Origin: Pagrus major | Lineage: Eukaryota > Chordata > Actinopteri > Spariformes > Sparidae | Direction: 5' to 3' | NCBI RefSeq assembly: GCF_040436345.1 | Contig: NC_133216.1 | Coordinates: 16,857,610-16,921,609 of the forward strand | Length of the DNA: 64,000 bases | Shown: piece by piece, positions 1 to 64,000 of the stretch | Layout: each line of letters opens with the position of its first letter | Numbering within the stretch: the first letter of the stretch is position 1 | The notes under the pieces: model-generated | The model's input: the letters and a program-made list of their open reading frames with translations, nothing else | What the model was told of the DNA's origin: nothing | The model's database searches: none | Made by a program: the position numbers and the translations under genes

Positions 1-235
1 ACACTAAATACTGTAGTGTTCTACTTGTGAAGAAAATACAGTAATATTGTGTTTGTTTTGTTTTGCTCTGTATTTTAAATTATATTTGAGGTCATTCAAT
101 ATCAAAAAATCTGAGATGCTGTTGGATTAAAAAAACAGTATATCCACTCCCGCTGTTTCTGCTCCTGGAGAACCCCATCCCTGTTGTGCCATTTAGTAAT
201 CAAACACGGGCTGGACAATGTGGTCTTAAGATAAT

Positions 236-265
236 TTGGGGATACTTATTTGGGATATTTTTATA

Positions 266-362
<97 letters not shown>

Positions 363-723
363 CTTGATATTCTGAATGAATGTTAGAACTGGGAAACAAA
401 GTCAAATATCAGGATATCTTTGACAAATTACCTCAACGTTGATATTGTGACAATATTGCAATATTGACTATTGGTATTTTCACAAAATATTAACACAGTA
501 AGACTTTTTTTAATCAATAATCATCAGTTATGTGGATATAATAGCTAAGTGGATAAAAGCAAGTATTAGAACAAGTTGCACAGTCTGATAAGCTCGGAAG
601 ATTAATCTTTACTGTAATGCAGCCTTTAAAACCCGGAAAGGATAACACGCATGTCATATCTATATATGCAATATATATAGTCTCATATAATGATTATTAT
701 ATCATATATATTGCCCAGCCCTA
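236..723. repeat. TA microsatellite and hAT-like dispersed repeat in a kmt2a intron
   Basis: Positions 262-361 are almost pure TA. The flanking sequence, rich in CAATATTG-type motifs and ending TATTGCCCAGCCCTAG at about 723, resembles a common teleost short DNA-transposon derivative that ends in CCCAGCCCTA. The family assignment is from memory of such sequences and is tentative. Bases 1-235 show nothing else recognisable. Confidence 0.5.
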
Positions 724-852
724 GTGGGAATTGTTTTCTTCCTGTTTGAGCAGTACAAGTCACCTCACTAAAAGATTTCGAAAGGAGTTACTGCAAATAC
801 TTAAACTGTTTTAATATGACCCTCTACCTGGCTTATTTGGGGGCCTACTGAC

Positions 853-2990
853 CTGTCAGATTCTCACACTTGGCGTGAACCCAGTGGTTGCAACGGCCAC
901 ACTCCATCATCTTGCTGTCATAGTCGTCATCATCATAGCACTTATCACAAAGTGGGCAGAAGTTTCCTGAGAGAGAAGAGATGGTAACAGGTTCAGTGAG
1001 CTGAGAGCACTCAGTAAAATATCGCTAGGAATAAAATGTTGTCCTTGCTCAAGTTACTCAAGTCTTTTAGGAACCACTGAGGTTGTTTATTTTTCATTTT
1101 ACAACACAGTCTTGCACAATGTAAATCTGTACATATACTTGACACTTACCTTTAGCAAATAGTTTGGCACAGTCATGACACATGGAGAAGTCATGTGACC
1201 ACTGGGCATCCCAGGACTTCCCAGGTTTAGTGGCTCCACAACTCTTACAGCGCACACACTTGGTGCAAATCTGAAAAGACAGAACACACAAAACAAGTTG
1301 GTGACTACGTGACAGAAACTTGCGAGCAGTTGTGTTAAAAGTAGGAATGGTGTGAAAGTGAGTAAAATGTTTTCATAGACGCTGCCTGCGAGAGGTCGCA
1401 TGAATGTAAGTAGCACAATCGTGAGAAGCAGGACAAATGTGTGAACAGAAGAGGAGGGAGGAGAAAAAAAATGTGTGAGCGTAATGTTAAAAGTTTGGTC
1501 GGGAACTGGTGGAACTGTTACAGTTATATCAAGGTGAGACGATGGAGAGGAGTCTAAAGGAAGAGTAGTGTGCATCCGTACCCAGACTCTCTTCTTCTTG
1601 GTGGGTCTGTTGGGGTGGTTGGGACCCAGGCACTCCGGGTGATAGCTGTTACGGCACTTATCGCACTCTAGCAGCTGCTGCTACAGAGACAGAGGCCAAA
1701 AGTGAGGTTAGATCATTTAAAAATCAAATGAGGGTACATTACGTTTTTAATGCCCAACAAACAACACGGTTTTGTTCAAAGCAAATTAGATACAAATACT
1801 GTATGTCACCTTGTTTTGACCTGAAGTGGAAGTTCAGGTCATAAAACAAGTATTCAGTGGAAAAACTGAATATTTTGTGCACGTAACCACAGTCACTGTT
1901 CATGTTGAAGGTGCATTAAAGGTTTACTGTGGAGTCTTCTACCATTAGTAGCACTATGGAGCAGTATTTTTTAAACACTGGTCTCCGTTTTTGTTTGTTG
2001 TTTACTCATCTGCATGCACGGGATGTGACACACGTTTCTGTTTCACACTATTCCACTGAACTACAGATGGCGGTAATGTGTAAAGGAAAACAGAAAAAGG
2101 AGAAGATGGCTTGCAAATGTTTGAGGGGAAAGAAATGGTCTTTGCATACATTTTCGCTTGACCTCAAAGATGCAGTTACATGTATGAAAATGTTTGATGA
2201 GCAATACTGACTAAATAATAAACTTTGTTCGTTGACATATACACTTCACAGGGTTCCTTTTCGTAGGAATTGATTGTGACAGATTGTGTTAGATATGATG
2301 TATCAGCAGCGGTTTGAAATTCTAGTTGCCTCAGTTAGGAGCTGAGATTTCAGGCTCTCAAGGCCATGCTCTGTTGTGGAATAAGACAGTGCCAGAAACC
2401 TGCTGCTGCTTGAGGCGGTTCTTTGGTCAAGAATAAAAGCAATTTCTTTCTAGTTGCAAGAAATCCTTTTTTTTTTTTTTTTTTTTTTTTTTATTCACAT
2501 AATCTGTGGCCTGTTTTTAATCACCGATAACCACCAGATCTATAAAACTCATTAACATATACGACCAGGACCAAACAATCCAACATGCGCAGATCAAAAA
2601 TGTTTATACATAATTCTACAGTGACAACCATACAAGGCTCACACCATGCACATTTCACACAGGCCTTGATTTAAATATTAAAATCATGGCAGGACTCCAA
2701 GAAGCTGATTAAGTTCTGTCTGCTGGCAAGGGTAGCAAGCTTCTTTCTAGGGAAGATTCTCCAGCCTTTACACACTGTCACTCTGCACTAAGCTTCTTTT
2801 GTGCGCAGCTTTAAAATGAACAGAACTGTACTGAATGGCTTACTTTAGTTTTCTGATGCTGGCGGCCACAGGCTTGGCAGAATCTGCATCTTCGACAACA
2901 CCAGTTCTCAAACTGCTCCTGGAGAGGGCGCTCTGATTCCCCCAGGCAAAAGAGATGGAATGGTTCACAGCATACCTGGCAGAAGACAAA
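853..2990 (-). CDS. kmt2a: kmt2a exons 9-12: PHD1 and PHD2 into PHD3
   Basis: The exons are 2990-2844 (147 bp), 1680-1582, 1270-1150 and 966-853. They encode VFCQVCCEPFHLFCL, then WCCRRCRFCQACGRQHQ, then LLECDKCRNSYHPECLGP, then ICTKCVRCKSCGATKPGK, then NFCPLCDKCYDDDDY and the stretch to HAKCENL. The Cys/His spacing is the KMT2A PHD1-PHD2 array and the start of PHD3, the H3K4me3 reader. The last donor (GTCAGT) at 851-852 leaves phase 1, so the gene continues off the window. This stretch corresponds to the human breakpoint cluster region. Confidence 0.94.
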
Positions 2991-5900
2991 CTGTAGACAG
3001 AGAGAGACGGAACACAAAAACAAGTTGAGACCGTTTGAATAAAAGAGAAAAGTACAAGGAAGGTCTCCAAGACAACGACCGTTTCTTTACCTCGACATTT
3101 CCACTGCTTGCACATAAGAAGCAGAGCACCCTGGGTGTGACAGGCACGGAGGTGAGCAGGCTGAGGCCGCCAGCCTCCCACACCTTCTCGACATCATGGT
3201 CCCTCTTGAAATCCACTCTGATACGATGCACTCCGTCGCAGGGGGCTCTGGGCTTCATCGGACCCCTAGTCGAGGGAGTGCTTAGCCAGTTTAAAGTACT
3301 GCTGCTGGGGGGTTTAGCGGTCAGCGGCTTCTCGTGTTCATCAGATAAGAGGAGAGTGACAGAGGAGGGTGAATATCAGAAATTATAACTTATTTATATA
3401 GTAAGCATCAAAAGTTTCAGTGACGTCTTACCTTGTCTTTTGGTCTCTGTTTAGGAGAAGGAGGAACAGCGCGAGATGGTGGCTTCTTCAACTGTTTTGA
3501 TTCGACTGTCAAAAAAGAATGGCGTTAAGTATAAATTACATATCATGATGACATTTATACACAAAAGTGCGACCATGTTTTTCTTACCTGTATCTGAAAT
3601 TGTTGTTGAATTCTGCTGTTGCTGTGATGAGTGCTGCTGGGTCTTCTTCTTGGTCTCGCTCAGAGGAATCTTGGGTGAAGCATCTTTTTTTGACGGTGCC
3701 TGACTAGCTGGAGGCCGTTGCTGCTGTTGTGACGGTTGATGAGATTGCGTGGACTGGGAGGGGGAATTCTGGGCTGAAGATGACGGGGAGGAAGATGACG
3801 AGGATGAAGAAGAAGATGAAGAGGAAGAGGAGGAGGATGAGGAGGAGGAGGATGTTGGTACAGATTGCTGTGGCTTGTGTCCCTTCTTACTGGTGACACT
3901 GCTCGTGACGGAGAGCTGTTTGGTGTCTGGAGTCAGTGCTGGAGACTGAGTCTGGGCTGTGACTGTGCCGGGGGCCTGAGGGGGTTCGACTGGGGCGGGG
4001 GAAGATGCGAGGGCTGGAGATGATTGCTTTGACGATGGCTGCTGTCTCAATTTCTCCTCTCCCAACTTGAGCGGAGGAGTTTCACTCTTTTTGCGAGGAG
4101 GCTCCTCCTTCAGTGGTGCAGGAGAGGGTTTCGGGCCCGACTCTAAAATCGGCCCTTTTACCGGATTGAGACCCTCCTTCTTCTCAGACAACCTGTTCTT
4201 TTTCTTGTCTTTCTTGCCTTTGCCTTGCTTCTGAAGAAACATCTTTGAGGGCATCCACTGCAAGTTCTGACACTTCCTCATCCTGTGAACACAATACAAA
4301 ATGTAGTTTCTTCATACTTCCAATCAAAATGAATGTTAAAAATGAAGTGTTATTCAAGGCTTACTTAAGAATTACAATAATGTATTATGAAACAGCTAAT
4401 CGGCTAAGACTTACTTGCAGCATTGCTTTTTAATGTTCCGTCCTCCAAATTTTGGCTTGTCGAGACAGTTGGTACACACGCCACAATCTTCTGGAACTTG
4501 GCAGCCTGAGCATTGGCCACAGCGTCGAGACCGACGGCCCTTCTTGGGAGGAGCTTCTTGAACTGCTTTTTGCCGCGTCTCCCGTGGCTTTATGGGGGGG
4601 GACTGAGGCTCTGCCTCCTCTGAGCCTGCTACCGATGACTTATCTGTAAGAGGACATAGACAGATGTTATCATTGCTGACGCATAGTAGGACAGAATTTA
4701 CGTTACTCAACGGGGAGAAGCACAACAAAGTAGGGTAAGTAAGTGCTTTTCATATTATTGCGAAACAAACTTGTGCATTTCAAATTTACAATATTGTTAA
4801 GAAAAAACAGATTCAGTCAATCATCTTACAAATGTTAACATTGGATAAAGGTTGTTTTGTATTTTTAAAACAGTGACATTGGCTCTATCTTTTATTTTCC
4901 ATAATCTTGTCCTGAACACACTCGCTCAGTTGCACAATGCACAGCTCAAATTTAGTGAGTCAAAAACAAGGGTTTTTCAATGGACAGAAACAAAATATAT
5001 ATTTTGCATTTTAATAAGGGATGCACCATTATATTAGCATGTCGTATTGGCCGCTAAAGGCTTTAAAATGAGTATCAGCATACTTTCTGCTGTTATGACA
5101 AGATGCTTTATGACACAGTACAGTTCTGTGCATTTTTAAAACCATTGTATTTCTGCATCTGCCACAATAAGAATAAGCATAATAATATGTTATTTCACTA
5201 CAGGAGAGACACGAAGCTCTCTGCAATTAAGTAAAAAAAGAAAAAAACGCATATATATTGCAAAACAGCATCAGATATCAACAAAAATCCAGTAATGTGC
5301 ATCCCTCATTGTATCGCTATCACACATTATGTTATGTAAGATCGGGAGTGTGTCTAAAAGACAGATTTTCTTAGATTTAACAAACAGACAAATGTGGGAA
5401 TCATATAACAGAGCTATTGATATGTCACTAACATCAGGTCCTCCAGATTCACAAGAATTCACATGTTACAACATGGCATGAAAGCAGCCAAAATAACAGG
5501 AACAGGGCAGCCAAACTCTGCTCCTTCCATCACCACTTCACTGTGTACTTGTGCTCTCATTGATGACTGGATTTCTCTGCTCTTGTGATTAGTCTGTCAT
5601 CGCTGCATGCTGCAGAACTTTTTCAGGACTCAAACAGATGTTGTGTCATAAATAAAAAACACTCAAGGAAAGCTCTGGAAGTCAATCAGAGTGATTTATA
5701 GAGACGCTCTAAACACACACATGCCTACTGTAAGACTTATGCTGAGCAGTGGTGCTATTAAGAATAGGGAAGTCTTAAGTTATGTGAGTTAAGTGGCCTG
5801 ATAATCCTGATAATGTGGAGTTTAATGCTCAGGCTGTGGACTATTATTCATGACATTAACATCTCCACATAGGCTAGTCAATAAATGTTAACAGCCAGGT

Positions 5901-8900
5901 TGTAGTCCACTTGCAGGTCAACTGAGAGGTGGGTTGTTGTTGGTTGGGAGTGTGCCTCACCATCGTTCCCCATGGAAGATAGGATCTTCTCTCTCTCCTC
6001 CCAGGGCAAGGCACTAAGTGTGGGCATGTCGTCAGGGAACACTGCCCGATTACGGCCAAGAGCCACAGCTGCACGACGACACACATGCTTGATGCGAGGA
6101 CCACGGACCGAGGTCTCTGACGAGTCGCTCTCTTGACCCTGCTCAAAAAGCACACATCACCACAAAAAGTGAAGTCGATATTTAAAGAGCACGTTTCATA
6201 ATCATAACAAATACACAGACAGACATACACTAGCAAATTCTAATGTCTGTACAGGGTTAATTTCATTTGTTGAATGCTTTACAAAACAAAATAAAACTCT
6301 TCTATCTGTCGATAATGACGAGGATGATTAGGTGACAGAGGAGGAAGGAGGGGTGCTGTCAATCCTCAAGGCTTGATGAGCTCAACTGGGACAGGGAGTT
6401 TTTCTTGAAAATGTGCAATGACTGTAATAATCACATCTTTAAATTAAAAGTAGAGGAACAGGGGAATATATTCTGTTACAATACTTTCAAAAGCACAGTC
6501 ACTGCTGCGTTCTGCATAATGTATGAAGCTAACAGAATTCCCCTTGAGCAACACCCTCTGTGGGACTTTCCTATTATCAAGTTTCATGTTGAGTACAAAC
6601 ACAGATTTCTATTTATAGCAAATATTCATCGCATAATGTTAAAGTCACTAGCTTGTGGCTATATGATGAGAATAACAGAAGGTTTTTTTATTGCGGAATC
6701 ACAATAACATGAAAGGAAACACTGACCTGGACCTTGGTCTGGTCCACGGGCTTCAGCTTACTCTTCTTGATCTCGAAGAGCTGGGCTTTGGCCTTCTTCA
6801 GTAGTCCAACAACCCGCTTGTCGGTCACAGGCTGTTTCTCTGCTTGTGCCAACCGTAATTCAACAGAGGAGACAGGTAGCTGTTGTCTGCCTGGCTGCCC
6901 TGGAAGGCTTGCTGTCTGCTGGCTGGGAGCACTTTGTTTCTCTTTCTCCTTTTCCCCATCCTCGATCTCTGCTCCTTTCTCAGAGGGTCTGCCTTTCTTA
7001 GATAGACGCCCTTTAGCAATGGACATGGGAACAGTGGAATGGGGCCCACGCACCTCTGAGGAAGCAGTGTCAGAAACTATGTCAACTGACGTAGATTTTT
7101 TTCTCCCTGGAGCCTTTTTTGGAGCAAGAGATAAAATAGCTTCTTCTGAGTCCCTCCCATCCACAGTAAACAGACTGGAAGGTGCATTGGGGGAGCCATC
7201 TGGTGTAGAAACCTTACTTCTTTTCTCCAAATCCTTCCTCCCTTCCCTCTTATTCTCCTTCTCTTTCTCTCGGTTTTTCTCAGAATCCCTTTCTTTTTCC
7301 TTTGGAGATGGCTCCAAGGGACCTGACGAGCTTTTTTCTTTACCTCCCTTTCCAGCTCCTCGCCCTGTGTCCTGGGCACTGGAAGGAAAGAGAGGGAAAA
7401 GAGGGGAAGAAGAGGATGATGTAGTTGACAAAGGAGGTGGGTTTCCAGCAGCTCCTCTCCTGCTATCAGGTGCCCCTTGTGAGGCCAGACCCAGGGATAC
7501 GGTAGAGAAGGTGCTGAAAGAAGCAGGAGTTAAGGCACTAGTGGCTAGTGGATTTGCAGAAACCCCTGGCAAAGAGCTGGGGTTACTGCTGGAGACAGAG
7601 CCTGCCAACACAGACATGTCAGAAGAGCCTTTCCCAACGGACATTTGGCCTCCTATTTGGCTGCTGCGTCTGGTCATTGAGTGGGAAGGAGACCTTGGAT
7701 GGCCACGTGGTGGTCCTGAGACCAGTCGTCTCCTGCGCCGAGAGCTTCTGCTGGAGCTAGACGACGTCTGGTGCGGCGAAAGAGAGCCGGGGCTGCTTCC
7801 AGAAGATGACTGCAGGGTAACAGACTCAAATATCCGAGAGTGGGCCTCACTGGGTGTAAAGCGCGGAGCACGAAGCAACGGGCTGCGCTTCTGGTGTGGT
7901 GCATCAAAGCGGGATGAAGATGGATGTTGATGGTGGCTGTGTGGGTGAAGAGGGGCAAAAAGACGAGTCCCTGTTCCCGCTCCACTGCCCTGTGCAGGGA
8001 ACGCAACTGGAGCGGCTCCCCCTGCTCCTCCTTGGGGCAACAGCCCCACGTCTTCAGCTGTGAGAGGGGGAGGACGGAAGTTGTCAAATATAGGCTTGCG
8101 GATGAGGCCCTCCTTGGCATATTTAGCTGAGGAAAAGTACTGATGTTCAGGGTGCGACAGGGACGTCCAGCGGAAGGTGGGCTCTCTCAGAATTGAGCGG
8201 CTTCGTTTGTCTGACAAGCTGGACAGCACTGACGGTCCAGGCAGGAAAGGAGGGATGGGGTGAGACATCCAGGGTGACTGTGGGTGGTGTTCACTGATAG
8301 CAGCTGTATTGGAGGAGGCTGACTGAGGCTGTGGAGGGGTGAGGAGAGGGGGAGGAGGAGGTGAAGAAGAGGAGGAGGCTGTGGATGAAGCTTGCTGGGA
8401 ATTTACAAGTGCAGAGGAGGACATCAGCACTCCTGTTGGTGGGCTGATGATAGGCTTTTTAGCCCCAGTGGTTAGAGTCTCTCTCACCCTCTGGCTCTGA
8501 CTTCCCCTGCCGACCCCCTGTCCTCTCCGGCCTCGTCGACTCCTCTCTGTCAACACCTGCTCTGGCTCTGGCTCTGAGGGAGGAGACGGAGGCCGCGAGC
8601 TGTGTAACAGGTTGGCCTCCCTCTCTCCCTGCGAGGACGGAGAGTGATCCTCAGGCTCTGACAAAGCCTGCGTGGCCTCAGAAGCCTGGGAGTCGCATGA
8701 TGAGTCATCCAAGCTAGGGCTGCTAGACCTGGAAGACTCTGCAGAGGAGAGCTGGGAGGAGTGCTGCGACAGAGCACTTGAGCCACAAGATGCCGCGCTG
8801 CTGCTAAACCGCCCGTTGGCGGCATTGTTGCTGTTGTTGTTGAGCAGACTGGCAGCTGTTGATGGGACACTGGGGGTAGGGGCAGGAGGGGGAGGAGGTG

Positions 8901-11900
8901 GGAGGGTGTCAATGGGAGCAGTGGTGGTGCCAGTGCTAGAAACAGAAAGAGTAGAGGAGACCATTGCAGGAGAGGGGGAGGAGGAGGTTGTGGAGGTGGG
9001 CTGGGCAGATGTGGAGACTGAAGAGGGGGTGGTTTCTAACCGTGCCATCTTCATATGGGGTGGCGGGGTTACAAAGCTGCCCTCGTCTTCAATGAAGCGC
9101 TTGGGGGTTTTGATAATGCGAAGGGAGACGGTGCTGACCACCGGCATGATGAACTGCCTGATGTTCTTCAGTTGGGTCTTCCTGATCCCAGCTTCAATGG
9201 CTCCTGTCCCAGTACCCCCGATGGCTACAGCTTCTTTCTCCAGTCGCTTCTGCGCTCCTTTCTTAGCACGCTGCAGCAGCTGTTTGGCGATAGTTGCATC
9301 AGTGCGTTTACATGAGGGGACAATTCTGACAGGCTTTCTATGGCGAGGGCTTTTTCTGAGGCCTACTGTCTTGCCTGACTTGGAGGGAGATGGGGAGGCA
9401 GGTGGATTGGAAGAGTCTTGGTCCTCAGCACCATCCACATTCCTCAGCAATGGCTGCTGAGGAGTGTGTGGTTCTGTGCCTCTATCCCCCCCTCTGGCTC
9501 GAAAGGCCTTGTGTTTCCCTTCCCCACATTCAATGGAGGTAGACAGCTGTGCAGCAGCAGCAGCGGCAGCAGCAGCAGCAGCGGCCGCCTCAGCTTTGAG
9601 ACGCTCAGCTGAGGGCGGTCGCCCACGTCTGCGTCGGGGTACACCAGGCAAAGTCTTGAGCCTTGACTTGAGAGGGGCGAGTTTCGTCGCTCGCAGCCTC
9701 TTCAGGTTGGTAACTTTGGATTCACCCCGCCCACCTTTGGGAAGCTTTGCCTCAGTGTCATGTGGCTGAGCAGAGCCCAGTGGCGTCCTCTTGGCGCCCT
9801 TTCTGTCCTTGTCCTCCTCTGTGTCCATGCCCAGCTCAGACTCGGTCTGCCTACTGTCCTCCCCTGCTGCATGGCTTCCTGTACTCCAAGCTTTCTTGCT
9901 ACTTGAAGATGGGGGTCGACCTCTTCTCTTTTCCCCGGTGCCAGGTGGCCTCCCTGGCAGCCTTTTCACCTTCTCAGCCGGCCTATCAGGGCCCTCAGGT
10001 TTCGCCTGTGTGGGGGAGGGATGGGAGGAGGGGGAAGGTAGACTTGCAGCAGCTTTCTGGGCAGTCAGGGCTCGTGGGGGACGGCCTCTGGGTTTCTTCT
10101 CCTGTATGGGTGGGCCTGCTGACAAAAAGAGAGCACAAAACAGACGACATTAAGTTAGCATGTTAGCATTACATATAGACCTTTACAGGTATAGGCATTC
10201 TCAAGACAACAGTTTACCTGAAGACGCTGCTGAAGGGCTCTGTATTCTTTTCTGCTCAGCAACCGTTCCAAATCCTCCAAACGCTTCTTCCTACAAAACG
10301 AAAACGAAAACGAATCAATTTTTTGTGACCATGCAGTTGAACATTACATTACAACTGTAATGCTAAAATACAGGGAAGAAGCAATGGCTGGTTAACAGCT
10401 AAAATACACAGCATCCATCGTGGTACGTAATTGTCAGTTGGCCTAGATGTGTAATGCTTGAGTCATTTCAAAAGTCAGACTCAGATGAAGACGAAGGCTT
10501 GGACATTATAATGATGTCCTCAATCTCACTTTCGCCTGCTGGCTTACTCTGGTGCTCTCATATTTCTCAGGTTTTTGGGATGACATGGCTGCAGTTGGAG
10601 ATGGGTCAAACCACAACAGTCAGTTTGAATTGCAAACAACCAAATCTTCCTGGGTGACTAACACATTGCGCAGCCTTCCTGCTCCCTAAGGATACATGCT
10701 AAGGTGGTTGGTCATACATGGGCAGCTACAAAGACAGCCAGAGCAAACAGACACAAAAGATGAAGAGGGCTGCAATTCTGTAAACATTTGAGCACCCCTG
10801 ACCAGCTATCGTCCTTTCAACTAGTGAGGTATAAACTGTTAAGTTTACTAAATGAAAGGGTTCATCTTATGTAGAGTTTTCATTTCAGAGTATCTTAGAT
10901 GAACGTTCATCAGTCTCATTTACTTTGACAGCCTCAGAAGTACTCATACTCTGCTGTGCTTTAAGCTGAATTCTGATCTAGCATGCTAACATGTTAACAC
11001 ATCCTCTATAGGATGTCAACACACTGATGTTCTGCATTTAACATGTTTGCTAACATTATCTATTTAAGTAGAACATCTAGCATTTGCATATTAACTTGTC
11101 AGCATGAAAATGTGGTGACATTTACAGTGTTAGAATGAAATGCTAATGCGTTCCATGTTGGCATGCTAATGTTGTGTTTTCTTTCCTGGAAAGCGAAGGC
11201 TGATGTTGCTCATTAGTTTCAGATTGTTTGGCCTGTTAGCTCTAAATTATGAGTCATCCTCTAGAGAGTGCGAAAGTCTATACCAAACTTCATCCAATTC
11301 ATTCATAACATAGTTGGCAAGATTTTATGCACCTTGGTCCGAGCCCCCATGATGCTTTGCGCGAATTATGGGCGCGACTTCCAACGTGTCTCGTCAATTA
11401 ACCAGTAATAGCATTTTCCATTGTTACAGCTAGTCCTCTTTCTTTAAGTGTTTGGTACAGCATATCATTCATTCATCTGGGTTAGCAAGTTTATCTAGTG
11501 AATGCTACTCAAACTATTATTATAGGTTAGCACACTTAGCTAATACTTCTAAAGCCTTGAAAGTGCCGCAGTTAGTCAGTAAATATGATATTTGGTACTT
11601 GCGCTCATAACGAGCACAGGAAGTATCACCCGTAAGGCGTAGGGATGACGTATTTTTGTAGGCTAACCCGGAAGTTAGCATGGCCCTGTTTCTCTCAGCA
11701 AAAAGCCAATGGGATTATACTTATACTTGCTTATAGCTTATACTTCCACATTTTGTTAGCAGGATAATCTTCACAGATGAACACCAAATTGTTAGAAGTA
11801 AAAAGTTAATGCTAGGCTATAAACAGACTATATTGCGGTTGCATGACTTAAATGTCAGTATCACCAAGCATCTTACTACATAGTTACTATACACGTTTTC

Positions 11901-14900
11901 TATAAATTGATCAATCGACAGTGTTAAAGTTAGAGTTAGAATAGATTGCAACTGAGGTCCACCTATAAAGACGGACTAGTGAGTAGATGAGTCTCTGTTC
12001 GACGTGATGACGTTTAATGCCCCTGACAACTTGTCATTTAGCCACTTGTTAGCAACCACCGTATTTAAGGCAGGTTAGCACTTTATAATTCAACTATGGG
12101 ACATTTAATTTTGTATTTTCTTAAGCCTGTGTTAACCACAGACTGTATTTCAGGCATTTAACTGAAAACCCATTCAAAAAACTCATTGACTCATAAGACA
12201 AGGGAACCGGAAGTGCAAAAATACTAACTGATCCTATCGTTATGGGTTAGTCAACTTAGCCAACGCTTCTAAAGCAAGTTATGCCGGTGTGTCAGTAAAC
12301 ATGATATATTTGGTATGCTAGTAACGCCGTGCACAGGAAAAATCACCCCTAAAATTGTTTCCCCAGTAACCTCCCCAGTGACTTCCCCAGGGAACTTGGG
12401 GATACTCCAATTTTGACAAAAGTGACCCTCACATTTTGACAGTCTGAGTCCCACTCTTCAAAGTTTTCCTCCTGCACATGTGCTTTAAAATATATTGAAG
12501 AAACACCAACAAATATGCATCACACACTGGTCAGGCACTGGCTCTTATGATGTGTGAAACAACATTTGAGAATTTAACTTGGCAGATTAAAAACTACATG
12601 CTGTCTTTCATAAATACAAATAAGTGAATATATCATAAGTTGCACTCGATATGTCACTTATTGACTCACCAAATTAATTCTAATAGTGGTGGTTGAAGTA
12701 ATGATGTAAATGTAATGTGTACAGACTGTACAATCCTTCCTCTCATGCCTCAGTTAAGCCCTGAGATGCACAACAGAGAAATCACTAGAGGATGATTAAC
12801 ATCTTCAATATTCTCTGTGTGCCACTACTTCTTCCAATCAGTGTGTGTGTTTAAGAGTGGAGGTGAGTATGTCATTTCATCATGTTTATTTATAGCAGCG
12901 TGTGGGGATGCAGTTGAGGCCTCGTTGGCCCAGTTTGTAGAGCAGCTGCGATCCAAGTGTGTGCGTAAGAAGACTAAATGCAAACTGATTTGCACCAGCT
13001 AACACTGACACACATCACAATGTCAATGAGTGATAGCTAGCACACACTGTGGAGGAATCTGATTAAAAAATATAATAACCACTAATGTGTGCAACAAAAC
13101 TGTCTCTTTCATCTGTTCTACATATAAACAAACAACAATAACAGACAGTCAGTACTGCCATTTATCCTGGCAGGCAATGCTAGTCTGAGCATCCTCCTCT
13201 CCTCTCCTCCTCACACTCCTCACACTTCTCTCTCCTCACAGTTAAACCAGCATCCTCTCCTCTCTGAGCAAGCTGCTGCTCTTGATTGGTGTTGCTGCAG
13301 AGCCGAGGGGGGCGGAGTACCAACGGGCAGCTCTGACTCGCTGTGAGAGTGCGAGTAGCAGTCAATGACATCACGGCACGCTTTTCTAGAAGCAAGTGCA
13401 GAGAGTCGCCTGCACAGGTTCATGCACACGAGCACACACCCTCATACATGCGCACATCATGTACCTCTGATTCTCTCAGCCACACATGCACGCAGGTTTA
13501 AAGGGGGGAAAAAAAACACACCCTTCGCATGAACCGCACAGCACGATGTAAACAAGCAGAACGTAGGATGGAATATACGGGGGAGGGGAGCACAGGCGAG
13601 GCAAGCAAGAAAACAAGAGTAGGGAAAGGAGGAGGGCTGTGGGAGGAGGGTGAAGAGGAGAGGAAACAGAGACGAGGAAGCAGCATCTTGACCACATGCA
13701 CCGTCAACAACAGAGGGAGCGCAGTCGTCTCTTGGGAGCAGTGAGGATGAAAGGGGTTTGGGGTTTCAACATGCTCATGCAGAAGCTTGCCAAATCCCAA
13801 TCTAAACAGGCCTCCCACACACAACAAGGCTCCCCCTTTCCTCCCCCTTATGCATGTTCTCTGCCATGCTCCCGAACACATATTCAGTCACTCACTCATT
13901 GCGCGCTCACTCGCTTCCCGCCCACTTGCTGCCGAGCACAGAGCACTAGCGTGTGAAACACAAGGCTTGCCATGAGCTCAGTAGCAGGGCAGGCACAGGG
14001 AGGTTAACTTCAAGAAGTAAACAAACACTGTGGTAAACTAGCACGGTGAGGTTCATGTACTACCGTGCCTGACCTAAGACCCCAGTTGTTTTTTTCTCCT
14101 TTCTACTTCATCTCTTCAGCTGAGGAGCGTACACAAATGTTTTTGAACAGCCTTCTTCATCTTTGCTGGATTTCTCTGTCACTCTTGTAGCGAAAACCTG
14201 AGCAAGTTTACTTCCCACTGGTCTGTCACATCTCATCTCACTGATCAATACATAAATGAGTTGATATAAAACACTAAAAGACAGAGAAGAGGAAACCAAT
14301 CTGATTCATCGTGGAAGTGACATTGTCATTTTCAAGAGGTGAAGGGACCGTCCCTGAAAGTTATGAGACGGATGTGAATTTGGTTTGAGGTATACGTATC
14401 TGTATCATTTTGACAACGCTTTTGCACACTGAGAAAGCAACTGGGACTTTTACTGCCTTTAAACAACATTTAAGAGAAATCAAACTGGTTATAGACAATG
14501 GCCTGCTGGTAAGGGACCAAGGCAGGGCATGAAGCAGGCTTTAATCTATAAAAGTTATCGATTGATTAACAAGTGGCTTTCTGAAACACATTTTCATCTT
14601 GAATTAATTACTCAATCATGGAGTCCCAGACTAAGATTGATTAAGATTCATCTTAACTACCTATGTTGGTCTTCATTAGTGAGACTCGAGCACACAGCTC
14701 TAGCCCGCAGGTGCTCATAAGAGCTGTAATGCATCACAAAAGGCCCATAACTTGGTGGAATCAGAGGAGTAAAAATAGACTGATTAACAGAAGCAGAAAA
14801 AGAGAGAAGTTCACAAACACACACACACAAAAAGAATTACAGAGATCAGTCGACCATGTCCCCTAAAAATGATCTTAACTAATTTGCAATATCTATTTAC

Positions 14901-17900
14901 ATTCACTGGCAACACTACGGAAGTAGCAGGCTGCTCACACTGCACAGTGAAAAGTAATTGTAAGTTAGCTTGGAAGTGGACGGCCTAAAAAGGCCTGATC
15001 TTGGTTCACAACAGGCCTCAAAGTTGAAGATACTGCAGCTGATATTTTATAGAATTTAACCTTTATTAACAAGCAAGGGCTTACTCTTACCAAGGGCTAC
15101 TCAATTACAGCAAAAATCATATTCATGATTATTTTATATCTAGATTGAGAACATGATTATTTAACATGATTACTTATAGACTTCTGAAACATCATGCAGT
15201 TACTGAACTTTTTCAAGTAAAACTCTTTTTAACAGTGAATAAAACTTTCCATCAGCTTTGTGTATAACTTAACAGAAAAACAATTAAAAAATCCATTTAT
15301 TGTAATAACAAAAAATAAGAATAATATAATATATAATAAATCTAAAGACTTATGTTATATATGTTGTGTATTATAATGCCCGTTTTAGATGGTAAACAAA
15401 ATATGATAAAAGATACATATAACTCTTTTGACTTTTTTGGCCACTCCAAGCACCAGTACAGTCACAGCAATGATAGAGGTGCAACCAAATCCATTTGGTA
15501 GCTGCCTTGATCAGGTTTTCAGAAACGACAGCTCACTTGACTGCAGCATGTTCAACTAAAGTAAGTATTGGCTTTCAGGAAGGAGTGAAAGCGCAACCCT
15601 GTTCAGGAATGGGGTACGCTGGATTTATATCAGAAGACAAAACAACAGCTTCATTACAAAATGAAAGGAGCATAAAAACTGTTTTCATCTCAATCATCTT
15701 GTCATCATAATTGTTTGAAACGAAAATTTTAACTGAAAATACTATTTGATTCATCACCCAACCCTAATATTGCCCTAAACGTAAGTATGCTTGAGTTGCG
15801 AGTAAGAAATGCCTAGTTTTTAATGCTTGGATCTATTATATTATGGTTTCTCGACATGGCATTTTCAACACTTGTTGTAGTTAAACACTGGTTTCACAAT
15901 AATTTCCCTTTGAAACACGCAGTAACCTTTTCAAATAATAAAAGGGGTAAATAAATAAATAAGTAAAGGGTTTAAATGCACAAACACTGTATGATCTTAT
16001 CAAGTGAAAAAAACGGTTACCATATTTTGCAGCAAGCAAAACAACCACTGCCAACAAGATCTTATCGAAAAGATTGACCACAACTTATGCAATCATTAAC
16101 AGCAAACTCAACAGTCACCGTTGCTTGTTTTTTTACTTATGTTACTAATGTATTTATTATGTTGTACTCAGACTTAGAAACACCTACAAGGTCATGTTTC
16201 TCACAGATTAAACGTTAAACTGAAGTCGCTAACATATCACCAACTGTGTGCAGCAAGTGGTATCACATTAATGAATTATAATACAGTGAACTACATCGAC
16301 TCATACCATTTAATTGTCCAATAATATTTCTGTCATTGATTTGATAACTAGTTTAAATTTGCAGTGATATGTTTATATCACTGCAAATTTAAACTTCTTT
16401 TAATAGATTTAAAAAAAAGTTAATAGAAAACACAAACAATACTTATAGACAGACATAAAAGACATGAAGTAATGTGACAAATGTTTTGAGCTGTATTGGA
16501 TACTCAGCATATCCCCCAGAGTAACCGCCACTGCTGCTCACTACACTCTTAGCTGTAGCTATCTTTGGCTGCAACTGCCGTTAGCTAGTTAGCTCAGTTA
16601 GCCGTGCAGCTAATTGCCCTATCAGCTGACTGGGTTGGAGCAATGGGGGAGTGCTGGTGTTTTCAATGCCGGCAGTAGAACCGGGCTCGGCAGCATCCCA
16701 GTGGCTGAACACAGACTGAATCCCCAGTTTGATGACAGGAGATTCGGTATGGAGGCGATTTACGAGAGGAAGCTAATCACCAGCGTGGAAAAGCAGCTGG
16801 AATATTTGCACACTTACTCTGTGATTAAGGATCTATTTCAACCGAACCAGAGTTAGTGATTGTTGGAACAATGGAAAGACAAACCAAGACAGTTTTAGTG
16901 AGTTTTATATTGTTTTTCTGTGGAATTTTAATAAAGTGTATTTACAATGAAATAACAAGGCAATTAAGCTTGTCTGAATGTGGTAAAAGAGAGAAACATG
17001 AGAGTGTTTGATTGCATTTTTCTGTTTAATAAGGAAAATAGGTGAGAGACTATTTAATTTCTTGGTATTTTCTTGAGTTTATATTGTTTAGTTAGACTAA
17101 AAATGCTAACAGAGCTTGTGAAATGTAGCGAACACGCCTCTTGCATACATCTGCCTGTATACCAGACGATCGGACTTTGAGGTACAAAGTGGTATTATGA
17201 GACAGGAAGATCTGGTTAGCATGTTAGCTTTAACAGATATCTCTGCAACACGATACATAAACATCTTTGGGATAACGTCAAAACTGTTATTTCTTCATAT
17301 TCTGTTGAGAACGTTCGGTTTATGGCCATATCGTGCACACAGCACCTTTAACTCACATAATCTTAATAGATAGATCAACATCACAAGCACCAATACAAGT
17401 ATTAGAGTCAGGGAGACATGGTAATAGATGCAACACATGTGATCCCATCTGACGTCATAGTGTACAAAAAGAAAGTTTATAAATGTTTACCCACTTTAAG
17501 ACAGGAAAACTTCAGTACAAGTAACGAGGAGGACAGGAATGTGACTCAAGCTGGGGGGAGGGATGTCAAATAGATGTGGAAGTTTTCAGGTTAGGACCCC
17601 GACAGTCAGTTTGATGCTCGAGAACACCTCTTAAGAAGCCGTTCCTCCCTTCTAGCCTGAAAACAGCACATTCTTGACACATTCCAGGAAGCTTTCCTCT
17701 TGGATTTACTGTACAGACACAATGCCTCATCCCTTCCTGGAATGTAAATTGGTGATGAGATCATGCTCCTATATGTCCCCTCTGATGACACATCCCATTA
17801 ATAGCCATAGAGGAATCCTAAGAATTGCTCCAAGAAATACTATTAAGTGTACAAAACAGCGAACATGAGTCATACCAAAAGGACGTTTAAGTTAAAGGTC

Positions 17901-18362
17901 CTGTCTTAGTCACCGCTTAGCACATCTTGTTTCCTCCACAAAAGTGAATTACACAGTGGTACTGCTTTGTGACCTCTGTCAGCCCCAAGCAAAAGGTGGA
18001 CATTTGTTTTTTCAAGTGTCCCAACTCGGAGTGCAACTGTTTCACATTTGCTCGACAGCACACAAACCAAAACAAACACTCTCTAGAGCGAGATGCCTCC
18101 TCTTCCTACACCTCGCACGTAAGGAGACGAAGACAGTCAGTGGACAAAGACAAACAGACTGATTGGCACGTGCGCCTGGAGTCTCTCCTGCTCTCACACA
18201 CACAGACACGCACACACCCCCTCCTACCCACCCAAGCAGGCAGCGTGAATTGAAGTTCTAATCAAAATAAAGACAAAGAAGACACGCCCACTCCTGAGTG
18301 CAATAAGGGACATAAAGTCTGAGGGACACCCCTACCCCTACCATCGTACACACACACACACA

Positions 18363-18418
<56 letters not shown>

Positions 18419-21400
18419 GAGTACGAAAGACGACACAATTGCCGCCTTTCTCCCAGTCAGGCAACTCCGAAAGCATTCTGCTGTAGCAGAATAAAGCCAT
18501 GGATGGGAGGGTCTGTGACTAATTCTCCTCCCAGCGTTGTCCCGTTGGGAGGAGGGGGGTCGCCCTGCACCCTTTGATATCCCTGCATGTGCTCTTTCAG
18601 CCGCCCCCACTTTGTGAGAGCTGGAATAAAAGCAGACACAAAGCTTCCTGCTCCAATCCACACGCTGTCTCGGGGATGGGTAAGCGGGTAGAGGGGGAGA
18701 GGATGGGGGGGTCTTCCATTTAAATAGGCCAAACACCTGCTGGACTGAAGCCCTTACGCTCAAACACACTATTTCTCTCAAACCAGTGAGGCAAAGAGAC
18801 ATTTGGGTTGATACATCTATTCAGCTGCACTTTTGTATGAATGATTAAACATTGCTAATAATATGTGAGCGGAATGGATGCAGCAGAAGGCCATATATAA
18901 TGGGCTAAGAACAAAAAGGGAAAATTATGCAAAGTCTGGTTAGGTGGGCAGTCAGGTTGGGGTTGAGGATGTGGCAGTGGGGCTGATAAGATGAAACAAA
19001 ATAAGAAGTCAACATGGACTGGACACGGCACAAAAACAAGCAACGGCAATTGGGCTGGATCAGGAAAATGAATTCCCCGCACACGCACAAAAGCTAACAA
19101 ATGCCTTCATTTGGACAGCAACAGCCAACAAGCACCCTTTTGAGCCACCCCAATAGGCTTAGTAATCCATTCCAAAGTGGCAGCTGTCAGAAGAAAAGTT
19201 GCTCTGCCTCTCAGACGCGGTTGTGTGTGTCTGAAGTGGATTTGGGTCTTTCTGCCTGGATGGAGGAAGGAGGGGTAGCCAAGTGTCCGGCTGGCGCTCT
19301 GTTCAGGGTCGCCCTGTGAGCTCAGCAGGCTGCACTGAGCCTGAACAATCCTGCCCTGGGCTGGCCAGACAGGCACTACGCTGCTTCTCAATGAAATCAC
19401 CATGCTGTGTCCGCAGCATCCATAGGATTCAGGTTCCATGGGGATTAAATGGTCCAATCTGTCTCCACACATCCCAGACACTGGCATACTCTCATTTACT
19501 GGAGTAAGGGAAAGGCGGGACTACTTAAAAAGCTACTCGCCTCTAAGGATGATGTTTCATATAAAGTTCATGTTTCTCCAGAATATCATAAAGCTGTGAT
19601 GTAAAGCACAGAAAGTATGTAAGAGATGCTGTGTCCACAATCTTCATATGACTGTCTGTCTCCACACATAAAACAAAAATTGTACAACAAAATTGTAATA
19701 CTCTCATCCATTGTTTGGTCTTTCAAAAGGAAAGGTGGGAGGGATTCAAAAAGCTCAAAAATCCATTTTCACACAAAACTGATATTGTAGGTCAATGTTT
19801 GTCCAAAATATCATAAAACTGTGATGTAAAGCACAAAAGTATGTAAAAGACTCTGCGTCCACAATCTTCACATGATTCAAGTTGCACTGGAAGTTTATGG
19901 TCCAGTTTGTCCCAAATATTGTAATACTCTCATCCATTTTTTCGGTCTTTCAAAGCGGGGGTGGGGGGGAATCCAAAGCTTAAAAATCCATTTGCACACA
20001 AAACTGATCTTTCAAATAAAATGCATGCTTCTCCAGAATATCATAAAGCATTGATTGAGAGTACAAATGTACTTAAAAATCAATAAAACAACCATGCTGT
20101 GTGTGCACTTTCTATATAATTCAAATTCCATAGGGATTTATGGTCCAGTTTACACACATCCAAAATAAACTCTCAATATATACTCGCAATTATTGTCAGT
20201 CTTGAGGAGTGAAGCGTCAGAGGGACTCCATATATGTTTCTTCATAATGTAATCAAATATTTTCCAATATATTACAAAGTCATAATGCTACATCATAACA
20301 TGAGATTTTATAATCTACAAAACATGACTGCAAAGCCAAGTGTATTTCAAGTTCAGATATTAAAAAAAAAAAAAAACAAGAAAAAAAAAAAAAACATGGC
20401 TAAATGTACAACTACAAAACATGCAAATGCAGCTGTGCTTCAACCAAATAAGCTGTCCCCCCTCTGTGCTTGGACTGGGAGCACTGGAGCTGGTGGTAAA
20501 CATCCCCACACAGTGTACTCCCACTGCAATGAACGCATGCTGCTCATCATGAAGAAGGAAGATGGTAGTTCGCTAAGGCGAACACACCCCCACATCACAC
20601 GGTCCGTCAAGAAGGGGCTCGTTGTTATTGTAGCCAGCCCTGCATGCGCACTGTCACTAGCAAGTCTCGCTTCTGGGATAAAAAAAAAAAAAAAACGAGG
20701 CCAATTCAGACACCAAAACCCTGTCGATATACTGTTATTACCGCTCCAACGCTGACGGGAGTGCTTTTGAGTGCGTGTCTGTGTATCAGACGTCACCTCC
20801 GAGCCTTATAAACCCGATATTATTTTGGTACTAGCTACGTACTGGCTGTGTAGAGAAGGGGAAAACATGTCCACCTCCCATTTTCCTATGCATCAGCAAT
20901 AGCCCCGATGGCTAGCGTGGCGTAGTGCGTAGCATGGTAGCTGCCCTAGCCTAACACCTAACCAGCAATGGAAATGATTTAGTTTTGTGGATGAGTTACG
21001 CCAACTTTAGCTACGATGCTTTAACCCGCTACGTAGCAGTATGCTGGCCGGAGGTAAACACAGCCACCTCCGGAGTAAACCTGCAACTTTGCATCGCTTA
21101 CGCCGGGAGAGTAATGGTGTAGTTTTAGCTGTGAGATGTAGACAGCTAGCCTGCGAGCTAACCAATCAGCTATGTTAGCCAAGCCTGGCTGGCTGGCTGG
21201 ATGGTTGGCACCTCGCTGCAAACAGCCAGCCCGCGGGTTGTAAATACGAAGCTAATTAGCCGACACAGATTATCGTGTAGGAAATGTGGAAGCGAGCAAA
21301 GTGGACGGCGAGCAGCCATTTCTCGGAGACGGTGCAGACGGACGCTAAGTTCACGTTAGCTAATCACAAACCACAATTGTGTACTCTCGCCTCCTTCAAG

Positions 21401-22432
21401 TTGACATGTCTTGTTTTCAAACACATTACACGCTACCCTCAAGGTCCCGTGCTATTACACCACTAAGAAAGGTCGTCGTGATAAACACAGATGCTCAAAT
21501 CCTATTCTGCTGTCGGAAATGTGTATTAATGCTAATACGGGACGATAACTTTTACTGTGTGTTGATGTACATGAATATGAAGGCATCATGTCCAGCCTTG
21601 AAGGCTACACTCAAAGCTAATGTCAAGTAGCTAACTAGTAAACCAGCTGTAACTGCTCAATAACACAGTCCATCTTTGTCACCAAATGTGCGAGTACATG
21701 TGCCATGTGTTGACCGCACCGTAGCGTCGCAACTAACAAGTTAGCACCGGGATTTCTTCAGTGTTTTGATGGTTAGCTAGCGTTAGCATCAGTGCATCCT
21801 GACTGAGTGGATGTAGCCTAGTCCTCACACTCCACTGAGCTAAAGAAAACTTTCTCCCCAAGCAGGACTGTCGAGACCGTAAATCTCGATCATCGTTTGG
21901 CGTCCGCGTTGTTTTCTAACTCCGGCTGGCCGCTGTAACGCGTTACTGTGGACTTTAAGGCCACACAGCCAACTCAAAGTTAACTGAGCATCCTGGAAAT
22001 GACAAGTTTGCTCACAGCCACACTTCACGTTAAAAGGAGGAGGAAAAGATGGTCAGCGTTTGGGCAGAGAAGGAGACCCAGTTAGCTCCTCGTCTCAAAA
22101 TGTGACGAGAAATGCTCTCCGGGTCCACCGTCCCCCCCTGCGCCTCCACAACCACCCGGGCTGCCCCTGTCCGGTCCGGTGCTTACCTCCCCGCTGCTCG
22201 AGTCACTCGATTCCCCCAAAACATCCCGAAATTTCTGCAGGTTGCTCCCGATAACCGAAGAGACCTGTAGTGCAGCATCAAACCCGGGTCCGAGCCCAGC
22301 TGCGTTGGGGTGGGCTCCCGAGACACTCCGCAGAGAGGCAGTAACCCTGATTCGGCCCGCTCTCCTCCCGGTACCGGAGTTGCTGCTCCCTCCGGGCCGA
22401 GCGGGGAACCGCCACCGACAGCTGTGCGCCAT
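853..22432 (-). CDS. kmt2a: Histone-lysine N-methyltransferase 2A (MLL1), 5' twelve coding exons, partial
   Basis: KMT2A methylates histone H3 lysine 4 in the nucleus within a menin/WDR5/RBBP5/ASH2L complex and maintains Hox expression. Coding exons read on the minus strand: 22432-22187, 10290-10218, 10118-6727, 6138-5961, 4643-4415, 4282-3588, 3505-3432, 3330-3091, 2990-2844, 1680-1582, 1270-1150, 966-853, with consistent phases (about 1869 codons). In order they give the menin-binding motif, AT-hooks, conserved speckle-localisation blocks, the CXXC zinc finger and PHD1 into the following PHD fingers. Blocks such as QFIMPVVS, SILREPTFRWTSL and QESDSSETSVRGPRIKHVCR match human KMT2A better than KMT2B. 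The start MAHSCRWRFPARPG is the known N-terminus of the family. The 3' half, with bromodomain, FYRN/FYRC and SET, is outside the window. Confidence 0.96.
1681..2843 (-). other. kmt2a: kmt2a intron
   Basis: Intron between the 147-bp PHD1 exon and the following exon. It holds a poly-T tract at about 2468-2492. A 93-codon plus-strand ORF at 1929-2210 has no recognisable domain. Nothing else is seen. Confidence 0.8.
3091..3505 (-). CDS. kmt2a: kmt2a exons 7-8: linker into PHD1
   Basis: Exon 7 (3505-3432, 74 bp) encodes ESKQLKKPPSRAVPPSPKQR, matching the human block around EQSKQKKVAPRPS. Exon 8 (3330-3091) encodes STLNWLSTPS and then DGVHRIRVDFKRDHDVEKVW. It ends at the first zinc ligands of PHD1 (VLCFLCASSG). 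The exon 8 acceptor is my least certain border: the AG at 3331-3332 follows a pyrimidine tract with some purines between. Both exons are in frame with their neighbours. Confidence 0.87.
3588..4643 (-). CDS. kmt2a: kmt2a exons 5-6: CXXC zinc finger and Ser-rich linker
   Basis: Exon 5 is 4643-4415 and exon 6 is 4282-3588. Together they encode the CXXC domain, which binds unmethylated CpG DNA. It reads GRRSRRCGQCSGCQVPEDCG, then CTNCLDKPKFGG, then KKQCCKMRKCQNLQW, with all eight zinc cysteines present. The codon AA|G is split across the intron. Exon 6 continues as a Lys-, Pro- and Ser-rich linker with a serine run of about 21 at 3786-3850 and Gln-rich stretches. Chromosomal translocations truncate the human gene downstream of this region. 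Confidence 0.95.
4644..5960 (-). other. kmt2a: kmt2a intron
   Basis: A 1.3-kb AT-rich intron before the CXXC exon. I see no gene, RNA or clear transposon in it. Confidence 0.8.
5961..6138 (-). CDS. kmt2a: kmt2a coding exon 4
   Basis: This 178-bp exon encodes GQESDSSETSVRGPRIKHVC and continues through PDDMPTLSALPWEEREKI. That segment is almost identical in human KMT2A just before the CXXC finger. The acceptor is at 6139-6140 and the donor GTGAGG at 5955-5960. The last base, G, joins AT of the next exon to make the Asp of NDDKSS. Confidence 0.95.
6139..6726 (-). other. kmt2a: kmt2a intron
   Basis: Short intron between the large exon 3 and exon 4, with consensus GT-AG ends (GTCAGT donor at 6721-6726). 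Nothing else is recognised. Confidence 0.8.
6727..10118 (-). CDS. kmt2a: kmt2a large coding exon 3: AT-hooks and speckle-targeting region
   Basis: This 3.4-kb exon encodes about 1130 residues. AT-hook cores, which bind the minor groove of AT-rich DNA, are visible: KPRGRPP near composite residue 115, LPGRPPG near 160, RRGRPPS near 171 and RRRRGRPPS near 268. An alanine run of about 15 follows. The block KPVRIVPSCKRTDATIAKQL and the blocks around QFIMPVVS and FRWTSL are conserved in vertebrate KMT2A. Ser/Pro-rich low-complexity sequence separates them. The exon is longer than I recall for mammals (about 2.6 kb), mainly through Ser/Pro expansions. The acceptor is a NAGNAG tandem (10115 or 10118), and both choices keep frame. 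The long plus-strand ORF across it is an antisense shadow. Confidence 0.95.
10218..10290 (-). CDS. kmt2a: kmt2a coding exon 2
   Basis: This 73-bp exon reads EEAFGGFGTVAEQKRIQ and onward. It corresponds to the acidic/FGFG-type block (human DEQFLGFGSDEEV) that follows the Ser-Gly-Glu end of exon 1. It has a TAG acceptor at 10291-10292 and a GTAAAC donor at 10212-10217. It ends in phase 1, and the extra G completes an Ala or Gly codon at the start of the next exon. Confidence 0.85.
11518..12352. repeat. Diverged direct repeat pair about 720 bp apart
   Basis: Segments 11518-11634 and 12238-12352 share an order of motifs: GGTTAG, CTTAGC, CTTCTAAAGC, GTCAGTAAA, ATGATAT, TTTGGTA, GCACAGGAA and ATCACCC. 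They read in the same orientation. They are either two copies of an old dispersed element or a duplicated intron piece. The intervening 600 bp shows no gene. Confidence 0.55.
16351..16394. repeat. Perfect hairpin with 20-bp arms
   Basis: GTTTAAATTTGCAGTGATAT at 16351-16370 is followed by a four-base loop GTTT and then its exact reverse complement at 16375-16394. No mobile-element ends flank it that I can see. Confidence 0.9.
18345..18416. repeat. CA dinucleotide microsatellite
   Basis: About 35 CA units with one ACCCAC interruption near 18364. It lies in kmt2a intron 1. Confidence 0.95.
19385..20200. repeat. Four diverged tandem units of about 225-240 bp
   Basis: A recurrent block appears around 19400, 19625, 19850 and 20090. 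Its parts are a CTGTGTCC-type start, a CATATGATTCAAGTTCCAT-type segment, GGTCCAGTTTG, ACTCTCATCCATT, GTCTTTCAAA, an AAATCCATTTGCACACAAA-type segment, TCTCCAGAATATCATAAAGC and AAAGCACAAA. Copies differ by substitutions and small indels, so this is an old tandem amplification inside intron 1. No coding potential is seen. Confidence 0.7.
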
Positions 22433-22620
22433 TTTACACTCTCTGCCTGTCTGTGACTGCCCTGCGATCGGAGATACCTCGGTGGGCGGAACCCTAACCC
22501 AGCACTCCACATAAACAACCTCTACCACAGCGCTGCGCTCTCACTGGCCGACACATCGTTATGCATGTTGCGGGGCGGAACCGAAGAAACCCCGACAATG
22601 CATTTTCTCAGCGGCCCTAT
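22040..22620 (-). promoter_or_regulatory. kmt2a: CpG-rich kmt2a exon 1 and promoter side
   Basis: Base composition shifts to GC- and CpG-rich around exon 1 and just upstream of the ATG. A GC-box-like GGGCGG lies near 22482. No TATA box is evident, which fits a CpG-island promoter. The transcription start cannot be fixed from sequence alone. Confidence 0.55.
22187..22432 (-). CDS. kmt2a: kmt2a coding exon 1: N-terminus with menin-binding motif
   Basis: This exon encodes 82 residues, starting MAHSCRWRFPARPG. The RWRFPARPG core is the high-affinity menin-binding motif of MLL1. Further on, GPGFDAALQVSSVIGSNL matches the conserved human block after the Gly/Ala/Ser-rich spacer, but the fish spacer is much shorter than in mammals. 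The exon ends in GAG followed by a GTAAGC donor at 22186, in phase 0. It lies in CpG-rich sequence, as expected for a first exon next to its promoter. Confidence 0.95.
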
Positions 22621-22907
22621 TCAGGCTCTGCATGGCTGAATCCAAATCAGGTTCAGGGGCTTTGCCCGGGAAAGGAGGCTCGCACTTGAATCACAAGGAA
22701 GGACGAGACCGTTAGCTTGCAGAGTGCTTTATTAAACAAGGAAAGTAAAAGCTTTTTTTTTAATATAAGCAGTCAAATTCAGACATAATTTGTCTGTAAA
22801 AGCAAGGTTGTATATTGTAATAGTCACCTGTAATTATGTACTAAAGCAGAGGTGTACTCTCAGCAACACAACGCCACCCTCACTAACAACTTTTCACAAC
22901 AGAAATT

Positions 22908-23571
22908 GTCTTTTGTAGTTTTGGAGAAGAAATTTAAACTCAGAATTTTAATTTTTACTTTATTAATGAGGCAATAATACAAACTCAGACTCTTTTTTTC
23001 TTCTTCCATAACTGATTAAAGGAGCCCTTCTCAAAGGTGGCAGGGTCCGCCAAATATAAGCAAAGTAAAACAGTATGAAATTGTGTCGTCCTTTAAGGTC
23101 AGTTTGTTTATTCAGTTAGGAAAACGAAGAGAGTTTGTTTATTTAAATCAAATCAAATTAATTTTTTTTATATAGCCCAAAAGTGGGCTTTACAAACCGT
23201 ACAGTAAAAACGTCATCTTCTGTCTTTAGACCCTCGATTCGAGTGAGGAAAAACTTGCCACGTTGAGAAAAAACAGGGGAAAAGAGAGATGGAAGAAACC
23301 TAAGCAAGAGCCACAGAGGAGGGATCCCTCTCCCAGGACAGACAGACAGAACAATAAAATCACAATTTAAAAATTGCATTGACAGAATATCTGATACAAA
23401 ATATAATATATGTAAAGTTTGTGGATCCAGGAGACGACTGAGCAGGCCGAGGCATCGCCACGCGGTGCCCTAGCCACACAACCTTTGGTTTGTTTAGGCG
23501 TAAAAAAATCAATGAAGATCTTTCGCTGCTGATTAAAATGTCTGCAACAAAACTACACAGTGCACCTTTAG
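22908..23571 (-). mobile_element. Inverted-repeat (MITE-like) element, copy A, split by another insertion
   Basis: The low end has the TIR GTAGTTTTGGAGAAGAAATTT, and the high end has AACTACACAGTGCACCTTTA, its partner in opposite sense. The body (GGTGGCAGGGTCCGCCAAAT and following) matches copies at 24478, 40141 and 43040. Between about 23150 and 23470 the copy is interrupted by a foreign fragment. It has no transposase, so it is non-autonomous. Confidence 0.7.
23155..23470. mobile_element. Fish retroelement 3'-tail-like fragment nested in copy A
   Basis: Motifs TATATAGCCC, GGGCTTTACA, TTAGACCCTCG and GAGGAGGGATCCCTCTCCCA are characteristic of a widespread teleost non-LTR retroelement or SINE 3' region. 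The exact family (L2/Maui or RTE type) is uncertain. It interrupts the surrounding MITE-like copy, so it inserted later. Confidence 0.55.
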
Positions 23572-24477
23572 AACTGCTATGAAAATACACAAAAAAATAA
23601 AGGCCATCAGAAAATACAGTTCTCTCTGAGGAATAGGGAGTCGCAACAAGATCTAGATCTCACCTGCTACCTAAGAAACAACTCACAGTGGACGCTCTTT
23701 GTGTAGTTGACTTTTTTTTTTAACCTAATTTGTTTTCATTATTTTCCCACGTAACCTTCATTATTTTATGCTACTCAAAATTAGTTAGGGATATTGGGAT
23801 ATGGGTACATATATGCATGTGCATGGATATGCATAAAAGTCAAATGTGTCGCATTATCTGTTTTAAGTTTAATTTTAACAATAAAACAATTCAGTGTGTT
23901 TGATGACAGTTGCCTTTATGAACCCGTGACAATGCTGAATGAGTAATAAAAATGTGTTTTAAAACGCAATAAGATTAAGGTTTGAAAATTAGGCATAGCT
24001 ACCTTATTTGTTATACTGTAACATAAGATATCTTTTACCTTGAAAAACAAATAACATAATATTACACCGTAGTACTACCTTATTAATTTACATGTACAGT
24101 ACTGAAAGTCATACTCATATTCAGGACAACTCAATTAAACACACAGTATGTAATATCTGCCTCTAGAGGTCTCTCAATCTAAACAAAACAAGATATACAG
24201 TAAGTGGTGTGAGTTGTTCTCTTCATTGTTCAGATGTGATAAGTTTTAGTCACGTTATCTTTAGAAACGTTCATCGAGTCCCTCACGCACTTTCCTGACC
24301 CTCTTGGTAGTTATAGCAACAGGCAATCAACTTTACCTTGAATAAAATGACAGATTTCTCTGAACATTTTTGGAAACATTTGGGATAATTAAGTAATCAA
24401 CTCAACAAAATATAGAACAATTTCTAAAAAAAACATATTATATCTCTAAAGGTTATATATATGTGAGATTGTGAATT

Positions 24478-24832
24478 TTAAAGGTTTGCTATGTAGTTTT
24501 AGGGAAGAAATTTTGATCAGAAGAGAAAGATCTTCATGGACTGATTTGTTTATGCCTGAACAAACTAAAATAAAAAAGACCGTCATTTTCATGACTGAAT
24601 AAACAAACTGACCTTAAAGGACAACACAGTTTCATACTGTTTCACTTTGTTTATATGTGGCGGACCCTGCCACCTTTCTAGCTTCAGTGATCAGGGGACT
24701 TTATTTTCCACAGCTTGTTTATTCAGTTATGGAAAAAAATAATATTTCTTAGTTTGTATTACCTCATTAATATTGTGAATATTAAATTTTGAGTTTGGAT
24801 TTCCTCTCCAAAACTACATGGTTCCCCTTTAA
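24478..24832 (+). mobile_element. MITE-like element, copy B
   Basis: This 355-bp unit starts TTAAAGGTTTGCTATGTAG and ends CTACATGGTTCCCCTTTAA, so its ends are inverted repeats. It is internally AT-rich with TGACCTTAAAGGACAACAC and GGCGGACCCTGCCACC blocks. It has no ORF. The superfamily is unassigned; TTAA at both edges may be the target duplication. Confidence 0.75.
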
Positions 24833-27319
24833 TATAGCACCTAACAACTTTTTGCTTTATAACGATATAGTGGAGTAATAGCATCCTGACTAGAGAATAA
24901 AGTCAAACTTCCAATGTGTGTTTTGTGAGTAATGTGCTACAAGCTGCTTAAGGGCTCCAACTTGACTCGGAGCTGGTTTTTCTTCCTCTCTATGCGTAAG
25001 TAACATGATGGGTATGCAACTTTACAAGTAGGCATGGCTGATTATGTACTGGTCTGATGACAAAAACACTATTTTTTTAGTGCAATGGATTGAAATCTCA
25101 TATTTCTGAAAGGCAACACATCTTATATAATGCACATTATTTTTTATTTCTTAATCATACTGTACATCCAAAATAAACATTTTATAATCACAATTAAAAC
25201 AAAATATTGAATTATAATTTAACCCATATAATCATTCAGGTGGTAGATATTAAACATACAGTATGAGGGCATGCCAACTAATTCATAATCTTCCTCACAG
25301 TTTGTCCTCACATTTTTGTACAACCACACTTGATTTTGAATTAAAACACTTTAATTCAAAAAGCTACTGAAGAAACAGTTCATCTTTATCTGATCTTATT
25401 TCTTTTATACTCTACCCACAGCTCCCTACACACCCTAAAGAAACAAACTCGTAATTGTGTCTCTTAAGAGTATGAAACTAGTCAGATCTTCACTCGCTGA
25501 CATGTACTGCAAGGCTCTTGGTTGTTAGGCACCGATTCTATTGATCAACTGTTTGCCCACATGTTAATTCACACAACATAAAATGCTAGATCAGGATACA
25601 TCAGCTAATCTGGTGACTGTTAATTTGATGACAATGACTATTATACACACTGCCAGTCAAACATGAACAAACACCTTATATTTTGGCTTTCTTTGGTTCA
25701 ATCTCAAGAAATAAGGGTTATTGTAAAGACCTAAAAGTTATCCACCTGAGAAGCTATTCAGCCAAAGATTTATCAGACAAATCAGAAAATGTTTGGATAA
25801 CTAAATCGCTGTCTAAAACTGGCCATTTAAAATATATTATGAAGCATGGACCTGCAACTGCATGGCTTATTCTTTCCTTCAGATATATTCAGTCTGATTT
25901 TGTTGAATAGTTAAGATGAATTTTGGTAACATTTCCAAAACAGCCAATCAGTGTTTTTATGGTATCTTCTTGCCTCTTTGTTGCTCGTGCTCATGATCAC
26001 TGCTTAGTGTCTTAAAGGAACACTTCACAGATTTTACACAAGGATCAACTCACTTATTAAAAAGGAGTACAACTCAGCCGGTGAAAACAGTTGTACAATA
26101 TCTTCCGTTGCTCTGAGGGAAACTTTCAAAATCTGAGACAATTTTAAATTTACAAACAAGACAAAATGCGAGTAAAAATGCTTTTTCAAGGATTTTACTC
26201 AAGCTATACTTTTTTGCCCCTGGAGCCGTCACACTGTTAATGAATGGTATTCATTTTTTAAGCATTGAGAGCAGCTGCATTTCCAGACAGACCAACCGTG
26301 TCTATCAAGGCCACACTCAACAATCAAGCAATTTTATTATGCATTTTGGCATTTTTAGGTAGACTTAATGTAATTTTTGTGTGTAGCTGTTTATGTATTA
26401 CACCCCAAAAGGTGCTTTAAACCAGTGTAATAATTGTAGAGTAACTGAAACAACCTGTCAATGAGCAAGCTCTCAGATCCTAACGAGCTCTTTAAAGCTT
26501 GATTAGAGGAAGGTGTGCAGATTTGAAGAACCTTATCTATACATGTTAAAGCACAGATTTCACAGTATGGTTTTGTGTTACACGTCTTATTCTCCAGGTA
26601 AATGTAGACTATTTCCACTAAAACAAAGTCTCACATTTAAAATTCAGTATAACCTATGCCTTACTTGTAATTGTTATGTTTTATTTACAAAGCTGCATGA
26701 CATTTAACCAAAAAGGCTAAAATATAGGGTGTTCATGATCTTTAGAAGGCAGTGCGTAATGTATTCTTCATGAAGGTGAACTCAATCTCAAATCAAAAAC
26801 AATCCCATCCATGTTCTGCCTTAAAAGTTCCCGAAAATGACCTTACTTTGCAGTATAAAATCTGGTAACAGCCAGCTGCCAGTCAGGAGTTCATTCAGTA
26901 CATTCAACAAGTCCTGTTGAAACTGATGCTTCTTCTGGCCACAGTTCTGATAGTTATAATAACTAATTAATACACAGTATTCAGGGAGAGAGGAACCAGA
27001 GGTTGAATCATCCTACTGTTGTTACCACAGGGCATCATGGGAGTCAAACAGCTACTGTGCATGGTTCTTGAAGTTGTCACCAGCCGGTGGGCTACAGTTT
27101 GCCTGGACTGTTGTCACAAAGAGAATCCACTGAGCGTGAAGGCTGCGTGAAAAGGCTAATGCAATGTTAGTTGGACCAGAGGAGTCGGAGCAAATCCACA
27201 GAGGCAAGCACACCATGGATTAGCCAAGAAGCAGAGGAGCACGTGAGATGTGAGCCAGGAAAGAAAAACTAGGATGCAGTCTTTTTTTTTTTTTTTTAAA
27301 CCGCAGTGAGGGATCACGG

Positions 27320-27706
27320 TTAGCCACTGGGTCCCAGCTGCAGCCTCTCCTGCTTATGCTTTTCCAGCCACTGTAAGATCTGCTGTCTGAGCTCCTCGTT
27401 TGGCCTGATCTGGTCCATGGTAAGAGGACTGCGGTTGAAAGGGTCTGTCTGGTCGCTGCAAGGACACACCAGAAACAGGACAAGTCAAATGGATATTGAT
27501 GTTGCCCACTGGATATTATCTCGAGAGATTTTGAAAGAAGTAACCAACCTGAGGAGATGCCTTGCTATAGTTGAGCGGTTGACTGTGACATTGGAGGAAG
27601 GCAGAAGAACAGGATCCAGCATCAGAGTGGACATGATGGGATCCAGGAACTCATCTGGGGCATCTGCATACGTCTCCTCTTCCTGCTGCTGTCTGTCTGC
27701 ATTGGA
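27320..27706 (-). CDS. ube4a: ube4a last two coding exons: U-box
   Basis: The U-box, a RING-like fold without zinc that recruits the E2, spans the last two exons. It reads [20 protein letters not shown], then [20 protein letters not shown] and [20 protein letters not shown]. The intron interrupts the serine codon AG|C of LLSDQ. The protein ends in a short Lys/Gln/Glu helix-like tail and the stop at 27320-27322. Confidence 0.95.
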
Positions 27707-30700
27707 CTTAAACAGAAGCGCAATGACAACAAAGATTTTGAGATGTTCCACCTGTTTTCATCACAGAAAACCTTGCATAGATTCACTAAACAAAGATGTT
27801 TTCTTGTGTTGTCTCTGGCAGTTTTCAAGTGAAATGATACCTTTATTTTGTCAGCGAGGAGTCCAAAAGCCACAATCATGTCCCCTGGCTTGTTTATCTT
27901 CTTCAGTACCCTAACTGTTTGTGAGAAGAGGGTAGGAGAGTACGATCGTTCATCCTTTGGGACTGTAGCACAGAAATTCTCCTCGTCACTGCCAAAGACA
28001 GAAATAAACATTTGTTTAAATAAAGTGGATACCACAAAGTGATTATACTGGACATGTGTCATTGTATTCTTCTCCAGAGTAATGACACCAAAAAAAAAAA
28101 AAAAAATGAGATTGGACAAATTATACAAGGAAAAAAACAGTTTCTTCACAAAGAGGAGTGTTCACAACATACCCCAGATTCAGGTAGATGGTGCAGATGT
28201 CAGAAACAAGCTGCTGGGGCTTGAAGTCAAACTCACTGAAGTCCTTGACTTTAAGGGCACCCATCTTAGGACCAACCAGGTGCTGCAGGAAGTAGTTCAG
28301 CATGTTGATGATCCTCTCAGCCAAGAAGGGGTGCACAAAGATCCCCTTGATCTCTGGAAATGAGGAATATGATCAAAGAAACAGATGAAGACAAACTCAC
28401 TGGCTGGTTACTCAGCGGGAAACCTATGAAAAATCTGACGTGTTACTATTATATAGGACGCAATAAAATTTACTAATAATGCTGCATTTATTTGTGAACA
28501 ACAAATCCCTGTCGAAGTTGACAAGAGGAGAGCTAGTTAGCTGTTAGCAGCCAGTGGGAAGCAGAGTCTTGCTTAAGGAAGCTAACAGCTAAGGAGCTAA
28601 TAGATTACAGCCAACAGAGCTAATAGAGCTAACAGATAAACATACAGCAGGACCGAGAGTGTCTCTTCAGAGGAACATGAAGCATAAAAAATGAACAGCA
28701 CTTCACTTTAATAAAGTAATTCAGTTGAGAACAGTCTGGAGGTAAAAGTACTATGAATGCTTTTTTCTTTAACTAACAGCTACAGATGATAATACCAAAG
28801 GAAAGAAGCAGCACCTGTTGGGACACTTCTGGGACATTGGTGAAAAACAGTTAGTCTGGAGCCTTGACTGGACTAATCATTATGAAGAGTCACCTGATGT
28901 GAGGAAGGCCAGTGTGCCGATGGTCTCATTAGACATGATGTTGTGGAAGCGTCCCAGCTGTCCTAACATCTGCAGGCTGGACTCCTTCTCTCTTCGGGCA
29001 TCGGGGGCCAGGCCTTCCCACTCTCCTCGATCCCGCTCCAGCTGCAGAACCTTGATTTTACTCAGGTACTAAAAGACAAGAACATAAGACTATCAGTCTG
29101 AGTCGTTTGTTAATCTGTCTGATATATTTAATCAACATTTTTGATAAGCAAGTTAATATCCCCACTGTTGACAAAATCTGAGTCAGAGTACTTCCTTCCT
29201 TGAGGCCAGTATGTTGTGTTTTGTGCTTATGCAAAGCTAACAGTTACAACCGTTAAAGGTGAACTGAACTTAACTGAACTGACAAACATGTTTGTAGTTT
29301 ACTCTATAAACTACATAATAATAATAATGTGATGGAAAAGCTTATTTGCCAAAGCTGGTGTTTTTTGTTTTGCATATATGGATGCTGAACCCACACTTAC
29401 CTGAATAGCCTCATCCAGTAGGAAGATGGCATCGTTCATCAGTAAGTTGAGGAACCTGAGGAACAGAGGGGGGTTCATGGCCTCCAGGTTCTCAGATGCA
29501 TAGTGCGCCAGATGCTGAAACAAGACATGTCAAACCAAATGAAGAACGCATTGGGAGCAATCTGTTCAATAAACTAGTTTCCCAATCTGTAATCACCTGG
29601 TTGTAAAGCATTCATTCACTGCCTTTACACTTCTTGCTATTGAGGGTCAAAGTCTTCCCCAGCCGGAATTCTAGATTAAAGTTTAATGAAACATCCTAGA
29701 CAGTTTACTGGTACATCGCAAGGCTATCAAAGCCGCTACAGTGTATTGTTATTGAGTTGTGGTGAGAGAGTGAGGAAAAATGAAGGCCTTCTGGAGGAGT
29801 TCATTTGCTGCTCTTGTCACCAAAAATCAATGCCTGCTATTGATGTAGTTTCCCGATCATGAACTCCATAATGCACCTCATAGCCAATTAAGGTTTTTAT
29901 GTACACCCACCACAAAACACCATATTTATATTTTCCTTGTACTGCCATCCTGCCAATGTCCATTGAATACCAACATTGTTATAGTTGTGCATTGTGATAG
30001 TAGTCAAGAGTATGTGGTCTGGACACATTTATGGACTTATTATTAAACCCTTAGTGATGAGTGAATCTTTAGTGGACAATATTCTTAAAGAAAAAGATTT
30101 AAGGAGTTTGTTTCTAGGTATTAGTAAAGGATTCAGATACAACCAAACCCATTCACATCAATCCAATGAAAAACACACCAAACCCACACAGTCAAATAAT
30201 TAAACCTGTGATGAGGCAAAAACCCATTATACCACAATCTTAAATTTTGAAAAGACAATTTACTTGGATGAAGAATCTCAGAGAAGCTTGTTTCTTGTTA
30301 CCTTGATACTCTCTCTATAGTTCTCTTTGCCCCACATGTACTTGAGGATGGGATACATGGGTCTTCTGTAGTTAAACTTCTGTTCAAACTGATGCGGATC
30401 ACCTAAAAGGAAAAAGAAAAAAGTAAATGTTGCTACCTTCCGATTCTAACTTCTCTCCTTATCTTGGTCTGCAGAACACACACAGGTGTGCACACAGTCC
30501 AACCTCTCACAAGTTTCACCTGACTAGAAAAAGACCCCAAATGATTTATTTCTTATTGTGAGTGTTACATTATGCTTTTAAGAAAATATGGTCGTTAATT
30601 AGGTTCTTTTCAATAGTGCATATTTGTGACAGCACCTGTTAAGCAACCAATAGATGTAAATATGTGTTTATTCAATACAGTTGAGCAGTTCAGTGCGGTT

Positions 30701-32510
30701 TCCATTTGGCAAGTCAAAACTTGTGAGGAAAATGGCTGCTTCACCTGTGAACTCAATGTCTACAAACACAGTGATGAGGGCCTCTGCTAGCTGAGGTGCG
30801 TGTCTGTAGGAGCAGAAGACTCTCTCTCTCTGGAACACGATTGGCTGAACAGCACCAGGTGCCACCGGCTCCATGTGGGGCATCACCGCCTCTAAGACCT
30901 CTGCGAGCTTTGCTCTTAAATGAGGGTTCTTCATCCTGATGTGCATACAGAACAGGAGGGATTGAAGCAGTATGTGAAATATTCCAATATGACCGGCATC
31001 ATTCATGCTCCACTGTTTTTCCTTAGATCTGACCACAACTGCTGACTTGACAGATTGACTCATTTACCTCTCTACGTTTCCCATGAAGACAGTGATGAAG
31101 TTAAGAATCTGCTCCAGACTTTCTGCAGAAGTCTCCAAAACATCGTCAGCAAATCGACGCAGGAAGATGAAAAAATCTCCTAAGTTTTCTGCAAAAAACT
31201 CTGACAAACAAAGGACACACTTACAAGAAGTAATGACTATCATATGAAGGAATTTTGAGCATGAAGGAATAATTGTACTACAAGTGACTAAGCAGTACTT
31301 GTTTACATGCACAGTTGCACTTATTTCAAGAGTCACAGGCAAAACAAGATGTTAGCTTTCGTTATTGGGATTGTGTCTTCATTTCTTGGACCTGTGTGAC
31401 TTAAATTTTTCACTGAGTTTGTGTAACATGGGTAAATGTACACATTTACATTGCACACAAAAGCCAGATGTTAGCGGGTGGGTTTTTTGGGCAGTGTGAA
31501 GGAGGTATAAGAAACCACTAGCTGCTAATTACACTGAACAAAAATATAAATGCAACACTTTTGTTTTTGCTCCCATTTTTCATGAGCTGAACGATCAAGA
31601 TCAAAGATCTAAAACTTTTTTTATATACACAAAAGATCCATTTCTCTCAAATATTGTTCACAAATCTGTCTAAATCTGTGTTAGTGAGCACTTCTCCTTT
31701 GCCGAGATAATCCATCCCACCTCACAGGTGTGGCATATGAAGATGCTGATTAGACAGCATGAATATTGCACAGGTGTGCCTTAGGCTGGCCACAATAAAA
31801 GGCCACTCTGAAATGTGCAGTTTTGCTTTATTGGGGGGGTCTGGGGGGGTCAGAAAACCAGTCAGTATCTGGTGTGACCACCATTTGCCTCACATCTCCT
31901 TCGCATAGAGTTGATCAGGTTGTTGATTGTTGGGTTAGGGTTAGGCACAGGTGTGCCTTAGGCTGGCCACAATAAAAGGCCACTCTGAAACATGCAGTTT
32001 TGCTTTATTGGAGACGGCTTATGGTAGAGAAATGAACATTTAATTCACGCGCAACAGCTCTGGTGGACATTCCTGCAGTCAGCATGCCAATTGCACGCTC
32101 CCTCAAAACTTGCGACATCTGTGGCATTGTGCTGTGTGATAAAACTGAACATTTTAGAGTGGCCTTTTATTGTCTCTGGATACGACACGTATACGATACG
32201 TATACGACAGCGTGTTCCAGTTCCTGCCAATATCCAGCAACTTCGCACAGCCATTGAAGAAGAGTGGACCAACATTCCACAGGCCACAATCAACAACCTG
32301 ATCAACTCTATGCAAAGGAGATGTGAGGCAAATGGTGGTCACACCAGATACTGACTGGTTTTCTGACCCCCCCCAGACCCCCCCCAATAAAGCAAAACTG
32401 CACATTTCAGAGTGGCCTTTTATTGTGGCCAGCCTAAGGCACATCTGTGCAATATTCATGCTGTCTAATCAGCATCTTGATATGCCACACCTGTTAGGTG
32501 GGATGGATTA

Positions 32511-32554
<44 letters not shown>

Positions 32555-35500
32555 CACACCACATCTATAACAGTGGCATATATTAAGTGTTCAGAGTTTT
32601 ATACACTTAAACCTAATTAAAAAGCAAATTTTGACAATAAAATAGTCTGAAATATTATTGATTACATGCTGGCAGGGTGTTGTAACATCAAGGGAGGCAG
32701 GAAGCATTTATTAATGCAACACTCTGTTCTACATGCACCAATTTAGAGGGTAAAAAGACAATCAAAGTCAGTTGGGCTTTTCTCTCCAATGTATTTGTAG
32801 TGTAGTGGAAGATTTGACCTACCTGGTACATAGCACAGCATAGTATTCTGTAGGGAGGGCAGGGGAAAACTGAGTGCTACATGTTCAGGCCCCTGGTTCC
32901 CCATACCAAGCTGGACCAGCAGGGCACCTGTGGAAGCTTGGAGGTTAAGGCAGCATTGCAGCATGGCAGGCTGCGTGGTGGCAGCTTTGGTTGACAGATA
33001 AACAATCATCAGACGCTCAAACTGCTCCAGGAGCTGCTCTGACATCGGGTTGCCTGTTCGCTGGGCCTCCTGCCACGTCACCTGGAGCCGGTGGAGAGAC
33101 TGGTTCATCTTCACCATCTGCTCGTGGAGTCTGCACGTGCACATTATGCATGTGAAAACAAGGCAAGACAACACGGGTTAATGCAGACATATGGTGCTAA
33201 CATGAGATACACAGTGCACTAGATTTCTGTGAGATCTGAGAAACAGATACTCTCTTTCATTTCTTTGTGGACGTTATATTGGTGCTTGTTTGAAGGTTTC
33301 TACCTGTGGAAGCCAAGATGCAGGGTGAGTTGTGTGAGGATGAGGTTTTCAGTTAGCAGGCTGTAGGACTGAGCGGACTCCACCGGCTGCTGAGGGGGCA
33401 CAGGGATCAAACAGGTTTCCTTGTCAAGTCCTGGAATTAAAAGTGAGGGATCTCTTAGTCATAAAAATCCTACTAATAAAAAAAGGCTGAAAAAAAAAAA
33501 AAAAAACTAGTATAAACCCACTAGCAAAAGCATAAAAATACCAGAGCTTCTGCATTAATACATAAAAAATATTAAATAATGTATTTAAAATGGTGAAATG
33601 GAAGGGTTATTGACTTTTATTTTCACAAATATTAACCTGTTGCGTGCACATTGCGATTACGCCTCTCTTCTTCACTCAGCTCTTTCAGGGCACAGTAGGT
33701 AGGGTTGAAGGTCAGCAGTTTGGGCGAGCGCGGCTTGCAGAACGGCTGGCACAGCTTCAGCAGAGCCGCACCCAAGTTTAAGAAGAACGCGTCTGAGGCA
33801 TACATCTGGAAGAAGATCTCTGGCATCTGATTCGCCCATATCTTGGCCCGGCCGGCGTTTGCATGCAGACAGCTGCCCAACCAAGAGAGCAATAAGTGGC
33901 GCGTCTCACCAGATCGCTGGAGCAAGTTTTTTAGGACCTGGTGCAGCTTGTCATGAAACTGGCCCATAAACTGCAACACAGGTGGAGTAAAGGTCATTAG
34001 CTCTGAGACATGTGCAGTTTGACAGTTGGTCATTTTTAAAAATGCAATAAAACAGCAACATAAAACTAAAGAGACTCTGTTCACCTGGTGGATGTTGGCC
34101 TCCTGGACCTTTGTCTCCTGGGCACTGGAGCGGGAGGGGTTCAGGAAGTAGCCATGTCCCTCCACTACACCTGGGGTTTTTAATAAGCAGGAGATACTCA
34201 AAACTGCTCCCAGTAGGCTCTTCTGGTACTGTAAACCATTAGCTGGATCTTTGGGCTGAATGTGCTCCACTAATACCTGGAAATACCAAAAAAAAAAAGA
34301 AGAACAAGTGTTAAGAAATTGAATGATAAGAACCATGAAAGGTTTAGGTAACACTGTGAATTGTTATGCTTACTATGTATCTGATTGTGACTATGTTATT
34401 AATGTTTATTATTGTATATCACTTGATTAGTAGTGAGCAGTGAAATTAACTTTTGCTGTATGAAGGTAAATTTAGAATAACGTTTGCAAACATCCCTGTG
34501 TGTCTCCTGACCTTGGCAATATCTTTATGGTGGCTGAAATAGAGCAGAACATCTAGGTAGGAGTAGAGGAGAGGCTGGCACAGGTCCAAGTCTTTGATGC
34601 GCCCCTGGAAGATGTCAAACACTGGTACTATCACCTCCTCGAAGGTACGCACCTCCTGGTCAGACAGTATGCCAGCAATGACCTCCTCCACAAACTCAAC
34701 CACCTCCTCTGGCTCTGAAATACAGTGACTTTGTAAGAAACCGAGAAGAGAAAAACTCAAGGCAGCAAGGCAAAAAAGTGAGAGGTGGGGAAAAAAACAA
34801 ATACACAAGAAAGGAAACAGTGAGGTCGAAACAGACTCAATCCTGAACCTACGTGCTCCTCTGAAGGCTTCCAGCAGCAGGTCTACAAGCTGTTCGTAGA
34901 CATTCTGGCTGATGTAGATCTCTGGGGTGAGCAGGACCGTCCGTGTGTTAGACACAGTCAGGTTCTTACAGCGAACAGCAAACGACAGTAACTTCTCTGG
35001 TACCTTCGTCACCTGGTAAACAGATAGTCAAGTCACTGAAATATGGAAGAGCAAGGGATATTTTTATGTTCCAATTACTAATAATAGTCTCTTAAAGGTC
35101 ACATTTGTAAGTGAAGTTGTTTTTGTCACATTCCGGACTTCAAATACTGACGCTTTGGGATTGTAGGTCGGGTCGGTCACCAGCCCAAAGCATCAGTTTT
35201 TGACGAGTTGGGAATGAGATTCAAAAATCAACTTTACTTACAAATACGAACAGCTGGCAACCTCTGACAGGAGGAGGAGAAGGAGGAGGAGGAGGAGAAC
35301 ACAAGAACAAGCGCAGCACACTGTTGATGTCAAACTGTTGCTCCTGTGTAGAGCTACTCAGTGTAGACTAGAGAGATACACACTACACAAAAATGCAATG
35401 ACAAATTGAAATAAATCTTCCACAAGGGTTTAGGGAGGAGTTTTGATACAAAAGATCTTATTAGAGCGGTTAAATATTAAATTATCTATCTACCACTACT

Positions 35501-38500
35501 TCCTACTTCCTAGCCTTTCTTACCCTTAGGTGTACATGTAGTACAGGTTATGAACGTATTATTTTATCTGTCTGGCCATAAGAAGCAGGGACTTATCAGT
35601 TATAGTAAAATCCCTGGAAAACAGTTGCATTAAAGTGCTACAATTACATTCCTGTAGGGAAAACTCGCACCTCTTCTTTGGCCCTCTGGTAGCAAGCAAA
35701 AAGGTAAGGGATGGCACTCTTCTCTCCAGCATCACGGTCAGCAGACAGGTTAACAGCGCTGCATGACGTCATGTAGATGAGGTGGTTTCCTGGTTCTAGC
35801 AGCAGCAGGCGGTTGAACAGAGCCTGGAGGACAGAGTAAAACAACATAGACATAAATCAATCGGTGCAAAGCATTTTAGACATCTGCTTACAAACATTTC
35901 TTCAGCACCGAAAATAATAAAATCTTCCAAGTGTCATGCAGCTTCTTTATTTTCTGCATCTTTTTTCTACATAATGCTACATCAATTCTACATGTCTCAC
36001 TTTTTTTGCATCTGATGAGCAGTGCCCTTTAAAATTGCTTAATGTTGCCATTTCTTCACCAACAGCACCAAACATTGTGTGGTTTTTTGAGAGGAGAGAA
36101 ACAACACACAGGAAGAGTAGTGATGACATCACAACATGTTGTTGACATCCGACCTGTTCTATGTTGTCCATGTCCAGCCAGTCCTGTCCATCCAGATCTG
36201 CAGCCATCTCCTCCAAGTAAACACAGCGAGGAGGGATCCCATTACCTCCTCTCAGACTGGGGTCACCTGAGGGTGGGAAGAAAAAACAGGGTGTGCTCAA
36301 ATCATCTTACACATGATATCCCATGAAGCTGAAACCACTCCAATAATGAATACCTGATGAATTGTATTTGGGAAATAAATCAACAGCATTACATCACTGA
36401 ACAAATAAGACCCGGGAGGATTTGATGCACAGCATGTATTTACTCTGGTTTATTTCAGACAGAGGTAGCAGAGGAATTCATTAAAGACGCTCTGTGTGAA
36501 AACAGGGGGGCTTTTAGCTTGCATTTCCTGAACACCATGAGTCACCCTTAAGCGGTCTCAGTGGCGGAGAGACCCAGCCATCTCACAGTGAGACTTCACA
36601 GCCAGACTTCCCAGTGTGTACGGTCTTGGTATTGTCTTAAAGGCTGGTGAGTCATTTGTTGCAGTACTTACTGGTAACTTAAAATTTCCAATCACCAGCC
36701 AACAATACCACACAGACAAACAGAACAGACTATGCTACTATGTAAGTGCAACCCAGTTACATGATCAGACACCTGTCTGTCTGTCTGTCTGTCTGTGTAA
36801 TTTTGAAGAAAAGGAAAAATGGTTTGCTGGTAATGTAAAAAGTGTCAACACGTATTATCTGACCGGACTGTGCAACACAATCTCATGCCCAGAGTTACTA
36901 CAGGACTGCTGCTGGTTAACTTTATCAAAATCGCAATATCGCCAAGTGCAACATCCAAATTACAGTAGCTGCAATTTTCTGATGAAGGTAAAATGTGTTA
37001 CAACATACCAGTGTATGTATTTTTGTGCTACATATCCTCGTATTTATATTTTATTGGTGAAACTGAAATGCAGAAATTACCATTCTCACTAAAATCAGGA
37101 CTCGTCCAAATCGCAATATTTGTCGAAATAATAGCAATATGATTTTTTGTACATCGTTCAGCCCTGCTATACCTATACACCTATCTATAACTACAATGAG
37201 TTAACTAGATATTACATAAAGTACTAGTGTTTACCATTGTTCACCACCATCTACCACGTTGACTTTTTAGTGTTAAATAAAGGACACAGTCACTACTTTT
37301 ACTGATGTCCAAACACAAAAGTGTTTTACCAATGCTCATGGAACTACAGCTGTGGACCTGTTTACAATATACTTTTAATATATTGGCCATGCAGGTAAAA
37401 TGTCTTATAAGTGCAGTATGCGATATATGTAATTCACTGTAACTCTCTGCTTTATCAGTAAAGTTTATTGGAGCTTCAATACAGACTGGAGTAGGATTAG
37501 AGCGATATACCGGTTTCAAGGTATACTGTGGTATTAAAAATGTACAGTTATCACACAGTGTACATTTGCTTATCTACGGTATTGAACTCTACCATATTAC
37601 TGTTGTAAAATATGTATTTATTTTAGGTTTTATGTATGAACACAATATTTTGTTAAATTATAAACAAGCATTTGTTCATCCCAAAAAAAAAAATTCTGTT
37701 TTCATTCATTTAAGGCTCATTGTAACTGATGATAATAATAATAACAACAACTGTGTAATACAGTAAACTGTGACACTGTGAAACTGGTATTTTCTGAGAT
37801 GGTTATCGTCCTATCACAATTACATACCATTGCAACTCTAGACTGTATCTCCGCTAACAGTAACAACCAGTGTTTAAGCTGTGACAGCTGTCTCATATTA
37901 ACAGGTCCTACACTGATCCAAAAACCTGAACCGTACTCACATATGCTGTATGCTAATTTGATGACACAGTCAACCTCACCCTCCTCACAGACATGGACTC
38001 ATTCACACCCTACCAAGAATCCTTCACCCACTTCACCCAGTGGTGCACAGATCACCTCTTCCTCAACGTCTCCAACATGAAGGAGCTCATCTTTGACACC
38101 TGCAATAAACTCTCCATAACTCTATATGCTCTATCATTCAAACCCCACCTCCAGTTTCCTCTATATAGAAGTATTACTGAACCAATCCTCCTGTACTGCA
38201 CCGCAATGCTCACCCTGACCAATAGAAACAAGCTCCTGAAAATCACAAGCATACTGCCAACCTGTCAGCCCTCATTAATACTGACCGTAACACATGACCC
38301 CTGCCAACCCCTCAACCCATGCTTCACCTTTCTTCCCTCAGTCTGTAGATTCAGACAACCAACCTGCAAAAAAAACAGACTTTGGGAGGAGTTTTGTGCC
38401 CTCGGCTGTAGGGGCTTTAAATAGCCTGGGCACACTGTGTAGACTTGTGTTGTTTGTAATGCTTCTGTATGTCTTGTCTGTGTACACAGACGGTGAAAGC

Positions 38501-39102
38501 AAGTTTCCTCTATGGAGAACAATAAAGAACAATTCAGAATCTGAAAGGGATCTACGTTACAGATTGAAGTCTGGTTATACTTTTCCTTCTACTTACTGTT
38601 GTCCAGAGTGATGAGAAATATTCGCTGGATCATGTGATTGACATTGAGCTGTTCACACAGCTCCTGCCGGGATCGGAAGGAGCGGCTGATCTCTGCCACA
38701 GAGTCGTCATTGTCATCAACGCTGTCTGACACAGAGTTTTCTGACTCCGACTGGCTCTCTCCTGAGTCCTCCACTGTGATACAAGATACAGTATGACCTA
38801 TACATACAAGAAAAAAGCTGATGGTGTTCTAACACTGAAATCATGTTACATATGTATTTATGTATACAAATTTTGTTATGAACCGCACTTTGACTTCTAC
38901 ATCCCTGGACCAATCCACATAAGCACTGACTATATATCTTATTAGAGGAGCAGCTCTGACAACTCTACTCACATGGTGGTTCAGCAGACAGTTGTTGTGG
39001 TTTCTGGCCTGATGCGAACTGCTTGGCATCAGCCAGTGAGCTGAAGAGGGCAGCGAAGGGGTTGCAGGAGATGTTCTGGTTGTTGTTGCCCTGGTCAGTC
39101 AT
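27320..39102 (-). CDS. ube4a: Ubiquitin conjugation factor E4 A, U-box E3/E4 ligase, complete
   Basis: UBE4A elongates ubiquitin chains with its C-terminal U-box and an E2 partner; its core is Ufd2p-type. Exons on the minus strand: 39102-38973, 38773-38597, 36266-36154, 35823-35671, 35012-34853, 34714-34512, 34276-34085, 33970-33637, 33430-33304, 33130-32823, 31200-31068, 30935-30745, 30402-30302, 29514-29401, 29068-28894, 28353-28173, 27988-27841, 27706-27549, 27455-27320. They sum to 3234 bp, 1077 residues plus stop, close to the human 1066, and all phases agree. Landmarks are the start [20 protein letters not shown], the block [19 protein letters not shown], and [20 protein letters not shown] in the core. 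The start is the only Met matching the family N-terminus. Several introns carry transposon debris, but the coding exons are intact. Confidence 0.96.
28354..28893 (-). other. ube4a: ube4a intron
   Basis: AT-rich intron with recurrent GCTAA/TTAGC words near 28530-28640. No gene or defined transposon is recognised. Confidence 0.7.
29515..30301 (-). other. ube4a: ube4a intron
   Basis: Intron with consensus ends. A 72-codon plus-strand ORF inside has no recognisable domain. Nothing else is seen. Confidence 0.7.
31531..32513. mobile_element. Rearranged, non-autonomous Tc1-type transposon in a ube4a intron
   Basis: The left end, CACTGAACAAAAATATAAAT, followed by about 200 bp ending at the CAGGTGTGCCTTAGGCTGGC block, is the long terminal inverted repeat of a common fish Tc1-like element. 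The matching right arm at about 32385-32511 is cut short by a TA repeat. The transposase is broken: a C-terminal piece reads [20 protein letters not shown] on the plus strand. The same end of the gene also appears inverted at about 31850-31925, and an N-terminal piece on the minus strand reads [14 protein letters not shown]. This is a dead composite. Confidence 0.85.
32512..32549. repeat. TA microsatellite
   Basis: A pure TA run that replaces the outer part of the right Tc1 terminal repeat. Confidence 0.9.
35013..35670 (-). other. ube4a: ube4a intron
   Basis: Contains a GGA/GAA purine stretch at about 35268-35300. No gene or named element is recognised. Confidence 0.7.
36267..38596 (-). other. 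ube4a: ube4a intron 2 with transposon remnants
   Basis: Besides the L2-like fragment listed separately, it contains two degraded dispersed repeats. About 36870-37185 has TCGCAATAT words and GTTCAGCCCTGC. About 37490-37815 has GCGATATACCGGTTTCAAGG and a GAAACTGGTATTTTCTGAGA type end. Both resemble teleost hAT-type short elements. No other gene is seen. Confidence 0.6.
37900..38460 (+). pseudogene. L2-like LINE reverse-transcriptase C-terminal remnant
   Basis: Plus-strand frames give [19 protein letters not shown], then [25 protein letters not shown], and in a shifted frame [17 protein letters not shown]. This order (catalytic-palm downstream segment, then the conserved RSFVPxAVxxLN end) is that of fish L2/CR1-type LINE ORF2 C-termini. 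Frame changes show it is dead. It lies antisense to ube4a. Confidence 0.7.
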
Positions 39103-39703
39103 CTCACTGGGGCTCAACACTCACTCCATCCAAGATCCCAGTCTTCAGGAGCAATGCAGACAAAACAGCAAAGTGGCAATGTAACAAGACTTCCGTGGTA
39201 AGACCTCTATTTCCTTTCATTTGTTTCACTTTCTTTCCTCATCTACCTCTCGTCCCTTATCTCACTTCCTTTATCATAACTAATTGGTTCTTGTCCTCAC
39301 TCTGAGCACTCCTTATTTAAAGACTGCACATCCTTTCATTCACTCTTTTCACCTTCACATGGTGTGGCACTATTAGTAAGAGAAGTTTCTGACTCTTAGT
39401 TCTTTTTCTACATCCATTTTAGTTGAACGGATAACTTTATTTATCCTTATTTAAGTGCCATGAGACTTATTTGACTTATTACTTTAAGCTCTGATCATTT
39501 ATTTTGTTTTCTTACAGATGCAACAGCCCATGTGTGTGTTTTTTTCTGTGCTCCAAGTTATTTGGAGGAAATAAACCAAGTTTCCTGGATTTCCTGCATT
39601 CTGATCGATACCCATGATGATGGTCAACTTAGTCTGAACCTCATAATTAACAAATGACAATGTCTCAGTAAGAGATTAGAGAGTATGTACAGTATATTTC
39701 CAC

Positions 39704-40042
39704 TAGTGTTGTCAATACTGAATATCTCAAATGGTTTCAATACTCATCTTTCACAGTATCTACACTCCAGTACTACTACAACTACTGTAACAGCGTTTTT
39801 TTACTCTCTTCTCTTTCACACAAGCATTGTCCCAAATCCTCCAGAAGTAAGTTAATTAAGATGCTTTTTTGCTCAACAGACAGTACTCAAGCCTTGTTAT
39901 ATTTATTTTTTCATAAAAATCTGAAATTATATGCCCCAAATGTTGTGGCAACTTTCCCCCGTGGTATTGGATATGGTATCGAACACTGATATTTTTCAAA
40001 GTATTGTATTGAAATGACAAATTCCAGTATCTGACAACACTA
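39704..40042. mobile_element. Short inverted-repeat element with TAGTGTTGTCA ends
   Basis: The left end TAGTGTTGTCAATAC and right end GTATCTGACAACACTA are inverted repeats about 340 bp apart. The interior has GGTATCGAACACTG-type words found in teleost hAT-like short elements. No ORF is present. Confidence 0.65.
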
Positions 40043-40140
40043 ATTTCAATATCATGATAATTTTTTATCATTGTCCAACTATTATATCACCACTTACTAT
40101 CACCACACCCATACAGTAAAATGCAGAGCCGCACAATTAT

Positions 40141-40490
40141 TTAAAGGTGCACTATGTAGTTTTGGGGAAGAAATTTGAATGAGAAGAGAAAGATCTTCAT
40201 TGTTTTTTTAAAGCCCCAACAAACTAAATAAACAAACTCTCTTTGTTTTTCATGACTGAATGAACTGAATAAACATCTGACCTTAAAGAACAACACGATT
40301 TCATACTGTTTTACTTTGTTTATATTTGGCGGACACCTTTCTAGCTTCAACCTGTGTTCTGGGGACCTTATTTAAAGACCTTCTTTAATCAGTTATGGAT
40401 AAATTTATATTTCTGAGTTTGTATTGTTACCTCGTTAATATTGTAAATATCACAAGTGTTTGGATTTCTTCTTCTAAACTAAATAATTTC
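40141..40490 (+). mobile_element. MITE-like element, copy C
   Basis: Starts TTAAAGGTGCACTATGTAG and shares the AGAGAAAGATCTTCAT, CTGACCTTAAAG and TTATATTTGGCGGAC blocks with copies A, B and D. The right terminus is degraded. Confidence 0.75.
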
Positions 40491-41299
40491 TTATGATCAC
40501 TTCATTCAAATTAACTTGATATTGTATCTCCAGGCCACCACATCACTTTGTCTGACTTTCTTTGTTAAATAAGGCTCCTAATTTACATCAAAAGGTGCTG
40601 TAATGCATGCACTTATCCTTATTTTTCTGTAGGGAGTCATCTGAAGCAAACAGTATATCGAAAAGGTGCTTAAGGGGCAGTGGGGTGTCTTTTAAGTCAT
40701 CCGTCACCCTTCACATTGCATTGCTGTGTCTTAAAAAACCTTAACAGCCGTCTCCTGCCCTCTCCTCTACCTCCACACAGGTCGTAATCTATGCAATTCT
40801 GCACTAATTACCTGTCTCTGTATCTCCATATTTTCTGCATGTTATGAGGACATGATCTGCTCTTTCTACCCACTGACACTGGTCAAAACAAACTGCGAGA
40901 TGCTTTCCAATCCTCTATTTCTTGAATTGAATCTGAATGATGTAAATGTACATGTAAATCACTTTCTCGCCTGTTCCGGCAGTTTTCAGTCTTTTTCCAT
41001 CTGACGAGGTTAGAAACTTTTTGGCATGACGTTCAGAAAATGGGAATGATTAAGAACAAGTTGTCCTGCTCACAGTTTGACGGTGAACATATGTGCTGAC
41101 TGTCATTATCGGCTCGTTCAGTGCTCACCTGCTCGGCGGTGACACGTTACTGTGTTATCACGGTTATCCATCAGTTTAGTTCAGCACCCACCAGTCATAA
41201 CTTGTGTCACTTTATGGAGCTAGCTTCCCCAGCAACCACTATTATTCAATTTTGAAAGTGTCACGCCACCCGTTAAGCAATTTAGTAGCGGTACAGCTA

Positions 41300-41400
41300 C
41301 GTGACGCTAGTTAGCTAACTAGCTAGCTAGCAGGGTTAGCTAGTAGCAGTGACCGTCCTGCATCAGGGCTAGTTAGCTAGCTAGTTAGCTAGCTTGTTGA
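41300..41400. repeat. TAGC/GCTA-rich self-complementary stretch
   Basis: Dense overlapping GCTAGC, TTAGCTAA and CTAGCTAG words make this stretch locally palindromic. It lies just inside the probable first intron of ube4a. Confidence 0.6.
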
Positions 41401-41700
41401 GTAGCAAGCTAAGCTGTCATGGGGTCACCTGGACTCTATTTCAGCATTGCGTTTATAAACTGTTACATGGGTTTAATGTACAATCAACCTAAATACCGTA
41501 TACAAACGATAAAGAAGGCTGTCGTACCTGTTTGACGGTAGGAAATGTGGATTATTGACAAAGAAAAATGCTTCTCCGAAACCAGTGGCAGTTCCTCAGT
41601 AAATAGAAATTGTAAACGTCATCAAAATGAGACGGAGGGTCTCTCTTTGCTGAGTAACTTTATGCAAAACGTGAAAACACCATATAACAGTATTTATGAT

Positions 41701-43477
41701 AGTGAACTTGTGCAACTAAAGATGAATATTTTCTACGTTTAAACTAGATTTACAATAAATAAATAGTTGTTGGAATAATAACTGAAGAATGTATAAACCA
41801 TGAGTAAAAAAGTAAATAATAATATTTGATCATATTTTTACATTTTATGGAGTAAATCAGGGGAAGAACGTACATTTTATAGAATATCTGAATTATATTT
41901 TGAGAGATTCAAACTTGATTTAGTTTGTTAAATAAAATGCATCATGCACAGTGGGTTGAGTAGTTTATCACAGATGAATCATCTTCTGAGCCTGTTTTTT
42001 TAAAAAAAAATAAAAACTACAAAATTTAGTGAAAATTATTTCAACAAAATAATAGCTGATAATAACACTTTGACTTGCCAGCATGTGTGTACGATATGTG
42101 TTATATGTTGGAAACATATTTTCTTTGTTTATTTGTTTATTTCTGACTGTCTTATTTCTTTCTTTTGTATTTTAAATGTGTGCGCCAGCTGTGTGAAGTC
42201 AGTTGTCATTTCAGCTACATCTGTCTGGTCTGTGGTTTTTCTCTGATGTTTGCTGACCGTCAGCAGAGGGCAGCAGCAGACTGCATCTATGACTGCTCCC
42301 TCCTGAGGCTGAACCTGCATGAGTTTTGAAGTGTGGCCCTCTCCTCTGTGTCTTAATGAAGTCCTAGTTTGGAATAGAAAGTTTGCATTTGGACAGAGAC
42401 TTAAACAAATTAAATGAATGTTTAGCGATATGGGTTATGTGAAAAGAAACGAGTATATGTCAACATATATCAATATCAATATTTAGTACATTAATAAAAC
42501 ATATAACTTCAATGCTGTAATGATCTCATAACTATAGTGGTTAAACACATACGTAAAGATGCAATATGTAAGAATTTTAGTTTAAAACATTCACAAATTA
42601 ACTAAAATCATCATGTGTGAAAAAAATAACAGCGTTGATGTTATCTCAGACGTCTGTGTTTTGTGTTGTAGAGATATCTACTGAAGTTGGCATACTAACC
42701 AGCTAATCCTGGCCTGTCCTGTAGAGAATAGCTCAGGCCTCCAGAGGTGGACACTGACTGAGACCTGACCTCACACCTCTCTCGCTTCACACACATACCT
42801 TACAAATATACTTATATGATTGCTTTGTTATCAAAGTAGTTGCCAATTAGTATTCTGTCAATCAATTTCACCGATCAGCCACACGTTTACACCACCTAGT
42901 TAATATTGTGCAGGTTCCCCATGTGCATCCAACAAAGCATCTCTGACCTTTCAAGGCATGGTCATGCCTGTGCATGATAGATAATAGTTCAACAGTCATA
43001 AGGGACATTTACTTTAAGTACATCTTTCTTATTATAATTACAAACAAACTCTCTTTGTTTTCATGACTGAATAAACAAACTGACCTTAAAGGACAACACA
43101 ATTTTGTACTGTTTTACTTTGTTTATATTTGGCGGACCCTGCCACCTTTCTAGCTTCAAACAGTATTCTGGGGAGCTTATTTTCCTCCGAGAACAGCTTG
43201 GTAATTCAATTACGGAAAAAATAACTATTTCTGAATTTTTATTATTATTATTACCTTACCAATATTGTACCCTTCTGAGTTTCTGAATTTCTTTTCCAAA
43301 ACTACATAGGCCCCTTTAATCTGGCTTTTATACACTGATTAACACAAAAAACCCTTTAATGCCGAAGTGAAGGATCTCTTAAAGAAATGATTAAAGCCAA
43401 TTACAAATATAACATTAAAAAATACATGTTTGCATAAATATTCACCTCCTTTAATACCCAAATAATTACTGGTGCAA
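41701..43477. other. Spacer between ube4a and the fold-back element
   Basis: AT-rich sequence. About 42860-42970 (GATCAGCCACACG, then CACCACCTAGTTAATATTGTG) resembles a widespread teleost repeat that begins TGATCAGCCATAAC; its family is uncertain. MITE-like copy D follows. No gene is recognised. Confidence 0.55.
43040..43319 (+). mobile_element. MITE-like element, copy D (5'-truncated)
   Basis: Begins inside the family at the CAAACAAACTCTCTTTG block and ends at the inverted terminus CTACATAGGCCCCTTTAA. It carries GGCGGACCCTGCCACC, as in copies A and B. Confidence 0.7.
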
Positions 43478-43967
43478 GTGAAGAGGCTACGGAAAAAGAA
43501 CGGCGCAGATAAAAAAAGTAACCTGATGTTTCCATAATGTAGGCTAGTTGTCAACAGTTGATGAGGGTAGATGCTTTACCTTGCCACTTGTTGTTGTTGT
43601 TGTTGTTGTTATCGTTGTTGCAATGTGATTTTACACCGCTTTGATCTATAAATAAAGTCATAATTCAATATCCCTGTTTCAGTGATTTTATAACGAGGAT
43701 TAGGAAATCAATGCAGAAGAGAATGCAGGAGTGTTTCCACGTCACATTAGATAGCAATCATATAACACATACTGAGAAATTAGTAAGTGCTATCAGAGGT
43801 GGGTAATAACGATTTACATTTACTTCATTACATTTACTTAAGTAACTTTTTGGATAACTTGTACTTTTAAGAGCATAATTATGAATACAATAATGCAGTA
43901 TATATAAAACTGTAGGCTAACTGTAACGGATTGCCTTTACATTCTGCATAACATTCTCTGTGTTTGC

Positions 43968-44843
43968 CAGGTGCATGTACAGTGAATTTGGTCAATATCA
44001 CTCCTTGCAATAAGGACTTACAGGGTGCAGTCACTTTTTGGCAGGCCCTGCCGAAAAGTGACTGCACCCTGTAACTCTGGATTGGGAGGGGTTACATTCT
44101 CTGTCTTTTCAGCATTAATAGTAGAGGAAACCAGGTGCATGTACAGTGAATTTGGTCAATATCACTCCTTGCAATAAGGACTTACAGGGTGCAGTCACTT
44201 TTTGGCAGGCCCTGCCGAAAAGTGACTGCACCCTGTAACTCTGGATTGGGAGGGGTTACATTCTCTGACTTTTCAGCATTAATAGTAGAGGAAACCAGGT
44301 GCATGTACAGTGAATTTGGTCAATATCACTCCTTGCAATAAGGACTTACAGGGTGCAGTCACTTTTTGGCAGGCCCTGCCGAAAAGTGACTGCACCCTGT
44401 AACTCTGGATTGGGAGGGGTTACATTCTCTGTCTTTTCAGCATTAATAGTAGAGGAAACCAGGTGCATGTACAGTGAATTTGGTCAATATCACTCCTTGC
44501 AATAAGGACTTACAGGGTGCAGTCACTTTTTGGCAGGCCCTGCCGAAAAGTGACTGCACCCTGTAACTCTGGAGTGGGAGGGGTTACATTCTCTGTCTTT
44601 TCAGCATTAATAGTAGAGGAAACCAGGTGCATGTACAGTGAATTTGGTCAATATCACTCCTTGCAATAAGGACTTACAGGGTGCAGTCACTTTTTGGCAG
44701 GCCCTGCCGAAAAGTGACTGCACCCTGTAACTCTGGATTGGGAGGGGTTACATTCTCTGTCTTTTCAGCATTAATAGTAGAGGAAACCAGGTGCATGTAC
44801 AGTGAATTTGGTCAATATCTCTCCTTGCAATAAGGACTTACAG
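43968..44843 (+). repeat. 164-bp tandem array 1 (5 full units plus 56 bp)
   Basis: Units start (CAGGTGCATGTACAGTG) at 43968, 44132, 44296, 44460, 44624 and 44788, an exact 164-bp period with near-identical copies. Each full unit holds a 51-base palindrome, first at 44021-44071, with 25-base arms starting CAGGGTGCAGTCAC. The array stops abruptly at 44843, where a second copy of the left-arm sequence begins. Confidence 0.95.
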
Positions 44844-46220
44844 TTGCAATGTGATTTTACACCGCTTTGATCTATAAATAAAGTCATAATTCAATATCCC
44901 TGTTTCAGTGATTTTATAACGAGGATTAGGAAATCAATGCAGAAGAGAATGCAGGAGTGTTTCCACGTCACATTAGATAGCAATCATATAACACATACTG
45001 AGAAATTAGTAAGTGCTATCAGAGGTGGGTAATAACGATTTACATTTACTTCATTACATTTACTTAAGTAACTTTTTGGATAACTTGTACTTTTAAGAGC
45101 ATAATTATGAATACAATAATGCAGTATATATAAAACTGTAGGCTAACTGTAACGGATTGCCTTTACATTCTGCATAACATTCTCTGTGTTTGCCAGGTGC
45201 ATGTACAGTGAATTTGGTCAATATCACTCCTTGCAATAAGGACTTACAGGGTGCAGTCACTTTTTGGCAGGCCCTGCCGAAAAGTGACTACACCCTGTAA
45301 CTCTGGATTGGGAGGGGTTACATTCTCTGTCTTTTCAGCATTAATAGTAGAGGAAACCAGGTGCATGTACAGTGAATTTGGTCAATATCACTCCTTGCAA
45401 TAAGGACTTACAGGGTGCAGTCACTTTTTGGCAGGCCCTGCCGAAAAGTGACTGCACCCTGTAACTCTGGATTGGGAGGGTTTACATTCTCTGTCTTTTC
45501 AGCATTAATAGTAGAGGAAACCAGGTGCATGTACAGTGAATTTGGTCAATATCACTCCTTGCAATAAGGATTTACAGGGTGCAGTCACTTTTCGGCAGGC
45601 CCTGCCGAAAAGTGACTGCACCCTGTAACTCTGGATTGGGAGGGGTTACATTCTCTGACTTTTCAGCATTAATAGTAGAGGAAACCAGGTGCATGTACAG
45701 TGAATTTGGTCAATATCACTCCTTGCAATAAGGACTTACAGGGTGCAGTCACTTTTTGGCAGGCCCTGCCGAAAAGTGACTGCACCCTGTAACTCTGGAG
45801 TGGGAGGGGTTACATTCTCTGTCTTTTCAGCATTAATAGTAGAGGAAACCAGGTGCATGTACAGTGAATTTGGTCAATATCACTCCTTGCAATAAGGACT
45901 TACAGGGTGCAGTCACTTTTTGGCAGGCCCTGCCGAAAAGTGACTGCACCCTGTAACTCTGGAGTGGGAGGGGTTACATTCTCTGTCTTTTCAGCATTAA
46001 TAGTAGAGGAAACCAGGTGCATGTACAGTGAATTTGGTCAATATCACTCCTTGCAATAAGGACTTACAGGGTGCAGTCACTTTTTGGCAGGCCCTGCCGA
46101 AAAGTGACTGCACCCTGTAACTCTGGATTGGGAGGGGTTACATTCTCTGTCTTTTCAGCATTAATAGTAGAGGAAACCAGGTGCATGTACAGTGAATTTG
46201 GTCAATATCACTCCTTGCAA
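44844..46220 (+). repeat. Direct duplicate of 43618-44843 with array 2 (6 full units plus a partial)
   Basis: Sequence from 43618 (TTGCAATGTGATTTTACACC) recurs at 44844, an offset of 1226 bp. Array units start at 45194, 45358, 45522, 45686, 45850, 46014 and 46178. Array 2 has one more full unit than array 1. The copy starting at 45522 carries a fully perfect 25-base-arm palindrome (TTTTCGGC rather than TTTTTGGC). Confidence 0.95.
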
Positions 46221-46489
46221 GTCCTTATTGCAAGGAGTGATATTGACCAAATTCACTGTACATGCACCTGGCAAACACAGAGAATGTTATGCAGAATGTA
46301 AAGGCAATCCGTTACAGTTAGCCTACAGTTCTACATATACTGCATTATTGTATTCATAATTATGCTCTTAAAAGTACAAGTTATCCAAAAAGTTACTTAA
46401 GTAAATGTAATGAAGTAAATGTAAATCGTTATTACCCACCTCTGATAGCACTTACTAATTTCTCAGTATGTGTTATATGATTGCTATCT

Positions 46490-47720
46490 TTTTTTTTTTA
46501 TTAACTTTCTTTTATTGGAAGCAATTTCACAGGCAAAAACATGACAACGCAATGTGGCATAGCTGACTTCCATTCTGACCATTTTCCTTTACCTTTTTAT
46601 CCCTTTTTATCCCTCCCTCCCCAGAATTTTATCCCTCCCTCCCCAGAATACTTACAAAAAATACATACACAGAGCAAAAAAAAAAAAAAAAAAGGGGGGG
46701 GGGGGGCGGCTCAGTCATCACAATCAGGCAGAGATGTCAAGGATTCAATATGGGTTAAGAGAGGTCTCCAAGTCTTTTCAAATGAGTTTAAGGAGCCATT
46801 GAGGGAAAATCTAAGCTTTTCAAGTCTAATGGACAATAACAGCTCTTTCACCCACCTGTTGTGAGAAGGTGGTTGAACGTGTTTCCAATTAAGAAGTATG
46901 AGTCGCCTAGCAAACAGGGTGGTAAAGGCCATAACAGTCTGCATGACTTTTGTGGTGATAGGGTGCAAGGGGGTACCAAATAAGGCCAATAAAGGTTCAG
47001 GAGTGATAGTAATATTGTAAGCTATACTAATGGTTTTGAAAATTTCGGACCAGAATGTGGCAAGCGTGGGACAGAACCAGAACATATGGGAATGGTCAGC
47101 TGGAGATTGTTTGCACCTATTACATAAGTCAATTACATTAGGGTAAATACGGGATAGCCTCAAATTAGTGTAGTGAATCTTGTGCACAACTTTACACTGG
47201 AGAAGGCTGTGCCTCGCACATATTGAAGAGGAGTGAACCAACCGAAGGACTTGTTGCCAATAATCATCAGGTAACGTAATTCCGAGCTCTTGTTCCCAGG
47301 AAGCTTTGGGGCCGGACGCTGGGCTATCAATAGTAGAATTGATGAGACTATAGATGCTAGAAATTAGCTGACTTTTTTCAGGATCAAGAGCCAGTAAAGA
47401 GTCTACCAGAGTTTCCGGGGGACGGCTGGGGAATTTGGGGTTCTGATTCTGAATAAAATGTCTAATCTGAAAGAAGCCGAACAGATGGGAGTTAGGTAGG
47501 TCGAATTTCTTTGAGAGCTCAGAAAAGGACATAAAAATCCCTTGGTTATAAAGGTCCTTTAATTTAGTTATTCCTTTGTCAAACCAGGTCCGAAAGGTTA
47601 AATCAGAGCAAGAGGGTAGAAACAGGTGGTTGTTTACAGTGGGGGAGAGGGCCGAGGCCCTATGGAGGCCTAGACTTTTCCTAATTTGAATCCAGATTTT
47701 AACAGAGTTAATTTATGATT
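46490..47720 (-). mobile_element. 5'-truncated L1-type LINE inserted in the fold-back right arm
   Basis: The low end is a poly-T run, the antisense of a poly-A tail. The insertion is flanked by a 13-bp target duplication ATGATTGCTATCT (46477-46489 and 47721-47733) that is single in the matching left arm. Its minus-strand ORF (46711-47532, extended further by an upstream in-frame segment) reads LLQCKVVHKIHYTNLRLSRI, then CNRCKQSPADHSHMFWFCPT. That is the C-terminal region of fish L1 ORF2, beyond the reverse transcriptase. No endonuclease or RT core remains. Confidence 0.9.
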
Positions 47721-48181
47721 ATGATTGCTATCTAATGTGACGTGGAAACACTCCTGCATTCTCTTCTGCATTGATTTCCTAATCCTCGTTATAAAATCAC
47801 TGAAACAGGGATATTGAATTATGACTTTATTTATAGATCAAAGCGGTGTAAAATCACATTGCAACAACGATAACAACAACAACAACAACAATAAAAGTGG
47901 CAAGGTAAAGCATCTACCCTCATCAATTGTTGACAGCTAGCCTACATTATGGAAACATCAGGTTACTTTTTTTATCTGCGCCGTTCTTTTTCCGTAGCCT
48001 CTTCACGTGGGCTACAGGACTGCACAGTAAAAAAAAACATTTCTCTCGGTGCTGCGTCTGCCAGCTGACCCGTAGTAGACCTACGCCCACTTCCTCTGAA
48101 CTGATGCGCGTTCCCATCGGGGGCAGTCGTTTTTCGGCAAGCAGTCTCTTCTCGGCACTACAACTGCAAACATCCCAAGCG

Positions 48182-48195
48182 GTTGCCATAGCAAT
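48182..48195 (+). promoter_or_regulatory. RFX X-box-like motif
   Basis: GTTGCCATAGCAAT matches the RFX X-box consensus (GTYNCC AT RGNAAC) except for the last base. RFX factors drive genes of motile and sensory cilia. It lies 552 bp before the downstream ATG. Confidence 0.6.
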
Positions 48196-48473
48196 GGTAA
48201 GTGACAGGGACATTGCATTAAAACCTGGACACAGGTTTTAAGCCAAAATGGCTCGACTTCCCCGAGACAAAAATCTGATTTAAAAAAATAATAATACCAG
48301 AATCGGACGTATTGGGGCCCATACAGCGTGCGCACGAGAGGCTTCCACCGACCGAGCCGGCTAACTTCCGGTTTAGCTCCTGGCTAATAAGCAGGCTGTT
48401 GGACTACAACTTAAGGAAGTGGCGAGATAGAATCGCGCATGCGCAGTGCGCCGTGACCGTCCACATTCGGTTT

Positions 48474-48540
48474 TGCTTTGATCTTTGTCAAAGTTTTGAT
48501 CTTTGTCAATGCTTTGATCTTTGTCAATGCTTTGATATAA
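48474..48540. repeat. 18-bp minisatellite, about 3.5 copies
   Basis: The unit GCTTTGATCTTTGTCAAT recurs, the first copy having AAAG in place of AATG. It lies between the X-box and the WD40 gene start. Confidence 0.85.
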
Positions 48541-48746
48541 AGTGTTGTTTTATTGTATTTGTTTTGAGTTCTCTCATTTCAACAAACCTCACAGAAACTA
48601 GAACACTGGTTAACTAACATCCTCCGTCCTAAGACAATCGATTTTGGCTCTTAGATCAATAGATCGATAGATCGACAGACAGACAGACAGATAACGTTAT
48701 TAATCCTCAAAGGGTAATTACGTTAATTGGTGATAGCAAGGTAAAA

Positions 48747-51700
48747 ATGGAAAGACACGCAGATATGGAGGACAACAGCCCTAAGAAGACAGAAAAAATG
48801 TTCGCTGCACAGGATATCCCAGAGATTGTGAGATTATTTAAAGAGGCAGGTGCTGATGATGGCAAAGGTTTGGACAAGCAGGAATTTTGTGAAGTAATGA
48901 AGAAAATATACAGTTCAGTGAGTGAAGACGAACTCACTGCGCTTCACACACAGATTGACTCACACTGTAGTGGAACTGTGGACCTGAACGAGCTGATGGC
49001 CTTCCGGCTGAGTAAGATCAAGGCATATGAGGCTATGGACTATATACATCACTCCTTTCCAAAATCTTTCCAAAGGGTACCTGAGGATTGTCAGGTACCA
49101 ATCATTGGTATGGTATTTTTGCCCTTGAAGGATGATATGGAAAAACACTACAGTGCTGACTTTCGAGATGTCATCAGGCCCTACAAGCAAGGTCAATACC
49201 TCTCCCTGACCTCAAACGGCACCCTCAGCATCTGGACTGACAAGTTTGAGATCTCACGCAAACTATCATTATGGGAAAGGGAAAATACACTTCCTTTATC
49301 ACACATCAAGAAAATGTATGTTGTTGATATGGTTTACATCAGAGAACTACAACAGCTGGTCATCTCCAATTTCACCAGGGAGCTGTTTTTCTATAACTGC
49401 CGTTTTCTCCCTTCACATATTGATATGAAACACTCTTTAGTAGTAGAAGACGGCAAAGTGAGTGCTATGAACTACTGGTCCAATGGCACTAGAGCAGTGT
49501 TTTCCATTGGTGATGTAGCAGGATTTCTGACCGTGTTTATCTCCCACAGGGTAAAGAAAAATGACCTCTTCTGCAAGGAGGCATTCGAGAAAGTCTCTCT
49601 GCAGAAATATCCAACAGTTTATGTTTCAGCCCTGCTAAACCAAAACTCAAGCGACTTCCAGTGCATAAAAATCCCCACCTTTAATGATGCTTGCAGTCAG
49701 ATCCGATACTTTCCGTCACTTCACTCAATTGCCGTCTGCGGTAAATCATTCAAGAGAATGGTCGTCGCTGCTCTACCCCAGCCAACTGGAACCGAAGTTT
49801 TTACAGAAATCTTCGTGAGCGAGGGTATTTATGATTTTTTCACCTGTGTTGAATACGCCCCTGCAGCTAAACAACTGGTGACTGGTGGTACAGATGGCTC
49901 ATTGCGGGTGTGGTTTCCCAACCACACGGTATGCATAGAGTCGTTAAAAGGACATGTCAAACCCATTACCAACCTTATGTACAATACTAAAGACCAAATA
50001 GTCATCAGTTTGTCTGAGGACAAAAATGTACGTGTCTGGTCCGAGATTGGCTGGCTGTGTAGGCAAAGCATCCAGGTTGAGAACATTGGACAGTCCCCAA
50101 TCACTAGTATGTGTTATAACATACACAACAATGAGTTAGTCCTGGCTAACTCAGACATAACAAAATGCCTGGGAAAAGGAACAGATGTTTTTCATGAATC
50201 GTTAACATCCCATGAAAAGCCCCTGTGCTGTGCTCTCTATCACAGCTTTTTCAAACGGGTCATCTCTTGTTGCCAAAACGGTGTGGTGACAGTGTGGGAT
50301 ATCTTAACTGGAAATGCTGTCATGCAGTTCAAAGTCATTCCAAAAAACACTAATGGGCGCACATTCATGTCATTTGATGGACAGCAGCAAAGCCTCATCA
50401 CAGTTTTCCAGGATGGGAAAGTGAGACGGTGGAACTTCAGCAATGGAAAAAAGCTGTCGGTTCACCCTGTTACCGTGCAAAAGTACGTAACAGCTATTGT
50501 CTGCATAAAAGATAGGGTGTTTGTGTCTGGAAGGGACTCCAAGGTCATTTTTGACCTGGATATTGAAGGATTTGACAACAGATTTTTGAAACATTCTTAC
50601 CTAAATGACATTTCCTCAATGGATGTGCACGGAGATAGGCTGATTACCACCTCTCGCAGTGGAAATATCATTATCTGGGATCACAACAATGGCAATGTTC
50701 TCTGTTGGATTGATGCCAGTATGAGCCCTCGAACACGAATGGCAGGTGAAAGCGCTCAAGGCCTTATAGGGATTCTGCCTGTCCAGAACAGTCAAAGTAT
50801 ATGTAAGGGCACTGGGACAAAGTCGACTGGGAATGATGTGACTATCGGAACTCTTATTATATGTCTCAAGACCAGGGAGGCCAAGGCTGACACAGCCACA
50901 CTGCTGACCTCTGATGATGGCTACATCTATGCCTGGTCTGTTGTTTGCACAGGTGGTTTGTTAGGAAAGTTCAGGGCAGTGAAGGATGATGCAGCAGTCA
51001 TTACAACCATGTCAACTGATGTCAACGAACAGATACTATTGACTGGGGATAGTACCGGAAGGATCTGTCTGTGGGACATTCAGAGATTTGGGTTTAAAAG
51101 ACAGGCAGGCAATGGGCCTTTTGAGGACAGAAGTGGATGGCGTGTGTCATTGTGTCCCCCACCCCTGTTAGAGTCCTGGCAATCTCACCCCACAGCAGTG
51201 GTGAGTGTTGAATGTGACCCTGCCTGTAACAACATAATTACTGCGGGGTTGGACTGCAATGTACGTCGATGGACAAATAAAGGCATCTGCATAGGTGTCT
51301 TTGGGAAAGATGATATGCAACTCTGCCCTGAGGAGGATTCGGACGAGGAGCATGAAGAAAGCGAACATGATTTCAAAAAGATACGCTTTTCACCAATACC
51401 AGACTATGATGAATTTATTGACAGCATTCGGCCTCAGAAATATAGTACTGGTGCGTTATTTGCCAAATGTAATGAAGCAAACATGATTAGGTCAGAACTT
51501 GACAAAGACATAGACAGGAACAAGAGTAAATATGTGCCACCTGCACAAAAGACGTCCCGCAGGAGACGTGTGACTCACCTGGGACAAAGCTCTGCTCTGG
51601 CAGTATCTCCAGACAGTACTAAATATGGATGTGTACTCCAGAAAAACATATTAGAAGACAATGTCCTCATACCATGTCCACCAGAAAGCCTGCCAGACAG

Positions 51701-52001
51701 AGAAGGGTCTAACCGAATACCACCGCATTTATACAAGCCATACACACAACATTCGACCCACTTAAAGCCACATCCACCTCAAACCCAGCTTACCACAGAC
51801 CACAATCATGCTGCGAAGAGATCACCTGACATGCAGCACAGGTCTGATCACACATCGAAGCATGTACACTTACCACCCATCACTGATAGGGTTCAGCTCA
51901 TAGGGCAGCAGACCCAGTTTAAGCCACATCCACCTGATACCCCACCCACCACAGGCCACACAACAAAGACTTCAGCAAGTTTCAGGCAGGGAAGGCATTA
52001 A
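48747..52001 (+). CDS. Single-exon EF-hand/WD40-repeat protein (WDR49/WDR64/WDY-like), 1084 aa
   Basis: Residues about 20-95 look like a degenerate EF-hand pair; the second loop reads DSHCSGTVDLNELM. From about 150 to 850 there are successive WD40 blades, for example GGTDGSLRVWF, SLSEDKNVRVWSEIGW, CCQNGVVTVWDI, TTSRSGNIIIWDH, LTGDSTGRICLWDI and AGLDCNVRRWTNKGIC. An acidic patch (EEDSDEEHEESEHD) and a Pro/His-rich, Lys-poor tail follow. EF-hand plus two WD40 propellers is the layout of WDR49, WDR64 and the 'WD repeat on Y chromosome' family, linked to cilia and testis. The frame is open for 3.25 kb with no intron, although the vertebrate relatives I know have many exons. Start chosen: first in-frame Met before the EF-hand region; a second Met lies six residues on. 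Which paralogue this is remains uncertain. Confidence 0.88.
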   Translation: MERHADMEDNSPKKTEKMFAAQDIPEIVRLFKEAGADDGKGLDKQEFCEVMKKIYSSVSEDELTALHTQIDSHCSGTVDLNELMAFRLSKIKAYEAMDYIHHSFPKSFQRVPEDCQVPIIGMVFLPLKDDMEKHYSADFRDVIRPYKQGQYLSLTSNGTLSIWTDKFEISRKLSLWERENTLPLSHIKKMYVVDMVYIRELQQLVISNFTRELFFYNCRFLPSHIDMKHSLVVEDGKVSAMNYWSNGTRAVFSIGDVAGFLTVFISHRVKKNDLFCKEAFEKVSLQKYPTVYVSALLNQNSSDFQCIKIPTFNDACSQIRYFPSLHSIAVCGKSFKRMVVAALPQPTGTEVFTEIFVSEGIYDFFTCVEYAPAAKQLVTGGTDGSLRVWFPNHTVCIESLKGHVKPITNLMYNTKDQIVISLSEDKNVRVWSEIGWLCRQSIQVENIGQSPITSMCYNIHNNELVLANSDITKCLGKGTDVFHESLTSHEKPLCCALYHSFFKRVISCCQNGVVTVWDILTGNAVMQFKVIPKNTNGRTFMSFDGQQQSLITVFQDGKVRRWNFSNGKKLSVHPVTVQKYVTAIVCIKDRVFVSGRDSKVIFDLDIEGFDNRFLKHSYLNDISSMDVHGDRLITTSRSGNIIIWDHNNGNVLCWIDASMSPRTRMAGESAQGLIGILPVQNSQSICKGTGTKSTGNDVTIGTLIICLKTREAKADTATLLTSDDGYIYAWSVVCTGGLLGKFRAVKDDAAVITTMSTDVNEQILLTGDSTGRICLWDIQRFGFKRQAGNGPFEDRSGWRVSLCPPPLLESWQSHPTAVVSVECDPACNNIITAGLDCNVRRWTNKGICIGVFGKDDMQLCPEEDSDEEHEESEHDFKKIRFSPIPDYDEFIDSIRPQKYSTGALFAKCNEANMIRSELDKDIDRNKSKYVPPAQKTSRRRRVTHLGQSSALAVSPDSTKYGCVLQKNILEDNVLIPCPPESLPDREGSNRIPPHLYKPYTQHSTHLKPHPPQTQLTTDHNHAAKRSPDMQHRSDHTSKHVHLPPITDRVQLIGQQTQFKPHPPDTPPTTGHTTKTSASFRQGRH

Positions 52002-54843
52002 AAGTTGCGGCCCTCTCACCATGTCCAACAACCACGACCATGAGTTCCAGTCACTGGCATTGGCAGCAACCTTCCATATATGAACCAAATGAGGTCCAAA
52101 TATGGAAGGGTTCCTGTAGGGTTTACTCCGGGCGCCCCGGTTCCCCCACAATTCGTAACGATTTAAAAAAAACACATGCCAAGCCATGACTGCATCATAC
52201 CCAGGTCATCAGTGCTGGCACTGACCTTAGACAAAGCTCTCCCCTAACAGTCTCTCCACATTTGAAGCAGACTAGCTCCAATTATGGATGTGCACTCAGG
52301 ATTTAGCAGAGAGACACATCAAAAGGTCCTTATACGATGTCCACCGGCATAGGCAGCACCTTCTCTGTGTATGGACCAAACACAGATAGCAAAATTGTAG
52401 TAGACACATTTATCCGACCCACATGTGGACTGGATAAATGTGTCTAGTGTGGGCCCGATGTGAGACACAACAACTTTGCTATCTGGGTAAAGTGGTCCTC
52501 ATAAGGAACCCAGATAGCAAAACTCTACCAGAAACCCTAATTTGGCTCACATACTGTGTGGAATGAGGGCACTTGGGCAGTCCGCTCCCATTTGCCTGAT
52601 CTGAGATCAGATTAGATCATCATCATTTCATGCAGTATGTGGGCTGGATGAATGTATCTGGTGTGGGCAAGAAAGAATTATGACAAACAAACAAATAAAT
52701 AAATATTCATTGAAATCAACAACATTTCTGAATTAAAATTGTATAAAATAATGACACTAACAATAGTAATACTACAAGCAATTAAACTGGTATCACTTTA
52801 TAATAAGGTATGCACAAAAAATGAGTATTAACTGAGGAACAGGTGAAGAATTAATCAGGAACTACTTGGTAATAAATAGTTGTGAGTAATCCCTGTAGTA
52901 CAAAATCCAGATTTGTTTACAACAAAAATATAATATTCCTTGGAATGTTGTTCTTGTAAAAAAGACACATGGGATTGGTCTGCTTCATTTATGTGAAAGA
53001 AAACTTACTTGACAAACAACAAATTGATATAAAAAGATTCTGATTCTGTAAACAACCATGTTTAGGCACAGCTTCTATCCTTTATCACCTGTTTAGTGAG
53101 TACTTCGGACTCAGAGGGCAACTACATTTCCCCTTAAGTCACAATTTTATAAGAAATGAATAAAGTAGTTAAATACACTAAAGCAGATATCTGAGAAGTG
53201 TCTTGAAAATAATTTGTGTCAAAATTCATTTGAAGGTTAGTATGTGGGTTTTGCAAAGCATTTGAAGTAATCATTGTACCACCGCTGTCGATCTTTAACC
53301 TTTTCAGTCTGCCACTATAGATATGAGATGGTCGCTTCATGGCAATTAAAATTTAACTCTAAACCCTGTAAAATAGATCTCTGCAATTTATTTTCAATAA
53401 TGTAATTAAAATCTGTAATATACAACAGCACAAAATATCTGAAATGTCAAGGAGGTTGATTACTTTCTTAAGGCTCTGTACATTAAGTATATCTGCAGTA
53501 TTTGTACTCATGACTTTGGACAACGCAGATACTTTTTTTTTTTAATCAATTTGTGTATTTGTTAAACAATCTCAGTGTACAGTCATCCTGGGGCCAGAGC
53601 TGTGTTTTGATGTTGTACATGAGAAAGTCCCTCATTTCTCTCTAAGCTGAAGACAATTTCCAGGTCTCTTTGTATTGTTTCAATGATTAAATTCTCTTAA
53701 TTGTACAAAGTGGGACATGAGTAGAAAAGAAGTTACAAGAGTGATACAGTATTTGTTTTCTATAACTAGGTTACTTCGAGTAAAATAACGCACACAGATG
53801 TTTTTATTTAATTAACCAGCAATGATTCCAGATGTGGTCAGTGAGTTTGGCTGAGTCAGTTATAGTTATAGTGTAGTACGAGGTACATATCATTACATCT
53901 CTATTTCTAGTAGTATTTCTATTTCTATATGTATATAAATACAGTTCTCACATATTATAGTTTAAATGCACATTTGTTCTTGTTATTTTTTTCATGTTAG
54001 TACTTTTTTATTATTCTGTTTTTACTTACTCTTATCTCTTATTCGATCCTTCTATTTATAATTTCTTATAATCTCTCTATAGTGGGATATTTCTATTCTA
54101 GAAGGAGCAAATGTAATGTACCCAATTTCCCCTTCACGGATCAATATAGTATTTCGTACACAATTTTCTTACTAAGCAGCTTTAATAATAAACACTGAGT
54201 CACAGAACACATACACATGTGACATGAAGCACACCAAGTCCTCATTCAGAGAATAAATTTGTTTTTTTTACTAAAAAAACAAAACAAATGCAAATGAAAT
54301 TACACAAAATAACAGCTTACTAATTGAAAACATTCAGTGTTTCTTATACAATCAACTTGACAAAGTTTATTTCCTTTTTTTACATATTTAGCTTGTGAGA
54401 AAAACCGACTAAAAAAATGAAACTCACATCCAACTTGATTTCAGTACGATTACAAAACAACAGTTTGATCGTTTACTTCTCTTTGATCTGTGACGTTAAA
54501 TAATCTGAACAAATACTCTCCACTGTTTTGCACCTATCATATACACCATATTAAGTCTGAGACATTCACAATATTACAAAATAAGGCACAATATTTACAG
54601 TCTCAAGCAAACCTTTGAATGCAATTCTGTGAAAATGTTAGTGTTCCAGGTAGCCATAGTTTAAATTTTAGGAAGGCTCAGCCTCTCAGTGAAATGTGTG
54701 CAGGTAAGTGTCTATTTCAAAAGTCTTTGTCTGACGTGGCTCTGTTGTTCATCACTGAGTTAAAAGTGTCTTTATGGCTTCTTTTCAATTTACATGATGT
54801 TCAGGAAGCTGCACTCTCACCTCTCTTCAGTGCTCATTGTCCA
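52002..54843. other. Convergent spacer between the WD40 gene and the BICDL-type gene
   Basis: An AATAAA at about 52694 could serve the WD40 gene. A short GGGTTTACTCCGGGCGCCC stretch (about 52117-52155) looks like a LINE/SINE consensus piece (GGGTTTCCTCCGGGT type). Inverted repeats around CAGATAGCAAAA lie at 52383-52520. The rest, to the ends of the two 3' UTRs, is AT-rich without a recognisable gene. Confidence 0.6.
52383..52520. repeat. Nested inverted repeat with CAGATAGCAAA ends
   Basis: AGACACATTTATCC is mirrored by GGATAAATGTGTCT about 16 bases later. Outside them CAGATAGCAAAATTGT is mirrored by ACAACTTTGCTATCTG. A further direct CAGATAGCAAAA lies at about 52508. This suggests a small DNA transposon remnant. 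Confidence 0.6.
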
Positions 54844-55092
54844 TTATTTGTCATACTGTGCTCCTTTCCCCCGTCTTAACCAGTCCCTCCAGGGGGATTG
54901 GTTTTTGTCTTGATTAGCGTCTGAACTCCAGATGGAGGAGGACGACGAGGTGGAGGGCTGACGCGTCCAGGTGGAGGGCGTCTTGCTAGGTCTGCGGAAG
55001 AAGGAAATGCCGTTGGAGGTGGACTTCTTCTGAGGAAGCTCCGACTGTTGCTGCGACCTGAGCTGCTGGTTGATGATGATCTGGATGTCGTC
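54844..55092 (-). CDS. BICDL-type gene, last coding exon
   Basis: Encodes the end of the last coiled coil ([19 protein letters not shown]) and then a Ser/Thr/Pro-rich tail with [12 protein letters not shown] and a basic [10 protein letters not shown] end. The stop is at 54844-54846. A clean acceptor (TTTCCTCAG) is at 55093-55094. Confidence 0.8.
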   Translation of the reverse strand, partial: DDIQIIINQQLRSQQQSELPQKKSTSNGISFFRRPSKTPSTWTRQPSTSSSSSIWSSDANQDKNQSPWRDWLRRGKGAQYDK

Positions 55093-58000
55093 CTGAGGAA
55101 AGGTGGGGAGGAAGAGGAAATGAGCAGGAACTCTGAGGTGCAGGGACTCAGGCTGGTGTCTCATGTTGGGCAAGACCAGGCATAAACACTGCCCTTATAT
55201 CATTAAAACGTATAGTCATTTGACTGTATCAGGTTTAAAAACTATTTTTGTCACTGTGAATTGGTGTCGCATGCATTTCTTTTGACATCAACGCATCAGT
55301 CAATGTATTTTCAACAACAAATCCCACAAAAAGATCAAACCAACGATAAATTGTTCCTACTGACAAGTATTGTCTGTGTAGTCAATCACTGATATACTGT
55401 AGCTTTGTCCAAAAACTACTGAAAAACACATCAACATGACACAGTGGTGCAACCAAGTACATTTACTGTATAAGTACTGCAGAAATTCAGTAGAAATAGT
55501 ACATATTTGATGAGGCACAAATTTGGCGTACTTGGATTTTACTTTAGTATTTTCATTTTAAAGTAACTAGTAAAAGTAGTAAATTTATACTTCTACTCCA
55601 TTACATTTATCACACAGTTTTAGTTACTTAGTTTTCAGATTACAGTAGCTCATGCCCTTCTTGTCCAGTGAAATGAATGTTTGTGATAAACTGAAACTAA
55701 CCCTCTCAGATTAGTTGGAAAATACATTGTCACAAAGGACACAGGACAGCAACGCTGCAAACGTCTTATAGAGGGACAAAGTCACACCCCTTCATGTGTA
55801 CAGTTGTCAATGGTTTGTATCTGAAAACCTGTATTTATAATTTTTGCATATTTTGTATTAGAAATCCAACTACAACAGGACAACTGATTATGGTTTTAGC
55901 CATATATCAGCTAACAAACGTGACTTCTCCACAAAATTAATCATCCTTTTCGTTCAAGTATTATCTGCATTATATTATTTAATACAGGAGCGATCAGACC
56001 CTCCGGCAGATGGCTCAGCTTGGCATAGTGACTCAGCAGCAGAAGGACTCAGAGAAAGAGACACCTGGTGCTCATTCCCCTCCAAACTGACAACGCTGAG
56101 AGAGATATGGCTGTGTCTGTCCCTGACCCCCCGCTGAGGACACCAAACTGAGATACTTCCCTTTTCCAGGCTTGTCAAATTATCACTAAAACTGCAGACA
56201 GCATGCCTCAAAAAGTGATTTTTCATCAGTTGTGATGCAGATTTTAACGGTGTAAATCAAATGTATTGATTAGGGGTTTCAGATCCAAAGCAATTTGTAG
56301 GAAAGAGACAGCACAAGATACGATTTAAGGTGGTTTAGGACACAGTAGACTGGATGGGACCCTACCTGCCAGGCCTCCAGCTCCTGCGACAGCTCCAGTT
56401 TACGTTGGATGGCTTCTAATAACTGGTTGTTCAGGGACATCATGTCATTTTTACTTCTCACCAACTCTGCCTCCATCAGGTTTTTCCTAACAAGAAAAGA
56501 TTAAATCTGTTCAGTCACATGACAGTCAAATACCAGAGAGTCAAACTCCAAGTAGCTTTCTTAAAGGAAAACAATGAATTATGGCTCTTTTGTTGTTAGA
56601 AATGACAGTAAATATTTGATTTTTGACCAAACATATACAGAATTGTCATAGATAAAAATCAATAATAGCTGCTCTTGTACAACAAACATGTATATGAATC
56701 TTAATACATTGGATATCATTAGTATTTATACTGAGAATATTGAAAAAAAATTGCTTCTTACTTGGCTATGGCTTCATCTCGGTCTCTGATGGCCTGTTGG
56801 GCGACGTCAGCCTGCTCCTGTACACTCTGCAGCTTCTGCCTCAGCTCAGTGTTTTCCTGCTGCAGCTGGACGTTCTGCAGGAGGAAGGAATGAACGTGTT
56901 TAACCACCATGTGAAACCAACTGTATATATCTTTAAAACACAGCCTTCAAATGACAAATAATAATTCCTATTCCTTTGAAACATTCTATATTATTACTTT
57001 TAATCTTTCGATTCCTCTGCAGACACAGTTTGAGTTTGAAACGTAATAAAATCAGTCCAAGCGTTTAATTAAAATAATTAATAACTAATGTTTCTGCAAA
57101 CCATACAACATGTTGACATTTGTATATGTCATGTGTACCATACTGACATTTCTACAATTAGTTTCCTATTACGTTTACAATCCATCTCAATGAGTTGACT
57201 TTCATGTTTGGAGGTGGAGGAGTTTGCAATGGTAAGGACTGTGTTTCACCATTTGTAAGCCCACACTCACTGAATATTTTTAAGGTGACCTCAAGACAAT
57301 TTCCAGCCATATTTGTGGCCACAAAAACCAGGAGCTTTTAACAAGATGTCAGGACATTGCCAGTCAACAAAAAGAGGTATTTTAAGCTAAAACAAGACCC
57401 TTTCCTAACCCTAACCAAGGGGTTTTTGTTTTTTTTAACATAAACAGAGCATAAGCACAGCATTGTCACAACATCAAACGAAATTGAACCTAAAGAAATG
57501 TAAAGTTTCAACATATCTTTGGTTGGCAGAAACGTACATATTGAACATTTATTCTAGTGATTTTTTATGAATAAAATAGAACTTTTAAAGAGTGCATTTA
57601 ACAGTGTTGTTAGTCTTTCAAGGTTGTAAGATGTAAATGTGTTTTTTGTGCATCCCCTCCGAGCACTTTGAGTTGAAAATCTCCCAACTTTTCCGAAAGG
57701 CGCTAGTGGCGTCACCGGCAACCAATCATATATTAGATCGGTCAGACTTGTCTCCCGTCACCCTGGTAATCCAGAAAATGGAGGAGAAGCTTGCATTGGC
57801 TGTGTCTGTCTATCCTGAGCTTTATCAGATGGAAACTCAATTTTTAATTCAATTTTTAAAAAAATGTATGTATGTATGTATGTACTGAATTTAAAATGAA
57901 TTGAAAAAACCTTTCCAAGTCATGCACTGTATTATTGAATTTATCCCAATTAAAGTTGGTAGCAAACAGTCATTTTGAGGCAAAAAAGGATCAAACTTGA

Positions 58001-61000
58001 AAATACACAGTAGCTCCAGTAAAAATGTTCTCAAAGGTCACTGAATCTGTCTGTAACACTAACATGGATTGCAGTGACAGCAGCAATGTTCAGTACTGAC
58101 AAATAATGGGCCTCTATGGGCGCTGCTCCTCCCTGACAGATGTGTCCGTTCATCACTGCGTTACCTGATCTCTCAGCTCCTGCGCCACACTCGGATTCCC
58201 ACACTGATCAACCGTCCTGTCGACAAAGGCTCGATTCAGCTCCTGGGACAGAGACGTTAACAGAGAGATTAGGTGTCGTCCGTGCGTTTCACAGAGGTTT
58301 ACACCAAAAGGACTTTCTGTGGCGTTGGCCTATTTGCATGGCGCTCCGAGGAGAGGAAGGGGCAAGCGGGAATATTAAGTTACAGTGATAAATGCCTGTT
58401 ACTGATCTGAGTGGAACACAAACGCCACGAGACACAACTGAACAGTTATATATGTTCGCTTGTGGCAAATAGAGGCTTAGTAAAGCATGTAAACTCTCAG
58501 TTACAATAATTCAACAAGGACACACACTTCTTCAGCATGGTTCAATGTGCCTCGAAATGCCACTAGGGGGTAGATAGACTAACTGTGAATAAATGAATGA
58601 ATGTGGTATGTGAAAGGCTCCTCTCTGGATCCATGATTTGTGCTTTTTGTGCAGTACTGAAGATAATGGTAAAAAAACACATGCTATTAAAATGTCTTCT
58701 TTTCTCACAGGGATAGTCCACCACAAAATCCTAGTCCTTAACTGTGGTGCTATTTATTTATTCATCTAGACTGTTTTGGTGTAAGATGACACTTGTGGAG
58801 CACAAAGCGACAAAAAAAAGTGCTTGTGACAGTGTTCGTTAGGTTGCTAGCCTCTCATCTATGAGTAGATCTCGCTCACGCTCTCCTCTGTGCAATGATA
58901 CCGTGATATCTTGAGTAACCGGGTCATGACATCTCCACAGCCGATATCTCCAAAACTCAACTCACATCAAAACAATCTAGATGGAGAAAAAGCCATACAG
59001 CTAAAAATATGTGATAAGATATAGAAGCTAAAGTGTAATTCTTCCTGTCCTCCTTTTATCCCAACCAATGGTGCAGTTTGTATTCGTTCACACGGCTCAC
59101 TGAGATCCCTAGTGGCTGTATCCATAAATGCACATAGGGATTTAAATATTATCTATATGTTTCGTATAATGACACAAATCTAATGATTTTAAAAACTGCC
59201 TTGAAAGAAGAATTTTTCACCTGATTAAATAATGATTTATGCTGTTTCTGTTTGCAAGCAGCAACAGTGCGGAAGCTGCACCTGGTCTGGTCTTGTCAGT
59301 CCAGATGTCGTGCCAAAAAGTGATCGTTTCCCATCCTCATCATGACTCCGCATTATTTTACCTGCTCTGTGGCCTAGATTATAACTAATAAAGTCCTTTC
59401 TACTATTTCAAATATCTTTAAAGCAGATGACAACCAGTGTTTTGGTGGACGACCCTGCACCTGTTGGTATCTGGATTATTCATTTTCATGTAAACAAAGC
59501 CTCTGTTTTCTTGTGAATGCCCAACCTTAAAGTTGAATCTGCGCCTTTGATTCCACCGAACAAGGTTGGTCCTTTGTTTTGCATTTCCTCTCCTGTCCCA
59601 CTTTCTCATTCTGCATGACTAGCGCTCACCTGAGGGCTGGATGCCTGTGCCAGAGTTTGGGCCACTCCCTTCAGCTGGTGCAGCATGGCCTGCAGGTCCT
59701 CCTGTTGATCCACGACCCCCGACCTCCCCGGGCTGCTCAGTTCCTGGGTCAGCGGGTGCAGTAACTGAAGGATGGAGCCCATTTCTTGCTTCATCTAACA
59801 GGAGAGGAGACATAGAGTGTTGAGTTACTCTCACAAAACAATTGGTATAGCTTAGGGGCTGCTATTGTATATCTGTGCTACATTTAAAAAGCTAATGTTT
59901 CAGATGTTTTGATAAAAAAATGACACATGGCTGGGTCAAAACAAAGTATTTATTTTCAGGCACATGGTCTCTTTTTCGCCAGGTATTTACATAAGCATTA
60001 CGTCACTTTATCTAACGTCCTTGAGTCAAATATATCACATGATGAGGCTGATCTCATGATAACTCAACAAAGATATCTGAAAGGTTAGTTTTCATACAGT
60101 AGGCGTGATATCAGATTAGATAAGTTCACAGACACAGGTGTAATTGTGTAGAAACCTGTAAAACAAGGAAACTCTTCTACAATGTGGCTTTGACAAACAG
60201 GAAACGTAGTGAGTGACACATGAGTGCAGTGAAACATCACATTTTCCTGCTGGAACAAAACAATAGCGGCAGAGAGTGAGAATTAGAAGACAGCTTTCCT
60301 TTTCCTCTAAGACATAATTCAAACTCCTGCAACAAGTCTTATCTAATATGTCTTTGTGATGTTTCACTTTGAAAGATCACACCTTCTCCTCGCAGGGTAC
60401 GTCCTCACATCACACCCAAGTCACACTGTCAAAGAGAACTTGCACAAAATGTTCTGTCAGCATGTTCCTCTCACTACAACCACATTTATACATGTTGCCT
60501 ATAGATGATGTTTCTCTGGTGTCGTTACTGTACAATATTCTCGTTTCCAGTCATCGCAGGAAAACAATTTCCCCTCAAAACAGACATGAATCATTGTAGG
60601 CAGAACAACAATAGAACAAACCATAAAACGAACACTTGCCAACCACAGCGTGGAGATAAAGTCAGTGCAGCCACTCCCAAACTAAACTGTTCTGCTGTTC
60701 CTGTCAGTTACAGTACCGAGTTTGATTCACAGCCTCTCTGCCTCGTGGTCGAGGCTGGTTGTGTCTGTTGTATTGTACAATGACTCTGCATCATGAGGCA
60801 TCTATGAGAGCATTTAAGATGGTTGGTTATGGATAAAATCCTCTATCATCGTATATTTAATTCTATGTTGGAAACATGCCACTTAAAAATGAGGACAAAA
60901 AAATAAATAAATAAGTACAAGGTGCTTTCTTGCTTGTAATAATTAAAACAAAAACATTCACGCAATGGAATTAGTGTAAATTGTCTAAAAGCAAGTCTCT

Positions 61001-63976
61001 ATATCTCACTGATACGTTACTTTAAAAGGAAATTGTGTCTTGAGATATTCTGACTAGAAATTTGACAAATATACTCGTTAAGGCTTTGAGTTCTGAAAAA
61101 TCGTCAAAACCTGCCACCTACATTACCCACAATGCAACTTTAGCAATGTCTGATTGTTTAGAGATTCAGGTGTGTCATGCTGGTAGCAGCTAATGTAGCC
61201 TCAAGCTTGCAGCTGGTCTGATATGCTAGCTTCTTTTTTGTTGTCTGTTTTATATGTAGTCACGGTTTTATTTATAGAACAGATGAAGAGTCACATGAAA
61301 CAGGGTGAGAGAGACAGAGGGGATGACATGCAGCAAGGGGGTCAGACTTGAACCCTGGGATGCTACGGGGAGGACACAGCCTCTATACATGGGCGCACGC
61401 TCTACCAATTGAGGTGCAACTTGTAGTCTTCAGTCCTTGAGTGACATCACTTGAGTTAATTTGATCAGATTTCACCCAGCTCCCTCTGGAGACACAAAGT
61501 GTTTTATTTGCCTTTTCTTTTTTTTTGAATCACAAGCTCATTTCTACAATTCAAACTTCCCAGCTACAACCATTGCTCCATCTTATTACTCATAACTCAC
61601 ACAAATCACAACACCTTTGAACATTTATAACATTATAAAGGCACTAAGCAAGTAGACAAATGTATTTCTGGCAGTTTTGCATACATATCTTGTATTGGTG
61701 GGAGCTATTTTCAGTCGCGGATACATACACATTTAGTGCTCTACTGAGTATTTCTGGAAAGGTCACCCAGTGCAACAATGTGACTAATTTAAGAAGCTAT
61801 ATCAGACTTTGGCTACAGGTTTTAACATCTGCTTTAGTACCTCTTCTCTGCTGACTCCCAGCTCTGCCGTCTCCAGGCTGCTCTCAAGCTCGGACAGCAG
61901 GGAGGCATCTCCGTGGCTCCTGGCTTCCTGCAGCGACACCTCCTCCTGAAGCTCCTCCACCTGGGCCTGCAGCTGCTGTGAGCGACCCCGCACCACCTCA
62001 ACCTCCTGCAACGCCTCAGCGAGCTGAAAACACAAGAAGGAGCATACATGAACATAAAGACAAAACCTGCAGGCACAAAAAAGTACAATATATGACACAG
62101 AGAAAGATTAGACATCATTATAAAGATTTTTTTAACAAGACATGAATATGAATACATAGCAGTGATTTTAGCCAAGGCCATGTGTGCAAACTGTCATGAG
62201 ACACTTGTGTAATTATTTCCTCTGCATTCAGTGCGAGAGAAATCCTGACGTGCCAGATTCCTGCAGCCCAACCAGAAACCAAACGAACATGAGTGGAATC
62301 CAGATTTGCGGGTCAAGGTTACAATGAAGGGGATGAGCTGATTGTTTAGCAATGCTTTCCACAATCCCGCCGAAACCCAGGCTGTCAGACCCGGAGCAGA
62401 AAATCCCTTTGTTGTTCTTTCATTCATTCATTCATCAAACCGCACTGAGCTGTGTTGTGCTGCCTTGTCTGTGTGTGTGTTTCATGAGCTTGTGTATGTA
62501 CCTGCTGGCTTTGCTGCTGGTTGAGTTGGTCATGCAGAGCCAGGCGTGTGTGTAAAGAGGCCAAATTCGCCCTCAGCTCTGTGTTTTCTTGACACACACT
62601 CTCCAAACGCTCCTCAAGCACCTGCTCCTTCTGAGTGAGACGCAGCACCTGAAAACACACACACACACACATCTTAATTATGACAATAAAGTTATGTCTT
62701 CTCTGACTTACTCCCACTTTTGTCTTGAATCACATCCTATCAATCCACCAATGTTTGGAGAGGTGCAGCAAATATTTCAGTAAGTTTTCCCTAAAAAGAA
62801 ATAAAACTGTTGGAAGCGTAAAAATGAAGCAGGTACTTCCTGTCATTCAATGTGGGAATATTACTTTGTTTTCCTGACTTTGGAAATGAGTAGCATAAAG
62901 TGAGTAAATCCAAACAAGAACTTGGACTTGCACTGGGAGGCTTTATTAACTGTTGTAGATTTTTGCTGAATGGTTTAAAGTTCCATTTTATGCTCATTTT
63001 TGGTGTTTACAAGCTTAAATGTCATTCTCATCCTGTCCAGGGCTGCAGCACCTCTATTCACCCTCTGTTTGACTGCTCTGTTTTAGTGCCTGTCTCTTTA
63101 AGGGGCCAATCTGCTCTGATTGGTCAGCTCTCACAGGCCCGAGCAGGCACTGCCCATCATGCATCCGCATCAGCACTGCCTATGTTTTTGCAACCATGGT
63201 CATGCTGGGGGCGAGGCTGTATCGTTGTGACATCACAACCTTACGGAAGTCCTGACGGCTTGTTTAAAAGCAGAGTTTCTGATTACGGGCTGTGTGTATT
63301 TCTCTGTGGATTGAGTGTTTTAGTACTTTCACAGTATTTATATAATACCTAAACCTGCTTTATGGTAAAAAAAAAAAAATGAACACTTCACTTTCGAAAA
63401 TATGAATCTTTAAATTAATGAGACTATAGCGTCTTCCAAATCTATAATCGACAAAAAATTATTGAGGAAGATTCTGTGACATTTGGTCTAATTATTTAAA
63501 CATATATAAAGAAAGATACAGAGAAGGAAGTAAACGTTAGTATTTTATTGTGAAAATGCACTGACCCATCTTTGCATTTTTTCCTTTTTCTTAATGATTT
63601 ATCTTATTTTATTTTGATTGGCTTCCTTTATGTGTCCACATTGTTTCTTCTGTTACCACTTCTTCACCGTAAGATTTTTTGTCTTGACACTGTTGACAGG
63701 AAATATAATATGAAAACACGCTGGTGCAGTGTGTTCGGGTCATTCTGTATGTGTGAGTACATGATGATCTCAAGACTGGAAAAATTCAACTTGACCATCC
63801 TTTTAGCAGTTACATTTGGGATTAGCTTTGGTTGCATACACAGTACAGTTAGTTACCTGCTCCCTCATGGCACTGATCAGCTCCTCATCCTGCGGCCTGT
63901 TGGCGCTTCCTTTCTGTTGGAGCTCCTGCTTTAGAGCCTGCAGCTCACTGGACATGGCTCTCTCCACCTCCATCGC
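54844..63976 (-). CDS. BICD family-like cargo adaptor, 3' eight coding exons, partial
   Basis: BICD-like adaptors link Rab GTPases on vesicles to dynein/dynactin or kinesin. Exons on the minus strand: 63976-63857, 62648-62502, 62023-61841, 59794-59630, 58242-58165, 56874-56762, 56486-56366, 55092-54844, with consistent phases (391 codons). The product is heptad-rich coiled coil throughout (Leu/Glu/Gln). The stretch [20 protein letters not shown] is the C-terminal BICD signature, compare LLRMAIQQKLALTQRLE in BICD2, where Rab6 binds. A Ser-rich tail with [14 protein letters not shown] ends the protein. The 5' coding exons lie beyond the window. I favour a BICDL1/BICDL2-type paralogue but cannot say which. 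Confidence 0.75.
55093..56365 (-). other. BICDL-type gene intron with a hAT-like repeat
   Basis: About 55440-55640 (AAGTACATTTACTGTATAAG, TACTTCTACTCCATTACATT) is the widespread teleost short repeat rich in AAGTACATTTACT words. No other feature is recognised. Confidence 0.6.
56875..58164 (-). other. BICDL-type gene intron
   Basis: AT-rich, with an ATGT microsatellite at about 57867-57883 and a Harbinger-like gene fragment listed separately. Nothing else is seen. Confidence 0.6.
57690..57850 (+). pseudogene. Fragment resembling a Harbinger-type MADF/Myb-like protein start
   Basis: The plus-strand frame reads [19 protein letters not shown] and then decays. MADF/Myb-like proteins of fish PIF/Harbinger transposons and their domesticated kin often begin MEEKL-LAV---PELYD. 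Only the first helix is left, so this is a dead fragment. The assignment is from memory. Confidence 0.45.
58243..59629 (-). other. BICDL-type gene intron
   Basis: No gene, RNA or clear element is recognised. Confidence 0.6.
59795..61840 (-). other. BICDL-type gene intron
   Basis: About 2 kb of AT-rich sequence. Plus-strand ORFs at 60369-60783 lack recognisable domains. No clear element is seen. Confidence 0.6.
62950..63420 (+). repeat. Teleost dispersed repeat in a BICDL-type gene intron
   Basis: GGCCAATCTGCTCTGATTGG, GTGACATCACAACCTTACGG, AGTCCTGACGGCTTGTTT and ACTTTCACAGTATTTATATA occur in this order in a common fish interspersed repeat. No coding capacity. The class is uncertain. Confidence 0.5.
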
Positions 63977-64000
63977 CTACACACACAAATCAGAGAGAAA

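Follow-up and report, generated by a model that had tools for sequence, protein, structure and literature searches.

Long inverted arms with internal tandem repeats, the form by which FB, Tetris and Galileo are recognised as fold-back elements, are also the form of the transposon family described here. Drosophila FB and the Mutator-type fold-backs combine the fold-back form and internal repeats with a Mutator-type mover and a longer target duplication, and the target duplication of Galileo is not of the length found in the present family. Helitrons have neither inverted repeats nor a target duplication, and the family, with its inverted arms and 4-bp duplications, is unlike them. In the parts of its published account consulted here, Tetris of Drosophila virilis (PMC4079207) resembles the family in its long arms built of an outer domain and ~220-bp tandem repeats, in the 37-bp stretch that these repeats have in common with the outer domain, in the expansion of its arrays and in that no transposase was found; it differs in sequence and host, and its repeats are not described there as palindromic. 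The sections of the Galileo account that were available (PMC3573991) show the likeness of long dynamic arms and of tandem repeats with secondary transposase binding sites, and the difference that Galileo belongs to the P superfamily. According to the available part of Bao et al. 2010 (PMC2836005), Ginger1 elements make a highly specific 4-bp duplication (CCGG in 75%, CCGT/ACGG in 24%), end in TGTNR and have terminal inverted repeats (TIRs) of 40-270 bp; Ginger1 relics in frog, alligator, turtle and coelacanth are given in the portion seen of a second paper (PMC9004415). A literature search of titles and abstract openings returned no fold-back Ginger1 and no named fish fold-back, which is not proof of absence, a search for four sequence motifs found no paper, and a term search of PMC12863088 yielded nothing useful.

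We examined a palindromic structure in a 64,000-nucleotide stretch of Pagrus major DNA (the window) and read it, with a probability of roughly 0.83, as a degraded member of a young family of non-autonomous fold-back DNA transposons with Ginger1-type insertion, moved in trans. The family has three building blocks, T (the outer tip, ~152 bp), A (the arm, 492 bp) and U (a 164-bp unit with a 57-nt palindrome, in 0 to about 40 copies), which lie in the window as follows:

43468..43471, left-hand ACTG, a candidate 4-bp target duplication, with a 3-bp remnant GTG after it (tentative)
43475..43966, plus strand, left arm, segment A (1-492), without the outer tip T
43794..43811, plus strand, hAT-like end sequence internal to A (about A 320), not an element end, present in A of other copies too
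43967..44843, plus strand, first U array (5.3 copies of the 164-bp unit)
44018..44074, 57-nt near-perfect palindrome in one U unit, with the tip-like motif TGCCGAAAANNGACTGC on both strands
44843..45192, plus strand, second, partial A (143-492), made by a 1,226-bp direct tandem duplication
45193..46220, plus strand, second array of U, 6.3 copies
46213..46489, minus strand, right arm, inner part (U 1-59 and A 275-492, inverted)
46490..47719, minus strand, putative LINE retrotransposon 3' fragment, 1,230 bp, splitting the right arm
47720..48009, minus strand, right arm, outer part (A 1-288, inverted), starting with the second copy of the LINE's target duplication
48010..48162, minus strand, outer tip segment T with the true end TGTAGTGCCGAGAAGAGACTGC (on the plus strand ...GGCACTACA)
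48163..48166, candidate right 4-bp target duplication ACTG (tentative)

A repeat search found the inverted arms at 43475-44025 and 46213-48009, 97-99% complementary in three blocks (43475-43589/47895-48009, 43588-43762/47720-47894 and 43749-44025/46213-46489), and the A segments of the left and right arm differ at 1.23% of 489 aligned columns. The near-identical arms of the 4.5-kb fold-back element described in the earlier note are thus real, but the figure of 4.5 kb takes in a 1,230-bp insert, apparently a later arrival, that splits the right arm. The insert has a 14-bp duplication TATGATTGCTATCT on both sides (46476-46489/47720-47733), a T-run at its left edge and an antisense open frame of 333 codons (46711-47712), whose zf-RVT match in a domain profile search scored 22.1 bits, under the curated cut-off of 27.5; in our reading it is the 3' fragment of a LINE and probably arrived after the palindrome had formed. 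The middle of the structure consists of two arrays of the 164-bp repeat within a direct tandem duplication (43617-44842/44843-46068), the halves of which differ at 8 of 1,226 positions with no gaps, and the U unit variants are not alike between the two arrays. The right T is present (48010-48162) and the left T is absent: on the left, ...ATTACTG is followed by GTG and then by A, and the right TGTAG-type end adjoins ACTG. These flanks would tentatively fit a copy that duplicated ACTG and then lost its left tip, a match of four letters at a site with no known empty counterpart. An Rfam scan of 43000-49000 at the gathering threshold gave no match, and a tRNA search found none. The structure in the window is not a whole element but one broken copy, among many, of a non-autonomous fold-back transposon.

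When positions 43400-44100 were searched against the same genome (786 Mb, 25 contigs), at least 838 matches were found, a lower bound, since only the best candidates were scored, and 36 genome regions with matches were retrieved for reading. Most long matches start at query base 76 (window position 43475), yet the copies continue outward: the inner end of T precedes 49 of the 52 A starts at 36 other loci, and T reaches about 150 bp further out. The earlier note had placed the outer end at GTGAAGAGGCTACGG, had looked to other copies ending there as support for its reading, and had said that finding none would count against it. Nearly no copy read does end there, but the point is internal, and the right arm of the window itself runs on to 48162. 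A 27-nt tip pattern with up to 3 mismatches had at least 89 genome matches (49 plus, 40 minus) compared to 0 for the reversed-pattern control. The list of convergent tip pairs within 10 kb, read by hand, held 18, and after L043 and L047/48, which have both flanks in common, were counted once, 17 insertions were left. A shorter pattern (116 matches, control 4) added 7 two-tip copies, giving 24 in total. One divergent tip candidate, L104, was set aside as a match no better than the 4 chance matches of the reversed-pattern control. The family is a multicopy, dispersed, mobile fold-back transposon, as one of the two readings offered in the earlier note had proposed.

In a lenient BLAST with spans set by hand, at most 34 bases were uncovered by T, A and U in 18 of the 19 loci that have a pair of arms or of tips, none of these 18 having gene-sized space, and the only extra content of the nineteenth, the window, was the 1.23-kb LINE fragment. 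No transposase or autonomous copy was found among the family copies examined. A tip on C21 (L075, then L099), considered as an autonomous copy, turned out to belong to the family and to carry, nested within it, a different fold-back element. Exact pattern scans for the arm or unit in viral and genome contig collections, from which the window's own genome may be absent, gave no match.

The element ends are TGTAG...CTACA, and TGTAG stands next to the flank at nearly all tips read, with TGCAG, TGTCG, TGTGG, CGTAG and TGGAG at a few. The flanking 4-mers were identical in 9 of the 24 two-tip insertions: CCGG at L009, L025, L030, L044, L045/46, L053/54 and L057/58, and, as 4-mers that differ from their own reverse complement, CCGT at L059/60 and GTGG at L011. 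Since seven of these nine pairs are the self-complementary CCGG, their identity is weak evidence of duplication. The other 15 had non-identical flanks, namely CAGG/CCTG (L019, L027, L039, L040, L055/56, L068/106), CCGG/CCTG (L028, L043, L089/042, L108/074), CAGG/GGTG (L012, L049/50), ACTC/CCTC (L051/52), GGGG/CCGG (L107/070) and, with a damaged left tip, L034; six of the seven later-added two-tip copies lacked identical 4-mers.

Because CCGG is its own reverse complement, empty sites were sought. The joined flanks of L027, L043, L053 and L055 matched repeat families that span the junctions, and 40 such places were read; these empty sites are paralogous repeat copies within the same genome, not orthologous alleles. 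Each of the 40 had one 4-mer between the flanks, versus two at the insertion, and therefore a 4-bp target was duplicated at these four sites, most likely CCGG. This 4-mer stood at 31 of the 40 (7 of 10 for L027, 6 of 10 for L043, 7 of 8 for L053 and 11 of 12 for L055), the remainder being CAGG (3), GCGG (1), CTGG (2), CCAG (2) and CCGT (1). A different arrangement, with the boundary CMGG as part of an element inserted bluntly between CM and KG and without duplication, was ruled out by the empty sites.

Both the ends and the target sites of the family suggest that the mover is of the Ginger1 type. In what was available of the Ginger1 description (PMC2836005), the likeness extends to TGTNR termini, a 4-bp CCGG or CCGT duplication and terminal inverted repeats, while T and A together measure about 650 bp against TIRs of 40-270 bp. 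The copies differ further in being without transposase, in an interior of nothing but palindrome-bearing tandem repeats and in an outward CAGG at 34 of 95 tips. Given the missing transposase and arms that exceed 40-270 bp, our claim is one of Ginger1-type insertion and not of plain membership. The earlier view that the structure matches no nameable family is superseded: the ends and the 4-bp CCGG duplications are as published there, although no transposase was found. Fold-back elements often have no known mover, and here the target specificity points to one, in an assignment that the empty target copies make testable.

An improbable alternative, though the best placed of those weighed, is a fold-back family of another superfamily, of Mutator or P type like FB and Galileo, that has converged on CCGG. 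Long arms with internal repeats, typical of Galileo and Tetris in the consulted parts of their accounts, speak for such a family; against it, the 4-bp CCGG duplication and the TGTNR ends are two Ginger1 features at once. Mutator and P elements also make longer duplications.

It is distinctly unlikely that the one-armed and array-rich copies, parts of the window included, are assembly artefacts. Arrays that form strong hairpins are hard to sequence, one array end passes into poly-C/poly-A (L021), and L043 and L100 are near-duplicates. The window itself argues the other way, its arms differing from each other, one of them holding a LINE fragment with its own 14-bp duplication, and its two arrays differing in their unit variants.

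The family is young and has spread recently, judging from the divergence of its arms. The mean distance of 53 A segments from the consensus was 0.78%, and A pairs from different copies were on average 1.53% apart (1,355 pairs), means that are biased low because the arms came from the best genome matches; left and right A within one copy were 0.41-3.51% apart. This low divergence suggests recent Ginger1-type activity in this genome. In a tree of 48 A segments, star-like and with little resolution (32 of its 44 inner branches are drawn open), the arms of the same copy were well-supported sisters only in L018 and L036, from which we infer that the two-armed form is probably older than most of the family's spread.

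This tree also bears on the other reading of the earlier note, a one-off palindromic duplication, here taken as an inverted duplication at the window locus by template switching at a palindrome and without transposition. The inner junction of the window and the junction of the 1,226-bp duplication fall at the base of the U palindrome, as that explanation would have it, and template switching explains the internal rearrangements well. That the structure itself originated in this way we consider very improbable, and the dispersal of the copies refutes it: the inverted arrangement, tips included, recurs at numerous places across many contigs, empty sites exist, and same-copy arms are, as far as so poorly resolved a tree tells, rarely sisters. 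Least probable of all is a hAT-family element ending at the CAGAGGTGGGTAATAACG motifs inside the arms, since, for all the likeness that we take 43794..43811 to have to hAT ends, homology between copies runs past the motif by about 320 bp of A and about 152 bp of T, and the T tips are bordered by duplications of 4 bp, versus the 8 bp of hAT elements. The earlier placing of this hAT-like sequence inside the arms and not at their tips agrees with its position as an internal piece of A.

For the preferred reading, a fold-back transposon with Ginger1-type insertion, we propose that the element would be moved by an integrase-like, Ginger1-type transposase that is provided in trans and binds the tip motif. 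The 57-nt palindrome is carried by units of both arrays in the window, and a single-strand DNA fold of the U unit gave a z of -7.43. Tip and unit have TGCCGAAAANNGACTGCNCCC in common (18 of 21 letters, a score reached by 3 of 2000 shuffles), and the tip-like motif in the U palindromes would probably serve as extra binding sites. The repeats of Galileo and Tetris are described as containing secondary sites that resemble the tip or bind transposase, and by analogy the unit may have started out as a copied transposase binding site; the family would then show that a transposon end motif can turn into a palindromic satellite that rearranges a host locus.

The U palindromes would probably also be break-prone hairpins, which would account for the variable arrays and for one-armed copies ending at the palindrome. 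For the 14 one-armed copies with an array end in the retrieved stretch, with positions entered by hand and with L012, L016, L024, L039 and L040 left out, as each keeps a second tip or arm, nine array-side ends lay inside the palindrome (p 0.023) and 13 of 14 were no more than 10 nt away from it (against an expected 47%, p 4e-4). We infer that the palindromes break or block replication, with arm loss and array reshuffling as the outcome, and they may also be cut by the transposase as false ends. In the window, the left tip would have been lost, the 1,226-bp tandem duplication would have arisen with its junction at the palindrome base, and the LINE would have entered the right arm later.

A change from CCGG to CAGG is linked to insertion, and is a concrete trace of end joining. 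The flanks of L027, L043 and L055 are non-identical now, yet their empty sites show CCGG, and an outward CAGG is found at 5 of the 8 ends of the four insertions with empty sites. Across 95 tips, with four tips of identical flanks dropped, the outward 4-mer was CCGG at 47, CAGG at 34, another at 14 and CCTG at 0. Our best guess is that a few donor bases would be kept at the joint. In a fuller form, which is possible but on the whole doubtful, a Ginger1-type integrase would move a gene-less element whose own binding site has been made a hairpin satellite, and each transposition could carry over the last few bases of the flank at the donor site (AGG or CGG), so that one of the two target-duplication copies is overwritten. 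Such carry-over would explain the numbers of CAGG, CCGG and CCTG at the tips despite mostly-CCGG empty sites. L012 and L049 (CAGG/GGTG) and L107/L070 (GGGG/CCGG) fit every version poorly. A CAGG target could yield one such end, but not a left CAGG and a right CCTG together, and normal CpG decay leads to CTGG or CCAG, as seen at some empty sites, and not to CAGG. At L027, the base before the left 4-mer is A in the insertion versus G in the empty copies.

At 34 of 95 tips of the fold-back family, CAGG was found in place of CCGG as the outward 4-mer (the flank bases beside the tip), and CCGG was present in most empty target sites, the element-free repeat copies of the target in the same genome. 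The change from CCGG to CAGG beside the tips is an insertion-linked base change (loci L027, L043, and L055). The flanks of three insertions are unaccounted for by the 4-bp model, in which a 4-bp target, most likely CCGG, is duplicated: the two sides carried CAGG and GGTG in two cases (L012 and L049/L050) and GGGG and CCGG in one (L107/L070).

In two copies, L009 and L044, the element lies at the center of inverted host flanks, with CCGG as their middle; this inverted arrangement was clear across ~230 bp at L044 and weaker, as judged by eye only, at L009. L043 (contig C4) and L100 (contig C1) had 3.3 kb in common at ~98-99%, including the element and both flanks, reflecting either a duplication or an assembly duplicate. 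At L099, a different fold-back element, its two arms separated by ~3.6 kb, was nested inside a family copy:

L099:3661-4227 and 7798-8416 (G000:C21), arms of the nested element, 31-bp tandem repeats GGTGCCACTGTTTGGTGGA...

To the right of the window's copy, an open frame that is possibly an intron-less gene starts ~0.5 kb from the right tip, with a short repeat directly upstream:

48474-48536, 18-bp tandem repeat TGCTTTGATCTTTGTCAA
48663-52001, + strand, the open frame, 1,112 codons long and unbroken, matching Pfam families of the WD40 type
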